The position numbers and the translations under genes were made by a program. Positions 1 through 64,000 of a stretch of 64,000 bases of DNA are shown here, one piece after another. Position 1 is the stretch's first letter, and each line of letters begins with the position of its first letter. Under the pieces are notes generated by a model. That model did not search any database, was not told where the DNA came from, and saw only the letters and a program-made list of their open reading frames with translations. Source of the stretch: Zhongshania sp. GTDB taxonomy: Bacteria; Pseudomonadota; Gammaproteobacteria; Pseudomonadales; Spongiibacteraceae. The stretch lies in assembly GCF_029212375.1 (NCBI RefSeq), contig NZ_JARGNU010000002.1, positions 348,260-412,259 on the forward strand. The letters run 5' to 3'.

Positions 1-1852
1 GGCAGGCTTCGGCCCAATGGCGTTCGGCGCCCCCGGCTTGGTATTGTTCAAGGCCTGGGTAGGGAATACTGTCCCAATAGCGGCCTTGAATACCGTAAAT
101 AAATAAGCGTGCATACATGCGCCGCAATTCGTCGGGATTACTGCTAATCAGTGGGTCGGCAAGTAAGTTCTTACGAATATCGGCAATGCTGATGATGTCG
201 CGAACCATGTGGCTGCTGGTTGCTAATGGCGTATCAAGTAATAGCAGCGTGATGTCGGTGCTGCGCTCGCTGCTTGGCCATGGCGTCCACTGTGCTAGCG
301 AGTTGTTGTTAGCCGTGTTCGGCGTACCGGTGCTGGCGAAGGTGATCCAGTACTGGCGCATGGCTTCGCTGAGTTGCTGCATCTCTGTAAAGCGTCGCCC
401 GCCGAGCAGGTAGCGCAGCCAAGGGCGTTCAGCGACCAGCCCAAACATAAACATAATCTCAACGCCGTGGCTGGCACCAACCAGCTCGGGCAGATTCATA
501 AATGGCAGACGTGGCCAGTCGTCCCAGTCGAAGCGGTAGGCGTAGGTGGCTGCAGTATTGTGAACGACCAGGCGCTGGGCGATTTCATCGACGGCAGATG
601 CGCGCCATAGATCCGAGAGGTAGCGAGCATCGCGCTGATAGCGCTCTGGATCTTTGGGCGTGGGCAATACACCAAAACGCATATCCACGTAGTCGTCGGT
701 GTCGCCAGCCAAAAAAAGTTTAAACTCATCGCGATTGGCGCCAATCATGAGCGGCACCGAATAGTGCAGCGCCGGATCGGCAAAGGCTTCATGCCATGAG
801 CAGGTGGGGAAGACTGCACCATCGGCAATTGGGCGCGGCGACTGGTACATGCCCATTACTACTTTGTTAAAGGGCGAGAGTAATTCGTCGGCGCGGAGAC
901 CGCATAGAAATTGGCGTATTGCCGATTCGTCCATGCTGTCTTGAAGGCGGCGTGCGGCATCTGAGTCGACGGCTAAACCTTGCTGTTGTAGCAATAGATT
1001 AATGACTTCTTTTGAGCTGTGCTCATGTCCGGCGATAAGGTCGTCAGAGTAGTTTTGTGCTTCATCAAGGCTGTAGCAGGTGGTGATGGCACTCTGGGCA
1101 ATGGCTTTGTGGAATAAACCACGGGCCTGAGGAACCAGCAGCATACTTAAGGTGTTAATACCTCCAGCGGATTCACCAAAAACGGTAATATTGTTAGGGT
1201 CTCCACCAAATACGGCGATGTTTTCTTTTACCCAGCGCAGCGCCTGCACACAGTCTAGGGTGCCGTAATTGCCAGAGGCGTCCTCGGGATTATCGGCGCT
1301 GGCGGCCAGTGCCGAGTGGTAAAACCAGCCTAGAATCCCGAGCCGATAATTAAATGTCACCACCACCACGTCGCCAGCTGCGGCGAAGTAGGGGATATTG
1401 TAGGCGGGAATATCTGCGGCGCCGGCGGCATTGCCGCCACCGTAAATCCACACCATCACCGGCAGTTTTTTGGCGGGCTTTTCCGGCGCCCAAATATTCA
1501 GGTATAGGCAGTCTTCGCTGCCAGCGGGTTTGCCGTGGTCCGCCTTTTTAAAACCACCAGTGGCGCTGCCGACTTGCGCGGGTTTATTGCCGGGTGCTAG
1601 TGCTTCACGCACGCCTTGCCACGGAGCGGGTGGGCGTGGTGCCTTCCAGCGCAGTTCATTAATGGGTGGCGCGGCAAAGGGGATGCCCTGCCAGCACAAT
1701 AAACCGTTGCGATCTTTGAAACCGATTAACTCGCCGTAGCGCGTTTGGCGCAGGCTTTCCGCTGCCGTAACTCTGGGTGCTGGGGTCGTGCGTCGGCGAT
1801 ACCAGTAATAAACTGCAATCGCGAAAAGAGCGACAAGCAAAAAATTAGTCAT
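1..1852 (-). CDS. Type-B carboxylesterase/lipase, membrane-anchored, 3' end cut by window edge
   Basis: Reading leftward from an ATG at 1852, the frame stays open to the window edge (about 617 codons). The N-terminus is a single hydrophobic segment (residues about 3-17) followed by YRRR, so it is probably a membrane anchor or uncleaved signal. The type-B signature SEDCLYLNIW (about 112-121), an oxyanion-type YGGG loop (about 137-140) and the nucleophile elbow FGESAGG (Ser near residue 228) are all present. Such enzymes hydrolyse carboxylic esters. It is the last gene of the leftward catabolic block, only 12 bp after the DUF2889 gene, so it may release an acid from an ester substrate of that pathway (inference). 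The C-terminus is not visible. Confidence 0.9.
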   Translation of the reverse strand, partial: MTNFLLVALFAIAVYYWYRRRTTPAPRVTAAESLRQTRYGELIGFKDRNGLLCWQGIPFAAPPINELRWKAPRPPAPWQGVREALAPGNKPAQVGSATGGFKKADHGKPAGSEDCLYLNIWAPEKPAKKLPVMVWIYGGGNAAGAADIPAYNIPYFAAAGDVVVVTFNYRLGILGWFYHSALAASADNPEDASGNYGTLDCVQALRWVKENIAVFGGDPNNITVFGESAGGINTLSMLLVPQARGLFHKAIAQSAITTCYSLDEAQNYSDDLIAGHEHSSKEVINLLLQQQGLAVDSDAARRLQDSMDESAIRQFLCGLRADELLSPFNKVVMGMYQSPRPIADGAVFPTCSWHEAFADPALHYSVPLMIGANRDEFKLFLAGDTDDYVDMRFGVLPTPKDPERYQRDARYLSDLWRASAVDEIAQRLVVHNTAATYAYRFDWDDWPRLPFMNLPELVGASHGVEIMFMFGLVAERPWLRYLLGGRRFTEMQQLSEAMRQYWITFASTGTPNTANNNSLAQWTPWPSSERSTDITLLLLDTPLATSSHMVRDIISIADIRKNLLADPLISSNPDELRRMYARLFIYGIQGRYWDSIPYPGLEQYQAGGAERHWAEAC

Positions 1853-1864
1853 GTCCTTATGGCC

Positions 1865-2689
1865 TCAGGGCTTGCTGTTTACACAGGCCAACATGGCCTC
1901 GGGGCTATCGGCATAGTCTTTGGTGGTGTCGTGCATGCGCAATGCGCTGTCACGGCGACTGGCTTGAAAGGAATAGCACAGCTCGGGTTGCTCCATCGCC
2001 GCCGCGCTGGGGTAGTTGTCGTGCACCATGGAGCGCCCGCCAGACACGAGGAGGGCGCGGCGCAAAATAGTGGCGTACTCACCGTGCTCTAAATCTAGGG
2101 ACTCAGTCCATTCCCGAAAGCCCCGGCCTAATGACTGGCGATGGCCGGTGTCGTTATCGATGATATCGGCTTTTTCGCTGCGCCATTGCATAACGATTTT
2201 ACCATCTTGCTCTAGGTGTATGGTGGTGGGGCCAAAAATTGGATTTTTGTGGTTTTTCCAGCCGAGAATTTCTCTGTTTTCGGTAATGGCTTGATAGTGC
2301 CGGTGTGAAATTCCGCGCACCGCATGGGCCATAACAAGGCCGGTGAGATCAAAAATATGCGTGCATTGCTCGCGCATGGCAAGGCGTTGACCAATGTCGC
2401 TGCTGCGCGCAGATAAGGTTTTACCCACTAATGGCTGCAGGGCTTGGGGAGCAAAGGCACAGCTAGCCCAAGGGTAGCGAGCAGCCGTCGCGGACACGCC
2501 GGTAATAAGCTCGCCATCATGGCTGAGTGTTACGCCAAAATGATGAAAGTCATCTTCTAACCAACCAACGACGGTATTTGCATCCCAGCGTTTTAGATCG
2601 ATCATACGGCGGGCGCGGCCGGTGTCGGTTTTAGTTTCGTCGATAAATTTATGATCTATTGTTAGCGCATTTTCTGGAGCGTCGGCCAT
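1865..2689 (-). CDS. DUF2889 family protein
   Basis: 274 residues. The pattern of a conserved D..HHFGV block (about 46-53), a central 'YPWASCAFAP' Cys motif and 'QCTHIFDLTG' matches what I recall of DUF2889, a family with no established biochemical role that often sits in CoA-dependent degradation loci. No signal peptide or membrane segment is visible. It lies between the LinD-like gene and the carboxylesterase on the same strand with short gaps, consistent with co-transcription. The ATG at 2689 is preceded by a GAGG about 10 nt upstream. Family assignment is from motif memory; function is unknown. Confidence 0.7.
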   Translation of the reverse strand: MADAPENALTIDHKFIDETKTDTGRARRMIDLKRWDANTVVGWLEDDFHHFGVTLSHDGELITGVSATAARYPWASCAFAPQALQPLVGKTLSARSSDIGQRLAMREQCTHIFDLTGLVMAHAVRGISHRHYQAITENREILGWKNHKNPIFGPTTIHLEQDGKIVMQWRSEKADIIDNDTGHRQSLGRGFREWTESLDLEHGEYATILRRALLVSGGRSMVHDNYPSAAAMEQPELCYSFQASRRDSALRMHDTTKDYADSPEAMLACVNSKP

Positions 2690-2777
2690 ATTATTGCTGC
2701 CTCAAGAGAGTGGTGGGCGATCACCACTCGCGGCTAAAGGATTGTGCTGGCCCACGTACTTGAGCCAGCTTTGGGCT

Positions 2778-4697
2778 TCAGGCCGATGCGGGGGTTAAGG
2801 TGACCGCACAGCGTCCGTCCAAACTCGCGGAGAGCTGAAGGCGGCCATCGGCATCCGCTTGGTGTTGCGCGCTTTGCCCTGCAATCACGCAGTCGTAGCT
2901 GGCATTGGCTTGTAAGCGTTCGATAACAAACGTGATGTCGCGATTGCCATCGCCGGGATACAACACGAGCTCCAAATCTGCGCCGCTATGGCTAAAGGCC
3001 TTGGCGACAAGCACTTCTGGGTATTTGATGCCAGATAGAATCGGGCCTTTTAATGCAGATTCAGCGGGGCCTTTGAGTACCGAGTTGAGGTAGTCATTGG
3101 CGCCGAACATGAACGCACGGGCCAAGGTGGTGTTGGTCGAGCATGAGCCGGGGTAGACGGCCGTGCCGTTTTCAAATTTTGGCGGATACATTTCTTCAAG
3201 CAACTGCTCTGCGGTGTTTGCCGCTTCGGCATCGCCAAATTCTTTGGCGGCGGACAGCAGATTTTGAATATTGGCTTGCTGACCTTGGCTGTAGTTGCCC
3301 ATGTCAACGCCTTTGCCTTCGAGCTTAATTTTCAGTACGCCGTCTTCGCGATAGAACATCTCGGCGCGGGCCAGTGCCCAAGCTTCTTTGGCGCGCTGGT
3401 GATTGATGGGGTTGAAATACAATGCGCGGCCATCGTCAGCGAATGGGAATGGCACTGCGAAGCCAGTCAGGTTAGAACGCAGGGCGATAACGCTGCCGTC
3501 GGCTTGGGTGAATTCGGCGTCGAGCTGCTTAATAAACTGCGGATAAATATCTTTAAAATGGGTGGTGCCAAACAAGCGGTCGTAGAGCGCCAGTGCCTTC
3601 ATGCCCATAAAATTACAGGGCGTATAAACCCAGTTTGGCTCGCAGGGGTAGAGGCAGAAGGCCTGTTCGTTTTGGTTGTTAACAATCGAGCCAATGACGC
3701 TGTGAATGTCGTGCTTGTACTGTTTGTTATCGCTGTAGATAAAGGTCAGCGAGCCAGGTTCGGCGTAACGCATGTCGCCAGTGTTAGACATATACTGGCA
3801 AATTTGCAGGCCGAAAAAGCCGGTCAGCATGATATTGTCTTTGGCGCAGGGATCAAAATTGAAATTGAAATTGCCCCACATATTTTCCAGCGGCCAGTAA
3901 CCCCAAATTGGCTTTTGTAACATTTGCTCAATAAGGCGCTGCTGCGCTTCGTTTAAATAGCCGTGAAAGTTTGGTGTGTAGTGACACTGCATTTCGGCCA
4001 GCGCATAGCTAACGGTATTAATCTGGTAGCGCAGCGCTGAAGTTTGAAACTGGTCAATTTTGTTATAACCCTGAAATTGGCCAATAGGCTGTAGAGCGCG
4101 TTCATAAAGATAGCGTGCAGAGGCTAATTGTTTCTCGTCGAGTTCACGGCTGCCAGCGGCAGCTTCGGGAATGGCGCGGGCGTCGACATTACTCAATGCT
4201 TTTGCTAAATAGGCTTTGCGCTTTTCGCGGCGGGCAACGGCTTCGCTGAGTTGCTTGCGATTTTTGTAAATATCGCGGCCTTCGCGCAGGGCAACCAGTG
4301 CAAGAACTAGATGCGGAGCATACGGCCACACCACGGTGGTGTCGCCCATCATAAAGGCGGGAATGATGGCGCCTAATACCCAAACCGAAATGGGCGCGAG
4401 AATATTACCGGTACCAAACCACACTACTAGCGTTAGCCAGTACAGGCCGTAAAATACCGGAATCATTAATAGTGACCAGCCACCCATGGCAGCAAAACCA
4501 CCGCCCGGCCATAACAAGCCTAAGCCCGCGCTTTGCAGGGCAGGGGACAGGCCAAAGACACTGGGCAGTAAGCCGACAATCGCTATGGCAAGAAAGAATA
4601 ATTTGGTGCGTTTCAGTCGCGCTTTTGACAGTGGCCCAGCGCTGACCTCGCGATTAAAGCGCGGATCTTTTTCAATATTACTTAGGGCTTGGTCCAT
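2778..4697 (-). CDS. Membrane-anchored linalool dehydratase/isomerase (LinD)-like protein
   Basis: 639 residues. The first ~140 residues contain about four hydrophobic segments (roughly 32-50, 73-95, 98-116, 122-136), then a charged linker, then a domain (about 200-490) resembling the (alpha/alpha)6 linalool dehydratase/isomerase of Castellaniella defragrans. The best match is CEPNWVYTPCN (Cys352 and Cys361), which keeps the Cys-x8-Cys spacing of LinD's two active-site cysteines, followed by YDRLFGT; 'KDNIM' upstream also matches. The residue aligned with a LinD active-site His appears to be Phe294, and no counterpart of the N-terminal LinD Cys is evident. LinD hydrates or dehydrates and isomerises monoterpene alcohols, so a tertiary-alcohol lyase or isomerase role at the membrane is possible. 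ATG is preceded by GAGG. Family sure, substrate unknown. Confidence 0.8.
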   Translation of the reverse strand: MDQALSNIEKDPRFNREVSAGPLSKARLKRTKLFFLAIAIVGLLPSVFGLSPALQSAGLGLLWPGGGFAAMGGWSLLMIPVFYGLYWLTLVVWFGTGNILAPISVWVLGAIIPAFMMGDTTVVWPYAPHLVLALVALREGRDIYKNRKQLSEAVARREKRKAYLAKALSNVDARAIPEAAAGSRELDEKQLASARYLYERALQPIGQFQGYNKIDQFQTSALRYQINTVSYALAEMQCHYTPNFHGYLNEAQQRLIEQMLQKPIWGYWPLENMWGNFNFNFDPCAKDNIMLTGFFGLQICQYMSNTGDMRYAEPGSLTFIYSDNKQYKHDIHSVIGSIVNNQNEQAFCLYPCEPNWVYTPCNFMGMKALALYDRLFGTTHFKDIYPQFIKQLDAEFTQADGSVIALRSNLTGFAVPFPFADDGRALYFNPINHQRAKEAWALARAEMFYREDGVLKIKLEGKGVDMGNYSQGQQANIQNLLSAAKEFGDAEAANTAEQLLEEMYPPKFENGTAVYPGSCSTNTTLARAFMFGANDYLNSVLKGPAESALKGPILSGIKYPEVLVAKAFSHSGADLELVLYPGDGNRDITFVIERLQANASYDCVIAGQSAQHQADADGRLQLSASLDGRCAVTLTPASA

Positions 4698-4758
4698 ATC
4701 AACCTCAGGATAAAATTATGATTGGTGTTGTGGTGACGCTAAATTTAAATGCGTCGAT

Positions 4759-5091
4759 TTAATTACAAATAAAGTCGTAAGCACCTTTAAAAAATGAGGC
4801 TTCTATTGGTGCATCGGCGGACACAACATGTGGTCTGCCAAGGTCGAGTTCGTGTAGCATGTGGCGCCAATGCATGGTGCCAAAGCTTACCGTTGCCAAA
4901 ATGAGCAGGGTGGGAACGGCGCTGCGTCGCAGCCTGTAGCGCAACGACATGTCTTTTTTGGCTAGCTGTGCGGTATTTGCCGTCACTAAACCGGGATTGT
5001 CGCTGACGGCATAACCCAAAAAGGCTTTTAAGCGGCGCCAGTACACCAATACATTGGTGATAATCATCGCCGCAAAAATACAACAGGCCAT
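4759..5091 (-). CDS. Small hypothetical membrane protein
   Basis: 110 residues with a hydrophobic N-terminus (about 1-19) and a second hydrophobic stretch (about 57-74); the middle is basic. I do not recognise the family. A clear AAGGAG sits 7 nt before the ATG. It lies 11 bp after the degenerate AMP-ligase gene and about 60 bp before the LinD-like gene on the same strand, so it may be a partner or assembly subunit of the membrane LinD-like protein (inference from position only). Confidence 0.65.
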   Translation of the reverse strand: MACCIFAAMIITNVLVYWRRLKAFLGYAVSDNPGLVTANTAQLAKKDMSLRYRLRRSAVPTLLILATVSFGTMHWRHMLHELDLGRPHVVSADAPIEASFFKGAYDFICN

Positions 5092-5102
5092 ATTCTTACT
5101 CC

Positions 5103-6653
5103 TTAGCCTGATGTGCTTGGATAGCCGCCGCCGCCAAACAACTGGTCTGCGGCATTGCGATCTAATTGCCCGTCGGGCTTGCGGGGCAGGCTATCGACGA
5201 CATCGACGAGCTTGGGCTTTTTGTACGAGGCCATGCGGCTACGGCAGTGTTCAATGATGTCTTCTGCGCTCGCACGTTCACCGGTTTTAAACACCACAAT
5301 GGCTTTCACGTTTTGCTGCCACTTAGGGTCGGGCACGCCGATAACACAAACGTCTTGAATGGCGGGGTGCTGGCGAATACAGGCTTCAATTTCGGCGGGG
5401 TAAATATTCTCAACCCCAGATTTAATCATGGTGGTCTTTGGGCCGACAAAGGCAATGCTGCCGTCCTCTAGGCGTTTGCCCAAATCGCGGGTGAGATGCC
5501 AACCGTGCTGGCTGCGCCGCGCATTCTCAGTGTCGCGATTGTAATAGCCGCTCATCACTAGCGCTCCACGCACCGCAATTTCGCCGGCCTCGCCAATGGC
5601 TTTGTCATTACCCTCGTCGTCGACAATGCGCACTTGCGCCAGCGGTGAAACGCGGCCAGCGCCACCGCCGCCTAAAAAGCCCAAGCTGACAAAGCCCATA
5701 ATTTCCGTCTGGCCGTATACCCGCGCTTGTTTGGCAAAAGGCGAGTCTGCGGGCATTACTAGTGGACTACTCCACTCGGGCGCTGAAGGATCGGACCAAA
5801 TACTGCTCACGTCGTATTTGCCGTCTTTATTAATTTCCCGCATTTGCTCAACGGTGGGCTGGGCAACAAAGGCATGGCTGACGCGCTCGCGCGCAATCAA
5901 TTGCAGCATTTCTTCCGCGTTTACCCTCGCAACAAACAGATTTTTACCACCGAAGCTAAAGGTCGCCCATGTTGCGAGCATGGTGCCCAAATGGAACAGC
6001 GGCCCAGAATTCAGGTTGGCCGATTGGTCGGTAATGGAATAGCCATAGGCGATCATCAAGCTTTGGTAGAGGATGGCCGATTGCGACAGCAGTGCAGCAT
6101 TAGGTTTGCCGTCGAAGGCGGCGGTATACATTGCCACCAAAGGTACATCTGGATGCACTGGAATATTTGGGTCGGTGTCGGCTGCGCCGAGTAACAGGGC
6201 TTCGTAACTTTCCTCATCATTGCCGTCGTGCTGTATCCAGCGGCCTTGATGATTGGCTTTGTTTTTTGCTTCGAGCAAGGTCTCGCCAATGTCGGTCTGT
6301 TGCCAGAGCGTAATGTGGGGCGTGAAATCGTCGATGACCGCAGCCATTTCGTCGCTGCTCATGCGCCAGTTTACCGGACACACCATGGCGCCAATTTTAG
6401 CCGCCGCGAGCAGCGCTTCAAAAAGCCGAAAGGAGTTTTGGCCCAGCCAGAGAATGCGACTGCCTTCGGTTAATCCTGCGGATAGCAGCAGATTGCTCAA
6501 GCGGTTTACGCGGCGATCTAGCTCGGGCCAGCTAAGTTTGATGTCGCCATCCAGTACTGCCAGCATGTGCGGGCGCGAGCGGGTGTGCTCGCGAAGTACA
6601 TCGCCGATACCGTGCATGCGGATTGCCTGATACTGCTTGTCGCCAAAACTCAT
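5103..6653 (-). CDS. AMP-binding acyl-CoA ligase-like protein with degenerate catalytic motifs
   Basis: 516 residues of the ANL (acyl-CoA synthetase) fold: N-terminal AMP-binding domain, a 'YGQTEIMG' A5-like motif, and a C-terminal domain with 'SGVENIYPAEIE'. The phosphate-binding loop, normally TSGTTGxPKG, reads YTAAFDGKPNAALLSQ (176-191), and the C-terminal adenylation lysine region reads PRKPDGQLDR, with Gln496 where a Lys is expected. Motifs of this type occur in some FadD-like paralogues, so it may still act on a special substrate, use its thioesterification half only, or be structural. It sits between the phenylacetate-CoA-ligase-like pair and the LinD-like membrane genes in one leftward run. 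Confidence 0.85.
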   Translation of the reverse strand: MSFGDKQYQAIRMHGIGDVLREHTRSRPHMLAVLDGDIKLSWPELDRRVNRLSNLLLSAGLTEGSRILWLGQNSFRLFEALLAAAKIGAMVCPVNWRMSSDEMAAVIDDFTPHITLWQQTDIGETLLEAKNKANHQGRWIQHDGNDEESYEALLLGAADTDPNIPVHPDVPLVAMYTAAFDGKPNAALLSQSAILYQSLMIAYGYSITDQSANLNSGPLFHLGTMLATWATFSFGGKNLFVARVNAEEMLQLIARERVSHAFVAQPTVEQMREINKDGKYDVSSIWSDPSAPEWSSPLVMPADSPFAKQARVYGQTEIMGFVSLGFLGGGGAGRVSPLAQVRIVDDEGNDKAIGEAGEIAVRGALVMSGYYNRDTENARRSQHGWHLTRDLGKRLEDGSIAFVGPKTTMIKSGVENIYPAEIEACIRQHPAIQDVCVIGVPDPKWQQNVKAIVVFKTGERASAEDIIEHCRSRMASYKKPKLVDVVDSLPRKPDGQLDRNAADQLFGGGGYPSTSG

Positions 6654-6687
6654 GGTTAGACCCTATGCTTGCATTTTGTAAAGGTAT

Positions 6688-7374
6688 TCATGCTGGGATG
6701 ATTCGCGGATCTGGATTACCGCAGTCGCAGCCGCCGTTATGGACTTTGGCTTTTAAGCCGGTGTGGTAATTTTTGAATTCCACACAGCGGTTAAGGCGAT
6801 TTGTTAGCACAACTTCACCATCGATCTCTTCAACATTCCACTCGAAGCGATCGATATGGGCACCGGCGCCTTGGCTGCATTCAACGGCAACCGCAGGGCC
6901 AATCTCCATCCAGCGGTAGACGTCGAGATTAGGAAAGGCTTTGAGTCTTTCGTAGGCATCGGGTCTTGCCCAAACTTTCATGCCGTCGAAGAGTTCTTCG
7001 GGCTTAAAGCCCAATTGCGCTAAACCGTCGAGCACGTCGCCGCTGATACCGGCGGCGCCAGAGAGGGCGAACATACGGACGATGGATTCGACGCGTTTGG
7101 CGTCCCATGGCGTGGAGTCAGCGGAGGCCGCAACCATGCCGTAGGTCATTACGGCGCGCTCAAAGGGCATCATGTGCGCGCCTTCGTCGAACAGCGAGGT
7201 AATAAGAATGTTAGCGCCGGTGCGAAAATGGAAGGTGTTTAACACCCGCAATATGGCGCGCCGTGAGCGGTCTATTTCCATCAGTGAAAACGGCAGCGAG
7301 GTTTTCTCACCATCGACGTTAAGGTAGCGACCAACCGCGATTGGGCTTAGTGTGGTTTGGGTTATTTGGCTCAT
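6688..7374 (-). CDS. Hypothetical protein, companion of the PaaK-like ligase
   Basis: 228 residues, not recognised. It is soluble, with no signal peptide, and ends in GGCDCGNPDPRI, a Cys-x-Cys-Gly cluster that could bind metal. Its start overlaps the end of the upstream PaaK-like ligase by four bases (ATGA), so the two are translationally coupled and probably work together. The middle contains GYGMVAAS-like small-residue stretches but no motif I can name. A role as an accessory or second subunit of the ligase is an inference from the overlap alone. Confidence 0.75.
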   Translation of the reverse strand: MSQITQTTLSPIAVGRYLNVDGEKTSLPFSLMEIDRSRRAILRVLNTFHFRTGANILITSLFDEGAHMMPFERAVMTYGMVAASADSTPWDAKRVESIVRMFALSGAAGISGDVLDGLAQLGFKPEELFDGMKVWARPDAYERLKAFPNLDVYRWMEIGPAVAVECSQGAGAHIDRFEWNVEEIDGEVVLTNRLNRCVEFKNYHTGLKAKVHNGGCDCGNPDPRIIPA

Positions 7375-8684
7375 GATTTGCTCACCCTCGGGATTTTATT
7401 TGGTGGGCCAAGTTTTAATAGCGCTTCGTTCGACATCAGCTCTACGCTAATAGGGATATCCAGTTCGCTTTGCAGCTTGCTCGATATACGTTCGCAGAGT
7501 GCGGCTTCGTCGTCGTGCAGTTCGTCGGGGTCAAAGCCGACCCGCAGTCGCAGTGCGTCCATTTCGCGCTGGGGGCGAATCATTTGGAACAGGCCACTGC
7601 GGGTTTCTGGGAAGTCGCCAATAAATGGGAAAATATCGATAGGCAGAACTGAGCGTCCGCCAATCAGCATTTCATCGCCCTTGCGACCTACTGGCTTCAT
7701 ACGGCCGTGGGTGCGGCCGCAGGTGCAGGGCTGGCGGGTGAACGAGATAAGATCGTCGGTGCGGTAGCGGATAAACGGCGCAACATCGTCGGTCAATGCG
7801 GTAACGACTAATTCGCCACGGCTGCCGTCGGGCATCTCGATATTGTCATTGGGGTCTAAATGCTCGATAAGGGCGATGTCTTCCCAGGTGTGCATGCCGT
7901 CGTGGGCTTTGCATTCCATAGCGGTGGCAAGGTCACCGAGTGAGCTGAGTTCGAATATCTCTAAACCCCAGCCTTCAACAATTTTGCGCAGATTGGGGCT
8001 CATTGGCTCGCCGCCAAACACCACGCCTTGAATGGATGAAAAGGCTTCGCGCAGGTCGTCGCCAGATTTTTTCTGGTAGGCGTCAAGTCCCATAATAATG
8101 GGCGTGGAAATCATAAACAGTGCCTTTGGCCGATGTTCCCGTGAGATTTTAACAAGGTAGGGAATCTCCAGCGGCGAATGCTGAACGGCGATTGGAATCA
8201 TGCCGCAGTCCATCCAGCGGTCGGCGTTCAGGCCGTCACGAAAGGAAAATAACATGTAGGCAAACTTGTCGTTGGCGCGCACGCCGATCTGCCACAATTC
8301 GCGTTTAAGCCCGTTCACCACCGCGTTGTCTTCTGGCCGTGGCAGCGGGGTTGGATCGCCGGTGGTGCCAGAGGTGAAACCAACGCCGCGCAAATGGGGC
8401 GCGCTAACACAGGCCAAACCGCCGTAGGGGTCGTTGTGTTTGTCGCGGTAGGCGCGAATGGTGTCTTTGTCCATAAACGGCACTTTTGCTTTAAAGTCAG
8501 CAAGCGATTTAATGTCGTCGGGGGTAACACCGTGTTGTTCCCAGAGATCGCGCACCAGCGGCGAGCGTTCATAAACGTAGGGAACCAACTGCAGAATACG
8601 CGCTTCCTGCAGTTTTTCCAGCTCCGCCCGGGGCATGGTTTCTACCGTCGGATCGAAAAATTGATCATTTGTTATTGTGGTCAT
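7371..8684 (-). CDS. Phenylacetate-CoA ligase (PaaK)-family adenylate-forming enzyme
   Basis: 437 residues, the usual PaaK length. Visible features are the P-loop FTSGTTGDPTPLPR (about 103-116), 'FELSSLGDLATAMEC' in the region of the adenine-binding motif, 'IRYRTDDLISF' and the Cys motif 'CTCGRTHGR' that in PaaK-type enzymes contributes to a zinc-binding site. PaaK-like enzymes make acyl-CoA from aryl or alicyclic acids with ATP. Members recur in steroid and terpenoid clusters. It overlaps the 228-residue companion gene by 4 bp. The substrate cannot be read from sequence; activation of a cyclic carboxylic acid is likely. Confidence 0.88.
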   Translation of the reverse strand: MTTITNDQFFDPTVETMPRAELEKLQEARILQLVPYVYERSPLVRDLWEQHGVTPDDIKSLADFKAKVPFMDKDTIRAYRDKHNDPYGGLACVSAPHLRGVGFTSGTTGDPTPLPRPEDNAVVNGLKRELWQIGVRANDKFAYMLFSFRDGLNADRWMDCGMIPIAVQHSPLEIPYLVKISREHRPKALFMISTPIIMGLDAYQKKSGDDLREAFSSIQGVVFGGEPMSPNLRKIVEGWGLEIFELSSLGDLATAMECKAHDGMHTWEDIALIEHLDPNDNIEMPDGSRGELVVTALTDDVAPFIRYRTDDLISFTRQPCTCGRTHGRMKPVGRKGDEMLIGGRSVLPIDIFPFIGDFPETRSGLFQMIRPQREMDALRLRVGFDPDELHDDEAALCERISSKLQSELDIPISVELMSNEALLKLGPPNKIPRVSKS

Positions 8685-8722
8685 TTCTAATTACCTTTTG
8701 CTAACGCGGTATATGCTCGGTG

Positions 8723-9163
8723 CTATTTCGCGAGGGTAAAGCGCGGCAGTGATACGCCGTCTTCGCGGTCGTGCCAGCGCAGGCTGACAGCACTGCCAAT
8801 TTCAATTTCGCTCAGCGGCGCATCAACCACATTGGAAATCAGCTTGAGGCCGTCTACGCCGTCTAGTTCGATTACTGCCGGTACATAGGGTACGGAGTCC
8901 TGCAGTGACGGGATTACGGGGAAGCGAATAATGGTAAAGGAATACACCTTGCCGCTGCCGCTGTGTTCTACCCAGCTAATGTTTTGCGAGCGGCAGTGCC
9001 GACAATGGCTGGCGCCCAGCTCGCAGTACTGCTGACAGTCGCCGCATTTTGGCAGCTTGAGTTGATGATCCTTGGCCGCGTCCCAATAGGGCTGGGTCCA
9101 GGTATCTACTTCAAGCTGGAACAATTCGTCTGGCGGTGCTTTTGCAAAAACTTCATTACTCAT
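8723..9163 (-). CDS. DUF35/OB-fold acyl-CoA-associated zinc-ribbon protein
   Basis: 146 residues from the ATG at 9163, which has GGAG 6 nt upstream (a TTG 12 nt further out is less well placed). A rubredoxin-like zinc ribbon C-x2-C...C-x2-C is seen in 'KCGDCQQYCELGASHCRHC', followed by an OB-fold with 'GSGKVYSFTIIRFP'. Proteins of this family pair with thiolase-fold lipid-transfer proteins; in cholesterol degradation the DUF35 domain of ChsH2 binds the aldolase Ltp2. Here it is followed after 26 bp, upstream in transcription, by just such a thiolase-fold gene, so the two probably form a complex. Confidence 0.9.
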   Translation of the reverse strand: MSNEVFAKAPPDELFQLEVDTWTQPYWDAAKDHQLKLPKCGDCQQYCELGASHCRHCRSQNISWVEHSGSGKVYSFTIIRFPVIPSLQDSVPYVPAVIELDGVDGLKLISNVVDAPLSEIEIGSAVSLRWHDREDGVSLPRFTLAK

Positions 9164-9189
9164 GGTGTGCTCCAAATTCTTATTTAGGC

Positions 9190-10356
9190 TTAGCGGGACA
9201 GCAATAGGCCGCTGACTGGCAGCGAAGCTGGGCCGCCGGTAACCAGCGCGATTTCGGCATCTTTAACTTGATTGGTCGCGGTGCCGCGAATTTGCTGAAC
9301 GCCCTCAATCATGTGGGTGATACCCACTGCATAAGCTTCGGATAAATTGCCGCCGTGAGTATTCACCGGAATGCTGCCCCCTTTAAAACGGATATTGCCG
9401 TCTTCAACAAAAGCGCCGCCTTCGCCACGTGCGCAAAAGCCGTAGTCTTCTAATTGCATCACCACCATGGGCGAGAAATGGTCGTAGAGTAAAGCGACGT
9501 CAACATCGGCGGCGGTGATGCCAACATCGGCGTAAAGGTGTTTGGCGATACTGGCGTGGCCCGCAGAGGCAAAATACTCATCTGGCATATTCATCCACGC
9601 GATTGAGCGACCCCATTCGCGGCGTCCGCCTTGTTCGCCATTTAATACATAGGCTGGGCGCTGCTTAAGGTCTTTGGCGCGCTCGGCACTGGTAATAATC
9701 AGCGCACCAGCAATGTCATTTTCTAGACAGAAATCGTAACGGCACAGCGGGTCGGCGATCATTGGGCCAGCAAAGTATTCTTCTTTGGTGAGTGCTTTTT
9801 GAAAGCGCGCGCCGGGGCGAGTGATGGCATTTTCGCGGGTCGACATAGCCACTTCACAAAAGGCTTCGCGGCGGGTGCCGTACTGGTGCATATGGCGCTT
9901 AGCCAGCATCGCAAAGAAGTGGCCGGGGCCGACGAGTCCGCCAGCCATAAAAAAGGCTTTGTCTGGCGTGGGGTCGATCTGCGACATGATCGAGCCATAG
10001 CGTTTGCCAGTGGGCTGCTGCATACAAAAGGGCACCACCACGACATTAGCCGCGCCAGTGGCTACGGCCATGGCGGCATTCTGCACCGCGCCAACACTGC
10101 CGCCACCACCACCGCTGACCATAGAGGAGTAGCGCACTTCAGGAATACCCAGCGACTCCATCAGCAAGCCGGTGTCGGTGCCAAAGGAGTAGTAGGAAAA
10201 GCCGTCAATGTCTTTGACCGATAAGCCCGCATCTTCAGTGGCGTTAATAATCGCCTTGCAGATTAGTTCGTTAAACGTCTGCGGGTGTGACTCGCCCCGG
10301 CGGTAGTAAGGGGTGGCGCCGATGCCGACAACGGCAGCCTGTTTGGCTATTTTCAT
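9190..10356 (-). CDS. Thiolase-fold lipid-transfer protein, probable side-chain aldolase (Ltp2/Sal1-like)
   Basis: 388 residues of the thiolase superfamily. The N-terminal active-site Cys of true thiolases is missing: the region reads VSGGGGGSVGAVQNAAMA. Instead 'LLYDHFSP' and 'HGGNLSEAY' carry tyrosines in the places where, as I recall, Ltp2-type retro-aldolases have their catalytic Tyr residues. Such enzymes cleave beta-hydroxyacyl-CoA side chains (steroid C17 chains) together with a DUF35 partner, which is encoded next door. With the acyl-CoA dehydrogenase pair and MaoC protein in the same run it completes a dehydrogenase-hydratase-aldolase module. Exact substrate unknown. Confidence 0.87.
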   Translation of the reverse strand: MKIAKQAAVVGIGATPYYRRGESHPQTFNELICKAIINATEDAGLSVKDIDGFSYYSFGTDTGLLMESLGIPEVRYSSMVSGGGGGSVGAVQNAAMAVATGAANVVVVPFCMQQPTGKRYGSIMSQIDPTPDKAFFMAGGLVGPGHFFAMLAKRHMHQYGTRREAFCEVAMSTRENAITRPGARFQKALTKEEYFAGPMIADPLCRYDFCLENDIAGALIITSAERAKDLKQRPAYVLNGEQGGRREWGRSIAWMNMPDEYFASAGHASIAKHLYADVGITAADVDVALLYDHFSPMVVMQLEDYGFCARGEGGAFVEDGNIRFKGGSIPVNTHGGNLSEAYAVGITHMIEGVQQIRGTATNQVKDAEIALVTGGPASLPVSGLLLSR

Positions 10357-10419
10357 GAATAGGCTCTCAATTTATCATTCAGCGCCACCCGTAAGTGGCG
10401 TTGCTTGGTGTTATTTCAC

Positions 10420-11388
10420 TTATAAATAGCTATTTGCACGGCCTAATTCGGCTTTGCATTCAGCAACGATGCTTTCGATTAATTCGGCGCAAGTAGGAAT
10501 ATCGTTTATCAAACCCACGACCATGCCCGCAGTAACAATGCCGTCGTTAACATTGCCCGCGGCGAGTGCCGCACGGCCCCGTGCACCGGCTACCAGTGGC
10601 TGCAGGTCTTTAAAGTCGGTTTTGCCATCGCGGCCTTCAATCTCAACAACCGCGGTAGAAATATCGTTCTTCAAAACTCTGGCGGTGTTGCGCAATGTAC
10701 GGAAGATCAATTTGGTGTCTTGCTCTTTGGCATCCACCAAGGCTTGTTTGATATTGGCGTGAATAGGCGCTTCTTGGGTGGCGCAAAAACGTGTGCCCAT
10801 ATTGATGCCTTCGGCGCCCAGTGCTAAGGCACCGGCCATGCCGCGACCACAGCCAATACCGCCGGATGCAATAACGGGAATAGTTAATGCGCGCGCGGCG
10901 AGGGGAATTAGCACCATGCCTGGAATGTCTTCTTCGCCGGGGTGACCTGCGCATTCAAAGCCGTCGATGCTGATGGCGTCTACGCCTAAATTTTGCGCCG
11001 TTAGGGCATGACGCACGGCGACGCATTTGTGAATGATTTTAATGCCGGCGGCTTTCAGCTTGGGCATATACTCAACGGCGCCGGGGCCGGCGGTTTCGAC
11101 TATTTTAATACCGCTGTTAATAATAACGTCGATGTATTCTTCGTACGGCGGCGGCTTGATGGTGGGGAATACCGTCATGTTCACACCAAAGGGCTTGTCG
11201 GTCATGGTGCGGCAGCGGGCGATTTCTTTTTCTAAATCAGCCGGTGTTGGCTGAGTTAAACCCGTTAGCATACCGAGGCCACCCGCATTGGATACCGCTG
11301 AGGCGAGTTCGGCGAGGCCGACCCACTGCATACCACCTTGGATAATCGGGTATTGGGTGCCAAGTAATTCTGTAACGCGTGTTTTCAT
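10420..11388 (-). CDS. NPD/nitronate monooxygenase-type FMN oxidoreductase
   Basis: 322 residues, TIM-barrel FMN enzyme: 'YPIIQGGMQWVG' at the N-terminus, 'DGFECAGHPGE' (active-site His region), 'PVIASGGIGCGRGMAGALALGAEG' spread over the phosphate-binding region (about 175-198) and 'MGTRF'. The family includes nitronate monooxygenase and flavin enzymes of ring-degradation pathways such as IpdC of steroid C/D-ring catabolism. Located between the acyl-CoA dehydrogenase pair and the aldolase gene, a CoA-ester reductase or hydroxylase role is more likely than nitronate detoxification (inference). Confidence 0.85.
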   Translation of the reverse strand: MKTRVTELLGTQYPIIQGGMQWVGLAELASAVSNAGGLGMLTGLTQPTPADLEKEIARCRTMTDKPFGVNMTVFPTIKPPPYEEYIDVIINSGIKIVETAGPGAVEYMPKLKAAGIKIIHKCVAVRHALTAQNLGVDAISIDGFECAGHPGEEDIPGMVLIPLAARALTIPVIASGGIGCGRGMAGALALGAEGINMGTRFCATQEAPIHANIKQALVDAKEQDTKLIFRTLRNTARVLKNDISTAVVEIEGRDGKTDFKDLQPLVAGARGRAALAAGNVNDGIVTAGMVVGLINDIPTCAELIESIVAECKAELGRANSYL

Positions 11389-11448
11389 TTTTGTGCTCCG
11401 CTTTTTATATCGGGAAATTTAATTCCAGGCGATCTTATTTGTTGGTGT

Positions 11449-12522
11449 TTACCACGCGGCCAAATCGGCAGCGCGTTTGCGGTGTAGGGCGGGAGCGCCC
11501 ATATACGCATTGTTAAACAGTGCTCGTTTTAAAAAGACTTGAATATCGCATTCCCATGTATAGCCAATGCCGCCGTGGGCCTGCACGGCCTCGCGGGCGA
11601 CGTGTAAATAGCGCTCGCAGAGGTGGGCCTTGGCCAGCGCCGCTTGCCGTGATGACGCCTCTGGCTCGCGGTCAAAGGCGTAGGCCGCATGCCAGTAAAG
11701 ACCGCGCATGGGCTCAACGTCTACGGCCATATTGGCGAGCTGATGTTTCAGGGCTTGGAATTTGCCGATGATTTGGCCAAATTGCTCCCGAGTTTTAGCA
11801 TAGTCTACCGCCATGTCGATTGCGCGACTGGCGCCGCCAAAGCTGTCTGCGGCGAGCAGAATCAGTGCGGTGTTTAGCACTTTCTCGGCGGCCTCGGTGC
11901 TGCTATTGGGCAGTAATTCCACGGCGCAGTTTGCAAAGTTCAGGCTCGCCAGCGGACGGCTGCGGTCGGTGACGTCTTCTGGGCTGATGCTTAAACCGCT
12001 TGCGGATTTTTCGACCAGCGCAAACTGATTGTCGGCTAGTGCAATGACGATGAGATCAGCGTGTTCAGCATATGGTACGTGCTGCTTGCTGCCGTTAAGG
12101 CTGTTGCCTGTTAGGGCTAATTCAGCGCCAAACCACTGACCCGTTTCAGCACTGGCGAAGCTACCGAGGGCTTCGCCACTGGCCAGTAGCGGGAGCCATT
12201 TCTCTTTCTGCTGCTGGCTACCTGCGAGTATCAGGGCTTGAGTGCACAAGCTGTGACCCAGCAGTGGGCCGGGGGCGGCGGCGTAGCCAAGGGTCTCGGC
12301 AATAATGGCTAAGTTCAGTAATTCCATGCCAAGGCCGCCAAATTCTTCAGGCACGATCAGGGCGGGCACACCCATGTCGATCAAACCCTGCCAAATATCG
12401 GTGGGCAGATTTTGCGGCTCGTCGATATAGCGTTGCAGCTTGGTCGACTCGCAATTTTTGGCGAGGAAACGTTTTACCGTGTCCTGAATTTCAAGTTGTT
12501 CTGCTGACAGTAAAAATTCCAT
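11449..12522 (-). CDS. Acyl-CoA dehydrogenase, probable non-catalytic partner subunit
   Basis: 357 residues with the ACAD layout: helical N-terminus, 'VPEEFGGLGMELL', a poorly conserved beta-domain, and C-terminal 'TREQFGQIIGKFQALKHQLA' (in two halves) and 'HGGIGYTWECD'. The alpha-G position that carries the catalytic Glu in related enzymes reads LAADSFGG, with no Glu, and no Glu is seen at the alternative C-terminal site. Just 5 bp separate it from a second ACAD. This is the pattern of alpha2-beta2 heterotetrameric ACADs of steroid catabolism (for example FadE28-FadE29), in which one subunit has lost half of the active site. ATG with CAGGAG 8 nt upstream. Confidence 0.88.
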   Translation of the reverse strand: MEFLLSAEQLEIQDTVKRFLAKNCESTKLQRYIDEPQNLPTDIWQGLIDMGVPALIVPEEFGGLGMELLNLAIIAETLGYAAAPGPLLGHSLCTQALILAGSQQQKEKWLPLLASGEALGSFASAETGQWFGAELALTGNSLNGSKQHVPYAEHADLIVIALADNQFALVEKSASGLSISPEDVTDRSRPLASLNFANCAVELLPNSSTEAAEKVLNTALILLAADSFGGASRAIDMAVDYAKTREQFGQIIGKFQALKHQLANMAVDVEPMRGLYWHAAYAFDREPEASSRQAALAKAHLCERYLHVAREAVQAHGGIGYTWECDIQVFLKRALFNNAYMGAPALHRKRAADLAAW

Positions 12523-12527
12523 GCGCG

Positions 12528-13739
12528 CTACTCCTGAGCATCGTCACGGGGCAGATCAAAGCCCCGCTCGGCGATGATATTGCGCTGAATATTTGAGGTG
12601 CCTCCGGCAATGGCAACGCCGAGGGAACCAAAGAATTGGTTTAGCCATTTTTCATGGCCCTCTGCACGGCCTTTGATTGGCGGCATGGTAAGGGCGGCAT
12701 CGCCAATGAGGTCTTTGGCGAGGTCGGCGACCATATGACCAATATTGGTATTAATCAGCTTGTTCATTAAGGTGATGCGGCCGGGGTTTTGCTTAGCCGC
12801 TGCCATCGACAGTTGGCGATAGCTAGAATACAAATGCGACTGCACATAGCCTTCTAAGGTCACTAAGCGGTCGCGAATCACTGGGTGCTCAATGGCCGGT
12901 ACGCCTTGGTAATTAACGCCTTTGGCGAGGCTTAATAATTTTTCAAACAAACCGACCGAGGTTTGCGCGCCGCCAATAGAGCTGCGCTCGTGGGCGAGGG
13001 TGGCTTTCGATACTGTCCAGCCTTGGCCGCGCTCGCCAACAATCCAGTCGGCGGGGGTGCGGGCGTCGTCAAAAAACACCTCGCAAAACTCCTTGCCGCC
13101 GGTGACCTGCTTAATTGGGCGAATGGTTACGCCCGGTGCTTTGAGGTCGATCAGCAAATAGGAGATGCCCGCGTGTTTACCCGCGTCTGGTTCGGTGCGG
13201 GCGAGAACGAACATATACTGGGCGTATTGGGCTAAAGTGCTCCAGATTTTTTGGCCAGTGATAGACCATTCCAAACCGTTTTCGCCCTCGACAAGTTCAG
13301 CGCGGGTGCGCAGGGAGGCGAGGTCGGAACCGGCATTGGGTTCTGAATAGCCCTGCGCCCAGTGGTATTCACCAGTCAGGGTTTTGGCCACAAAACGCTC
13401 TTTTTGCGCTTGGGTGCCGCACTCCAATAAGGTAGGTACCAACATCATATTGCCGATGCCGGGGGCTTCCATGGGGGCGCGGCGTTTTGAAAATTCATCG
13501 CGGATTATGGTGGCTTTTAAAATGTCGGCTTCCTGCTCGGCGCCGCCAAATTCCTTGGGCACACCGCGATACAAAAAGCCCGCTTCAATAGCCTGTTTGC
13601 GAAACCAAGCCTCTTTTTTAGGCCGAGGCCAATCAGCAGCACCTTCGCCAGCGCTGTCTGGCACGGGCCAATGGGCTTTTAAAAAGCTGATCACCGTTTG
13701 GCGAAAAGCTTCGTACTCCGCGTTGTAACTGAGATCCAC
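12528..13739 (-). CDS. Acyl-CoA dehydrogenase, probable catalytic subunit
   Basis: About 403 residues from a GTG at 13739 that has GGAGAG 5 nt upstream; an upstream TTG (13769) is not preceded by a Shine-Dalgarno. Motifs: 'GYSEPNAGSDLASLRT' (substrate and flavin loop), 'TGQKIWSTLAQYA', 'LAHERSSIGG' with a Glu in the alpha-G position, and C-terminal 'IAGGTSNIQRNIIAERG'. The usual C-terminal catalytic Glu is Gly (AGGT), so the HER glutamate is the better candidate base. It probably pairs with the adjoining degenerate ACAD to oxidise the side-chain acyl-CoA. Confidence 0.9.
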   Translation of the reverse strand: MDLSYNAEYEAFRQTVISFLKAHWPVPDSAGEGAADWPRPKKEAWFRKQAIEAGFLYRGVPKEFGGAEQEADILKATIIRDEFSKRRAPMEAPGIGNMMLVPTLLECGTQAQKERFVAKTLTGEYHWAQGYSEPNAGSDLASLRTRAELVEGENGLEWSITGQKIWSTLAQYAQYMFVLARTEPDAGKHAGISYLLIDLKAPGVTIRPIKQVTGGKEFCEVFFDDARTPADWIVGERGQGWTVSKATLAHERSSIGGAQTSVGLFEKLLSLAKGVNYQGVPAIEHPVIRDRLVTLEGYVQSHLYSSYRQLSMAAAKQNPGRITLMNKLINTNIGHMVADLAKDLIGDAALTMPPIKGRAEGHEKWLNQFFGSLGVAIAGGTSNIQRNIIAERGFDLPRDDAQE

Positions 13740-13790
13740 TTCATCTCTCCAATAATTGCTTGGGACCAATAAGTACTTGGAATAAGACCC

Positions 13791-15086
13791 TTAGGCCTTT
13801 TTAGCCGCCATCAATTCACGGTGGCGGGCCAGCATTTCTACAGCGCGACGCTTGGTCTCAGGCGCGGCTTCGGGCAGCATGACAATACCGTGTTCCTTGC
13901 TGGGCAGGGCAACGGTGGCAGTGCAACGCACGGTTTCTTCGTCGCGCTGGTTAATCATGCTCACGCTGATGTCGACCAAACACTGGCCGTTTTCAACGCG
14001 CTTGCCGATGATTTCGCCTTTAACAAACTGGACGTCGCCCATGTAGTTAAATTTGCGAATCTCGTCGTACATGCTCACTACCCAGCCGTCGTCGCCAGCC
14101 CACTCTGCTAAATAGTGGTAAAGATAGTGCTCACGCATTACGCCGTAGTCGTAGGCGCGGGGGTTGCCGATGGCTTGTGCCCAGCTACTGTCCCAGTGCA
14201 GACGCTGGGCCACATCGGGCACGCCCATGTCGTTTTTTACGTAGAACGGTGCAATGCGCTGGCGGTTTTTGTGCCACATCCGACCAGTGCGAAGACCATA
14301 GGGTACCCAGCCATAACCGGCGGCGTGGAAGTTCACTACGTCGGTGACGGTGAGTGGGCCGCGCACGGAATCGGTGAGGGCGCCGCCTACGGCGACGTCT
14401 TCAAAAAAGAGTTTGTCGCCGCCGCGGGGATTGTCGTTGGCGTACAGCTCGTCAATGCGAACTAAATCGTCGTCGTTGTAGCTGGCTGGTTCAATGCTGA
14501 GGTTCTTGCCTTTTTCCCGGGCTTTTTTGCGCTCGGTCAAGATTAGGCGGTAGGTGTATTCGGCCACGACTTCGCCGCGCTGGTTCATTTTTACCGAGCG
14601 GTTTAAGCGAGTGACTTTACGGCCCGCAAATTCAGACGGAGTGACTTCTAGATCAGTTTCACCGGAGAAACTGTAAATGGTGTCGCCGGGATACATAGGC
14701 TTGTAAAACTTCCACTCGCCACCAGAGATAAAGGCGTGAATGCCACGGAATACGCTTTTGGTTTGGTCTTTGATCTCTTTAGGAATCGGGTCGCCGAGCA
14801 TCGGCTTGTTGACAAAGCCCGACATAATTGGCGGCGCAAATACGCCACCCCAGCGGGTGCCTTCGGCGTAGTCTTCGTCGACGAACAGGGGGTTGTCGCT
14901 GCCGCAGCCCTGCGCGTAGGTGCGGATATTGTCTTCGGTGATTTTGGTGATTTGCTCTTTGTCACGGCAGGCCAAATCAATGCCGATTAATAGGCGAGCG
15001 CGCTCAATATCGTGGTCGGTGAGTTCGTAGTTGGTGGCTTTTTCAAACTCGTCGCTAATTTTGTTTTCGGTCTTTTTCTCAGACAT
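13791..15086 (-). CDS. Two-domain MaoC/FAS1-like enoyl-CoA hydratase
   Basis: 431 residues. The N-terminal half is a FAS1-like dehydratase hot-dog domain ('DNPLFVDEDYAEGTRWGG', about 65-82), and the C-terminal half is a second hot-dog domain with 'DWAGDDGWVVS'-type sequence late in the protein. Family members hydrate 2-enoyl-CoAs; ChsH1/ChsH2 are the steroid side-chain analogues. Placed between the ACAD pair and a crotonase gene. The start ATG has AGAGGA upstream. It supplies the hydration step between dehydrogenation and aldol cleavage (inference from context). Confidence 0.85.
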   Translation of the reverse strand: MSEKKTENKISDEFEKATNYELTDHDIERARLLIGIDLACRDKEQITKITEDNIRTYAQGCGSDNPLFVDEDYAEGTRWGGVFAPPIMSGFVNKPMLGDPIPKEIKDQTKSVFRGIHAFISGGEWKFYKPMYPGDTIYSFSGETDLEVTPSEFAGRKVTRLNRSVKMNQRGEVVAEYTYRLILTERKKAREKGKNLSIEPASYNDDDLVRIDELYANDNPRGGDKLFFEDVAVGGALTDSVRGPLTVTDVVNFHAAGYGWVPYGLRTGRMWHKNRQRIAPFYVKNDMGVPDVAQRLHWDSSWAQAIGNPRAYDYGVMREHYLYHYLAEWAGDDGWVVSMYDEIRKFNYMGDVQFVKGEIIGKRVENGQCLVDISVSMINQRDEETVRCTATVALPSKEHGIVMLPEAAPETKRRAVEMLARHRELMAAKKA

Positions 15087-15134
15087 CTTTTATTCCTCTT
15101 TTAAATTCCGTGCTTACTTGCGAGTGTTTACGGC

Positions 15135-15980
15135 TTATTTACCAGTAAAGACCGGCTCGCGTTTTTCGATAAAGGCTTTGATCGCTTCGCGGTGATCCTC
15201 GGTCAGCGACGACAACACCATATTGGTGGCCTCCTGATCGAGCTGTTCACCTAAGCTGGCACTCACTGCCGCGTTCATATTCTGTTTCATTAATTGCAGG
15301 GTGATCGGTGGTGCGGCGGCCAGTTTGTTGGCCAGCGCCATGGTGTCGGCGTAGAGCTCTTCTGGTGCAGATACCTTCGTCACCATGCCGATACGCAGGG
15401 CTTCGTCGGCGCTGACTTTTTCAGATAAATACATGAGTTCGCGGGCTTTGGCGCTGCCGAGTAGGCGAGTTAAAAAGTAGCTGGCGCCGTAATCGCCAGA
15501 CAAACCGGCTTTGATAAACGAGGTCACAAACACCGCTTTGGATGAGGCGACCCGAAAATCGCAGGCACCGGCAAGGGCAAGGCCAACACTGGCGCTGGCA
15601 CCATTGACCATGGCAATGGTCGGCTTGGGCATCTCGTATAAAATACGGCTAGTTTCCATATTGTCGCGCAGCCACTTGATGCGATTAACTAAAGTGTCTG
15701 CTGGACGATTGGCGCGGCGCTCAGCCGCCGCTGCTGCTTCTTCTGGGCTTAAGTCTTTTTTCTTTTCTGGCTTGCCGCCAATATCACCGCCCGCGCAAAA
15801 GGCTTTGCCGGCGCCGGTGACAATAACAACCCGCGCACGCTCATTACTGGCAGCTTCGCTCATCGCAGTGGTGAGCTGGCGCATCATTGGCGGGTTTAGG
15901 GCATTGGCTTTATCTGGCCGGTTTAAGGTCAGCGTTAAAATCCCATCTTCGAGTTGTTGTAATACCAGTTGCTCTGCCAC
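15135..15980 (-). CDS. Enoyl-CoA hydratase/isomerase (crotonase) family protein
   Basis: 281 residues, GTG start. Crotonase signatures 'GAGKAFCAGGDIGG' (oxyanion hole) and 'NGASASVGLALAGACDFRVA' are present. The second catalytic region reads FIKAGLSGDYGASYFLTRLLG in two overlapping motifs: the Glu usual in hydratases (PE) is IK, and an Asp occupies the position used by the isomerase PaaG. An isomerase or atypical hydratase is therefore as likely as a classical hydratase. A Lys-rich insert (about 68-80, KPEKKKDLSPEE) lies after the oxyanion loop. It is 4 bp downstream of the CoA-ligase gene and probably translationally linked. Confidence 0.87.
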   Translation of the reverse strand: MAEQLVLQQLEDGILTLTLNRPDKANALNPPMMRQLTTAMSEAASNERARVVIVTGAGKAFCAGGDIGGKPEKKKDLSPEEAAAAAERRANRPADTLVNRIKWLRDNMETSRILYEMPKPTIAMVNGASASVGLALAGACDFRVASSKAVFVTSFIKAGLSGDYGASYFLTRLLGSAKARELMYLSEKVSADEALRIGMVTKVSAPEELYADTMALANKLAAAPPITLQLMKQNMNAAVSASLGEQLDQEATNMVLSSLTEDHREAIKAFIEKREPVFTGK

Positions 15981-15984
15981 AGTT

Positions 15985-17508
15985 TTAATCCCTTGTTGCG
16001 TCGTCGAGGAAGAGGTTTTTAACGGCGTGTTTTGAAATTTTCATCGAGGGCGTGCGGGGCATGTCCTCTACCACTTTAATATCGCTTGGTACTTGATACG
16101 AGGTTAGCTTGGATTTTAGGAAGGTTTTGACCTCGTTCAAATCTATCTCGGTGACGCCGTGATGCAGCTGAATGGCGGCAACGGGGATTTGCCCAAGGCG
16201 TTCATCGGGTATACCTACTACACAGGCGTATTTGATTTTGCTGTGGCTGCGCAATACTTTTACGACATCGTCGGGCAGAATTTTGAAGCCACCGCGAATA
16301 ATCGCGTCGTCGGCGCGACCGCGAATATAAAGAAAACCGTCGTCGTCAATTTCGGCGAGGTCAGTGGTGCGCGTCCACTCTTTACTGCCAATTTGGGTAG
16401 ACACCACTTCCAGTACACCGACGGTATTGGCGGGCAGTACTTCGCCGGTTTCGGCGTTCACCACGCGAATTTTTGTACCGGGTTGCGCTAGGCCTACAGA
16501 GCCGCGCTTTTGCTTGGCGAATTTTTTATGGTCGCCAATGGTCCAGCCAGCAACCGCGCCAGCGAACTCGGTGGCGCCATAGGAGTCGAGTAAGGCAACA
16601 CGGTATTTATCTTCAAACTCATCTTGAAGCGACGGTGGTAGTGGCGCACTGCCAGTGCGGATGGCGAGTAGGCAACGTAATTCTGACGCGGGCACGTCGG
16701 CATCGAGGATCATACGCAGAGCGGTTGGTGGCAGCGAAATTAATTTTGGCTGGTAAGTGACGAGCGCTCGGCGGATCTCGGCGACGCTGAATTTTTCAAG
16801 AATCACAATAGGGCGAGCTTGGATCACTGCCGCCATGGCCGCGAACATGCCGCCTATATGAACCAGTGGCGTGGTCAGTACTGCTGGCGTGCTCTTTAGG
16901 CGAATTTCTTCAATCTCGGCATGACTGCTGTAGTGCCCTGGCGTGCCCATTAGCGAGAGTGTAAAGCTCGAATAGGGCAGTTCGATCCGTTTAGCCGGTC
17001 CCGTTGTGCCGCTGGTGAGCATGAGGATGGCGGTGTTTGGCAGCGCTGGGTGGTAATCTTTTGCTGTTGGCGCACGGTCGGCATTAATAGCTGTGATATT
17101 GAGGTGCTGGTCGGTATGCATCTCTAAAAGCAGCGAACCGCTGTCGTTGGCGGCGGCGTGTAATTCCGTGTGCACTAAGTCGTCGCGATCACAAACCACG
17201 ACTTTGAGATTTAATTGGCGAATATCTTGAGCGACTTTTTCTGGGCTTTGAAAAGGGTTGATCGTGGCAATACAACGTCGTGAGGCCAGCACTTGCATTA
17301 GGGTTGCGACATGAGCTGGGCGATTACGTAAAAGCACACCGACAACATCACCTTCACTTAAACCCGCTTTTTCTAGGCATTCTTCTAGACTGGACATGGC
17401 ATCTCTAATGTCCTGCCAGCTGAACCATTGTCCCTGAAATTCTAAAGCCTCGCTGCTAGGAGATAGCGCTAATACTTGATTGATGCGATCTATAAGGCTC
17501 GGTTGCAT
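15985..17508 (-). CDS. AMP-forming acyl-CoA synthetase (FadD-like)
   Basis: About 507 residues from ATG 17508, which has AGGA 9 nt upstream; an upstream in-frame ATG at 17565 has no such signal. The complete set of ANL motifs is present: LTSGTTGPAKR P-loop, 'DSYGATEFAG', 'TTDLAEIDDDGFLYIRGRADD' (split over the hinge) and a C-terminal Lys in PSMKIS. It is the first gene of the leftward catabolic run and likely activates the entry acid to its CoA ester. It is divergent from the GntR regulator, and the 270-bp gap carries repeated operator-like sequences. Confidence 0.9.
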   Translation of the reverse strand: MQPSLIDRINQVLALSPSSEALEFQGQWFSWQDIRDAMSSLEECLEKAGLSEGDVVGVLLRNRPAHVATLMQVLASRRCIATINPFQSPEKVAQDIRQLNLKVVVCDRDDLVHTELHAAANDSGSLLLEMHTDQHLNITAINADRAPTAKDYHPALPNTAILMLTSGTTGPAKRIELPYSSFTLSLMGTPGHYSSHAEIEEIRLKSTPAVLTTPLVHIGGMFAAMAAVIQARPIVILEKFSVAEIRRALVTYQPKLISLPPTALRMILDADVPASELRCLLAIRTGSAPLPPSLQDEFEDKYRVALLDSYGATEFAGAVAGWTIGDHKKFAKQKRGSVGLAQPGTKIRVVNAETGEVLPANTVGVLEVVSTQIGSKEWTRTTDLAEIDDDGFLYIRGRADDAIIRGGFKILPDDVVKVLRSHSKIKYACVVGIPDERLGQIPVAAIQLHHGVTEIDLNEVKTFLKSKLTSYQVPSDIKVVEDMPRTPSMKISKHAVKNLFLDDATRD

Positions 17509-17599
17509 GAGCTTGAATCCTGTTGTGATGACTGTAGATTGCCCACGGCGTTTGGCTGGCGGCATTAAAATTATATTGGGGGCGCGTAAGCTGCCTTAA

Positions 17600-17715
17600 T
17601 TGTATCAATCATAGCAATCGTATACATGATTAACAAGAGGCGTTTTGGTCTAGCTTAGAGCTACTTTTAAAATGCGTTGGTTTGCCTACAGAAATAAAAT
17701 GATATATATGATTAA
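17600..17715. promoter_or_regulatory. Candidate operator region with repeated TATAyATGATTAA
   Basis: The divergent spacer between the acyl-CoA synthetase gene and the GntR regulator holds TATACATGATTAA (17621-17633) and TATATATGATTAA (17703-17715), a 13-mer with one difference. The first copy also forms an inverted repeat with AATCAT (17607-17612). The 9-mer TGTATCAAT at 17601-17609 recurs at 18910-18918 in the promoter of the P450-fusion gene. These are plausible GntR binding sites controlling the leftward block and the P450 gene; not tested. Confidence 0.45.
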
Positions 17716-17778
17716 ATACCGTCACTAGTAGTTGCGCCCCGCTCTTGTTGAGTAGGGGTCATAGGAAGAAGTGCAGAC

Positions 17779-18603
17779 ATGATTGAAATTGCAGATGTGA
17801 CCAGTCGCACCGGTGAGCCGGGCAAGGGTAAGAATAGTCGCGGTGCCAAGCGCTTCAAAGTGCCGAAGGCATCTGAGTTGCTGGCCGGTAGTATTCGCGA
17901 CCAGATTATACGGGGCAAGCTTAGGGACGGGGATCAGCTGCCCGCTGAAGCCAATCTTATGGAACAGTTTGATGTTTCGCGTCCGACTATTCGCGAAGCG
18001 TATCGCATCCTTGAAGCGCAGCAGCTGGTATCGGTTACCCGAGGCGCCAAAGGTGGCGCGGTAGTGCATGCGCCCAGCCCCGATTTGATTGCTGAAAACA
18101 CCCTTATGGTCTTGCAGTCACAGGGGGTGACCGTCTCTGAAGTTTATTTAGCGCGCAATGCTTCTGAGCCCGCCTTGGTGCGTCTGGTGGTGAATAATGC
18201 GCAGGAAGCGGCGCCGCCCAAATTGCGCGAGTGTTTGGCTGCAGAAGAAGCTGCGCTGCTGAAAGACCCTCAGGCATTCTCGCGGGCCTTGGCAGATTTT
18301 CACAGTACCTTGGTTGATCTGGCTGGCAACCGTCCGCTGGGGCTACTTTACAGCGCTATTTCCTCGATTATCTCTGCGCATCAGGCCATCGTGGCTGAAG
18401 CAAAGTGGCGTAACAAAGAAACAGGGCAGAAGACCCTAGCTGCGGGCCTGCGTTCACAGGCGAAGCTGATTGATTTGATTGAAGCGGGCGATGCCGACAA
18501 GGCGGTGGCGCATTGGCGTCGCCACAATGAAGCGGCCTACCAAATGTGGATCTCTGGCTACGAAGACACCACCATACTGGAAGTGCTCAGCCGCAATAGC
18601 TAG
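17779..18603 (+). CDS. GntR-family regulator, FadR/FCD subfamily
   Basis: 274 residues. Winged helix-turn-helix at about 33-105: 'IRDQIIRGKLRDGDQLPAE' and 'FDVSRPTIREAYRILEA' are classical GntR motifs. An all-alpha FCD-like ligand domain follows (about 120-260) with 'RNASEPALVRL' and 'HSTLVDLAGNRPLGLL'. It is divergent from the long leftward catabolic run and upstream of the P450-fusion gene, so it probably senses an acyl-CoA or acid intermediate of that pathway and represses both (inference). Confidence 0.9.
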   Translation: MIEIADVTSRTGEPGKGKNSRGAKRFKVPKASELLAGSIRDQIIRGKLRDGDQLPAEANLMEQFDVSRPTIREAYRILEAQQLVSVTRGAKGGAVVHAPSPDLIAENTLMVLQSQGVTVSEVYLARNASEPALVRLVVNNAQEAAPPKLRECLAAEEAALLKDPQAFSRALADFHSTLVDLAGNRPLGLLYSAISSIISAHQAIVAEAKWRNKETGQKTLAAGLRSQAKLIDLIEAGDADKAVAHWRRHNEAAYQMWISGYEDTTILEVLSRNS

Positions 18604-18970
18604 TTAACGGTCTTTAATTGATCGATTAGGGGCTTGTGCTAAGCCCCTAATCTTAAGCCCCTAATCTTAAGCTCTACGCTTAGCTCTCAAAGCAATCCTC
18701 CTGTAGCAACCCCTCTGTAGCAACCCCAAAGCACAGCTCCCCCGAAAGCCTTGGCTAACACCGCAAAAGCAGGCATTAAAACGTTTTATCTGGCGCCGCT
18801 GCACCTGTCGATACTGGCTGTCGCCGCCTAAACCTTGTCTTAACATCATTTTAAGCCCCGTGATTCGAGTGCGCTTAATCATCTGCATCTTTACAACAAT
18901 TAAGTATTATGTATCAATATGTGAGACTAAATACTTAAATGTTTCATTTTGATATGTGAGAGGCTCTGCC
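18604..18970. promoter_or_regulatory. Spacer with operator-like inverted repeat before the P450-DUF3237 gene
   Basis: Apart from the hairpin at its left end and a short duplication (CTGTAGCAACCCC) near 18707-18730, this 367-bp spacer has no gene. TTAAGTATT (18900-18908) and AATACTTAA (18930-18938) form a perfect 9-bp inverted repeat around TGTATCAAT, and a 'GATATGTGAGA' half-repeat lies close to the start codon. It is likely the promoter and operator of the fusion gene, possibly bound by the neighbouring GntR or TetR protein. Confidence 0.45.
18624..18668. terminator. 12-bp hairpin with a duplicated arm after the GntR gene
   Basis: GATTAGGGGCTT (18624-18635) and AAGCCCCTAATC (18641-18652) form a perfect 12-bp stem with a 5-nt loop, 20 bp after the GntR stop. 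The right arm with two extra bases (AAGCCCCTAATCTT, 18641-18654) is repeated in tandem at 18655-18668, which permits an alternative longer-loop hairpin. There is no T-run after it, so termination would be weak or the hairpin serves another purpose. Confidence 0.5.
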
Positions 18971-20734
18971 ATGAGTAGTAATACCCTGAAGGTTGGTGAC
19001 GTCGACCTAGCTAATCCTGAAATTTTTGAAAAGGCTGTTCCCCACGAATACTTTGCGCTGCTGCGCAAGGAGGCGCCGATTACGTGGCAGCCGCAGCCAG
19101 ATGAGGAGAACGGCGGCTTTTGGAATATCACTCGCTATGCAGACATTGAAGAAATTGAAAAGAACGTTGAGGTTTTTACCAGCCGCTGCGATATCAGTCC
19201 GATGCCAGTGCCGCAGTCGACCTTAGAAAATACCATTGATCACTCGATTATTATGAGTGATCCACCGCGCCACACCTTTTTGCGTCAGGCGATAATGAAA
19301 GCCTTTACACCAAAGGCGATTAAAAAGCTTGAGGAGACGATACAAACCTGTGCGGTAGATGCGATGAACGCGATTATCGACAAGGGTGTGTGTGATCTCC
19401 ACGACATGGCAGCTTATACGCCGATTGAAGTGGTTGCGGAAATTCTTGGTGTGCCCGCCCACGACCGACAAAAATTGTTTGATTGGGCCAATGCCATGTT
19501 TGGCAGCAGCGACCCAGAGCTGTCTGATCCTCAACGCAATATGATGGGCGCGTTTCAGATGTTTTCCTATGCTCGCCGTTTGGGCATGGCCCGTCGGGCT
19601 AATCCTAGCGACGATGTATTTAGTATGCTTTCTGCTGCAGAGGAAGATGGCGAGCAGCTTAGTGACATCGACCTCGGTGCGACGTTTATCGTACTGGCCA
19701 CTGCGGGTAACGAGACGACGCGCACCCAATTTCTGCAGGGTGCGCTACTGCTCATTGAGCATCCTGAAGTGGCGGCGCAACTGCGGGAAGATCCCTCGCT
19801 GATGAATAATGCGGTAGAAGAAATGCTGCGCTTGACCACCCCAGCGATGTGTTTTGCACGGCGTGCGGCTCGGGATCATGTGGTTAATGGCCAGTTGATT
19901 CAGGCTGGTGAAAAAGTCTTGATGTGGTATGTCTCGGGCAATCGCGACGAGGCGGTATTTGACGATCCAAATACCTTTAATATCTTCCGCAAAAATGCCA
20001 ATAAACATTTATCCTTTGGCGCGACCGGGGCTATTCATCGCTGCTTGGGCGCGAATTTGGCCCGCACCGAATTGCGCGCCATGTTGCAGCAGCTGGTGAC
20101 CCGTCTGCCAGATGTACAGTTGGGTGGCAAGGTTGATCGTCTGCGCAGTAATTTCACCAACGGTATCAAGCGTATGCCGGTAAAATTCAGTAAAGCCGAG
20201 CCCACGGCAGATGCATCTCATGTCACAATGTATGCCTCCGGTTACGAGGCGGCCTTGAAACAGGGCGCCAATGCCGCCGAGCCAGAAGTGGTATTGCAGG
20301 CCAGTGAGGGGCACGGGATTGAGCTGGTGCATCTTGCCAAGGTGGTGTTGGAGCTTGGTGTACCGATCATTATTCCTGAAGGGCCGCGGGGTACTCGCTT
20401 GATGGTTGATGTTACTAAGGCGAGCTGGGATGGCGCGCGAATTAAAGCGCTTGGCGCGCCATGCCCGGCAGGGGATTGGGCGACGGTGAGTGCCGACGGC
20501 ACGCTGATGATTGATGTGCGGGCGACAATTGAGACCCATGACGGCGCGACCATTTTTATTAGCTACGAAGGGCGCTCGGATTATTCAAAAGGCGGTACGG
20601 CGCCGATTATTATTACGCCAAAGTTTGAAACGGCAGATCCACGCTATATGTGGCTAAACAAGGTGCAGGCGGTGGGGCGTGGTCATGCGGAAGGCATGAG
20701 TAAACTTATTTATGATGTTTACGAAGTTCGTTGA
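18971..20734 (+). CDS. Cytochrome P450 fused to a C-terminal DUF3237 domain
   Basis: 587 residues from ATG 18971 (GAGAGG 7 nt upstream). Residues about 1-408 are a soluble bacterial P450 of the CYP125/CYP142-like size: I-helix 'ATAGNETTR', K-helix EMLR, and haem ligand Cys near residue 358. The haem loop reads FGATGAIHRCLG, two residues longer between Phe and Cys than the usual FGxGxHxCxG. After a short linker, residues about 440-587 match DUF3237: 'EGPRGTRLMVDV', 'PAGDWATVSADGTLMIDVR' (in halves), 'THDGATIFISYEG', 'FETADPRYMWLN'. DUF3237 has no firm function but occurs with aromatic and steroid catabolism. The pair suggests oxidation coupled to handling of the product. No ferredoxin gene is nearby. 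Confidence 0.92.
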   Translation: MSSNTLKVGDVDLANPEIFEKAVPHEYFALLRKEAPITWQPQPDEENGGFWNITRYADIEEIEKNVEVFTSRCDISPMPVPQSTLENTIDHSIIMSDPPRHTFLRQAIMKAFTPKAIKKLEETIQTCAVDAMNAIIDKGVCDLHDMAAYTPIEVVAEILGVPAHDRQKLFDWANAMFGSSDPELSDPQRNMMGAFQMFSYARRLGMARRANPSDDVFSMLSAAEEDGEQLSDIDLGATFIVLATAGNETTRTQFLQGALLLIEHPEVAAQLREDPSLMNNAVEEMLRLTTPAMCFARRAARDHVVNGQLIQAGEKVLMWYVSGNRDEAVFDDPNTFNIFRKNANKHLSFGATGAIHRCLGANLARTELRAMLQQLVTRLPDVQLGGKVDRLRSNFTNGIKRMPVKFSKAEPTADASHVTMYASGYEAALKQGANAAEPEVVLQASEGHGIELVHLAKVVLELGVPIIIPEGPRGTRLMVDVTKASWDGARIKALGAPCPAGDWATVSADGTLMIDVRATIETHDGATIFISYEGRSDYSKGGTAPIIITPKFETADPRYMWLNKVQAVGRGHAEGMSKLIYDVYEVR

Positions 20735-20761
20735 GCGATTAAGGAAAAACAAGGGGCGGTA

Positions 20762-21472
20762 ATGAAGGTAGTTGGAGCAATCCCGCGCAGCGACGAGGGG
20801 CTGGATAAGGTCTTGAGCGCGGCGGCGCGGGCGGTGGCTCGCCTCGGTGTGTACAAGGTGGCGATGGACGATATTGCCGCCGAGGCCGAGATGTCGCGGG
20901 CCACACTGTATCGGCGCTTCGGTAGTCGCGACGCCATTATTGCCGCCTTGATTTCTGAGCAGGCGCGGCCTTTTGTTGAAGATGCAATACGTCTGTCGGC
21001 GGGCGCTGAGAGTTTTGCTGAGCAGATGGAAATTAACACCGTGCAGGCGGTGTTGAATATTAATCAGTATGAGGCGCTCGCGGCTATTTTTGCCCATGGC
21101 AATGATCCTCAGAATTTGCGCCTTATTCGGCCTGTTTACCGCGAGTTGGTGTTGGTTATTTTGATCCCATCGCTGGAGGCGGCGCGGGAGTCTGGCGAGC
21201 TTCGTGATGGTCTCGACAACGAGGAAGTCGCCGAGTGGTTGATGCGCGAGTTTTTGTTATTGGTTTCTGAAGGCGACTGGACCGAGCATCGCCTGCGGCG
21301 GCGAGTTCGGCAATTTTTATTGCCGGTGCTTTTGAAAGACAATCTCGATAATGACCTTGGTGTTATTACTGCCAAACAGCCTGCCGAACAACGTTTAGAT
21401 AATATGGAAAAGCGGCTTAGTGAAATACAGCAGGCCGTGGCCTTGATTAGTCACAGTCTATTGAATAAATAA
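20762..21472 (+). CDS. TetR-family regulator
   Basis: 236 residues. The N-terminal HTH is clear: 'VAMDDIAAEAEMSRATLYRRFGSRDAIIAALI' spread over about 40-70. The C-terminal half is helical and ends in a short coiled-coil-like tail ('RLDNMEKRLSEIQQAVAL'). It starts 27 bp after the P450-DUF3237 stop on the same strand with GGGGCGG upstream, so it is likely in the same transcript and may regulate the fusion gene. Ligand unknown. Confidence 0.88.
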   Translation: MKVVGAIPRSDEGLDKVLSAAARAVARLGVYKVAMDDIAAEAEMSRATLYRRFGSRDAIIAALISEQARPFVEDAIRLSAGAESFAEQMEINTVQAVLNINQYEALAAIFAHGNDPQNLRLIRPVYRELVLVILIPSLEAARESGELRDGLDNEEVAEWLMREFLLLVSEGDWTEHRLRRRVRQFLLPVLLKDNLDNDLGVITAKQPAEQRLDNMEKRLSEIQQAVALISHSLLNK

Positions 21473-21616
21473 AATATACCTTGATGTAGGTCCTTGCTGT
21501 TGAGTGGCTAATGGCTTGTCCAGTTTGCTCGCTCGACATAGAATCCCTTTGTCTAGTACTACGGTTTGTAAGTTTTGCAGTCAGCTTTTTAGCACAAAGG
21601 ATAATCATTTCTGCTT

Positions 21617-23050
21617 ATGGGATTCCAGTCACCAAATGATATGAAATTGGCGCATAGTCTCGCCAAGCAAATTACGCGAGACATTGTTGCTGGCGGGCTC
21701 TCGGCCGATCAGCTTCTTGGCCGCGAGGCCGACCTTCGCGCCCGATATTCGGTTAGTAGAGATACCTTTCGCGAAGCCCTGCGCCAATTAGAGTGGCTCG
21801 GTATTACGCGATCGCAGCGCGGGATTAATGGCGGAATATACGTGCAGGCGCCCAAGCAGTCGCTGGTGGTGAATTTGCTCCGAGATTATTTTGATTTTTC
21901 CCAAGCCGATTTTAGTGATCTGCTAAAGGTGCGAGCGGTGCTCGAACAAGATTTAGTGCGGGTGGCGCTGCAGAAATTGGACAACCGCGACATTGTTAAA
22001 TTGCGGATTTTGCAGGGCCAATACCAGCAGGGAATGCCGCGAGAGCAATTTGTTGTTTTATTGTTTCGTTTTTATCGCCAGTTAATGGATATTACCGATA
22101 ACGACGTTGTTACCTTATGTTTGATGCCTTTAATTTTTGTCACTGTTGATTTGGTTAATTTTGAAAAGCTGAGTGACGAGGAATTTGCCCTTAATAGTGC
22201 CTTGGCGTGGTCGAAACTCAGTTTATTGCTGAATGAAATTATTGCGGGTAATAGCGCAATAGCGAGTACGCACCTCCAAGGGTTTTTGGATTTCACGGCT
22301 GAATCGGTGGCCAGTCAAATAGCAACGTTGCACAGTGTGTCGGCCTATCCGGATTGGTTTGATGACAGCCATAGTAAGCTGGCAGAAGGCTTGATTTACC
22401 GGATACATCGCGATATCCGTGATACTGGCTGTGAAAATGGCGAGCGCCTGGGAACAGAAACTGAGCTCATGAACCGCTATGCGGTGAGCCGAAGTACCTT
22501 TCGCGAAGCGTGTCGGGTGTTGGAAACAGTGGGTTTGGTTTATATGCAAAAGGGGCGCGATGGAGGCCTTAGAGTAGGACAGCCAAAGCCTGATAATGCG
22601 ATATCGGCGGTGGTGTATTACTTGAATGCGACCGCAGCGCCCTATGCCGATATTGCCGCAGTGCGCGCTGCGGTTGAGCTTGCAGCTATACCCCTCGCTG
22701 CAGAAATGCTGACTGAAGATGACGCTAAGTCTTTGTCAGTTTTGATTGAAACCCAGCAGGCGTTAGTTGGCGAGGCGAGTTTTACCAGTGCGGCGATGGC
22801 TACCCAAAAAGCGATTAACCATCTGGGTGGCAATGCCATACTTAACTTCTATTACGATGCTTTGCTAGACAGTATTTATCTCACCGAGCAGGGTAAGCAG
22901 GCCTTGGCCAAGTTAGCAAAATATGCTGAGCCAATTACGGCGAGCCAGTCTGCTATCGTCGACGCGGTGCTACACCGCGACCCCTCGCTAGCGCGGCGCA
23001 GGGTCTTGCAACACCACAACATAATTGAAAAATATATAGCGGGTGTGTAG
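21617..23050 (+). CDS. Regulator with two tandem GntR-type modules
   Basis: 477 residues, about twice the length of a normal FadR/FCD protein. The first winged helix is at about 10-80 ('READLRARYSVSRDTFREAL', 'RGINGGIYVQAP'), the second at about 253-325 ('TETELMNRYAVSRSTFREAC', 'KGRDGGLRVGQP'). Each is followed by a helical domain resembling FCD (about 90-235 and 330-470), so this is an internal duplication or fusion of two GntR proteins. The second helical domain is better preserved. It is convergent with the aldehyde dehydrogenase gene with only 6 bp between stops. Target unknown. Confidence 0.88.
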   Translation: MGFQSPNDMKLAHSLAKQITRDIVAGGLSADQLLGREADLRARYSVSRDTFREALRQLEWLGITRSQRGINGGIYVQAPKQSLVVNLLRDYFDFSQADFSDLLKVRAVLEQDLVRVALQKLDNRDIVKLRILQGQYQQGMPREQFVVLLFRFYRQLMDITDNDVVTLCLMPLIFVTVDLVNFEKLSDEEFALNSALAWSKLSLLLNEIIAGNSAIASTHLQGFLDFTAESVASQIATLHSVSAYPDWFDDSHSKLAEGLIYRIHRDIRDTGCENGERLGTETELMNRYAVSRSTFREACRVLETVGLVYMQKGRDGGLRVGQPKPDNAISAVVYYLNATAAPYADIAAVRAAVELAAIPLAAEMLTEDDAKSLSVLIETQQALVGEASFTSAAMATQKAINHLGGNAILNFYYDALLDSIYLTEQGKQALAKLAKYAEPITASQSAIVDAVLHRDPSLARRRVLQHHNIIEKYIAGV

Positions 23051-23061
23051 CTCGCGCTACA
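23046..23061. terminator. Short hairpin across two convergent stop codons
   Basis: TGTAGC (23046-23051) and GCTACA (23056-23061) with a TCGC loop form a 6-bp stem that overlaps the stops of the tandem-GntR and aldehyde dehydrogenase genes. On the plus strand it is followed by GCATTTT. It is a weak candidate for a shared terminator. Confidence 0.35.
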
Positions 23062-24484
23062 GCATTTTGTCCACAAATCTTTGTTTTTTGTCCGTCGATG
23101 GTGGTGCTAAATATTTGCCAATGCTCAGTAAGCCTTGGTGATAAACCGCTTTTTTGTGGCTGAATTGTAAGAAGCCATGGTGCCCGTGGTAAGAGCCCAT
23201 GCCGCTGTTGCCAATACCCGCTAGAGGAAGATCTGGGCAGGTAATGTGTTGCGCTACATCATTGATTGTTACCCCGCCAGAGCAGGTATTCTGCAGTAGG
23301 TTTTGAATATTGGTTTTGTTATTGCTGAAGCAGTACAGCGCCAGCGGCCGGTGTTTACTGTTGACGTAACTCACGGTTTCATTGAAATCGCGATACGTTT
23401 TAATCACCAGTATCGGGCCAAACAGTTCATCGTTAATTACTCTTAAGCTTTCGTCGGGGTTGATAACAAAGCGGAAGGGCATCTTTCGTGGGCTATTGCT
23501 AAAGTCTTCGTTGGCGGGGTTGAATTCTTCGATTCGGCAGCCGGCGGCTTTTGCCTCGTCGATGTACCCTTGCAAACGGTCGTAGTGGCGCTGGTTAATA
23601 ATCGAGGTGACGTCTTCATTGTCGGCGATAGAGCTGAAAAAACCGCCAAGCGTGGCTGTCGCTGCACTGAGAAATTCTTCAAGCTTAGTTTCTGGCAGTA
23701 ACACGTAATCCGGTGACAGGCAGAGCTGTCCAGAATTCATGATTTTCATGGTCATGGTGCGTTGCGCGGCTTGCTGAATATTGGCGCTTTGATCGACGAT
23801 AACTGGGCATTTGCCACCGAGTTCTAAGGTCAGTGGTACTAGGTTTTGCGCGGCAGCAGCCATGACCGATTTAGCAATTTCTGGTCCGCCAGTGTAGACC
23901 AAGTGATCGAAGGCTAGTTTAGAAAATTCTATAGCGGTATTTACGTCGCCATTTACCACGGTCATCTCGGTGGGGTCGAAACCATCTGCGACCATGGTGC
24001 TGATGACGGTAGACGTTGCAGGCGTTAAATCCGAAGGTTTAAGCATGACCCGATTGCCGGCGGCAATAGCACCTATAGCAGGTGAAAACGCTAAGTGCGC
24101 GGGAAAGTTCCACGGCGACATATTGCCTATCACACCGAGTGGCTGGTAGTGAATCTGTGCTTTAGAGCTCATTATATTCATGGGGAAAGGCACTTTGCGG
24201 TTTTCGGGGCGCATCCATTTTTTGACTTCTTTTTGGGTTTCTTTGGCTTCGCGGCTACTGGCGAGTACGTCGGTGATGGTTGACTGGAAGCGGCTGCGGT
24301 GACCGAAATCATGAGACAAGGCTTCAATTAATTGATCTTTATAGCGCAGATGGATGTCGGCGATGCGGGCTAGGCGGTCGATTCTGATTGCGGCGTCGGG
24401 AAAGCCGTCTTTCATAAAGCTATCGCGTTGTGCTTGCAGCAGTTCTTGTAGCGGCTTGGCGCTGTCTTGGTGTGGCTGGTTCAT
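23057..24484 (-). CDS. Aldehyde dehydrogenase (coniferyl aldehyde dehydrogenase-like)
   Basis: 475 residues of the ALDH superfamily. Seen: 'GNMSPWNFP' cofactor loop, 'ELGGKCPVIVD' with the general-base Glu, and the nucleophile in 'NSGQLCLSPDYVLLP'. The residue pattern and length fit the coniferyl-aldehyde or long-chain group (YdcW/CalB-like) with a hydrophobic C-terminal tail ('HQGLLSIGKYLAPP'). The usual FTGS motif reads YTGG. It oxidises an aldehyde to the acid with NAD(P)+; an aldehyde arising from P450 or aldolase chemistry nearby is plausible. A TetR gene lies 44 bp upstream on the same strand. Confidence 0.88.
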   Translation of the reverse strand: MNQPHQDSAKPLQELLQAQRDSFMKDGFPDAAIRIDRLARIADIHLRYKDQLIEALSHDFGHRSRFQSTITDVLASSREAKETQKEVKKWMRPENRKVPFPMNIMSSKAQIHYQPLGVIGNMSPWNFPAHLAFSPAIGAIAAGNRVMLKPSDLTPATSTVISTMVADGFDPTEMTVVNGDVNTAIEFSKLAFDHLVYTGGPEIAKSVMAAAAQNLVPLTLELGGKCPVIVDQSANIQQAAQRTMTMKIMNSGQLCLSPDYVLLPETKLEEFLSAATATLGGFFSSIADNEDVTSIINQRHYDRLQGYIDEAKAAGCRIEEFNPANEDFSNSPRKMPFRFVINPDESLRVINDELFGPILVIKTYRDFNETVSYVNSKHRPLALYCFSNNKTNIQNLLQNTCSGGVTINDVAQHITCPDLPLAGIGNSGMGSYHGHHGFLQFSHKKAVYHQGLLSIGKYLAPPSTDKKQRFVDKML

Positions 24485-24528
24485 AAATCGGCACTCATTG
24501 TCGTCGTTGTTAGGGGTTTAGGTTTGGT

Positions 24529-25164
24529 TTACAGATAACGGAGCTTGTCTAATATTTGATCAAGCTTGGTGTTGATGTCGTCAGCTTTGGCTGCGGTAGT
24601 TGTGTTAGGTCTGAGCGCATCAACAATAAAAATTTGTATATAGCGGTCAAGTGGTTCGTTCGCGAAACTAGGGGGGAGTGGAATGCTCATCAGCGTCCAC
24701 ATTTGTCTTAGTATCCAGTCGGCGATTTCATCGCTGTGCAGGTCTTGGCGGAGCACACCTTGTTGTTGGCAGCGCAGCATAAAAGGCGATATCACACTAA
24801 GGATGGCGGCGAGCCCCTTGCCGTCTTCCTTGTGCATTAATTTCACCGCGTGGGTGATGTTTTTTTCATCCCAGGGTAAATAGCGGCGCGACTGGGCGAT
24901 GCTGGCGACCTGCTTGCTGAATTCAAAAAGGCGCTGTTCGGGGGCTTCAATGGCCTCTACGTCGGCAATAATGTCTTTGAGTATATTGGCCCACATGCTT
25001 GCGACTACGCAGGAGAACATGTCGTCGAGATTTCTAAACTCCCGATAAAATGAGGTTCTAGATACCCCTGCCGATTGGCACAGCGCATTGATCTGGGCAT
25101 CTGCCAGGCTGTGGTCTTTTAAATATTGTTCAGCCGTAGCGAGAATTTTTATGCGAATACTGCT
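24529..25164 (-). CDS. TetR-family regulator
   Basis: About 211 residues from ATG 25164; a TTG 42 nt upstream (25206) is in frame but less likely. HTH: 'ALCQSAGVSRTSFYREFRNLDDMFS' in two helices, about 28-55. The helical ligand domain contains 'QQQGVLRQDLHSDEIADWILRQMW'-type sequence late in the protein, and the end is a short amphipathic helix. It lies upstream of the aldehyde dehydrogenase on the same strand and divergent from the first TonB-dependent receptor, so it may control both directions via the repeats in the 658-bp spacer. Confidence 0.87.
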   Translation of the reverse strand, partial: SSIRIKILATAEQYLKDHSLADAQINALCQSAGVSRTSFYREFRNLDDMFSCVVASMWANILKDIIADVEAIEAPEQRLFEFSKQVASIAQSRRYLPWDEKNITHAVKLMHKEDGKGLAAILSVISPFMLRCQQQGVLRQDLHSDEIADWILRQMWTLMSIPLPPSFANEPLDRYIQIFIVDALRPNTTTAAKADDINTKLDQILDKLRYL

Positions 25165-25822
25165 CATACTTTTGGAATTTCTCTCTTTGAGCTTGGCGAC
25201 CGGCAAAGGGCTTCGCGGTTGCCTATGCTGGTATTGATTTGGCCTTGGCCATTGCTGGCGGCGACAGCAGGGACTTGAGAATTGGGGGCACTGTCAAGGC
25301 AAGGGAATGACGGCAGGCTGTTTATGTGAAGTGGTACGTCGGGCATAAAATCTGACTCCTTGGCGTAATTTGTACTGTTTCTCTGCGTAAAGCTTATGCT
25401 TTTGAGTTTGTGTATGCGAATTTTAGGTACATTTTGTGGGTGTTGTTTCATTGTAAAGCAACATATTTTTATATATGTAATATTTTTGTTTGAAAAGCAT
25501 GAGTGAATACTTCGCTATTGACATTTTTGTAGAATATTATCATATAAAACAGTATGTTATATTAATTGTTTAATTGATATATAGGATTACTTTACAGTAT
25601 GTTAAAGATGACGCTATAGTATGTCGAGAAAAATAACTTGGGTTTTTACTTCTTTGGCAAGGGCTAAATCGTTCAACTGTCCATTATGCCGCTGAGAATC
25701 GTGTTTTTTCTTCGGGGTGTGACACGAATCTAGAGAATACAGTAGTCGTATTGTTTTCCCTTGCCCCAGTATTTGGCCGATATGAGAAATTTGTTGATTC
25801 AATAATAAGAGGAGATAGGGAA
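25165..25822. promoter_or_regulatory. AT-rich divergent spacer with three AGTATGT repeats
   Basis: No convincing gene is present. ACAGTATGTTA occurs exactly at 25549-25559 and 25594-25604, and a shorter AGTATGT copy lies at 25618-25624, giving spacings of 45 and 22 bp between equivalent bases (close to whole helical turns). A TTGACA hexamer at 25518-25523 with AT-rich sequence downstream is a possible -35 element for the receptor gene. The set looks like a regulator-binding array for the adjacent TetR or another factor (inference). Confidence 0.4.
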
Positions 25823-28276
25823 ATGGGGCGTATATCGCTATTGGCGCTGGGGTCGGTGATTTGCTGCCAGCTTGGGTTTGCACAGGAAGTGGAGCGTAAA
25901 CGCAGCTCTTTGATCGAAGAAGTAGTGGTTACGGCCCAAAAACGAGAGCAGTCTGCCGAGGATGTTGGTATTGCCATTTCGGCATTCAGTGATGACACGC
26001 TTCAAGCGCTTGGCATTACCGACACCGCCGACTTAACCAATTTGGTAGCTGGGTTCTCTTATACCGACAGTGGCTTTTCCATCCCTGTGTATACCTTGCG
26101 TGGTGTTGGCTTTAACGAAATTAGTCAAACCGCGACTTCTGCTGTTGGTGTGTATATTGATGAAGTGAATATTCCTTTTCCTGTAATGACCAAGGGCGCA
26201 AACCTTGATCTGGAGCGGGTCGAAGTATTAAAGGGTCCGCAGGGTACGCTATATGGCCGTAATACTACCGGCGGCGCAGTAAACTATATTAGTAAAAAGC
26301 CTGGTGAAGAGTTTGAAGCGGGGTTCTCGGCGGGCTATCAAAAATACGCTCAATCAGATCTGGAAGCCTATGTTAGTGGCCCGCTGAGCGACAGCCTTGG
26401 GGCGCGTTTTGCCGTGCGTGATATTCGCAGTAGTGAAGGTTGGCAATACGATTACACTCGGCTGGGTGCAGAGTTGGGCGAGGTCGACAAACAGTCAGCT
26501 AGGTTCTTGCTGGTGTGGAACGCCAGCGATGAGGTGTCTGTGCAGTGGTCGGTAGATGGTTGGCGTGATCGCAGTGAACCCCAGTCACCCCAGTATTTTC
26601 AGTTTAAGAATTTCTCTGCCCTGCCTGCCGCCGAGGCATCCGAAAATGTGCAGAACCATCCTACCGCACCAGAGGGCGATGCGCGGGCAACAGCATATAA
26701 TCCCGAGCGCGAGTTGGGCTTGGATCAGGACTATATCGCGACATCTGTTCGCACCGACTGGCAATTTAGCGAATCTACTACATTCACATCGATCTTAGCC
26801 TTGCAGCGCTTTGACGGTAACGACAGTTATAACAATGACGGTCTCAATGTAAGCGACCTCGACTACGATACCGCAACCGACACTACCGCGTGGAACGCGG
26901 AATTCCGTTTTTCGGGTTTCGCCTTTGACGATAGCGTGCAGTGGGTTGCAGGCTACTTTTACAGCGGCGATGAACTTGAAGACACTCGCTACACCTACCC
27001 CACGGAGTCCAGCGGCGGCTATGGCGGTATATTTGTCCGTCAGGTAGATCTCTATTCCAAGCAAGATGCTGAAAGTCACGCCCTTTTCGGCCAAGCCGAA
27101 TGGCAGGCGAGTGAGCAATTTAAATATACCCTTGGTTTGCGTTATACCGAAGACTCCCGCGACTACGATGCCTGTACCCGCGATGCCGACGGTACCACAG
27201 CGTCTTTATTCCAAGCAGTTGGCGTTTTGCAGCGTGCAGGGCTGGGTGATGTGTTTTCGCTATTGACCAGTGAGCAGGTTAGCCAAGTAGGGCAGGTTGT
27301 TGCGGGTCTGTTGCCCATAACGGCGTTGAGCGAACCTATTGGTCAGGCACTGGTTGCGGCGGCAGATGCGGGTTTGCTGGATTTGACCGGTGATCTCTCT
27401 GGCGGCCCCGGTGTTGGCGATTGCGTAACTTTAAACAGTGAGACCAATGAGTCGGGCTTGGTTCGCGGTGGCTTAGAAGAAGACAATATCTCTGGCCGTA
27501 TCGCAGTAGATTGGACTCCCAGCGATGCGATGTTGTTTTATGCTTCATACAGTATTGGCTATAAAGCAGGTAGTTACCCCTCGCTATTGTCCGCAACGGA
27601 TGAACAATATACCCCTGTTACCCAAGAGCGTATTGAAGCTTTTGAACTTGGTATGAAGGCTCAGTGGTATGACGGGCTGTTAAAAGTGAATAGCTCTCTA
27701 TTTCGCTATAACTATGAAGACAAACAGCTATTTACCGTATTTAAAGATCCTATTTTTGGCGCTATTCAGCGTTTAGATAATGTGCCTGAATCGATTGTGC
27801 AGGGGCTAGAGCTAGAAATCCAAGCGGCACCCTTCGATGGTTTATATACGTCTGTCGGTCTTTCTCTGCTAGATACCGAAGTCAAAAATTATGTTGGTAT
27901 TGATATTAATGGCAATGAACAAGACTTTTCTGGGAATGAGCTCGATTACGCCTCGCCAATGGAGGTAACCGCAGTAGTCAATTATGAGTGGCCAGTATTT
28001 AAAGATTATTCAGCAAGTATTGGTTTTGACGGCAAGTATTCTGATGCAGCGCAGGGCGACCTCTCTAACGACCCTATTACTGTTCGGCCCAGCTATTTTA
28101 TTCTCAATGCCAGAGTTGGCTTCAGCCCTTACGATGGCCCGTGGAATATCCAAGCTTACGTGCGAAACCTAACGGATGAAGTGTATTTCAATTCAACCCA
28201 ATTCCAGCCAGATGTGTTTGTGCGTTATACCGGTAGGCCGCGGGTTTACGGAATGCGGCTGGATTACGAGTTTTAG
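25823..28276 (+). CDS. TonB-dependent outer-membrane receptor
   Basis: 817 residues from ATG 25823, which has AGGAGAT upstream; a longer frame from 25751 lacks a signal. Signal peptide about 1-20 (MGRISLLALGSVICCQLGFA), TonB-box-like 'IEEVVVTAQKREQ', plug domain with 'VEVLKGPQGTLYGRNTTGG', then a beta-barrel ending in an aromatic residue (...LDYEF). It imports a bulky nutrient across the outer membrane using TonB energy. Because it heads a run of P450, SDR and ALDH genes with no siderophore genes, a terpenoid- or steroid-like substrate is more likely than iron (inference). Confidence 0.93.
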   Translation: MGRISLLALGSVICCQLGFAQEVERKRSSLIEEVVVTAQKREQSAEDVGIAISAFSDDTLQALGITDTADLTNLVAGFSYTDSGFSIPVYTLRGVGFNEISQTATSAVGVYIDEVNIPFPVMTKGANLDLERVEVLKGPQGTLYGRNTTGGAVNYISKKPGEEFEAGFSAGYQKYAQSDLEAYVSGPLSDSLGARFAVRDIRSSEGWQYDYTRLGAELGEVDKQSARFLLVWNASDEVSVQWSVDGWRDRSEPQSPQYFQFKNFSALPAAEASENVQNHPTAPEGDARATAYNPERELGLDQDYIATSVRTDWQFSESTTFTSILALQRFDGNDSYNNDGLNVSDLDYDTATDTTAWNAEFRFSGFAFDDSVQWVAGYFYSGDELEDTRYTYPTESSGGYGGIFVRQVDLYSKQDAESHALFGQAEWQASEQFKYTLGLRYTEDSRDYDACTRDADGTTASLFQAVGVLQRAGLGDVFSLLTSEQVSQVGQVVAGLLPITALSEPIGQALVAAADAGLLDLTGDLSGGPGVGDCVTLNSETNESGLVRGGLEEDNISGRIAVDWTPSDAMLFYASYSIGYKAGSYPSLLSATDEQYTPVTQERIEAFELGMKAQWYDGLLKVNSSLFRYNYEDKQLFTVFKDPIFGAIQRLDNVPESIVQGLELEIQAAPFDGLYTSVGLSLLDTEVKNYVGIDINGNEQDFSGNELDYASPMEVTAVVNYEWPVFKDYSASIGFDGKYSDAAQGDLSNDPITVRPSYFILNARVGFSPYDGPWNIQAYVRNLTDEVYFNSTQFQPDVFVRYTGRPRVYGMRLDYEF

Positions 28277-28303
28277 CGGTGCTCCCAGTAGGGGGCTCAT
28301 TGC

Positions 28304-28334
28304 GCTGCGAAGGAGTTTCCTTCGCAGCATTTTT
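28304..28334 (+). terminator. Rho-independent terminator after the first TonB receptor
   Basis: GCTGCGAAGGA (28304-28314), loop GTT and TCCTTCGCAGC (28318-28328) form a perfect 11-bp GC-rich stem followed by ATTTTT. It lies 27 bp after the receptor stop and just before the SDR gene, so it separates, or partly attenuates, transcription into the downstream genes. Confidence 0.9.
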
Positions 28335-28357
28335 GTAAAATATTGAGGTAGTTAAAA

Positions 28358-29161
28358 GTGAAGACAGTATTAATAACCGGTGGCGGTAGCGGAATCGGTC
28401 GTCAGTTTTGTCGCTTGTTTGCAGCAGACGGCTATCGCTTAGTGGTATTTAGTTTGATGCAAGATGAACTGGACGATTTGGCGCTTGAGTTGCAGCGGGA
28501 TTTTCCGAGTGTTGAAACTGTACTCGTGCAAAAAGATGTTGCCCAAGACGGCGCTGCCGACGAGGTGCTGACTTACTGCGAACAACATAATTTGGCCATT
28601 GATGTACTGGTAAATAATGCTGGATTTTGTGTGTTTGGTGACCACGTCGCGGTAGATGGTAAGCGCCTTGAGAGTATGTTGAAGCTGAATGTGGTCGGTT
28701 TAAGCCAAATGTGTCGAGTATTTGGTGATGAAATGAAGCGTCGCGGCAGTGGAAAGATTTTGAATGTCGGCTCTATGGCGGGCTATATTCCAACCGTTGG
28801 CATGGCGGCTTACTGCGCGTCGAAAGCCTATGTTAATAATTTTAGCGCGGGTATCGCCGCTGAACTAGCAGATTACGGTGTGCAGGTTAGTGTGCTGTGT
28901 CCGCCTGCTACCCAAAGTAAATTCATGGCGACCGCCAAGGGTGACGACGATACCGGCAAAGCGGTAGAAAAATTTGTGTCTGGGAATATGTTCACTGCTG
29001 AAGATGTTGCCAAAGCGGGTTACAAGGGGCTGATGGCGGGTAAGCGTCGTATTTCTGTGACGCCAATGCTGCGCTTTTCTATGTTTATGATGCAGCTCTT
29101 CTCGCCAGATATGTTGGCCAATCTCACGCTTAAGCAAGTGAAAAAACTTAAAGCAGCCTAG
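28358..29161 (+). CDS. Short-chain dehydrogenase/reductase
   Basis: 267 residues, GTG start with TGAGGT 8 nt upstream. Classical SDR: TGGGSGIG cofactor motif (about 7-14), NNAG (about 91-94), catalytic Ser in 'NVGSMAGY' and YCASK (Tyr and Lys). The C-terminal tail is hydrophobic and basic (ends LKQVKKLKAA), as in membrane-associated SDRs acting on lipids or steroids. It follows the receptor terminator and precedes a kinase-like gene by about 37 bp. Oxidation or reduction of an alcohol or ketone on the imported compound is likely. Confidence 0.9.
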   Translation: MKTVLITGGGSGIGRQFCRLFAADGYRLVVFSLMQDELDDLALELQRDFPSVETVLVQKDVAQDGAADEVLTYCEQHNLAIDVLVNNAGFCVFGDHVAVDGKRLESMLKLNVVGLSQMCRVFGDEMKRRGSGKILNVGSMAGYIPTVGMAAYCASKAYVNNFSAGIAAELADYGVQVSVLCPPATQSKFMATAKGDDDTGKAVEKFVSGNMFTAEDVAKAGYKGLMAGKRRISVTPMLRFSMFMMQLFSPDMLANLTLKQVKKLKAA

Positions 29162-29198
29162 TTTATTCGGCGCTCAATGTACTTGGGAGTGATTGCGT

Positions 29199-30365
29199 GT
29201 GACCTATAAAAATAATGCCTTATTCGATGCCTCGCTAATGCTTGGCCGCGCAGTAACAAGCGTGTCGCCGTGGGTGCCCAGTGTAGGGCCAATGCGGGCT
29301 AAAGATATTAAAAAGTCTTGGCTACAAAAACAACTTGCCAGTGGTATTGCTGGTGCAGAGCTATTGTCGACGTCACTTGTTGGTGGCGACTTTGGTACCA
29401 CTGACCGTCAGCGCTTGGGTCTGGAGTGGAATGAGCTTGGTAAACGGGCCGGATTGCCCAGTATGGTTTTTGTTAAGTCGACGCCTAAAACGACAAGCAG
29501 TCGACTTATGGTTGGACCGCTCAAAATGGCGTCGAACGAGGTGCAGTTTTATCGCACGGCGCGGCATTTTCTCGGCGATGAGGCGCCAAAGGTTTACGCT
29601 TCAAATATTGGTTTGGGGGCGCGCTTTTTATTGGTGCTAGAGGATTTGTCCGAGCGAGGTTGTCAGACCTTTAGCTTGGCTGACGAGGCGCCGTTGTCGC
29701 ATTTGCGCGGCATGATGATTGCGTTAGCAAGCTTGCACGCGGCATTTTGGGAGTCGCCAAAACTTGATAATGAGTTGGCTTGGCTCGATAGGGAGCGTTC
29801 TCGGCCGGGTTTTAAAATGATGATGGCGGTTCATCGGCGCTTTCGGCAGCGCTTTATTAACGGCAAAGAAGTGGCCGCCAAGTCAGTTAGCGAGTTGGCG
29901 GGGGTATTGACCGAGTATGAAGACGAGGTTGTCGGCGTGCGCGAGCGCGGGCCGCATACCTTGGTGCATGGCGATACCCATCTTGGTAATACTTATATTC
30001 TGAACGATGGCCGCAGTGGTTTGCTGGATTGGCAGATCGCACATCGAGGTCAGGGCCTGCGCGAAGTTGCCTATTTTCTGGGGACTGGGGCGCCAATTGA
30101 ACTGCGGCGTCAGCACGAGAAAGATTTATTAGCCCTCTACATTGAGACGCTGCGCGAGAAGGGCGTGGTTGTTGATATAGATTTAGATGAAGCCTTTGAT
30201 ATTTATCGTTTCTGGTTGGCTTATGGCTGGGATGCGGTTCAGTTAACACGGAACTGGGAAGGCTTGCAGAGTAGAGAAAGTATGGATCGCAGCTGGGAGC
30301 GTATTAACGCTGCGGTTGAGGATTTAGATGTTGCCGCGGCAGTTAAGCTACTTGTGAAACGCTAA
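29199..30365 (+). CDS. APH-fold phosphotransferase (ecdysteroid-kinase-like/DUF1679-type)
   Basis: About 389 residues from GTG 29199, which has GGGAG 9 nt upstream; an in-frame TTG 6 nt earlier is too close to that site. Kinase motifs of the aminoglycoside/choline kinase fold are present: 'HTLVHGDTHLGNTYI' (catalytic loop, Brenner-type HGD) and 'GLLDWQIAHRGQGLREVAYF' (metal-binding DWQ). Proteins of this group phosphorylate small hydroxylated molecules, and insect members act on ecdysteroids. In an island with SDRs and a P450 it may phosphorylate a terpenoid or steroid alcohol, though some relatives are annotated only as 'phosphotransferase'. Confidence 0.85.
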   Translation: MTYKNNALFDASLMLGRAVTSVSPWVPSVGPMRAKDIKKSWLQKQLASGIAGAELLSTSLVGGDFGTTDRQRLGLEWNELGKRAGLPSMVFVKSTPKTTSSRLMVGPLKMASNEVQFYRTARHFLGDEAPKVYASNIGLGARFLLVLEDLSERGCQTFSLADEAPLSHLRGMMIALASLHAAFWESPKLDNELAWLDRERSRPGFKMMMAVHRRFRQRFINGKEVAAKSVSELAGVLTEYEDEVVGVRERGPHTLVHGDTHLGNTYILNDGRSGLLDWQIAHRGQGLREVAYFLGTGAPIELRRQHEKDLLALYIETLREKGVVVDIDLDEAFDIYRFWLAYGWDAVQLTRNWEGLQSRESMDRSWERINAAVEDLDVAAAVKLLVKR

Positions 30366-30509
30366 GTGATGCTGGCCTATAATTAACATACATTAATAAA
30401 TCCTAATACACTGTTGTATTTGATATTGATTTTCACCTATATTGAAGCGGACAGGTCGTAAGCAGTTGCGGCTACCCTAAAGCACAATAATCGCTCGGAA
30501 GGTCAGTTT

Positions 30510-31724
30510 ATGTTCCCTTTTAAATCGAAATCACCAAGCGTGGCGCCACCGCATATTGCCGCTGGCCTTATTTATGATTTCGATATTTTTAGTGACTCGG
30601 CCCGTGGCGGCGATGTTCATGCTAGTCATAAAGCCTTGCACAACAGTGCGCCAGATATTTTTTATACGCCCCGCAATGGCGGTCACTGGATTGCGACGCG
30701 AATGGAAGATGTTCGCGAAATCATGCTCAGTCCAGAGTTGTTTTCGAGCAGTAAGGCGCCGTTTTCCCCCGATGTTGCCAAGCTCGGTTTGTCATTGCCG
30801 CCGCAAGATATGGATCGCCCTGATCACGCCCATTACCGAATGTTATTGATGAAATTTCTGTCGCCGCAAAAGGTAGTGCAGTTAGAGAGTCAGATTCGTG
30901 AGCTGGCGATTGGCTTGATCGAGGATGTTAAGCCCAAGGGGGCTTGTGAGTTTATGTCGGCGGTGTCGGTGCCGATTCCGGTTAAAACCTTTATGGGCTT
31001 GATGCACATGGATCAGTCGCGCTACGAGGAGTTCGTTAGGTGGGCAAATGGCATTTTGGCTTCGGACACCATGCTAAAGCGCCTGCCGCCCTTTGTGCGC
31101 ATGCGTTTTTACCTTAAATCATTAATCCGACAGCGAGTTAAAAGCCCATCTGACGACCCCATTAGTATCTTGTTGGCCTCTGAGGTGGGTGGTGAAAAAC
31201 TCAGTCACAAGCGTGTGTTGGAAATGTGCAATCTGCTATTTCTGGCGGGGTTAGATACAGTCACCAATGCCATGACTTTTTCGATTCGGCACTTGGCTGA
31301 AAATCCTGAATTTCAGCAGCAACTTCGGGATAAGCCCGAGTTAATTCCCAGTGCGATTGAAGAGTTGTTGCGACGTTATTCGTTTCCAAATATTCCGCGC
31401 CGCGTGGCGTGCGACATGGAATTTAAGGGCGTGCAGATGCGTGCTGGCGATCGAATTATCTGCAGCCTAGCGGCGGCAAATAACGATGACCGCGCTTTGG
31501 AAAACCCTAGTTTAGTGGATTTAGAACGTCCCAAATTTCGTCACATGGCCTTTAATGGTGGCCCCCATAATTGTGCAGGAGCGACCTTGGCGCGCTTGGA
31601 ATTGCGGGTTTTCTTGGAAGAGTGGCTAGAGCGTATGCCCGCATTTTCTGTTGAAGAGGGATTTACGCCAAAAGTGCGCGGCGGTGCTGTAATGGCAATG
31701 GAAAGTTTGCAGCTACGTTGGTAG
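30510..31724 (+). CDS. Soluble cytochrome P450 (CYP101/CYP111-like)
   Basis: 404 residues. I-helix 'LFLAGLDTVTNAMTF' resembles the P450cam-type GLDTV motif rather than the usual AGxET; K-helix EELLRR; haem loop FNGGPHNCAG, with Asn in place of the usual Gly after Phe. 'DRPDHAHYR' is the C-helix motif. Such enzymes hydroxylate terpenes (camphor, linalool, cineole) using ferredoxin. GGAAGG precedes the ATG. No ferredoxin or ferredoxin reductase is encoded close by. It is followed by an SDR and an aldehyde dehydrogenase, a sequence of alcohol to aldehyde to acid steps. Confidence 0.92.
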   Translation: MFPFKSKSPSVAPPHIAAGLIYDFDIFSDSARGGDVHASHKALHNSAPDIFYTPRNGGHWIATRMEDVREIMLSPELFSSSKAPFSPDVAKLGLSLPPQDMDRPDHAHYRMLLMKFLSPQKVVQLESQIRELAIGLIEDVKPKGACEFMSAVSVPIPVKTFMGLMHMDQSRYEEFVRWANGILASDTMLKRLPPFVRMRFYLKSLIRQRVKSPSDDPISILLASEVGGEKLSHKRVLEMCNLLFLAGLDTVTNAMTFSIRHLAENPEFQQQLRDKPELIPSAIEELLRRYSFPNIPRRVACDMEFKGVQMRAGDRIICSLAAANNDDRALENPSLVDLERPKFRHMAFNGGPHNCAGATLARLELRVFLEEWLERMPAFSVEEGFTPKVRGGAVMAMESLQLRW

Positions 31725-31818
31725 CAATTAGCAAAAATTATTAAGAACAATTATTACGTAAAAATATTGGTCGATACATTTATCTATCCCGGCCACACCC
31801 TATCTGAGGAGAAGAATT

Positions 31819-32574
31819 ATGAGTTTTAGTGGAAAAGTTGCAGTTATTACCGGTGCCGCTCAGGGTATGGGCGCCGCTTATGCACGACTACTTAGTCAGC
31901 GTGACGTTGCCGTTGTAGTGGCTGATATTAACCTTGAGCTGGCGGAGTCGGTTGCGGCGAGTATTACCGCTACTGGCGGTAAGGCGGTTGCGGTGAAGGT
32001 TGACGTAGGCTCACCTGAATCCTGTAAGGAGTGTATTGCTGCGGCAGTGAAGGCCTTCGGTCAGCTAAACTTTTTGGTTAACAATGCGGGCTTGTTAAGC
32101 GCTGCGCTTATGCCGCCTTTGCAGGATCTTTCTATAGACGATTATCAGCGAGTGATGTCGGTCAATATGCACAGTGTTTTGTATATGACTCAGGCAGCAG
32201 TACCGGAGATGCGAAAGCAGGGCGGTGGCGCTATTGTGAATACCTCGTCTATCGGCAGCTGGCAGGCGACGGGTATTTATTCAGTTTCTAAAGCGGGCGT
32301 GAATACGCTTTCGGTAAACTTGGCGCATTCCCTCGCCGCCGACAATATTCGCGTTAACGCGATTGCACCCGGTACGGTCGACACTGAAGGCATGAAGCCA
32401 ATTATGTCGGTAGAGCAAATGGCGCAGTGGGCAAAAATGTCTGGTCAAGCGACAGGTCAAGTGGCCGGCCCAGAGCTAATCGCCCAAGTTGGCGTATTCC
32501 TGCTCAGTGATGAGGCGGCCTTTGTGAATGGCCAAGTCTTCCCCGTCGATGGCGGCACCGTCATTCGGATTTAA
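31819..32574 (+). CDS. Short-chain dehydrogenase/reductase
   Basis: 251 residues with TGAAQGMG (about 10-17), NNAG, Ser in 'NTSSIGSW', YSVSK and the C-terminal 'GQVFPVDGGT' typical of classical SDRs that use NAD(P). A GAGGAGA site precedes the ATG. The gene is 95 bp after the P450 and 25 bp before an aldehyde dehydrogenase on the same strand; it probably oxidises the alcohol made by the P450 (inference). Confidence 0.92.
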   Translation: MSFSGKVAVITGAAQGMGAAYARLLSQRDVAVVVADINLELAESVAASITATGGKAVAVKVDVGSPESCKECIAAAVKAFGQLNFLVNNAGLLSAALMPPLQDLSIDDYQRVMSVNMHSVLYMTQAAVPEMRKQGGGAIVNTSSIGSWQATGIYSVSKAGVNTLSVNLAHSLAADNIRVNAIAPGTVDTEGMKPIMSVEQMAQWAKMSGQATGQVAGPELIAQVGVFLLSDEAAFVNGQVFPVDGGTVIRI

Positions 32575-32599
32575 GCGACGCATTTAAAGAGACAATGTT

Positions 32600-34063
32600 A
32601 TGACTATCGAATTTGATTCAACCTGCCCCAAGGGCAGCTTGCTAATTGGCGACAAAGTAATTGAAAAAGCCTCTGGCGGTGTGTACACCCATATCAATCC
32701 AGCCACCGGTTTGGCCCAGGCAGAGATTCCGCTGGCTGGTGTAAGCGAAACTGAACACGCAGTTGCTACGGCTAAAGCTGCATTTGAGATTTGGCGACGG
32801 ATGCCGGGCCGTGAGCGCGCGGTATTACTTGGACGATTGGCTGATCTCATTAAAGCGAATGCGAGTGAGTTTCAGCGTTTGGCTGTGCTAGAGGGTGGAA
32901 CGCCCTTTAGTGTTGCTGCCGGTGGTGCAGGCTTGGCTGAAGAGTGGACCCGCTACTATGCAGGCTGGGCTGACAAAATTGACGGCCAGGTGGTTAGCAG
33001 CTACCCGAGTGACGAATTTATTTACACCCTGCCTGAGCCCTATGGCGTTATTGGTATTGTAGTGACTTGGAATGGTCCGCTTATTAGTTTGGGCATGAAA
33101 GTTATTCCCGCCTTAGCGGCGGGTAATACGGTTGTGGTTAAGCCGGCAGAGCAAACTCCTTTTGTTGCAGCGCTGTTTGGCCAATTGGCCCTGCAAGCCG
33201 GTATTCCACCAGGCGTTATTAATATTTTGCCGGGCGCGGTTGAGTCTGCCCAGGCCTTGATTGCCCACCCAGATGTACAGAAAGTCAGTTTTACCGGAGG
33301 TCCAGTTACCGCGCGCAAGATACTGCATCAGTGTGCCGAACTACTTAAACCGTCGGTGATGGAGTTGGGCGGCAAGTCGGCCAATATTGTTTTTGCGGAT
33401 GCCGATCTTGATGTTGCTGCCCAGCATGCAGCTATGATGAGCGTAGGCTTATTGAGCGGCCAGGGTTGTGAATTGCCCACGCGATTGCTAGTGCAAGATA
33501 GCGTTTATGATGAAATGGTCGAGAAAGTTGTCGCAATAGCGAAAGCCCTGCCGATTGGTGATCCGCGTGACCCTAATACCTTTATTGGTCCAGTAATTAA
33601 CGAAGAGGCCTGTGACCGTATCTTGGCCATGGTTGAGCGCGCAAAGTTGGCGGGGGCTGGACGCCTAGTATTGGGTGGCGAACGTTTAGGTGGCGATCTG
33701 GCCAAGGGCTTCTTTGTCTCGCCGACGATTTTTGCCGATGTTGATCCGCAAAGTGAAATTGCCCAGCAAGAGGTGTTTGGCCCAGTATTGGTAATACAGA
33801 AGTTCAGTACCGAAGAAGAGGTTATTGAAATTGCCAATAGTACCCAGTATGGTCTTGGCGGTTATATTCAGACCAATGACCTTAAGCGAGCACACCGCTT
33901 AGCTGCAGAACTGCAAACTGGCTTTGTCCATATCAACGGCAGTCGTAATATTCCTGCCCATGCCCCGTTTGGCGGGCTCGGCTTGTCTGGCTTTGGTAAG
34001 GAAGGTGGCCGTCCAGGTCTGGATGAGTTTATTCGTTTAAAAACCGTTAGTTTGGCTCAATAA
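32600..34063 (+). CDS. Aldehyde dehydrogenase
   Basis: 487 residues. Motifs: 'VTWNGPLISLGMKVIPALAAGNTVV' region (cofactor, about 150-175), 'FTGGPVTARKI', 'MELGGKSANIVF' with the catalytic Glu and 'SGQGCELPTRL' with the nucleophilic Cys; 'EVFGPVL' near the end. It belongs to the betaine/benzaldehyde-type ALDH group and makes a carboxylic acid with NAD(P)+. It forms the last catabolic gene of the P450-SDR-ALDH run; a TetR gene begins 9 bp downstream. Confidence 0.92.
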   Translation: MTIEFDSTCPKGSLLIGDKVIEKASGGVYTHINPATGLAQAEIPLAGVSETEHAVATAKAAFEIWRRMPGRERAVLLGRLADLIKANASEFQRLAVLEGGTPFSVAAGGAGLAEEWTRYYAGWADKIDGQVVSSYPSDEFIYTLPEPYGVIGIVVTWNGPLISLGMKVIPALAAGNTVVVKPAEQTPFVAALFGQLALQAGIPPGVINILPGAVESAQALIAHPDVQKVSFTGGPVTARKILHQCAELLKPSVMELGGKSANIVFADADLDVAAQHAAMMSVGLLSGQGCELPTRLLVQDSVYDEMVEKVVAIAKALPIGDPRDPNTFIGPVINEEACDRILAMVERAKLAGAGRLVLGGERLGGDLAKGFFVSPTIFADVDPQSEIAQQEVFGPVLVIQKFSTEEEVIEIANSTQYGLGGYIQTNDLKRAHRLAAELQTGFVHINGSRNIPAHAPFGGLGLSGFGKEGGRPGLDEFIRLKTVSLAQ

Positions 34064-34072
34064 GGTAGACGC

Positions 34073-34669
34073 GTGACAAGACTTAGTCGAGAAGACAGCC
34101 GCAGTATCACACAGGAAAAGCTGAGAACCGCAGCCCTGCAAGAATTTGCACGTTGGGGTTTTGGCGGCGCGGCGATCGACAAAATTACCGAATCTGCGGG
34201 TTTTTCTCGAGGCGCTTTTTACGCCAACTATAAAAGCAAAGAGGACATCTTAATTGATGTCCTCAAGGCTTATAATAGTCGTGAAATTCAGGAGTGGCGT
34301 CAGTTTTTGGCCATGCCCGAAGATCTCGAAACGATACTTGAGTATATGCGCGGAAGTTTTGCACGCTATTTGGGGCAGGCCGACTGGGGTATGTTCGTTA
34401 TTGAGGCTCAGCTCCACGCCAAGCGCAATAGGGACTTTGCTGCAAAGTATCGAGGCTATTTAAATGAGGTGAATGAGAGTGTTCGCCTAATGTTAAGCGC
34501 TTTATACAGCCGTGCAGGGGTTGCTGAACCGCCAAATTTTGGCGAGCTAGCGGTATTGCTCCGAGCCTTGGTTGTGGGATTGAGTCTTGATGTTGGCGAT
34601 GACAGTGGTCTTAGTAACGCACCGGATCAGCTGATGTATTTTTTAAAAACAATCCTGCATCAGGCTTGA
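34073..34669 (+). CDS. TetR-family regulator
   Basis: 198 residues with a GTG start only 9 bp after the aldehyde dehydrogenase stop, so probably the last gene of that operon. HTH: 'AIDKITESAGFSRGAFYANYKSKEDILIDVL' in two helices at about 32-62. The rest is a helical ligand domain. It is a good candidate for the local repressor of the P450-SDR-ALDH operon, acting as an autoregulated gene (inference). Confidence 0.88.
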   Translation: MTRLSREDSRSITQEKLRTAALQEFARWGFGGAAIDKITESAGFSRGAFYANYKSKEDILIDVLKAYNSREIQEWRQFLAMPEDLETILEYMRGSFARYLGQADWGMFVIEAQLHAKRNRDFAAKYRGYLNEVNESVRLMLSALYSRAGVAEPPNFGELAVLLRALVVGLSLDVGDDSGLSNAPDQLMYFLKTILHQA

Positions 34670-34801
34670 AGTTGGCAAGGAAAGTGTGCCTTTAGAATTT
34701 AAAATATCAGCCAATGCGTAAGATTTTAAGCGTTTTGTGGCTTAGCTAAAAACATAATAATTTATAATAGGTGCTGCGGATGATGATAGCGATGGCTTGT
34801 T

Positions 34802-35449
34802 ATGGTCACGGATAGTTCTAGCCCCGCTGGCTTACGGCGCGAGCCAAAGCAAGAGCGCTCGCGGCGCATGGTTTTGGCTGTTGAACAGGCGGCGCGGAAA
34901 ATTCTATTAGATGCCGGTAGCGACGCGCTGACGACAACTTCCTTAGAACTGGTGTCGGGTGTTCCTAAAGCCTCTATCTATCAGTATTTTCCCAGCCTAG
35001 ATGCAGTCAAAGCAGAAGTGTTTCGACATGAGATTAAACAGCATTTTGAAGATTGGTCTGCACGATTAGAATCTAAGTGGAACACAATGGGCCTTGCTGA
35101 GGGTTTGGCAATGATTGTTGATTCTACGATTAAGCTGCAGTCTGCGCTTATCGATCTCGATGCAGGCTTTTATCAGTCTCACAGCGGCTATTTCGGTGTT
35201 TGGACGGCTTACGACAGTTACTCAGACCAGCATGATGCGGGTGCAGACTTATTAAAGGAATTTTTTGCGCGCCACTATCCGACGATGACAGCCGCAGACC
35301 TAGATTTGCGTGCCCAGGCGATGGGACGAGCGGTTGAACAGACTTCCTATCATATTTTGCGAGACAATCCAGATTATCGACATCAGCCGCTGTTGCGTGA
35401 ACTGTTACTGTCGATGGCACTGAGCTTTTTTTTGCCCAGCCTTATTTGA
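34802..35449 (+). CDS. TetR-family regulator
   Basis: 215 residues. A basic N-terminus ('GLRREPKQERSRRMV') leads into the HTH ('TTSLELVSGVPKASIYQYFPSLDAV'). The ligand domain is helical with a hydrophobic end ('LLSMALSFFLPSLI'). It is separate from the preceding TetR by 132 bp and lies before the polytopic membrane protein and second TonB receptor, which it may control. Confidence 0.87.
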   Translation: MVTDSSSPAGLRREPKQERSRRMVLAVEQAARKILLDAGSDALTTTSLELVSGVPKASIYQYFPSLDAVKAEVFRHEIKQHFEDWSARLESKWNTMGLAEGLAMIVDSTIKLQSALIDLDAGFYQSHSGYFGVWTAYDSYSDQHDAGADLLKEFFARHYPTMTAADLDLRAQAMGRAVEQTSYHILRDNPDYRHQPLLRELLLSMALSFFLPSLI

Positions 35450-35644
35450 TTTTTGCCCAGCAATGTTTAAAAAGCTGGACAGCGCCCGACGATCGCTTGC
35501 GTAATTTTTAATAAATCATATAAATAATAATAGCTTACGTTATGTAAATAGATATTTATAATCCGACCCAGATCAACTTTCCCGTCACGTCTATAGCTGA
35601 GACTATAACTCTTGTGTTAATGACAATAATCATAGGTATACACA

Positions 35645-36565
35645 GTGATAGAATTTCATTGGTCGAATAATAATTCTCATGCGGAGCTAATCAATACCAA
35701 CACGTCTCATATAGGGACGCCAGGTGAAGTCTGTGCTGGTGGCGAGGGCTTATTTTGGCAAGATGGTCGCTGTTTGCCCGATGGGATAATAGACCCGCCA
35801 TTAAGTTGGCTATTGAATTACGCAATACCAGCTTTGGCAATATTGGTTTTAATTATTTTGATTCGCGACAGTATCAAAAAGGGTGAACTCACTTGGTGGG
35901 TGTTGATGTGCGTAGCTAGCGCATCAACATTTTGGTTAGAGACCTTCGGCGACTGGGGCCAGCATTTACTTTACAGCCCAAATTTTTATCACTATGGACT
36001 CGATCTCCCGTATACGGCGCCACACAATCCGTTGTGGATGCCTTTTATGTATGCGGTGTATTGGGTGTTACATACTTGGGCAATATTGCGCCTTGCACAG
36101 GTTTATCAAGCTCGGAATCCTAAGGCGAGTCTGGGTAAGGCAATTATTATGTTTACCGTGCCGCTTACCTTTGTATGGAATATTTTGGTTGAGGGTACCG
36201 CTGCTTATATGGGCTGGTGGACCTATGACCCACCAATCGGACCCTACCTAGATATGGGCCGAGGTAACTTTCCATTAATGTGGCCAATGCTGACGATGTT
36301 TGTGTGGCCAAATTTAATTTCATGGCTAGTTGGCGCGCCAGATGAGAAGGGGCTGAACCGCTTAGAGGCGTTATCGGGGTTAGCGCGTTATAACAATATT
36401 CGGATAAGTGGCGACGGTGCGACAGCAGAGATAGGTGTGGTTTTTCCCTACGTCCGCGCTTTGGCTTGGGTGCTCATATTTAACATTACTTTTGTCGGTT
36501 GCCTAATTATTCCACTGTTAAGTGTAAGGTTGCTTACGGGCTGGAATAGTTTCTTCATGCCGTAG
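35645..36565 (+). CDS. Polytopic membrane protein, possibly spirocyclase AveC-like
   Basis: 306 residues, GTG start. About six or seven membrane segments are predicted by eye (near 55-75, 85-100, 135-155, 175-195, 215-235, 270-290). An N-terminal hydrophilic region with two Cys ('GEVCAGGEGLFWQDGRCLPDG', split) precedes them. Conserved-looking polar groups in membrane turns, 'WLETFGDWGQ', 'APHNPLW' and 'GWWTYDPPIGP', recall the AveC family of membrane proteins, but this is a tentative memory match. It ends 40 bp before a TonB receptor on the same strand and is likely co-transcribed. Could be an enzyme or a sensor; unknown. Confidence 0.7.
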   Translation: MIEFHWSNNNSHAELINTNTSHIGTPGEVCAGGEGLFWQDGRCLPDGIIDPPLSWLLNYAIPALAILVLIILIRDSIKKGELTWWVLMCVASASTFWLETFGDWGQHLLYSPNFYHYGLDLPYTAPHNPLWMPFMYAVYWVLHTWAILRLAQVYQARNPKASLGKAIIMFTVPLTFVWNILVEGTAAYMGWWTYDPPIGPYLDMGRGNFPLMWPMLTMFVWPNLISWLVGAPDEKGLNRLEALSGLARYNNIRISGDGATAEIGVVFPYVRALAWVLIFNITFVGCLIIPLLSVRLLTGWNSFFMP

Positions 36566-36605
36566 AGCATGATCGGTATCAAGATTTACTAATGGGATTG
36601 TAATT

Positions 36606-38969
36606 ATGTACGCGGAAAATAAAATAAAATGGTATCTCGGTAGAAATAGTGTATTGATATTCCTTGCTAGTGTTCTATGTAATGCGTCATTTGCTGAATT
36701 AGAAAAATCAAAATACGCGCTAGAAGAAGTTGTAGTTACGGCCCAGAAACGCTCTGAAAATGTTAATGATGTACCAATCGCTATTAATGCATTTTCTGGT
36801 GATGCGCTGGAAAGGGCCGGCGTGAAATCGATGGCTGACCTTGCGATTAAAACACCAGGGCTAGTTTACGACACTTTAGTAAATTATGCCGTTATATTTA
36901 TTCGTGGTGTCGGTACAGATGCATTTATTCCCTCTGCAGATTTAAGTGTGGCGCCTTATATTGACGGTGTTTATTTTCCTATTTCCTTTGGCTTGGCGCG
37001 TTCATTAGGCGAGGTTGAGCGTGTTGAAGTATTGAAAGGGCCACAAGGAACGCTATTTGGTCGCAACTCAACTGGGGGAGCAATTAGTATTACCACAAGG
37101 CAGCCTAGTGATACGTTTACGGTTAAAGCATCGTCAAGCTATGAGCGTTTCAATGAAAGTAATAGTCGTCTTTATGCGAGTGGTCCACTTACTGATGCAC
37201 TTTCTGCAAGTGCTGCCGTTATCTATAACACGCGAGATGATTATTACGATCCGGTAGCGGGTTTGTCTTACGACGAACTACAACCGTATAAAGAACAAGG
37301 GGTAAACGTGAGTGCTCGCTGGTTGCCGGCGGAATGGTTTGACGCGCGTTTATCTGGCTATTATTTTAAGTCTGAGGGTGTTGGTACGTCGCTACTCGCC
37401 TGCCTTCAGCCCTCCGCTTTGGGTGCGGTTTTGGGTATGTCCTGCGCTGCTGATTACAAGACAAATACTAACTTAGACAATACAGCCTTTAGTGAATTAA
37501 AGGCCGGCGCGTTAACGCTGCAGTTTTTCCCTGGTTCTTTTGATGTTAAATCAATAACGTCTTACCAAGACACCAATGGTCAGTCTCTAGTAGATTTCGA
37601 CGGTTCGAATGCTAATCTAGTTGAGTTTGGTGGCGACGGGACAAAAAAGGAAAATCAACCACAATTGTTTGGCGAAATTTTCTCGCAAGAGCTGCAGTTT
37701 ATTTCCAATGGCGATTCACCTTGGAGCGAGCAATTAGAGTGGATTTTTGGACTCTACTATCTCGACAGTACGGTGGGTTACGACCCAGTAGGATTTGCAG
37801 TGGCCGGCTTGAATAATGGGTTATCTGGCCTTGTAGACGGCGGCGTGCCATTGCCCGTAGACCTCTCGGCAATATCCCCACTGCTAGATGTTGTCGGTGC
37901 TCTACTATCCCCATTAGATGAAGCTGCCCAAGCCTCAGTGCTTGTTACTGGTTCGTTAGATACCATTGCGCAGGCGGCGTATACCCAAGCTACTTGGAGT
38001 CCTCTGTCGTGGTTGGATGTCACCGCGGGTGGTAGATTTCAGCGTGAGAAGCGTCGGGTGTATGACACGGATCTGGCGGTTCGAACGCGAACTCTGGGGC
38101 AGCTTTCTGAAAGCAATTTGCTCAGTTACGCCAGTGAAGAGTTTGAAGAAACAAATTTTTCTCCCAAGCTTAGCGTGTCCGTTATCCCCAGTGAGGGCCA
38201 ATTACTGTACGCGTCTTTTCAGAAAGCGTTTAAAAGCGGCAGCTACAATATTGTTAATCTGACGCAATCGCCGAGCTTTATTCGGCCTGAAACAGTAAGT
38301 GCGCTTGAACTTGGTGTTAAGTCTTCGTTGTTTGAACGACGATTGCAGGTAAATGCGGCTATTTTCCAAACCGAAATAGAAGATTTACAATCTCAGTTCG
38401 TATCGCTGTTATCAGGTGGGGTTGTGCAATTTCAGAATGCCGAGCAAGCAACTGTACAGGGTGGCGATATCGATGTTCAATGGGCCGCGAGCGAAGCGTG
38501 GCTTATTACTTTTGGCGCCAGCTATTTGCATGGCCGCTATGATAAGTTTGAAAATGCCGTTGGTTACACGGCTCCAAGTAACGGTTATGCTGGATTATAT
38601 AGCCCAGATCAAAATTACAGCGGCAATACGATAGTGCGTAACCCAGAAGTGAGCGCAAGTTTTGGCCTTAATTGGCATCATGCAGTACCCGCCGGTGAAA
38701 TTAATGTTAGTGCTGATTATTATTTCAATGACGGTTTCTACTATGACGCAGCTAACCAGCTTGAGCAGGAGGCATACACAATGCTAAATGCGAGGGTAAC
38801 TTACTCACATACGCGCTCAAATATCGACGTGTCGCTATTTGGCAGTAATTTGGAAGACACTCGATATTATATTTATCAGTTCCAAACTGATTTTGGCGTG
38901 GTTGGAAAATTGGCGCAACCCGTTAGTTATGGTGTTAGCTTGAAATGGGAGTTTGACTCGGCAGATTAA
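36606..38969 (+). CDS. TonB-dependent outer-membrane receptor
   Basis: 787 residues. N-terminal hydrophobic signal (about 14-30, ending ASFA), TonB-box-like 'LEEVVVTAQKRSE', plug with 'RVEVLKGPQGTLFGRNSTGGA' (in two parts) and a C-terminal barrel ending VSLKWEF before three acidic/polar residues and the stop. Codon use is noticeably more AT-rich than in the leftward catabolic block. Together with the receptor at 25.8 kb it brackets the P450 island. The substrate is probably a hydrophobic cyclic compound rather than iron (inference from neighbours). Confidence 0.92.
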   Translation: MYAENKIKWYLGRNSVLIFLASVLCNASFAELEKSKYALEEVVVTAQKRSENVNDVPIAINAFSGDALERAGVKSMADLAIKTPGLVYDTLVNYAVIFIRGVGTDAFIPSADLSVAPYIDGVYFPISFGLARSLGEVERVEVLKGPQGTLFGRNSTGGAISITTRQPSDTFTVKASSSYERFNESNSRLYASGPLTDALSASAAVIYNTRDDYYDPVAGLSYDELQPYKEQGVNVSARWLPAEWFDARLSGYYFKSEGVGTSLLACLQPSALGAVLGMSCAADYKTNTNLDNTAFSELKAGALTLQFFPGSFDVKSITSYQDTNGQSLVDFDGSNANLVEFGGDGTKKENQPQLFGEIFSQELQFISNGDSPWSEQLEWIFGLYYLDSTVGYDPVGFAVAGLNNGLSGLVDGGVPLPVDLSAISPLLDVVGALLSPLDEAAQASVLVTGSLDTIAQAAYTQATWSPLSWLDVTAGGRFQREKRRVYDTDLAVRTRTLGQLSESNLLSYASEEFEETNFSPKLSVSVIPSEGQLLYASFQKAFKSGSYNIVNLTQSPSFIRPETVSALELGVKSSLFERRLQVNAAIFQTEIEDLQSQFVSLLSGGVVQFQNAEQATVQGGDIDVQWAASEAWLITFGASYLHGRYDKFENAVGYTAPSNGYAGLYSPDQNYSGNTIVRNPEVSASFGLNWHHAVPAGEINVSADYYFNDGFYYDAANQLEQEAYTMLNARVTYSHTRSNIDVSLFGSNLEDTRYYIYQFQTDFGVVGKLAQPVSYGVSLKWEFDSAD

Positions 38970-39205
38970 GACGTCGCGATATTTTTTGATTTTAGAATAT
39001 TTATGGCGCCGTTGTAACGATATCGAACAGACGTAATTTCGCCATAAAAATTATAGCTTATAATGATGACTGTACACCACAATAATTGCATGAATATACG
39101 TTACTAGGTTTAATTTATTTAAAATATGTACGTAAATTATTGTTACGAACAAAGCTTGGAATGTACGAGTCGTGCGGAACACAACAAATACATATCGGTG
39201 TCTTG

Positions 39206-39244
39206 TATAAAATAACCTAGGCTATTGGTCTGGGTTATTTTATA
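39206..39244. terminator. Bidirectional Rho-independent terminator
   Basis: TATAAAATAACC (39206-39217) and GGTTATTTTATA (39233-39244) pair perfectly; three more pairs (one G-T) extend the stem inwards. Both flanks of the stem are A/T-runs, so it can act for the TonB receptor gene (stop 38969) and for the convergent SDR gene (stop 39324). The rest of the 354-bp convergent spacer is AT-rich and holds no gene I can support. Confidence 0.85.
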
Positions 39245-39323
39245 CCTGAATTTGGCTGTGCCAAATTAACGGAGGGTGGCGCTGGTCAACTCAAAAATTG
39301 TACGCGTTCAATAAACCGATTTT

Positions 39324-40133
39324 TTAGTTTCCGAAGAATCGTCTCGCATCGGCGTAAGTAGGTAAGTGAGCGGTCATCCCGCCGTCGGCCCGAATCACCT
39401 GCCCAGTCAAATATCTTGCCTCGTCGGATGCAAGAAATGCGACGATATTTGCGATGTCTTCTGGCTCCCCTAAAAAGGGTGTCAGGGCCGAGTCTTCATT
39501 GAGTTTAATTAACTCCTCGGGAATGGCAGCTTTAAGTAGTGGTGTTAGGATCATGGAAGGGGCCACTGAGTTGCAGCGAATGCCCTCTCTGCCAAAGGCG
39601 GTGGCAACGTACTCGGTTAACATATTGATCGCCGCCTTTGCTACGCCGTAGCAGGGCATTTTGTTAAATGCGGAGACGCCGTACTGGGATGAAGTATTGA
39701 TGATACTGCCACCGCCGCGCTTGACCATTTCTTTGACTGCATAGCGGCAACCCAACATGGTGCCACGCAAAGTAATTGCCATCGTGGTATCCCATAGCGC
39801 TAGAGGCATATCAACAATGTCGGTATCTGCGGCCACTGATTCTGCAGAGGCATAGGCGGCATTATTGTGGAGAATATCTAATCCCCCGAAAATTTCCACC
39901 GCCAGCGCAACTGCGGCGGCTACACTCGCTTCGTCACCGATGTCACAAATTCCCGCGCTAGCGGTGCCCCCAGCCTCGCGGATCTCGCTGACGACCTTCT
40001 CGGCAGCTTCCTTATTAATATCTGTTACTAATACGCTTGCGCCGCATTCTGCTAGCTTGCGAGCACAGGCACGACCAATACCGGACCCTGCTCCGGTTAC
40101 CAATGCAACTTTGTTTTCTAATGAGAATGACAT
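39324..40133 (-). CDS. Short-chain dehydrogenase/reductase
   Basis: 269 residues from ATG 40133 (CAGGAG upstream; a start 48 nt further out has none). TGAGSGIG (about 12-19), 'LHNNAAYA' with NNA in place of the more usual NNAG, 'NTSSQYGVS', catalytic 'CYGVAKAA' and 'GQVIRADGGM'. The catalytic Tyr and Lys are present. It is the last gene of a short leftward group with a Rieske oxygenase and an NTF2-like protein, and probably dehydrogenates the hydroxylated product (inference). Confidence 0.92.
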   Translation of the reverse strand: MSFSLENKVALVTGAGSGIGRACARKLAECGASVLVTDINKEAAEKVVSEIREAGGTASAGICDIGDEASVAAAVALAVEIFGGLDILHNNAAYASAESVAADTDIVDMPLALWDTTMAITLRGTMLGCRYAVKEMVKRGGGSIINTSSQYGVSAFNKMPCYGVAKAAINMLTEYVATAFGREGIRCNSVAPSMILTPLLKAAIPEELIKLNEDSALTPFLGEPEDIANIVAFLASDEARYLTGQVIRADGGMTAHLPTYADARRFFGN

Positions 40134-40161
40134 TGTAAACTCCTGACTTCGCTGATTATTA

Positions 40162-40515
40162 TTAGCCGAAAGGCGCTGCACCTTTAGACACTCGTACGCT
40201 ATTAGGGAAGGGTGCGCCTATGGCGCGTGGCTGGCCGTGAACCTCAACCGCAATTGATGCATGTGCTAACGCGAGGATGAGTTTGGCGAGCTTCTGAATT
40301 TGTTCAGGCATCTCAGTAAGTGGGTGTTTTGCTATTTCGGCCATCGCAACGTCGCTGACTGCCAATACGGCTTCGTAAAATTCAATTATTTGTTCTTGTG
40401 TTGATGTGCACCGCGCTTCCATGCGCGCTTGGCTTGTATCTTTCGCCCATTTATCAACAAAACGTTCCAGCGAGGCGAACCCATGAGGTAGCACTGATTG
40501 TAGGTTTTTACTCAT
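40162..40515 (-). CDS. Small conserved protein of unknown function beside Rieske oxygenase
   Basis: 117 residues, soluble, mostly helical. Its layout 'LPHGFASLERFVDKWA', 'FYEAVL' and 'LILALAHASIAVEVHGQP' is similar to small proteins I recall as frequent neighbours of Rieske oxygenase genes, with no known activity. It overlaps the Rieske gene by 4 bp (ATGA), implying translational coupling and probably equal amounts of both proteins. Possible accessory factor; not a ferredoxin, since it has no Cys cluster. Confidence 0.75.
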   Translation of the reverse strand: MSKNLQSVLPHGFASLERFVDKWAKDTSQARMEARCTSTQEQIIEFYEAVLAVSDVAMAEIAKHPLTEMPEQIQKLAKLILALAHASIAVEVHGQPRAIGAPFPNSVRVSKGAAPFG

Positions 40516-41768
40516 TTAATCGCCTCCCGTACCGTGTCTGAATTAACCCACTTGATAATGCGCGAGGTAGAGTAGCGAATACCTACTTCACTATCTTGTA
40601 GCTGAATGTGCTTTTTTCCGCCATTTTTAATGCCGCGCTGGGTTCGCTTTACATTTACAAGGTCTTCTAAAACCACTTCGGCAACTCTGGCAACGTACAT
40701 TTCTTGTTGAAAGCGTTGTTTAAAATCTTGTGCTTCGGTCACATAAAAACGTACTTCGTATTTTGTGCGGCTGGCACTTAACGGCCAAAAGTGATGAACC
40801 CAAAAGCCTCCTGGCCCCCAGTCGATTTGAACGTGGGGGAATACTTGGTTAACGTCCATTGACCAGTCGGCAGATTTTGTCGGGTTGATCGCTGGGTGAG
40901 CTAAAAATGCCTCTGTATCCTTAAGCGCCGCAGCAGAGATAACGCTGCCGGTGTCACCGGCAGCAAGTTGCTCTGCGCGGTTGTTCGGATTGGGCTTAAG
41001 CCCGCTGTTTCCAAACATGGAAACCTGTTGATGAGTTCCTAGGGGAGTTGAATTTAGAAGCCGAGCATGGGGATTAATTTGGTTTGAAAATGTTTCGGCT
41101 ATGGTCTTAGGATGAATAGAGGGAATATGGTAGCTCTCTAAAAATGCATCAACCACCACCTTCCAGTTTGCCTCTAAATCTGCTTCTACAACGATAGGAC
41201 TAGAGGCGCCTAGGTAGTTAACGCCTGAAATATATTCTTTAAGAGGTGCTATATACTCATCCAGACTTATTTCTGGTTGTTCGGCCATGTTAACAAAAAC
41301 AAACCCTTCCCAGACTTCGGTGGCAACACGAGTCAGGCCACAATCTTTTTTGTTGAAGAAGAAATTTTGCTCATCGGGTGCTGATTTAAGGTCACCATCG
41401 GTGTCATAAGACCACTTGTGATATGGACACACAAACAAACGTCGGCGCCCCTCGCTCTCGGTAACAATTTGACTGCCACGGTGTGAGCAGGTGTTGTAGA
41501 AGCCTTGCACCTTGCCCTTGGGGTTGCGAGTGATGATGATGGATGTGTCTAACGTGTGAATCGCTTTTAGAACAAAACAACCGGGCTCAGGCAACTCTTC
41601 TTCCCGTGCAACCAGCAACCACGCTCGGCGAAAAATTTTTTCTTTTTCTTGTTCAAAGAATGCCTCGCTATAGTATGGCTCAAGAGGTATAGGGGATGTT
41701 GATAACCCTGCGTCTTCTGTAAAAGTGCCGCGCGACTGAAACGCCGCCTCGCCTGTGTTGCTATTCAT
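40512..41768 (-). CDS. Rieske non-haem iron oxygenase, large subunit
   Basis: 418 residues. Rieske [2Fe-2S] ligands C-x-H and C-x2-H are in 'CSHRGSQIV' and 'CPYHKWSY'. The mononuclear iron site has 'DAFLESYHIPSIHPKT' (two His) with a later Asp presumably completing the triad. The protein resembles ring-hydroxylating or monooxygenase alpha subunits. No small beta subunit of the usual type is adjacent, though the NTF2-fold gene upstream may play that part. No ferredoxin or reductase is seen nearby, so electrons must come from elsewhere. GGGAG precedes the ATG. Confidence 0.93.
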   Translation of the reverse strand: MNSNTGEAAFQSRGTFTEDAGLSTSPIPLEPYYSEAFFEQEKEKIFRRAWLLVAREEELPEPGCFVLKAIHTLDTSIIITRNPKGKVQGFYNTCSHRGSQIVTESEGRRRLFVCPYHKWSYDTDGDLKSAPDEQNFFFNKKDCGLTRVATEVWEGFVFVNMAEQPEISLDEYIAPLKEYISGVNYLGASSPIVVEADLEANWKVVVDAFLESYHIPSIHPKTIAETFSNQINPHARLLNSTPLGTHQQVSMFGNSGLKPNPNNRAEQLAAGDTGSVISAAALKDTEAFLAHPAINPTKSADWSMDVNQVFPHVQIDWGPGGFWVHHFWPLSASRTKYEVRFYVTEAQDFKQRFQQEMYVARVAEVVLEDLVNVKRTQRGIKNGGKKHIQLQDSEVGIRYSTSRIIKWVNSDTVREAIK

Positions 41769-41831
41769 ATTTATGCTCCCGCCATTTTATTCTAAGAAAT
41801 ACTTCCGTTCGCGCAGTTGTTGTTGGATGTA

Positions 41832-42227
41832 TTATGATTCGCCGAGTAGCTTTTCCCAAACTGGGGCAAATGTTTGGAAGTCAAAGTACTCATCAATTCG
41901 AATAATTTTTCCACCCTCAACTTTGATTACCATGCAAGCGTGTAGCGCTGGCATTTCGGTGCCGTCATTAAATCGACCTTTTAAACAATGCTGCTGAACG
42001 ACGCCGCCCTCAATAGCATGGCGCTGAATACTGTGGTATCCCAGCTCTGCGCTAATTGTGAATAATTTCGCTAGCAGGGCGCAATTCTCTTCTTTTGTCT
42101 GAGCTTGGCCGGTTGCAGAATGCCAAACAACAACCTTGTCGTCGTAGATGTTGCGCAGGCGATTAATGTCGCGGCCAGCAATTGCCATTCCGAGTTCGTC
42201 GATCACTACGTCTAGTTTATTCGTCAT
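41832..42227 (-). CDS. NTF2/SnoaL-fold small protein
   Basis: 131 residues with the NTF2-like pattern: helical start 'LGMAIAGRDINRLRNIYDDKVVVWH', then 'ALHACMVIKVEGGKIIRIDEYFD'. The fold is shared by SnoaL cyclases, ketosteroid isomerase and the beta subunits of Rieske dioxygenases. It is first in the leftward group, 63 bp before the Rieske gene, so it could be an isomerase, hydratase or a structural beta-like subunit. AGAGGT precedes the ATG. Confidence 0.82.
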   Translation of the reverse strand: MTNKLDVVIDELGMAIAGRDINRLRNIYDDKVVVWHSATGQAQTKEENCALLAKLFTISAELGYHSIQRHAIEGGVVQQHCLKGRFNDGTEMPALHACMVIKVEGGKIIRIDEYFDFQTFAPVWEKLLGES

Positions 42228-43087
42228 TGGAACTACCTCTTACGCGTTATTGTTATCACTAGAAATATCATTGTGTTCTTCGTTTTCGCACTTGCCGAAT
42301 GACGATGCCCCGAGCGGGTAGTGCAGGGGGAGGTACGTCACTTCGTTAGCGCGGCTACATTACAATAGCCAACGCTATTAGGAGCACGGCGCGGCTTAGC
42401 TTACATAGCGCAGTAAATATTCGTTGGTCTATTAGATTTAATTACTTAGGGTGTATTGAGGGCTTGATACAAAAATCACCTTAAGTTATTGCGACTGCTT
42501 AGCGTCGCCGTATGCCCCGTATATTTATTGCTTCTTAACTATTTGATTAGCCTATCACCACGTTTACCACTCGGTCAATATCTGTATTGTAATGTGCGGT
42601 CGCAAATATTGGCTAGCGCATTTCGTTCATTAATCGGTCAACACCATAATCGGTGAGTGCACTGGCAAGTCACGTTGTTATGGTTGTTCGGGCAGCTTGT
42701 TAAAGCGCGCTAATTTGGGGGTTACTGTAAGTGAGTGGGACGTTGAGTGGCAACGGCCTCCGCTAGGTAGGTCATTACTCGGCCGGTCTTCAGCTATAGC
42801 GGCTTGGCGCATTCGGTATGAGGTTTTATCTGTGCTCAAGCCTAGTGCTAGGAAATAAATGCCACTACCAATTCTTGAGTGGGATTCCTCCGCTGTTCGC
42901 AATAATCGAATAATAAGTCAGTTGTTATGCCCGAAATTTTGGCGCTAGCGACTCGCCCAGGATGACACCCATCACGCTTGGTTAATAATTCCGGCCTACT
43001 TCAGTGGAGCTGCATTCTAAAGCGATTATTCTCAACTTTGTTAACACCCTGCGCTGCCGGAAAACTCTTAGAAACTCCGTGGTGAGC
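42228..43087. other. 860-bp region without a supported gene
   Basis: No ORF with plausible codon use or known motif is present; the small frame at 42678-42902 (minus) has neither a clear ribosome site nor a recognisable product. An imperfect inverted repeat, TAGCGCGGCTA (42347-42357) and TAGCCAACGCTA (42366-42377), could fold into a hairpin. The region separates the Rieske group from the Lrp/aceE pair and could be promoter DNA, a decayed gene or hold a small RNA. Nothing more can be seen. Confidence 0.4.
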
Positions 43088-43549
43088 TTAGCGCAGGGGT
43101 AAGGCGGTTTTGTAGCGCACTTGCTTTAAGGCGAAACTCGAACGAATTTTCTCTATTTCTGGCATTGGCGATAAGTTTTCAACAATAAAGCGTTCTAGTG
43201 ATTCCATGTCGGTCATGGCCAAGCGTATTAGATAGTCTGCGTCGCCGGTCATAAGGTAGCACTCCATTACTTCGTCATAGGCGCAAACCCGCGCTTCAAA
43301 ATCTTTGAGCGCTTGCCGGCTTTGTGCTTTAAGGCTAATGAAAACGAATACATTGAGGCGTAAGTCGAGTTGTTGTGGGTCTAATAAGGCCACGTACTGG
43401 CGAATGGTGCCCTCAGCTTCAAGTCGCTTTACGCGGGTTAGGCAGGGCGAGGGCGACAAATTGACTTTTTTGGCTAGCTCAGTGTTGGCCAGTTTGCCGT
43501 TGTTCTGTAGTTCACGCAAAATTTTGCGATCGATGTTGTCTAATTTCAT
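43088..43549 (-). CDS. Lrp/AsnC-family regulator
   Basis: About 153 residues from the ATG at 43549 (an ATG 15 nt upstream is also possible). Typical order: 'LDNIDRKILRELQNNGK' HTH with 'LSPSPCLTRVKRLEAEG', then the ligand-binding RAM domain with 'MTGDADYLIRLAM'. It is divergent from aceE, separated by about 130 bp, so it probably controls pyruvate dehydrogenase expression in response to an amino or keto acid, an arrangement also known for other aceE loci (PdhR there being GntR type). Confidence 0.93.
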   Translation of the reverse strand: MKLDNIDRKILRELQNNGKLANTELAKKVNLSPSPCLTRVKRLEAEGTIRQYVALLDPQQLDLRLNVFVFISLKAQSRQALKDFEARVCAYDEVMECYLMTGDADYLIRLAMTDMESLERFIVENLSPMPEIEKIRSSFALKQVRYKTALPLR

Positions 43550-43681
43550 ATAGAAGCTCTTCATGCTGTTAAATTATTATCTTGCGGCATATTGTGCCGT
43601 TTTGATCGTTTAATTGCAGCTAATGCGGTGAAAAAAACTGCCTTGTATCCACTACCATAGTTGTCAGGATGAACTGACGAT

Positions 43682-45514
43682 ATGGCGGATGAAATGAACA
43701 GTATTACCCAGCCTGAGCATAGCGATTTTGACCCAATTGAACTGACTGAATGGCGTGAAGCGTTTGTGGGGCTTGTGGCGCGCGGTGGCTCCGAGCGCGC
43801 GCGGCAGGTACTTGATGCCATTACGGCCATGGCTCGCGACCCTGCTATAGGCTGGCAACCAGCGCGGGGTACGCCTTATGTGAATACGGTAGTGGTTGAT
43901 CAGCAGCCGGTATTTCCAGGCGACCTTGCCGTTGAAGAAAAGCTTGTGTCGATTATGCGTTGGAATGCGCTGGCAATGGTGGCGCGGGCCAATAAGGCCT
44001 ACGGCGAATTGGGCGGCCATATTGCCAGCTACGCCAGTGCCGCTGATTTGTTTGAGGTTGGCTTTAACCACTTTTTTCACGCTCGCACAGATACCGTTGG
44101 TGGCGACCTTGTGTTCTACCAGCCGCATTCCGCGCCGGGTGTGTATGCCCGAGCATTTTTGGAAGGCCGCCTAGAAGAAGCCGATCTTGCCCATTACCGG
44201 CAAGAGGTTGGCGCCGGTCCAAGCGGCACTCGGGGTTTGTGCAGCTACCCTCATCCATGGCTAATGCCCGATTTTTGGCAATTTCCAACGGGGTCTATGG
44301 GGATCGGCCCGATCAGTTCAATCTACCAAGCGCGATTTATGCGCTACCTAATGCATCGCGGCTTGCTGGATACGACAGAGCGCAAAGTTTGGGGGGTATT
44401 TGGCGATGGCGAAATGGACGAACCCGAGAGTATGTCGGCGCTAACACTTGCCGCAAGGGAAGGTCTCGATAATTTGGTTTGGGTGGTTAATTGCAATTTG
44501 CAGCGCCTCGATGGGCCCGTTCGCGGTAATGGCCGTATTATTGACGAGCTCGAAGCCTTGTTCACCGGTGCTGGCTGGAACGTAATAAAATTAGTTTGGG
44601 GCTCGGATTGGGACGGCTTATTTGCCCGCGATAAAGACGGCGCCTTGGTCGATGCCTTTTCACACACTGTGGACGGTCAGTTTCAGACCTTTGCGGCAAA
44701 AGATGGACGTTATAATCGTGATCATTTCTTTGGTCAAAATGAAGCACTGGCAAAATTGGCGCAAGGCCTAAGCGACGAACAAATTGATCGCCTCAAGCGT
44801 GGCGGTCACGATTTAGTGAAAATATATGCCGCCTACGACGCGGCCGTGCGCCACAGTGGTAAGCCGACCGTTATTCTTGCCCAGACTAAAAAAGGCTTTG
44901 GCATGGGCGAGGCAGGCCAAGGCAAGATGACGACCCATCAACAGAAAAAACTAGATCGCGAGGCCTTAATCGATTTTCGCAATCGTTCTAACCTGCCGTT
45001 GTCCGACGACGATGCAGCGAACTTAAGTTTTTACAAGCCCGAGAAAAACAGCCCCGAAATGCGCTATTTGCACGAGCATCGTCAAATACTTGGCGGCTAT
45101 ATGCCGAGCCGTATTTCTGTTGCCGACCCTGTGGCGGTGCCCGCGCTATCAGTTTACGGCGGCTTTGCGCTGCAGGCAGATGGCAAAGAAATGTCTACCA
45201 CCATGGCCTTTGTGCGCATGATGACCAATTTGTTAAAAGACAAGCAGCTTGGCAAGCGCGTGGTGCCTATTGTGGCCGATGAAGCCCGCACCTTTGGTAT
45301 GGCGAATCTCTTTAAGCAGGTAGGCATTTATTCCAGTGCAGGGCAGTGCTATGAACCGGAGGATATCGGTTCTATTCTCAGTTATCGCGAAGCAAAGGAT
45401 GGCCAGATTCTTGAAGAAGGTATTAGCGAAGCTGGGGCAATCAGCTCGTGGGTGGCTGCGGCCACCAGCTATTCGGTGCATGGTATCCGAATGCTACCGT
45501 TTTATATTTACTAA
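43682..45514 (+). pseudogene. aceE: aceE 5' part: pyruvate dehydrogenase E1, interrupted by IS982
   Basis: 610 residues of homodimeric-type pyruvate dehydrogenase E1. ThDP motif 'GDGEMDEPESMSALTL' to 'VVNCN' (about 239-275), 'GFGMGEAGQGKMTTHQQ' active-site loop, and 'ILEEGISEAGAIS' with the cofactor-activating Glu. The frame stops at TAA (45512-45514) made by the insertion junction, after 'MLPFYIY'. The remaining ~285 residues (end of the pyrimidine domain and the C-terminal transketolase domain) continue at 46498 after the element. Joining the two across one copy of the duplication gives 'FYIYYSMFGFQ', as in intact AceE (about 895 residues in total). The product as it stands is expected to be inactive. 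Confidence 0.95.
45506..45513. repeat. Target-site duplication, left copy (ATTTACTA)
   Basis: ATTTACTA here is repeated exactly at 46486-46493 on the other side of the IS. An extra T at both junctions (45505 and 46485) means the duplication could be read as 9 bp if the element ends one base earlier. IS982-family elements make short direct repeats of variable length. Confidence 0.9.
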
Positions 45515-46485
45515 CCCGTGGTGCATTTAGGAAGGAGGTAAGTTACTCACCCTCATAAAGAGGTTATCATTAGTTTACGAGAAAAATGGTAACGAGATGA
45601 GTAACTTACACAGCGTTTATAGCAAAATTCTGTCTCTTTTGCACGAAATTGAGCCAGCCGATAATTTTTTGAATCAAATCAGAACACCTAAGCTAAGCGA
45701 TAAGGAGCTACTCGCGCTCAGTCTTGCAGCTGAAACACTGGGCATTGATTCAGAACACTTTTTGTTCAAACAGCTGCCTGCGTGCATCAATGGGAAAATT
45801 GAGCGCTCCGTTTATAACAGAAGAGCGCGAAGGTTGAGTTTTAAATTAGAAGAAATCAGAAGCGCTATTGTCACGCGATTAGATGTTGATAACGATATAA
45901 ATATTGTCGATAGCATGCCATTGGAAGTGTGTAAAATGAGTCGATCTAATCGCAGTAAAATTTGCCAAGAATTTGAATCTAGCTCGCCAGATTTTGGTTT
46001 TTGTGCAGCACAAAATATGCGCTACTTTGGCTATAAGTTACACGCGGTTTGCTCACCGAGTGGCGTGTTAAAAATGTACGATATATCAAAGGCTTCGGTT
46101 CATGACATCCATTACCTAAACGATATTGAAGGCCAGTTAAACAATTGTGTTTTGATTGGCGATAAAGGGTATTTGAGCAGAGTTTGGCAAGCAGATTTAT
46201 TTTCATCAAGTTGTATCAATTTGCAAACACCGATGCGAAAGAACCAGAAAGAGTTTAGAGACTTTCCGGCTAAATATCGTAAAGCCAGAAAGCGGATCGA
46301 AACATTGTTTTCACAACTTTGTGACCAGTTCATGATACGGCGGAATTATGCAAAATCGTTCAAGGGTATTTCGCGCAGAATTGTGACAAAGATAGCGTCC
46401 CTCACATTAATTCAATGGTTCAACCAACGTGAAGGGAATAAATTAAACAACCTGAAAGTGGTCATTTCCTAAATGCACCACGGGT
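45514..46485 (+). mobile_element. Complete IS982-family insertion sequence
   Basis: 972 bp, bounded by perfect inverted repeats ACCCGTGGTGCATTTAGGAA (45514-45533) and its complement (46466-46485), and by the 8-bp duplication ATTTACTA. Ends beginning ACCC, length near 1 kb and a single transposase ORF are typical of IS982. Both ends and the transposase look intact, so the element may still be mobile. It lies inside aceE in the same orientation as the gene. Confidence 0.95.
45597..46472 (+). CDS. IS982-family transposase
   Basis: 291 residues. DDE-type catalytic residues are in 'NIVDSMPLEVCKMSR' (first Asp), 'LIGDKGYLS' (second Asp) and 'RKRIETLFSQLCDQFMIRR' (Glu). 'YGYKLHAVC'-like sequence reads YFGYKLHAVCSPSGVL here, and 'ASVHDIHYLND' is the usual family block. 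Codon use is more AT-rich than aceE on either side, a sign of outside origin. The reading frame is complete and overlaps the right inverted repeat. Confidence 0.95.
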   Translation: MSNLHSVYSKILSLLHEIEPADNFLNQIRTPKLSDKELLALSLAAETLGIDSEHFLFKQLPACINGKIERSVYNRRARRLSFKLEEIRSAIVTRLDVDNDINIVDSMPLEVCKMSRSNRSKICQEFESSSPDFGFCAAQNMRYFGYKLHAVCSPSGVLKMYDISKASVHDIHYLNDIEGQLNNCVLIGDKGYLSRVWQADLFSSSCINLQTPMRKNQKEFRDFPAKYRKARKRIETLFSQLCDQFMIRRNYAKSFKGISRRIVTKIASLTLIQWFNQREGNKLNNLKVVIS

Positions 46486-46493
46486 ATTTACTA
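46486..46493. repeat. Target-site duplication, right copy (ATTTACTA)
   Basis: Second exact copy of ATTTACTA flanking the IS982 element. Only one of the two copies belongs to the original aceE codons ATT-TAC-TAC (I-Y-Y). Confidence 0.9.
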
Positions 46494-46497
46494 CTCA

Positions 46498-47361
46498 ATG
46501 TTTGGGTTTCAGCGTATTGGCGATCTCATTTGGGCGGCAGCCGATCAGCGCGCCCGTGGCTTTTTAATGGGCGCCACTGCGGGCAAAACAACCTTGGGCG
46601 GCGAAGGCTTGCAGCACCAAGATGGCCACAGCCACTTAATTGCGTCAACAGTGCCAAATTGCCGCGCTTACGATCCCGCTTTTGCGGGTGAACTCGCTGT
46701 TATTTTGGATCACGGCACTCGCCGTATGATGGAAGAAGACGAAGATGTTTTTTATTACATCACCGTGATGAATGAAAATTACGCACAGCCGAGTTTGCCT
46801 GCTGGAGTTGAGGATGCCGTACTTAAGGGTATGTACCGCTATGCGCTGCAAGATGTTGACGACGCGCAAGGTAAAGTTCGTCTGTTAGGGGCCGGAACCA
46901 TCTTATTGGAAGTGATCGCCGCCGGGCAGTTGCTTGCCGACGATTGGCAAATTGAAAGTGAGGTTTGGAGCGTAACCAGTTTTACTGAGTTAGCACGTGA
47001 GGCGCAGGGCATTGAGCGCAGCAACCGTCTTCATCCCCAAGACACTCAGCGCCGAAGCTATGTAACTGAGTGTTTGCGCGGTGAAGCGCCGGTGATTGTA
47101 GCCACCGATTATGTGCGTGCTCTGCCACAGATGATTGCTTCTTACATTGAGCCTAGCTACACGGTATTGGGAACTGATGGTTTTGGTCGCAGTGATACCC
47201 GCGCCGCGCTGCGTGGTTTCTTCGAAGTTGATCGCTACCATATAGTGTTGTCGGCATTGCACACTTTGGTACAGCGCGGTGATATTGCGGCAGATGTTTG
47301 TGCGCAGGCCATTGCTCGCTATGGCATTGATGTTGATGCCTCGCCGTCGTGGGAGGTGTGA
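46498..47361 (+). pseudogene. aceE: aceE 3' part: C-terminal fragment of pyruvate dehydrogenase E1
   Basis: 287 residues starting at the Met of 'YSMFGFQRIGDL', the continuation of the AceE sequence cut at 45513. It contains 'TTLGGEGLQHQDGHS' with the conserved His region, and the transketolase C-terminal domain ('LPQMIASYIEPSYTVLGTDGFGRSDTRAALR', in parts). No Shine-Dalgarno is visible before the ATG, which is 12 bp from the IS end, so translation from here is uncertain. The two ORFs might complement each other as split halves if both are made, but this is unlikely. Confidence 0.93.
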
Positions 47362-47362
47362 T

Positions 47363-48697
47363 ATGAGTAATGTGCTGGAAGTGAAAGTGCCGGATATTGG
47401 TGGCACTGCGAATGTGGAAGTTATTGAAGTGCTGGTGAAGGTTGGCGATACAGTTGCGGTCGATCAAGGCCTCATTACACTGGAAACAGATAAAGCAACC
47501 ATGGAAATTCCCTCGCCGCAGGCGGGGGTGATTAAAGAGCTAAAGGTTTGCGAGGGTGACACCGTTAGCGAAGGGAGTTTAATTGTGGTGTTGGACGCCG
47601 CGTCGACCGAGCTCACAGTTTCTGCGCAGGAGAACGTCGAGGCTCGCGTAGCGAAAATAGAGAACGCTGACGCGGCGCCTATTTCTGCGGTTACAGCGCT
47701 AAGGGCGACCGCAAGCGCTGTGGCACCCACGCCCACACCCGCAAAACTAGCAACTTCGCCATCGCAACTTGCCGAAACAAATTTGCTCTACGCATCGCCA
47801 TCGGTTCGCGCACTGGCAAGGGAACTTGGTGTCGATTTAAGCCAAGTGCAGGGCAGTGCAAGTAAGGGCCGAATTACCCTCGCCGATGTGCAAAGCTTTG
47901 TGAAATCACAGCTCAGCGCCATCGCTTCGGGTGGGCCGGTGGTTGGCAGCGGCGCGCTTGCCAATATCTTGCCGTGGCCGCAGGTGGACTTTGCCAAGTT
48001 TGGCCCAGTCGAGCGTCGGCCGCTGTCGCGCATTCGCAAGATCAGCGGCGCAAATTTGCATCGTAACTGGGTGAGTATTCCGCATGTTACCAATCACGAA
48101 GATGCAGATATCACTGAGCTTGAAGCTTTTCGCGTGCAGCTTAATAAAGAGCAGGAAAAAGCCAAAACCGGCACCAAGGTGACTCTGCTTGCACTGCTTA
48201 TTAAGACTTGTGTGGCGGCGCTTAAACAGTTCCCAGATTTTAATGCTAGCCTCGACGGCGACGACCTCATTTTAAAGAGTTATTACCATATTGGCTTTGC
48301 TGCCGACACCCCCAACGGTTTGGTGGTGCCGGTAATCCGCGACGCTGACAAAAAGGGCATTTTGGAGATTGCCGCCGAAATGAGCGCCTTGTCGGCAAAG
48401 GCCCGCGACGGCAAGTTGAGCGCGGCGGAAATGAGTGGCGGTTGTTTCTCTATCTCTTCGCTGGGTGGCATTGGCGGCACCTATTTTACCCCCATAATTA
48501 ATGCCCCCGAAGTGGCCATTTTAGGCGTGTCTAAATCCCGTTATCAAATGATTTGGAACGGTCGCGAGGCCGAACCGCGGTTGATATTACCGCTCAGTCT
48601 TAGCTGGGATCACCGCGCGGTTGATGGCGCCATGGCGGGGCGCTTTAACGCGTATCTCGCTGCGGTATTAGCTGATTTTCGCCGAGTTTTGTTATAG
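47363..48697 (+). CDS. aceF: Dihydrolipoamide acetyltransferase (PDH E2)
   Basis: About 444 residues from ATG 47363, directly after the aceE stop (GGGAGG upstream); a longer frame from 47279 overlaps aceE. One lipoyl domain (Lys in 'ETDKATMEIPSP', about 35-47), a linker, a peripheral-subunit-binding domain ('ASPSVRALARELGVDLS', 'GRITLADV'), and the catalytic acetyltransferase domain ending 'SWDHRAVDGAMAGRF' with the His-x3-Asp-Gly motif. It transfers acetyl to CoA in the pyruvate dehydrogenase complex. Expression may be affected by the upstream IS. Confidence 0.96.
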   Translation: MSNVLEVKVPDIGGTANVEVIEVLVKVGDTVAVDQGLITLETDKATMEIPSPQAGVIKELKVCEGDTVSEGSLIVVLDAASTELTVSAQENVEARVAKIENADAAPISAVTALRATASAVAPTPTPAKLATSPSQLAETNLLYASPSVRALARELGVDLSQVQGSASKGRITLADVQSFVKSQLSAIASGGPVVGSGALANILPWPQVDFAKFGPVERRPLSRIRKISGANLHRNWVSIPHVTNHEDADITELEAFRVQLNKEQEKAKTGTKVTLLALLIKTCVAALKQFPDFNASLDGDDLILKSYYHIGFAADTPNGLVVPVIRDADKKGILEIAAEMSALSAKARDGKLSAAEMSGGCFSISSLGGIGGTYFTPIINAPEVAILGVSKSRYQMIWNGREAEPRLILPLSLSWDHRAVDGAMAGRFNAYLAAVLADFRRVLL

Positions 48698-48708
48698 GGA
48701 ATTGCACA

Positions 48709-50472
48709 ATGATAGAAATTAGAGTCCCCGATATTGGTGGCGCCAACGGCGTTGAGGTCATTGAGATATTGGTGAGTATGGGCGATCACGTTGAGGCTGA
48801 GCAGGGCTTAATTACCCTAGAAACCGACAAGGCGACTATGGAAATTCCCTCACCTAGGGCTGGGGTAGTTGGCGAACTCACCGTAAAGATAGGTGATAAA
48901 GTCAGCGCAGGCGCCTTGATTGCGGTACTAAAAAATTCAGTGCAAGCTGAGGCCGCCCAAACAATCGCCACTAAGACATCTGCGCCTGATCTAGTACCGC
49001 AAACAGGATCTGGCGCTTCGATTCGCTCTAGTCAAGCTGATGAAATTTGGTGTGATGTTCTAGTATTAGGTGCTGGCCCTGGTGGTTACTCCGCAGCGTT
49101 TCGCGCTGCCGACCTTGGCGCTAAGGTGGTTATGGTTGAGCGCTACGCAAGCTTGGGTGGGGTATGCCTAAACGTTGGTTGCATTCCCTCAAAGGCGTTG
49201 TTGCATGTTGCCGCGGTGATGGACGAGACCAAACATTTTGCAGGCGTTGGCGTGAACTTCGCTGCACCAGCGGTGGACCTAACCAAATTGCGCAGCCACA
49301 AAGAAGCGGTTGTGGGTAAGCTAACCGGCGGCCTAGCTGCTATGGCTAATATGCGTGGTGTTAGCGTGCTCAATGGAAACGCATATTTCATTGATAGTCA
49401 GCGGCTGCAAGTGAACGATGGTGAGAAAGGGCGGGTGGTGCATTTTAAGCGCGCAATTATCGCTGCTGGTTCTCAAGCGCAGCGGCTGCCGTTTTTACCT
49501 GATGATCCGCGTATTATCGATTCGACAGGGGCGCTTGAATTGCCCTTGGTGCCCAAGCGCATGCTTATAATTGGTGGCGGTATTATTGGCCTTGAAATGG
49601 CCACGGTTTACGCTGCTCTTGGCGCGCGTATTGATGTTGTCGAAATGATTGATAGCCTGATACCTAGCGCAGATCGTGACTTAGTGAACGTGTGGCAAAA
49701 ATACAATAGCGCCCGCTTCGATAAGCTTATGCTCGGCACTCGCACCGTTAGTGCAGAGGCTACGAGTCAAGGTATTCGCGTAGCGTTTGCCGGCGCCAAT
49801 GCCCCAAGTGAACCGCAAATGTACGACTTGGTGCTTGAGGCCGTGGGGCGTGAGCCCAATGGTAAACGCATCGGTGCCGAGCACGCTGGCGTCGCCGTTG
49901 ACGAGCGCGGCTTTATTTCGGTGGATCGGCAAATGCGAACCAATGTGCCGCATATATTTGCGGTCGGCGATATCGTTGGTCAGCCCATGTTGGCGCACAA
50001 AGCCGTACACGAAGCCCACGTCGCTGCTGAAGTGGCAGTGGGTGAGCTGATTGCCGATGCGCGGTTGACGCGCGCGGCATTTGAGCCCCGTGTAATTCCC
50101 AGCGTTGCGTACACCAACCCAGAAATTGCGTGGGTGGGCCTAAGCGAAGCCCAGGCGAAAGCAGAGAATCGCCAGTATAAGAAAGGTCTCTTCCCCTGGC
50201 GAGCGTCGGGACGCGCCATTGCTAATGGCCGTGACGAGGGTTTTACCAAGCTGCTGTTCGATGCTGAAACCGGTCAAATTGTGGGTGGTGGCATTGTTGG
50301 CACTGGTGCGGGTGACCTTATTAGCGAAGTGGCTTTGGCGATAGAAATGGGTGCGGACCAAGTGGATATTGCTAAAACCATTCACCCGCATCCAACCTTG
50401 GGTGAAAGTGTTGGTCTAGCGGCGGAAGCGGCACACGGAATCTGTACCGACCTTCCTCCTGTAAGGCATTAA
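48709..50472 (+). CDS. lpd: Dihydrolipoamide dehydrogenase (PDH E3) with N-terminal lipoyl domain
   Basis: 587 residues, about 115 longer than a plain E3. Residues about 1-78 are a lipoyl domain (Lys in 'ETDKATMEIPSP', nearly identical to the aceF one); after a linker the FAD domain begins ('LVLGAGPGGYSAAFRAADLG') with the redox pair in 'GGVCLNVGCIPSK'. NAD domain 'IIGGGIIGLEMATVYAALG' and the dimer domain with 'HPHPTLGESV' (active-site His-Glu) follow. This lipoyl-E3 arrangement is known from Neisseria and some other proteobacteria. It sits 11 bp after aceF. Confidence 0.96.
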   Translation: MIEIRVPDIGGANGVEVIEILVSMGDHVEAEQGLITLETDKATMEIPSPRAGVVGELTVKIGDKVSAGALIAVLKNSVQAEAAQTIATKTSAPDLVPQTGSGASIRSSQADEIWCDVLVLGAGPGGYSAAFRAADLGAKVVMVERYASLGGVCLNVGCIPSKALLHVAAVMDETKHFAGVGVNFAAPAVDLTKLRSHKEAVVGKLTGGLAAMANMRGVSVLNGNAYFIDSQRLQVNDGEKGRVVHFKRAIIAAGSQAQRLPFLPDDPRIIDSTGALELPLVPKRMLIIGGGIIGLEMATVYAALGARIDVVEMIDSLIPSADRDLVNVWQKYNSARFDKLMLGTRTVSAEATSQGIRVAFAGANAPSEPQMYDLVLEAVGREPNGKRIGAEHAGVAVDERGFISVDRQMRTNVPHIFAVGDIVGQPMLAHKAVHEAHVAAEVAVGELIADARLTRAAFEPRVIPSVAYTNPEIAWVGLSEAQAKAENRQYKKGLFPWRASGRAIANGRDEGFTKLLFDAETGQIVGGGIVGTGAGDLISEVALAIEMGADQVDIAKTIHPHPTLGESVGLAAEAAHGICTDLPPVRH

Positions 50473-50600
50473 GGCCAAACGCTTTTCGGTTAATACTATT
50501 TCTATCCTGTCATTTACAGCGCAATGAATGCGTAACCGAGATTTGTCAGGGCTGTCTGTGGTCACTAATATGCCCATGCGTAAAGGACTCAGCCCTGCAA

Positions 50601-52559
50601 TCACTGGCTCAACTCTGGAATATCGACGTACTGTTGCAAGGCGTCGGGATTTGCGAGTGATTCTGTATTTTTTACAGCGCGGCCATGAATGGTATCGCGC
50701 ACCGCAATTTCCACGTTTTTGCCACTGATAGTGCGCGGGATGTCGGTAACCTGGATGACTTTGGCGGGAACATGCCGCGGCGTGGTATTGCGGCGTATTT
50801 CAATTTTTATTTTCTGATTAAGATTGTCGTCAAGTTTTAGGCCGTCTCGCAGCACTACAAACAAGATCACTCTCACGTCGCCTTGCCATTCTTGCCCCAC
50901 GCAAACGCTATCGAGAATTTCGTCGAAGGGTTCAATTTGGCGATATATTTCAGCGGTGCCTATACGCACGCCGCCGGGGTTTAGCACCGCATCACTGCGG
51001 CCATAAATAACAAAGCCATCCTCAGCTGTTTGCTCACCAAAATCGCCCTGCGCCCAGACATTAGCAAATCGGTCAAAATAAGATTTACGATAGCGCTGTT
51101 TGTTGTCGTCATCCCAAAAGTAAATTGGTCGCGACGGAAACGCGTACTTACAGACCAGTTCACCCTTCTGCTCAACGATAGGATTAGCTTGGTCATCCCA
51201 TATTTCTACCGCCATTCCCAAACCTTTGCACTGCAACTGGCCCGCATAAACCGGCAGCGTGTAAGTGGCTTCAATGAAAGCAGATATTATGTCGGTGCCG
51301 CCACAAATGGAGCCCAAGCACAGTTCTGATTTGAGGTCGCGATACACGTATTCATAGCTCTCGCGTGCGAGTGGCGAGCCGGTAGACAGTATCATTCGCA
51401 AACTTTCTAATGAATGCGAATTGCGGGGTTTTAAATTGGCTTTTTCAATGGCGCTGAGATATTTAGCGCTAACGCCAAATACACTAATGCTTTCTTCATC
51501 AATAAGATTGATCAGTCGATCGGCTTCAGGAAAAAATGGCGAGCCGTCATACAGCACAACTTTACAGCCCGTAAGCAGCGCGCTGGCCAATATATTCCAC
51601 ATCGTCCAGCCGGTTGTGGTGAAGTAGAAAAAGCTGTCCTTGCGGTCAACATCATAATGCAGGACGTATTCCTTAAGGTGTTGTATTAAGGTGCCACCAG
51701 CACCGTGTACGATGCATTTTGGCTTGCCAGTTGTGCCCGACGAATAGAGTATGTAGAGCGGGTGGTCAAAAGGCAGCTGGGCGAACACGAGCGGCGATTT
51801 TGATAATTGACTAAAGCTGCTAACGCTGTAGCTTGCGTAGGCGCGCGTCTCATCTGGAAAGTCGACATCGCGGGTATAGATAACCGTTGTGACCGACGGC
51901 AAAGCATCGGCTACTGATTTGATCTTGTCGAGACAAGCGTGGACTTTGCCATTATATTGATACTCGTTGCAGCCAATGAGAACCTTTGGCTGGGTTTGGC
52001 TAAAGCGGTCGAGAATGCCGTCTTTACCAAAATCAGGAGAACAGCAGGTCCAAACTGCGCCAAGGCTACTGCTGGCGAGCATGGCCACAACAGCCTCTTG
52101 CGTATTGGCTAAAATGCCGCCAACGCGGTCGCCGCTGCGAACGCCAACGTGGCGCAAGCCGGCCGCGAAGGCTTTAACCTGTTCATAAAGTTCAGCGTAG
52201 GTAATAGTTTGGCGCTGCCCGTCCTCAGTAATTGCGACAAGGGCCAAGCGATTATCATTATAGCGAAGCACATTTTCTGCAAAATTAAGTTTTGCGCCGT
52301 CAAACCACGTAGCCTCCCAAATAGCCCTAGTTTCATCCAACGCATATTCAGGTTGTGAGCTTGCTATAACCCCGCAGTAACGCCACACGGCCAGCCAAAA
52401 CTCACTAATGTTTTCAATGGTCCATTGATGTAGCGCATTATAATCTGGGAAGTTTAATCCGGTTTGAGCGGCCAGTGCAGTTTGAAATTTAGCTAAGTGA
52501 CTGCTTTTTATTTGGCTGGGGGACGGACGCCATAATAAGAGGCTCTTTTCGGTGCTCAT
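50601..52559 (-). CDS. Acetoacetyl-CoA synthetase
   Basis: 652 residues, the family length. ANL motifs: 'ILYSSGTTGKPKCIVHG' P-loop, 'TGWTMWNILASAL' specific to the acetyl/acetoacetyl-CoA synthetase group, 'YGRSDAVLNPGGVRIGTAEIYR' (two parts) and Lys in 'PRTISGKNVE'. It converts acetoacetate, ATP and CoA into acetoacetyl-CoA for use of ketone bodies or of branched and terpenoid breakdown products. It is convergent with lpd, with a 128-bp gap holding an inverted repeat of CAGGGCTG (50547) with CAGCCCTG (50590). Confidence 0.93.
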   Translation of the reverse strand: MSTEKSLLLWRPSPSQIKSSHLAKFQTALAAQTGLNFPDYNALHQWTIENISEFWLAVWRYCGVIASSQPEYALDETRAIWEATWFDGAKLNFAENVLRYNDNRLALVAITEDGQRQTITYAELYEQVKAFAAGLRHVGVRSGDRVGGILANTQEAVVAMLASSSLGAVWTCCSPDFGKDGILDRFSQTQPKVLIGCNEYQYNGKVHACLDKIKSVADALPSVTTVIYTRDVDFPDETRAYASYSVSSFSQLSKSPLVFAQLPFDHPLYILYSSGTTGKPKCIVHGAGGTLIQHLKEYVLHYDVDRKDSFFYFTTTGWTMWNILASALLTGCKVVLYDGSPFFPEADRLINLIDEESISVFGVSAKYLSAIEKANLKPRNSHSLESLRMILSTGSPLARESYEYVYRDLKSELCLGSICGGTDIISAFIEATYTLPVYAGQLQCKGLGMAVEIWDDQANPIVEQKGELVCKYAFPSRPIYFWDDDNKQRYRKSYFDRFANVWAQGDFGEQTAEDGFVIYGRSDAVLNPGGVRIGTAEIYRQIEPFDEILDSVCVGQEWQGDVRVILFVVLRDGLKLDDNLNQKIKIEIRRNTTPRHVPAKVIQVTDIPRTISGKNVEIAVRDTIHGRAVKNTESLANPDALQQYVDIPELSQ

Positions 52560-52609
52560 GTATTTGCCCTGCGGTAATAGTATAAATAGCTGATTGCAGA
52601 TCGAATTTT

Positions 52610-53023
52610 TTAGCGTTTAAAAATAACGGCAACTTCACGCTGAATGATTTTCCAATCCTGATCTTCTTGTTGGAAAACGTCGCTTACATCGCAGACAAAG
52701 TTTTCGTCGGGAAGGGCATGACCTAACTGACCTCGATAAACGTTGTATATGTAATCCAACCTAAAGCAATTGGCATCTGTAGACGTAATCCGAAGATTGC
52801 TAATTAAATGCCTAGTCAATAATTTTTCATTGTCTTGGCGTTGCTGAAAAAAAGATCGAATAGCGCTTAAACCTTCAATTACCCCCTGATTTGGGGCGTG
52901 GCCAGAGAATTGTAATGTGCTTTTTTCTGCAAAATAGTCCGCCGCTCGGCTCGCGTTGCCACTGTCGATGTGGCGGGCGATTTCTGTGATTTTTGACTGC
53001 AAATCAGCTACCGGCATATTCAT
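52610..53023 (-). CDS. NTF2/SnoaL-fold small protein
   Basis: 137 residues. Helical start 'ITEIARHIDSGNASRAADYFAEKSTLQFSG' (in parts) and 'LDYIYNVYRGQLGHALPDE' fit the NTF2-like superfamily; the end 'DWKIIQREVAVIFKR' is the last strand. It is 50 bp upstream of acetoacetyl-CoA synthetase on the same strand. Enzymatic role (isomerase or dehydratase) or none; not determinable. Confidence 0.8.
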   Translation of the reverse strand: MNMPVADLQSKITEIARHIDSGNASRAADYFAEKSTLQFSGHAPNQGVIEGLSAIRSFFQQRQDNEKLLTRHLISNLRITSTDANCFRLDYIYNVYRGQLGHALPDENFVCDVSDVFQQEDQDWKIIQREVAVIFKR

Positions 53024-53356
53024 TTTATTAGCCCTGTTATTTTATAAAAATTGCCATGGGGTCGCTTTTAATTCCCAGCGCCGATGGCGAGAATTACATA
53101 AACTTACCATGTGGTCAATAATGTTGTGATCTTATTCTGCATAACTGTGTTCATTGCGTGAAATTTCAGGTGTCTTAGGTACTGCTTTGCGCATACTTTG
53201 GGTATTACATGGCGTGGAGTTGGCCATAGACTTTGCCAGTAGTTTGATCGTGGCCGCTAGGCCGCGCACTTGAGACCTGCGCTCGGAGACGCTACTATGT
53301 CGACAAGGTATATACTGCGTCTCTTAGTCCGTAGCATTCAATAATCTGGTATTCCA
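53024..53356. promoter_or_regulatory. Divergent spacer between NTF2-like and TetR genes
   Basis: 333 bp without a supported gene. As the intergenic region of two divergent genes it must contain both promoters and probably the TetR operator, but I see no strong inverted repeat beyond a short GGCC-GCTA-GGCC near 53250. Confidence 0.35.
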
Positions 53357-53995
53357 ATGGCAAAAGCTCAAGCCCAAGTCGCTGCTTTGCGCGGCGGCAC
53401 GAGTAGAAGTGAGCACCTTCGACAAAAAATCATTGATGTGGCTTTGCAGCACTTTAGTCAATTCGGTTTTGAGGGCACCTCAGTTCGCAGCGTGGCACGC
53501 GCTGCAGACACTACTCACCCATTAGTTCTCTATCATTTCAACACTAAAGATGCTTTGTGGCGGGAGACCATGACCGCGACGGTGGGTGCCTATAGCCGCT
53601 CTATTGTTGAATTGTTTAAAAGCAATGAAAACCAACCTGCCGAGGTAAGCTTGCAGCGCTTTATAGAGCGGTTTGTGAGAATGTCGGCAGAGCGTCCAGA
53701 AGTGCATCGCATTTTAACGATGGCGAGCACGCAGGATACCCCAAGAATAAATTGGATTGTTGATGAATTTTTGCGTGATCATTTTGAAATGGTTGTGAAC
53801 TGTATTCGTCAAGGCCAGCAGCATGGCACGGTGCGTGATTGCGACCCCAGCCGTCTTTACTATTATATTATCGGTGCGGCGGGAACCACCTTTACGCTTC
53901 ACGGCGAGATCGAATTGCTTACAGGGCGTCAGGTATTCTCCGAAACCGAAATCTACCACACCATCGCGTTTATCTTCGATATTGTGTTCGTCTAG
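53357..53995 (+). CDS. TetR-family regulator
   Basis: 212 residues. HTH 'GFEGTSVRSVARAADTTHPLVLYHFNTKDALW' (in two helices, about 37-68), with a typical helical C-terminal domain of the CerR/YcdC sort ('FIERFVRMSAERPEVHRIL'). It is divergent from the NTF2-like/acetoacetyl-CoA synthetase pair, which it probably regulates. Confidence 0.9.
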   Translation: MAKAQAQVAALRGGTSRSEHLRQKIIDVALQHFSQFGFEGTSVRSVARAADTTHPLVLYHFNTKDALWRETMTATVGAYSRSIVELFKSNENQPAEVSLQRFIERFVRMSAERPEVHRILTMASTQDTPRINWIVDEFLRDHFEMVVNCIRQGQQHGTVRDCDPSRLYYYIIGAAGTTFTLHGEIELLTGRQVFSETEIYHTIAFIFDIVFV

Positions 53996-54015
53996 TATTC
54001 CACTTTTTTACTATA

Positions 54016-54057
54016 GCCCCGTAATATTAAACGCTGTTGTGCTTAATATTCTGGGGC
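54016..54057. terminator. Hairpin between convergent genes
   Basis: GCCCCGTAATATTAA (54016-54030) pairs with TTAATATTCTGGGGC (54043-54057), 13 of 15 positions matched, with a 12-nt loop. It lies between the convergent TetR gene and the Cys-rich gene downstream of feoB. There is no T-run on either side, so it is not a textbook intrinsic terminator but could still end transcription or protect RNA. Confidence 0.5.
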
Positions 54058-54176
54058 AGCGCGTCGCTCGTGGTTTTCCTCGCTTTTTAGTTTTTGGTTT
54101 TTCCTGTTAGCGAATGAACATGGTCTTAAGTTGCGCTTTAGCGAATCGCGGCCGCCTAGTCACCCTGCTAATCTCC

Positions 54177-54506
54177 CTAGTCAATAGGGGTGCAGAGCAT
54201 GACTATGGTGGAGGTCGTTTCCGTTGTGGGTGCAGCAGTGTTTGTTGTCGGTCTATTTGATAACTGCGTTGCGCAACCTTGGCAACTGCTGCAGCCATTA
54301 CTTGCACAGCTACTGGTCTTTGCTCGATTTGATAATAGCCTGCCTAGCCATTGGAGCGCGTTGGACCGTTTGGGTTGCAGTAGTGCTGTTGTGATGTGTT
54401 GATAATAAATGGCCTTTCGGCGGGGAAATGCATGGCTTAGTGCTACTAATAGGCTAATTGCCAGCAGCACACTAATGATGACAATTTGGGCAATATTCCA
54501 ATACAT
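54177..54506 (-). CDS. Cys-rich small membrane protein downstream of feoB
   Basis: 109 residues: one N-terminal membrane segment (about 5-24), then a cytosolic tail with 'CASNGCSSCQGC' (five Cys in the cluster with another following) and a low-complexity Thr/Asn end. Cys-rich short proteins (DUF6587-like, in place of FeoC) often follow feoB in marine gammaproteobacteria; this matches in position and Cys pattern. It may bind iron or an Fe-S cluster and modulate FeoB. It is 10 bp from the feoB stop. Confidence 0.75.
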   Translation of the reverse strand: MYWNIAQIVIISVLLAISLLVALSHAFPRRKAIYYQHITTALLQPKRSNALQWLGRLLSNRAKTSSCASNGCSSCQGCATQLSNRPTTNTAAPTTETTSTIVMLCTPID

Positions 54507-54516
54507 AAATGCCTTC

Positions 54517-56379
54517 TTAGCTCAGCAAGCTTGTGCTTAATTGAAAAACAAGAAATGAAGCGAGATAGGCTAATGCAAACAGATAAAAAGTGGCAAAGCC
54601 CATCACTCGCCAAGAGTTAGTTTCGCGCCGAATAACGGCCAAGGTGGAGATACACTGCGGGGCAAATACGAACCACGCAAGCAGCGATAGCGCGGTAGGT
54701 AGTGTCCATTGTTGGGCAATTAACTCGGTTAGTTGTTGGTTGACCATTTCGTTGCTGCCCGACATTGCATACACCGTGGCCAGTGCAGATACAGCAACTT
54801 CGCGGGCAGCCATGCCTGGTATTAAAGCAATGCATATTTGCCAGTTAAACCCAATGGGTTCAAAAATAACTGACATCATATGGCCTAAGCGACCGGCAAT
54901 ACTGTAGTCGATAGCGGCGCCCATGTAGTCTGCGGGAGCGCTAGGAAACGTGCAAAATGCCCACAGCAGAACGGTGAGTGAAAAGATGATTCCGCCAACG
55001 CGTTTTAAAAATATATTACTTCGGTGCAATAGACCAATGCCTAAATCCCGAACCTTAGGGATGCGATAAGCGGGCAATTCCATTAAAAAGGCATGCTCGC
55101 TTTTATCTCGCTTTACCCATTTCATACTAAACGCCACTACTAAAGCGCTTAAAATGCCGGCTATATACAGGGTAAATAGCACTAATCCTTGAAGATTAAA
55201 TAACCCCGCTACTTGCTGGCGGGGAATAAATGCCGAAATTAAAAGTGTGTAAACAGGGAGCCTAGCTGAGCAGGTCATTAAGGGGGCAACGAGTATGGTC
55301 GTTAATCTATCGCGTGGGTCTTGAATACTCCGAGTTGCCATTATGCCAGGTACGGCACAGGCAAAGCTCGACAGTAACGGAATAAATGCGCGGCCGGTGA
55401 GCCCAGCGCGAAACATTATTCTGTCCATGAGGTATGCTGCGCGGGGGAGGTAGCCAGATTCTTCTAAGAAAAGAATGAACAGGAACAGAATTAATATTTG
55501 CGGTAGAAATATTAATACATTGCCCAGCCCTGCAATTATGCCGTCATTCACTAAACTGTAGAGCGCTGATTCCACTGGGATTGGCGCTGTGACTAAGTTT
55601 CCAAATAAATTGACGCCTGCGGTTATGCCATCCATTAATGGGGCCGCCCACGAAAATACCGCTTGGAACATGAAAAATAAGATAAAGGAAAGAACAATTA
55701 GGCCAGTGATAGGGTGAAGGAGAATGCCGTCTAATTGGTCATCGAAACCACGATGCTTGTGTGTGCTATTTTGCGAAACGTAACGCGCCATAAGAGTATT
55801 GACGTGTTCATAGCGGGCTTCAATATTGAGATTATTGCTGTGCGCCGGTGTTGGCCAGTGCTGCTGTGCTAGCTGTGCTAGTAAATTAGCGGCACCGTCG
55901 CGCTGAGTTGCTATGGTTTCTAATATAGGTATGCCCAGCGCTTTAGTTAGGCCGATGGTATCTATATGAATGTTTTGTTTGCGAGCGCTGTCCATCATGT
56001 TTAGGGCTATTATCATTGGCCGACCTAGGTCGGCCAGCTCAAGCACAAAGCGCAAGTGTAGTCTTAGATTGGTTGCATCAATTACACAAACAATGAGCTC
56101 AGGCTGCGCCTCGCCTTTGTAGATCCCTTGTAACACATCGCGAGTAACGGCCTCGTCAGGACTGGTAGCAGATAGGCTGTAGGCGCCGGGTAAGTCTAGT
56201 ACCTGAAAGCTAAGGTCTTCGTTGATTCGACAGTAACCTTCTTTGCGCTCAACGGTGACGCCGGCGTAATTGGCTACTTTTTGCTTACTACCAGTGAGCA
56301 GGTTGAATAGCGCAGTTTTCCCGCAATTGGGGTTTCCGACTAAAGCTACGCGATGAACTTGATTTGGGGTGCGGCTCAT
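54517..56379 (-). CDS. feoB: Ferrous iron transporter FeoB
   Basis: 620 residues. N-terminal G-protein: GNPNCGKTALFN (G1), DLPGAYSL (G3), NMMD (G4). About nine or ten membrane segments follow from residue 230, with the Cys-containing gate motifs 'FACAVPGIMATR' and 'LMTCSARLPVY' and 'GMAAREVAVS'. It imports Fe2+ through the inner membrane. Shorter than the E. coli protein (773) but within the range of the compact FeoB type. It overlaps feoA by 4 bp. Confidence 0.95.
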   Translation of the reverse strand: MSRTPNQVHRVALVGNPNCGKTALFNLLTGSKQKVANYAGVTVERKEGYCRINEDLSFQVLDLPGAYSLSATSPDEAVTRDVLQGIYKGEAQPELIVCVIDATNLRLHLRFVLELADLGRPMIIALNMMDSARKQNIHIDTIGLTKALGIPILETIATQRDGAANLLAQLAQQHWPTPAHSNNLNIEARYEHVNTLMARYVSQNSTHKHRGFDDQLDGILLHPITGLIVLSFILFFMFQAVFSWAAPLMDGITAGVNLFGNLVTAPIPVESALYSLVNDGIIAGLGNVLIFLPQILILFLFILFLEESGYLPRAAYLMDRIMFRAGLTGRAFIPLLSSFACAVPGIMATRSIQDPRDRLTTILVAPLMTCSARLPVYTLLISAFIPRQQVAGLFNLQGLVLFTLYIAGILSALVVAFSMKWVKRDKSEHAFLMELPAYRIPKVRDLGIGLLHRSNIFLKRVGGIIFSLTVLLWAFCTFPSAPADYMGAAIDYSIAGRLGHMMSVIFEPIGFNWQICIALIPGMAAREVAVSALATVYAMSGSNEMVNQQLTELIAQQWTLPTALSLLAWFVFAPQCISTLAVIRRETNSWRVMGFATFYLFALAYLASFLVFQLSTSLLS

Positions 56380-56615
56380 ATTACTTCTTTAATTTGAATG
56401 CGCTCTGCCTCTTTCTTTCGTAGAGCAAAGCGAGTGTTGCCAACGCGGACAACCAAAGGAGAATCTTTGAAAAGACCCCTAGCTAAAATTTTTACTGGGG
56501 CGTCAACCACAAAACCCAATTCACGCATGCGATGCGCGATAGGGTCTAGCTCACGGCTATTTCGTACTGAGACTACGATTGCTTGACCGCCTTTTGGTAG
56601 CTCGGATAAGTTCAT
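56376..56615 (-). CDS. feoA: Ferrous iron transport protein FeoA
   Basis: 79 residues with the SH3-like FeoA fold: 'HRMRELGFVVDAPVKIL' and 'PLVVRVGNTRFALRKKEAERI'. It supports FeoB function. Its stop overlaps the feoB start (ATGA). A Fur-box-like palindrome is 22 bp upstream of the ATG. Confidence 0.93.
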   Translation of the reverse strand: MNLSELPKGGQAIVVSVRNSRELDPIAHRMRELGFVVDAPVKILARGLFKDSPLVVRVGNTRFALRKKEAERIQIKEVI

Positions 56616-56636
56616 AATAAAGCTGCAACTGGCCGC

Positions 56637-56657
56637 TAATGAGAATGGGTCTCATTA
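56637..56657. promoter_or_regulatory. Putative Fur box of feoAB
   Basis: TAATGAGA-ATGGG-TCTCATTA is a perfect 8-bp inverted repeat close to the Fur consensus (GATAATGATAATCATTATC). Position just before feoA fits repression of ferrous iron uptake by Fe-Fur. Confidence 0.8.
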
Positions 56658-56886
56658 TATTCCCTATGATAGCGAGTTACTACGGATATATTGTGTCTAG
56701 GTGTGTATTCGTCAACCTTAGTATTGGGCTTATTCGACTTTTTGGGAATACCAGAGGGTAGCGCGCCTAAGAGGCAGGATGCCAGATAGACCGGCTAAGT
56801 AGACGATAATACGAACAGCGTCATAACGCGCAGCAATTGGAAGAGCCCTCAAAATGCTTGAGTCAGTAGGGGCGGTGCTGTCATGG

Positions 56887-57291
56887 CTAAAATAGGTTTC
56901 CAGTTGCAAAAATACCGAGTGGATGGTGGGCGCGCGCTATGGATATTATTAACAAGTAGCTACTTAGGGCGGCGATAAACGCAATAATTTGCTGGGAATG
57001 GGTGCGGCCTGCACGCAAGGCATATACGCCCAGTACGATATAAATGATTAGCATACTCAATTTTACGCTCAGCCAGTTATGTGAAACTGGATACTGATGT
57101 GTCATTTTCATGAGTAATAAACCGGTTGTGAGCAGAATACTGTCGTTAATGTAAGACAGCCGCGAGAGCGCTGGGTGATTACTTTGGGCGGATCTGGCAA
57201 CCATTAGCAAACCGCGAAACGTAAACACGCCACCAGAGAGTAAAACGGTGGCGATATGTAGTAGTTTGATCTGTGGGTAGAATTCAATCAT
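56887..57291 (-). CDS. SirB2-family membrane protein
   Basis: 134 residues with four hydrophobic segments (about 5-25, 44-63, 75-92, 100-120). 'KLLHIATVLLSGGVFTFRGL' and 'LSVKLSMLIIYIVLGVYALR' match the SirB2 family, which has no defined biochemical role. It is monocistronic, divergent from the ACAD cluster. Confidence 0.85.
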   Translation of the reverse strand: MIEFYPQIKLLHIATVLLSGGVFTFRGLLMVARSAQSNHPALSRLSYINDSILLTTGLLLMKMTHQYPVSHNWLSVKLSMLIIYIVLGVYALRAGRTHSQQIIAFIAALSSYLLIISIARAHHPLGIFATGNLF

Positions 57292-57638
57292 GGCTGTTTG
57301 CGTCTCGTCGTATAGTTTAATTATGTTCCTACAGAGCGAATGCGGTCGATGATTTTAATGCAGAAACCATAACGGAGCCTGTAAATAATTCTGTGGAGCT
57401 GTTCGTGCTGCTTTACAGGTGATCATCTCTACGCTGAGTGTAACAGTCGAACGCAGGGCGGCGTCAGTGGACGATGTTCTTACGGCATTAATCAAAATGC
57501 GGTAAAGCATTGCCAAGCTGTCAAGTAAAGTCATCAATCTGGCGTGAATGCCCGACTTAGTGGCGCTATTGCCCAAGCCAATATCCTTAATCCAGCTAGA
57601 CTGAGCGGTACTTGTTTTTAACCCAATAGGTATTGGCA
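57292..57638. promoter_or_regulatory. Divergent spacer without a gene
   Basis: About 347 bp between the SirB2 gene and the first ACAD gene of the rightward cluster. No clear repeats or terminator. An open frame that crosses it on the minus strand is antisense to the ACAD start and not believed. Confidence 0.4.
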
Positions 57639-58814
57639 ATGTCCCTGAGTTTTGACAGTGCGCGTCTGCACAACCCCTATTTACGTCCCGAGCACGAAGA
57701 ATGGCGCACCCAGTTGCGCAGGTGGCTAAGCCGCGAGGTAGAGCCATTTTTGAACGATTGGGAAGAGGCGGGGCAGATACCCGCCAGTTTGTGGGCTAAG
57801 GCCGCCGAGATCGGTGTATTGCAGCTCAGCTACCCCGAGCAATACGGCGGTATCTCCGAGGGCATTGATCAGTGGCATATGAATATTGTAAGTGAGGAGT
57901 TTACCCGCGCGGGATCGGCGGGAGGCTTGGTGAGTAATTTACTGATTCACGGCATCGGTTTGCCGCCGGTATTAAATTACGGCAGCGATGAAATTAAGCA
58001 GTTGGTGGTGCCGCCGGTATTGGCGGGGGAAAAGCGAATTTCGCTGGGGATTACCGAGCCCTCGGGTGGTTCGGATGTTGCGAATATTACCACCACCGCG
58101 GTGCGCGACGGCGACCACTATATTGTGAACGGCAGTAAAACCTTTATCTCTGGCGCCATGAATGCAGATTGGGTGTCGACTGCCGTGCGCACCGGTGGCG
58201 AAGGTGGTAAAGGCGTGTCGATGCTACTGATTCCCACCGATTTGCCTGGAGTGGGGCGCACGCCCTTAGATCGTAAGCAGGGTTGGTGCTGCGCCGATAC
58301 CGGCAGTCTGTATTTTGACAATGTGCGGGTGCCGGTAGGCAATTTACTGGGTGAAGAGGGCAAGGGCTTCTGGGTGATTATGACAAACTTCAACCCCGAG
58401 CGTTTAAGCTTGGCGGTTACCATGGAAGCTGCGGCGCGCGCTTGCCTAGAAGACGCGGTAACGTGGGCGCAACAGCGCAAGACCTTTGGTAAGCGTTTGG
58501 CCGATCATCAAGTTATTCGCCATAAAATTGCCAGCATGAAACAGCGCATCAACGCCACCCAGACCTATTTGCAGTACCTTACCCAAGCCTATATTGAAGG
58601 CCGCTGTGATCCGGGTGATTTGGCCATGGCGAAAGTACAGGCCAGCGAGACCATGGAGTTTTGCGCCCGCGAGGCGAGTCAAATCCTTGGCGGCGCTAGC
58701 TATCTGCGGGGTAATCGGGTTGAGCGGTTTTATCGCGAAGTGCGAGTTAACGCGATTGGTGGCGGTTCTGAAGAAATTATGCGCGATCTTGCCGCCCGGC
58801 AGTACGGCCTGTAA
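57639..58814 (+). CDS. Acyl-CoA dehydrogenase, LCAD/isovaleryl-type active site
   Basis: 391 residues from ATG 57639 (AGG 8 nt upstream); a TTG 6 nt earlier is less likely. 'ITEPSGGSDVANITTTA', 'VNGSKTFISGAMNADW' and the C-terminal 'VNAIGGGSEEIMRDLAARQ' are ACAD motifs. The C-terminal catalytic Glu position is Gly (GGGS); the Glu in 'NFNPERLSLA' matches the alpha-G catalytic Glu of long-chain and isovaleryl-CoA dehydrogenases. It is first in a cluster with a GST, a second ACAD and a CMD protein. Branched acyl-CoA is a likely substrate class. Confidence 0.92.
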   Translation: MSLSFDSARLHNPYLRPEHEEWRTQLRRWLSREVEPFLNDWEEAGQIPASLWAKAAEIGVLQLSYPEQYGGISEGIDQWHMNIVSEEFTRAGSAGGLVSNLLIHGIGLPPVLNYGSDEIKQLVVPPVLAGEKRISLGITEPSGGSDVANITTTAVRDGDHYIVNGSKTFISGAMNADWVSTAVRTGGEGGKGVSMLLIPTDLPGVGRTPLDRKQGWCCADTGSLYFDNVRVPVGNLLGEEGKGFWVIMTNFNPERLSLAVTMEAAARACLEDAVTWAQQRKTFGKRLADHQVIRHKIASMKQRINATQTYLQYLTQAYIEGRCDPGDLAMAKVQASETMEFCAREASQILGGASYLRGNRVERFYREVRVNAIGGGSEEIMRDLAARQYGL

Positions 58815-58836
58815 GCCAATATAAAAAGGATAAACA

Positions 58837-59544
58837 ATGAGCGAACACAATCATCTACAAAGCAAACAGCGACCAAAGTTGTGGCATTGCTACACTTCCC
58901 GTTCACTACGTGCCCTGTGGGCGCTAGAAGAAATGGGTATAGATTATGAACTAGAGACCTTGCCATTTCCGCCCCGCATGTTTGCGCGAGAATTTTTAGA
59001 GCTTAATTCACTGGGTACAGTGCCGTATTTTGTCGACGGCGACACCCACATGACCGAGTCTTCGGCGATTGGCTTGTATTTGGTTGAGCGCTACCAGCGC
59101 TATGATTTTGGTTTAAAAGCCGATCACCCCGAATACGGCGATTATTTAAACTGGCTGTTTCACAGCGATGCCACCTTAACCTTTCCGCAAACGCTGGTGC
59201 TGCGCTACTCCCAGTTAGAGCCGCCGGAGCGCCGCCAGCCCCAGGTGGTAGAAGACTATTACAAATGGTTTTTGGCGCGGCTTAAACGTCTTAATAGTCA
59301 TATTGTTGGTCGAGAGTTCCTCTGCGATGAGCGCTTTACCGTCGCCGATATTGCGGTGGTGTTTGCCCTTTATTTGGGTGATGGCTTGGGCTTGTCACAA
59401 TTCTATGAACCGCAGGTGTTGGACTATTATCAGCGCATGAGTGCGCGGCCAGCGTTTCAAAAAGTGGAGCCGATAGGCAAAGAGCAGTCGCTATTTTCGC
59501 CTACGCCATACCCCTTCGAAAACGTCCCCAATTTATTTGGCTAA
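58837..59544 (+). CDS. Glutathione S-transferase
   Basis: 235 residues. Thioredoxin-fold N-terminal domain with the 'LWHCYTSRSLRALWALEEMG' catalytic stretch (Ser or Cys near residue 17-21), cis-Pro in 'GTVPYFVD' and 'ESSAIGLYLVERY'. All-alpha C-terminal domain with 'FTVADIAVVFALYLGDG'. It is 22 bp after the ACAD and 37 bp before the next on the same strand, so co-transcribed. A role in glutathione conjugation or isomerisation of a reactive enoyl or epoxide intermediate is possible. Confidence 0.9.
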   Translation: MSEHNHLQSKQRPKLWHCYTSRSLRALWALEEMGIDYELETLPFPPRMFAREFLELNSLGTVPYFVDGDTHMTESSAIGLYLVERYQRYDFGLKADHPEYGDYLNWLFHSDATLTFPQTLVLRYSQLEPPERRQPQVVEDYYKWFLARLKRLNSHIVGREFLCDERFTVADIAVVFALYLGDGLGLSQFYEPQVLDYYQRMSARPAFQKVEPIGKEQSLFSPTPYPFENVPNLFG

Positions 59545-59581
59545 TACCTTTAACGCATTGTAAAAATAATACGGAGTTACT

Positions 59582-60739
59582 ATGAAATTTAGTGAAGAAC
59601 ACAATGCCATCCGGCAAACCATTGCCCGCTTTATCGATACTGAAATTAATCCCTATGCCGATCAGTGGGAAGCAGACGGTATTTTCCCCGCCCACGAGCT
59701 GTTTAAAAAAATGGGTAATCTGGGTCTGCTTGGCATTGCGAAACCGGTCGAGTACGGCGGCATGGGCTTGGATTACAGCTACCAAATAGTGTTTTCTGAG
59801 GAGCTAGGGCGTATTGCCAGCGGTGGCGTGTCAATGGGGATTGGCGTGCAAACCGATATGGCGACACCAGCTTTGGCGCGCTTTGGTAGCGACGAGCTGC
59901 GCCGCGAATTCTTGGTGCCCGCCATTGCGGGCGACGCGGTATTCTCTATTGCGGTAAGTGAGCCCCACGCCGGTTCAGACGTGGCGGCCATAAAAACCAC
60001 GGCTAAAAAAGACGGCGGCGACTACGTTATTAACGGCTCCAAAATGTGGATTACCAACTCCACTCAGGCCGACTATTTATGCCTGCTGGCCAATACCAGC
60101 GACGACAAGCCACATCTGAATAAATCGTTAATTGTGGTGCCCACTAATACACCTGGTATCTCCTTCTCCGAGCGCCTTAATAAGCTTGGTATGCGCTCAT
60201 CAGACACGGCTCAAGTGTTTTTCGACAATGTGCGGGTACCTCAGCGCAATCTAATTGGCGAAGAGGGCCACGGCTTTATCTACCAGATGCTGCAATTTCA
60301 AGAAGAGCGCTTATTCGCTGCGGCGGGTGGTTTGAAAGGTATGGAAGACTGCATTAACAACACCATTGAATACACCCGCGAACGGCAGATTTTTGGTAAA
60401 TCGGTACTCGACAATCAAGTGGTGCATTTCCGCATGGCAGAATTGCAGACCGAGGTCGAAGCCCTGCGCGCGCTGGTATACAACGCAGTAGAAGGCTATA
60501 TCGACGGCGAAGACGTTACCCGCAAGGCTTCTATGGCTAAATTAAAAGTGGGGCGTCTGCTGCGCGAAGTCTCCGACAGCTGTATGCAGTACTGGGGCGG
60601 CATGGGATATATGTGGGACAACCCAGTTGCCCGCGCCTATCGCGACAGCCGTTTAACGTCTATCGGCGGCGGCGCCGACGAGGTAATGCTCAGTATTATC
60701 TGCAAAACCATGGGGATATTGCCCAGTAATAAGAAATAG
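59582..60739 (+). CDS. Acyl-CoA dehydrogenase (citronellyl/isovaleryl-CoA type)
   Basis: 385 residues. 'VSEPHAGSDVAAIKTTA', 'GSKMWITNSTQADY', 'FQEERLFAAAGG' (Glu at the alpha-G position) and 'RLTSIGGGADEVML', the last a hallmark I associate with citronellyl-CoA dehydrogenase AtuD and related enzymes. GGAG precedes the ATG. It resembles acyclic terpene and branched-chain dehydrogenases, consistent with the terpenoid flavour of the window, but no atuCF carboxylase genes are present. Confidence 0.92.
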   Translation: MKFSEEHNAIRQTIARFIDTEINPYADQWEADGIFPAHELFKKMGNLGLLGIAKPVEYGGMGLDYSYQIVFSEELGRIASGGVSMGIGVQTDMATPALARFGSDELRREFLVPAIAGDAVFSIAVSEPHAGSDVAAIKTTAKKDGGDYVINGSKMWITNSTQADYLCLLANTSDDKPHLNKSLIVVPTNTPGISFSERLNKLGMRSSDTAQVFFDNVRVPQRNLIGEEGHGFIYQMLQFQEERLFAAAGGLKGMEDCINNTIEYTRERQIFGKSVLDNQVVHFRMAELQTEVEALRALVYNAVEGYIDGEDVTRKASMAKLKVGRLLREVSDSCMQYWGGMGYMWDNPVARAYRDSRLTSIGGGADEVMLSIICKTMGILPSNKK

Positions 60740-60840
60740 CCGTAAACCTTAGGCCCTGCCAAATTTGGTTCTTATCTTTGGCTTTGCGTTAGATTTCATG
60801 ACTCGGCGATTCGCAGTAGTATTGCCTCTGCAAACCAGAG

Positions 60841-61233
60841 ATGAGTGGAAAGCGCATGAGTATTGAAGATCAAAAAGCCGGTGAAATAATTCGTCGCCAA
60901 GTTATGGGTAGCGCCCACGTGGATACCTCGCTGGGCAATGCCAGCGATTTTGACATGCCCTTGCAAGAGGCCGCCATGGAACACGCTTGGGGTGGAGTTT
61001 GGACGCGCGATGGTCTAGACCTTAAGGCCCGCAGCATTGTTACGGTGTCTATGCTAATAGCGCTACACGCGCAGGGGGAGCTGAAAGGACATGTGCGTGG
61101 GGCGCTTAATAACGGCGTTAGCCCAGAAGAAATACGCGAGATTGTTATGCATGCGGCAGCGTATTGTGGCTACCCAGCGGCCTTGTCTGCCATGCGCGTG
61201 GCAAAAGAAGTTGTTGATACTTACGAGGCTTAA
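60841..61233 (+). CDS. Carboxymuconolactone decarboxylase (CMD)-family protein
   Basis: 130 residues (a start 15 nt later is also possible). 'VTVSMLIALHAQGELKGHVRGAL', 'EIREIVMHAAAYCGYPAALSAM' are typical of the PcaC-like CMD family; the CxxC of AhpD-type members is absent. It may act as a decarboxylase or hydrolase-like enzyme on a lactone, or be a general CMD protein. It closes the ACAD-GST-ACAD cluster. Confidence 0.88.
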   Translation: MSGKRMSIEDQKAGEIIRRQVMGSAHVDTSLGNASDFDMPLQEAAMEHAWGGVWTRDGLDLKARSIVTVSMLIALHAQGELKGHVRGALNNGVSPEEIREIVMHAAAYCGYPAALSAMRVAKEVVDTYEA

Positions 61234-61249
61234 TGGCGCTTATTAAAGG

Positions 61250-61288
61250 AAGGCGGCCGTGTTTTACAAGCTCGGGCGCCTTATTTTG
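61250..61288 (+). terminator. Likely terminator after the CMD gene
   Basis: AAGGCG (61250-61255) pairs with CGCCTT (61277-61282); inner CCG/CGG pairs extend the stem. ATTTTGG follows. It lies 16 bp after the CMD stop, before the convergent DUF2970 gene. Confidence 0.55.
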
Positions 61289-61313
61289 GTAGGCAAGTTG
61301 CGCCTAACATTCC

Positions 61314-61559
61314 TTATTGCACAATAAACTTAAGAGCCAGTTGCGATGTTACAAAACAGATAAGAAAAAAGATGGCCATTGCCGATAGTCCAGCAAACAG
61401 TATTGGCAAGGGGTTGGTTTCTGCCGAGTCCATTAATTGCTTGCGTCCCGATTTATTTTGAAGCGCAAATAATAATGAAATGCCCTGCTTAAGCGTTTCA
61501 AAGACGCTAAGAGACTTAGGCTTGGCAGTGGTAATGTCTTCTTGTTTCATAATAGCCAT
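61314..61559 (-). CDS. DUF2970 family small membrane protein
   Basis: 81 residues with one strong C-terminal membrane segment (about 52-76). The middle 'SVFETLKQGISLLFALQNKSGRKQLMD' resembles the DUF2970 pattern, where a helix precedes the membrane anchor. Function unknown. Confidence 0.75.
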   Translation of the reverse strand: MAIMKQEDITTAKPKSLSVFETLKQGISLLFALQNKSGRKQLMDSAETNPLPILFAGLSAMAIFFLICFVTSQLALKFIVQ

Positions 61560-61716
61560 ATTCTCCTGTGCTGCGATGGGCCTAATTATACCGCAGTCGA
61601 GCTATTTTAGGGGAAACAGTTACCGATCCAGTATATTCTGTCATTTTAGATGCTTAGTGCTTGAATTACATATAATTCTTGCTTGGAACTTGGCTTGACC
61701 ATTGCGTGGCATAGAA

Positions 61717-62163
61717 ATGAAAATGTGGTATATCCCCATTGTGTTGTTAGTTGCGGGCTTGGCTTACTCCTACTGGTTTGGCTATACGCCGCCGCTAATT
61801 GCGTTGGTCTATTTTATTGCCAGCGTGATTTCCTACGGTTTATATGCCAAAGATAAAATGGCTGCCACCAATGGCCGGTGGCGAGTGCCGGAAAATACCT
61901 TACACATTTCGGCATTAATGTGTGGTTGGCCCGGTGCAATTATTGGCCAACAAAGGCTTCGCCATAAAACCAAGAAAGTCAGTTTTCGGGGGGTATTTGT
62001 TATTACCCTCTTTATAAACATTAGCCTGCTTGGCTGGCTACATACACTGGAAGGTTCGCAGAAAATCCAGTGCAGTATCAATAAGATGGAGGCTTGGGCC
62101 GCTAATCAACTTGGTGGCCATAACAGCGTTACGGTTTTATTCAATTTAATGCGATTTCACTAG
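61717..62163 (+). CDS. DUF1294 family membrane protein
   Basis: About 148 residues from ATG 61717 (a TTG at 61702 is also in frame). Membrane segments near 1-20, 25-45, 70-90 and 97-115. The core 'YAKDKMAATNGRWRVPENTLH', 'CGWPGAIIGQQRLRHKTKK' matches DUF1294 (no cold-shock domain here). Function unknown. No strong ribosome site is visible. Confidence 0.85.
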   Translation: MKMWYIPIVLLVAGLAYSYWFGYTPPLIALVYFIASVISYGLYAKDKMAATNGRWRVPENTLHISALMCGWPGAIIGQQRLRHKTKKVSFRGVFVITLFINISLLGWLHTLEGSQKIQCSINKMEAWAANQLGGHNSVTVLFNLMRFH

Positions 62164-62195
62164 CGACTTAGAGTTGAGAGCGGAACTCGCGTAAA

Positions 62196-62240
62196 GCTTA
62201 GGGCTTAGGGCTTAGGGGTTAGGGCTTAGGGGTTAGGGCT
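62196..62240 (+). repeat. Six telomere-like G-rich heptamers (GCTTAGG/GGTTAGG)
   Basis: Six heptamer units run head to tail from 62196 to 62237, in the order C,C,C,G,C,G at the second base, then GCT. This gives six runs of three to four G separated by CTTA or TTA, a classical G-quadruplex pattern on the plus strand. It lies in the 171-bp gap before the nitronate monooxygenase gene and could influence its transcription. Confidence 0.9.
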
Positions 62241-62334
62241 GCTGATAAGCACGCATCCACATTTATACTGTGCAGAACCGCTAGCGCTAGTACCCTAAGT
62301 TCTCGGTTTCGGTGTTTTTTGTATGAGGCAAAGC

Positions 62335-63384
62335 ATGAATATAATGGAACTGCTCGGTGTGGAGCTGCCGATCATTCAAGCGCCAATGGCGGGAGTGCAA
62401 GGCCATGCGCTTGCGGTTGCTGTGTCAAACGCCGGTGGCCTCGGTTCGCTGCCCTGCGCCATGTTAAGTCCTGACGCACTGCGTGCAGAATTAAGCGCCA
62501 TTAAGCAGCAAACCGCCAAACCTTATAACGTCAATTTCTTTTGTCATATTCCGCCCACGCCAAATCCAGAGTGCGAAAGGCAATGGCTACAAACCCTTGC
62601 GCCGTATTACATTGAGCTTGGTATAGATGTGCATTCTATTGCTGCGCAAGCCGGTCGCAGGCCGTTCAGCAATGAGGCCGCCGACATACTAGACGAATTT
62701 AAACCACCAGTAGTGAGTTTTCATTTTGGCCTGCCCGCGCCAGCGCTAATGGCGCGCATACGCGGTTGGGGTGGAAAAATTATTTCAACTGCAACAACGG
62801 TCGGTGAGGCGCGCTGGCTAGAAGCCCGCGGCGTAGACGCTGTCATCGCCCAGGGCTTAGAGGCGGGTGGGCATCGCGGTAGCTTCTTGGCGCGCGACAT
62901 AAGCACTCAGGTCGGTACTTTCGCCTTGTTGCCGCAGGTTGTTCAAGCTGTGAAAGTTCCCGTTATTGCCGCCGGCGGCATTGCCGACAGCAAGGGTGTT
63001 GCTGCCGCTATCGGCCTTGGCGCGACTGCTGCCCAACTCGGCACCACCTATCTACTCTGCCCAGAAGCCACCACCAGCCCAATACACCGCGCAGCTCTGC
63101 AAAGCGACGCCGCCCGCGTCACTGCGCTTACCAATCTATTCAGCGGTGGCCCAGCGCGGGGCATTGTAAATCGGCTAATGCGTGAGCTGGGGCCAATAAA
63201 CTCTGCAGCCCCGGATTTCCCCCTAGCAAGCACAGCCATTGCGCCACTCCGAGCCAAGGCAGAAAGCCAAGGTAGTGGTGATTTTTCGCCGCTGTGGGCA
63301 GGGCAGAATACGAGCGCTTGCAAGGAGATTTCAGCACTGCTGCTTACGCGAGAGCTGGTGGATTTGGTCAGCGATGCCCCTTAA
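62335..63384 (+). CDS. Nitronate monooxygenase (NPD family, class I-like)
   Basis: About 349 residues from ATG 62335, which has GAGG 6 nt upstream; an ATG 12 nt earlier is less well placed. 'PIIQAPMAGVQG', 'AQGLEAGGHRGSF' with the catalytic His, 'PVIAAGGIADSKGVAAAIGLGA' (phosphate binding, in halves) and 'LGTTYLLCPEA'. It oxidises alkyl nitronates (for example propionate 3-nitronate) with FMN. Single gene, 97 bp after the G-rich repeat. Confidence 0.92.
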   Translation: MNIMELLGVELPIIQAPMAGVQGHALAVAVSNAGGLGSLPCAMLSPDALRAELSAIKQQTAKPYNVNFFCHIPPTPNPECERQWLQTLAPYYIELGIDVHSIAAQAGRRPFSNEAADILDEFKPPVVSFHFGLPAPALMARIRGWGGKIISTATTVGEARWLEARGVDAVIAQGLEAGGHRGSFLARDISTQVGTFALLPQVVQAVKVPVIAAGGIADSKGVAAAIGLGATAAQLGTTYLLCPEATTSPIHRAALQSDAARVTALTNLFSGGPARGIVNRLMRELGPINSAAPDFPLASTAIAPLRAKAESQGSGDFSPLWAGQNTSACKEISALLLTRELVDLVSDAP

Positions 63385-63591
63385 GTTTTCTGCTTTTTTA
63401 CGGGTTCAAGTGTTGTAATACAAGTTTTAAAGATACTGTGAAACACAAACTTGTTGCACCGTATGGGTGTATTTATTGGTTATCTATGTAAGAAAAATGC
63501 TGATTTGTGATGCGAGCGTCAACGTTATCAGTCAACGTCAGGCTTCAAACAGGATTTTTTGACAGCCTTGCAAAATCAAGAGGTATATAAA

Positions 63592-64000
63592 TTGTTTGGT
63601 GAATTAAATAAGGTAGCTCTACGTGAAATCTGGCCTCATGAAGCGTCAGATTTTACTCCTTGGCTCGCAGACAATATAGGCGAGCTTGGGAAATCATTAG
63701 GGATGGATCTAGAGCTAACCGAGCAGGAAGCGAGTGTTGGTGACTTTTCTTTAGATATCTTAGCTAAAGACTTAGGTTCGTCTAAGTCTGTAATTATAGA
63801 AAATCAGCTTACGCAAACTGATCATGATCATTTGGGTAAGTTGCTGACCTACGCCGCAGGATTTAATGCCTCTATTGTTATTTGGGTGTCTGAAGCAATT
63901 CGGGAGGAGCACCGGCAGGCACTGGACTGGCTTAATCAAAGAACCGACAGTGAAACATCATTTTTTGGTGTGGTGGTAGAGGTGATAAAAATAGATGACT
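63592..64000 (+). CDS. DUF4268/PD-(D/E)XK-like protein, 3' end cut by window edge
   Basis: About 136 codons visible, beginning at a TTG (63592) with AGAGG 8 nt upstream; no ATG occurs in frame before the conserved part and the frame is open to the edge. '[19 protein letters not shown]', '[11 protein letters not shown]', '[22 protein letters not shown]' and '[10 protein letters not shown]' are the landmarks of DUF4268 proteins with a restriction-endonuclease-like core (Asp ... Glu-x-Gln). Often found in defence or mobile contexts; function unsettled. Confidence 0.85.

Follow-up and report, generated by a model that had tools for sequence, protein, structure and literature searches.

An IS982-family insertion in the E1 gene of a putative accessory, MdeB-type 2-oxoacid dehydrogenase operon of Zhongshania sp.

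Known E1 enzymes and IS982 elements

Two types of E1 component are relevant to the locus described here. One is AceE, the housekeeping pyruvate dehydrogenase E1, for which the E. coli E1p (PDB 1l8a) serves as the reference. The other is the type recognized by TIGR03186 (AKGDH_not_PDH), an NCBIfam exception model that we take to be linked to mdeB of P. putida. MdeB of P. putida prefers 2-oxobutyrate (alpha-ketobutyrate). The NCBIfam name of TIGR03186 is alpha-ketoglutarate dehydrogenase, as against the gene name mdeB in RefSeq plasmid records; this product name may be an error propagated by annotation, since MdeB is an enzyme acting on alpha-ketobutyrate.

The mde operon used for comparison was drawn from PMC8707732, PMC10256816 and PMC3918161. 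According to the first of these, MdeR of P. putida is an Lrp-type regulator that is divergently transcribed and altered by L-methionine, and PMC10256816 places aceE/mdeB and mdeA of P. donghuensis under methionine catabolism. IS982-family elements are described in PMC7335449 as 845–1282 bp long, with inverted ends of 11–32 bp that start with AC and follow the consensus AC(N)6T(N)5TT, and with direct repeats of 2–10 bp. The DDE triad of the family is atypical in lacking the customary K/R. A literature search at title level for an insertion-broken second aceE returned no paper on that subject.

The window analysed is a stretch of 64,000 nucleotides from Zhongshania sp. It is highly probable (roughly 0.88) that a recent IS982-family insertion broke the E1 gene of an accessory MdeB-type operon in this stretch, and that the housekeeping pyruvate dehydrogenase genes are intact elsewhere in the genome.

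The interrupted gene and the inserted element

The E1 gene at 43682-47361 is split in two by a 972-bp insertion of the IS982 family (45514-46485, plus strand). The features of the interrupted gene are as follows.

43682..45514, plus strand: 5' piece of E1, 610 aa, ending at a TAA made by the insertion (open reading frames; 1096.8 bits on TIGR03186 versus 935.2 on aceE)
45506..45513, no strand: left copy of the 8-bp target duplication, ATTTACTA (sequence and repeat listing)
45514..46485, plus strand: IS982-family insertion sequence with perfect 20-nt inverted ends, one copy in the genome
45514..45533, plus strand: left inverted repeat (repeat analysis)
45597..46472, plus strand: transposase, 291 aa (NF033520 223.9 bits, cut-off 130; Pfam DDE_Tnp_1)
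46466..46485, minus strand: right inverted repeat (repeat analysis)
46486..46493, no strand: right copy of the target duplication, ATTTACTA (sequence and repeat listing)
46494..47361, plus strand: 3' remainder of E1, first ATG at 46498, 287 aa (open reading frames and profiles; aligns with E. coli E1p 601-880)

The two inverted ends are complementary over all of their 20 nt. The transposase frame is complete and stop-free over its 291 aa, and its score on NF033520, well above the cut-off, supports the family named in the preliminary description. The length, the AC-starting ends and the 8-bp duplication all lie within the family ranges given in PMC7335449. Compared with the end consensus of the family, the AC, T9 and T15 agree, whereas position 16 is an A instead of the second T. 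The nearest transposases in the plasmid collection, those of a Bacteroides fragilis element and of ISRa1 of Riemerella, are 54-56% identical. All 933 matching records in this collection are below 60% identity, and comparison with them did not identify the element as a named IS982 member.

The target of the duplication is AT-rich. The repeat listing gives the duplication as 9 nt (TATTTACTA, 45505-45513 and 46485-46493) because a T precedes the left copy and a T also ends the element. By simple arithmetic, an exact 8-bp repeat at both ends of the element would occur by chance with a probability of about 4^-8. When the flanks are joined after removal of the element and one repeat, a single frame of 2700 nt is obtained, which consists of 899 codons and a stop, reads FYIYYSMFG across the joint and contains no other interruption. 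The TAA that ends the 5' piece arises at the junction with the element. The preliminary description of this structure (a 972-bp element with perfect 20-bp ends, a complete transposase and an 8-bp duplication, and flanks that rejoin in frame as FYIY-YSMFG) is therefore exact in every detail. The two parts of E1 were found exactly 6 nt (two codons) apart in 82/82 related loci, which means that E1 is uninterrupted there; none of the 82 carries an interrupted E1, although these loci were picked by their match to E1, a choice that favours intact genes.

As the genome is a draft of 29 contigs, the element could have been misplaced into the gene during assembly. However, its ends are exact, the duplication is exact on both sides, and this single copy lies deep inside a contig of 448,933 bases, unlike the 14 inspected copies of the congener G016, all of which are at contig ends. 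An assembly artefact is considered very unlikely on these grounds.

Identity of the interrupted E1 and its operon

TIGR03186 is the better model for both pieces of the gene (5' piece: 1096.8 bits, versus 935.2 on the aceE model TIGR00759; 3' piece: 436.1 versus 432.9). Neither piece reaches the TIGR03186 cut-off of 1408.3 alone; the addition of the separately scored pieces gives 1532.9, and the intact relatives L004, L077, L081, L129 and L130 pass the cut-off. The summed aceE scores (935.2 + 432.9) are also above the aceE cut-off of 859.9, and the 3' piece barely separates the two models. Support for a paralog consequently comes from the score of the 5' piece, from TIGR03186 being an exception model and from the tree.

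The FastTree tree, built from the 5' part of 122 E1 rows and rooted at its midpoint, has one side of 37 rows and another of 85. The 37 hold the genome's own aceE and the aceE of its congeners, and the 85 hold the window E1, 80 related loci (the best 80 of 592 matches) and the E1s of the genomes G028 and G034. The window E1 belongs to a set of eight with a local support of 98, six of the other members being labelled Pseudomonas. It is thus placed in the clade of the TIGR03186/MdeB-type enzymes, apart from the housekeeping aceE of the genus. The window pieces align with E. coli E1p over residues 6-598 and 601-880, but the 5' piece is only 51% identical to the genome's own aceE and falls in the other clade. 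The plasmid collection contains 215 records that match; among the 40 listed, 24 are called mdeB (alpha-ketoglutarate dehydrogenase), three aceE, and 13 are nameless. Judged by the models and the tree, the broken gene is a TIGR03186/MdeB-type paralog and not the housekeeping pyruvate dehydrogenase E1 of the cell, as which it had been described.

The gene is flanked by the following features.

43088..43564, minus strand: Lrp/AsnC-family regulator, divergent from E1, in an MdeR-like position (Pfam AsnC_trans_reg, HTH_AsnC-type; same arrangement in 53/80 related loci)
47363..48697, plus strand: E2 dihydrolipoyl acyltransferase, 444 aa (TIGR01348 596.9 bits, cut-off 552.1; start context)
48709..50472, plus strand: E3, a 587-aa dihydrolipoyl dehydrogenase that carries a lipoyl domain at its N-terminus (TIGR01350 465.9 bits, cut-off 408.8; Biotin_lipoyl at residues 3-74)

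The best NCBIfam match of the regulator is Lrp PRK11169, at 141.8 bits below the cut-off of 233. The ATG of E2 lies one base past the E1 stop, and the TIGR01348 scan of E2 began at the upstream GTG 47279. The N-terminal lipoyl domain of E3 shares 67% identity with the corresponding domain of the adjoining E2. Among the best 80 of the 592 E1 matches, a divergent Lrp gene lies no more than 400 nt from the E1 match in at least 53 loci, an E2 match of more than 300 aa is found in at least three and an E3 match of more than 400 aa in at least one; these counts are lower bounds, since short loci and loci truncated at contig ends are among the 80.

The divergent Lrp-family regulator, the best model for both pieces and the paralog clade are features shared with the MdeB-type E1 of P. 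putida. The locus differs from it in that E2 and E3 are part of the operon, E1 is broken and mdeA is missing from the gap between the regulator and E1. Furthermore, no methionine gamma-lyase above the cut-off was found in the genome (best 403.1 bits versus 549.7). Since regulator, mdeA and mdeB do not occur together, the regulator being present only without mdeA, the window E1 was filed as MdeB-type and not as part of an mde operon. In the related locus L081, a reading of the sequences places E1 among genes that do not resemble methionine catabolism. A conserved neighbour that could name the substrate was not found in a crude test at the level of open reading frames, in which, E1 aside, only a mixed cluster spanning 50 loci, where antisense frames hide the regulator, exceeded 12 of the 80 loci. 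By analogy with MdeB, the lost activity may have been the oxidation of another 2-oxo acid, perhaps 2-oxobutyrate.

Two other genes of the window are worth recording. The frame at 2778-4697 (minus strand) encodes a protein with a linalool dehydratase/isomerase domain (Pfam Ldi, 283.7 bits); it has no NCBIfam match at 0.001 and adjoins CoA-ligase, thiolase-like and dehydratase-like genes. The 592-aa frame at 18956-20734 (plus strand) combines a cytochrome P450 in its first part with a DUF3237 in its last part, an unusual fusion.

Consequences and origin of the insertion

The preliminary description had concluded that the cell must lack this pyruvate dehydrogenase activity, use another route or be a mixed population. 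Of the routes it listed, a second aceE proved to be the right one. A second E1 was found in the same genome at G000:C1:241119-243749, open over 887 aa, which scores 1443.3 bits on the aceE model against 1266.3 on TIGR03186, the reverse of the window pieces, and which groups with the aceE of the congeners in the tree. An aceF-like open frame adjoins it, and another dihydrolipoyl dehydrogenase gene (lpd) is present on contig C13 (526.4 bits, cut-off 408.8). Pyruvate oxidation would be carried by these separate genes. A loss of pyruvate dehydrogenase in this cell was therefore rejected, as there is no missing enzyme to explain, and a diet of lipid and terpenoid acyl-CoAs, which had been suggested to make such a loss tolerable, is not needed. 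It is still true that the summed pieces exceed the aceE cut-off and that E2 and E3 directly downstream resemble a pyruvate dehydrogenase operon, as would be expected if the insertion had broken the main enzyme and the cell lived by another route to acetyl-CoA. The opposite scores of the intact aceE already contradict this explanation, as do its clustering with the congeners' aceE and the presence of the aceF-like frame and the other lpd, which makes it very unlikely. The genome also contains a lipoamide-dehydrogenase-like locus (L153, G000:C9:63726-65099), 32% identical to the window E3 and with three internal stops (one TGA, two TAG), probably a pseudogene or a frame-shifted paralog.

The element introduces a stop behind residue 610; this point lies within the middle domain and corresponds to residues 598/599 of E. 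coli E1p. The 5' piece aligns with E1p through residue 598 and the 3' frame from 601; Tyr599 of E1p is presumably an active-site residue. As the break splits the Pfam middle domain into 18-129 and 132-229 of 229, a working two-part E1 is unlikely, and neither piece is expected to yield an active enzyme. The remaining sequence shows little decay. No otherwise invariant column is broken by the window E1 in either piece, but this test is weak because the same holds for 59/83 and 66/76 rows (window E1 included). In columns conserved to at least 97%, the window E1 departs once in the 5' piece and never in the 3' piece (both medians 0). With the threshold lowered to 90%, it departs twice in each, against medians of 3 and 1, and ranks 48th of 83 and 24th of 76. 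The window E1 looks like an ordinary member of its type, which fits a recent insertion, and the absence of decay is weakly informative.

Alternatively, E2 and the lipoylated E3 could still be used together with another E1, either because the insertion is non-polar or because it brings in a promoter. The transposase is co-directional with the operon, the E2 and E3 frames are open, no terminator-like site is listed inside the element, and IS1187, a member of the IS982 family, is reported in PMC7335449 to supply a promoter. However, the scan for sigma-70-like sites gave one weak match inside the element (45638-45665, 9/12) and none near its right end, with two sites in the scanned stretch compared with 5.1 in shuffles. 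Neither the promoter nor the terminator scan rose above its shuffles. With one weak internal match only, an outward promoter of this type at the right end was rejected, and this explanation is considered improbable.

The element occurs once in its own genome. Four of the 21 genomes of the family match it, namely its own, G016 (16 copies), and G003 and G005 (fragments). The 14 G016 copies that were inspected each differ at two positions in 972 bp (99.79% identity). No single one of them shows both flanks because each is at a contig end. Comparison of the 14 flanks gave five pairs with 8 bp (AAGTACTT, ATATTTAT, TATACATA) or 7 bp (TTTATAA, ACATATA) in common, and four flanks are without a partner. 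On this pattern, the element is mobile and makes duplications of 7–8 bp in AT-rich targets. Between the two species, aceE is only 82.2% identical, which indicates that the element crossed species recently. Together with the exact duplication and ends, this bears out the earlier suggestion of a recent insertion. The element probably arrived from another species of the genus, although transfer in the opposite direction would also fit and G016 is one sampled genome.

The distribution of the E1 type was examined in 57 genomes (its own, 17 of the same genus, three of the same family and 36 of the same order). A full-length match above the TIGR03186 cut-off was found in two of them, G028 and G034, which share only the order, while the window gene itself was scored in pieces. 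None of the 17 congeners has such a match, and the extra E1s of the congeners G005, G016 and G015 are on the other side of the tree from the window E1. With a strict threshold (E <= 1e-300) that overlooks relatives such as the E1 of G034, a protein search found two of 293 genomes of the order, its own and G028 (77%). The nearest loci among the best 80 of 592 are 82% identical. A tRNA-bounded island was not recognized, as ARAGORN found no tRNA in the window. Horizontal gain of the accessory operon is the simplest reading of this distribution, with loss in the sampled congeners as the alternative. A further proposal is that the newly gained E1-E2-E3 operon was silenced in E1 alone by an element spreading through the genus, and that E2 and the lipoyl-bearing E3 could serve other 2-oxoacid dehydrogenases, a gain followed by partial domestication through transposition; this is considered very unlikely.

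Other E1 genes were encountered in the genomes compared. G016 and G005 contain a second aceE-like gene with an adjoining E2 (L126 and L127), near-identical mutually and apart from their own housekeeping aceE, the L126 copy scoring as aceE (1417.5 bits). A third, divergent E1 type was found in G015 and G043 (L128 and L131), on its own long branch of 0.74 changes per column, and in G015 it is followed by an E2.

Taken together, it is most likely that a mobile element shared across species inactivated an accessory operon. An IS982-family element would have transposed into the E1 of an MdeB/TIGR03186-type accessory operon for a 2-oxoacid dehydrogenase (E1-E2-E3) that is linked to an Lrp regulator. 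The insertion duplicated 8 bp of its AT-rich target and placed a stop after residue 610. The operon would be inactivated through the break in E1, and the separate aceE, aceF-like and lpd genes would keep pyruvate oxidation going. The insertion is a case of ordinary gene loss, and central metabolism has not failed. An interrupted 'aceE' does not necessarily imply that a central pathway is broken, and the use of the right profile together with a search of the whole genome can reverse the physiological conclusion. TIGR03186 enzymes are frequent on plasmids, as the matching records indicate, and the element marks a recent transfer from one species of the genus to another.
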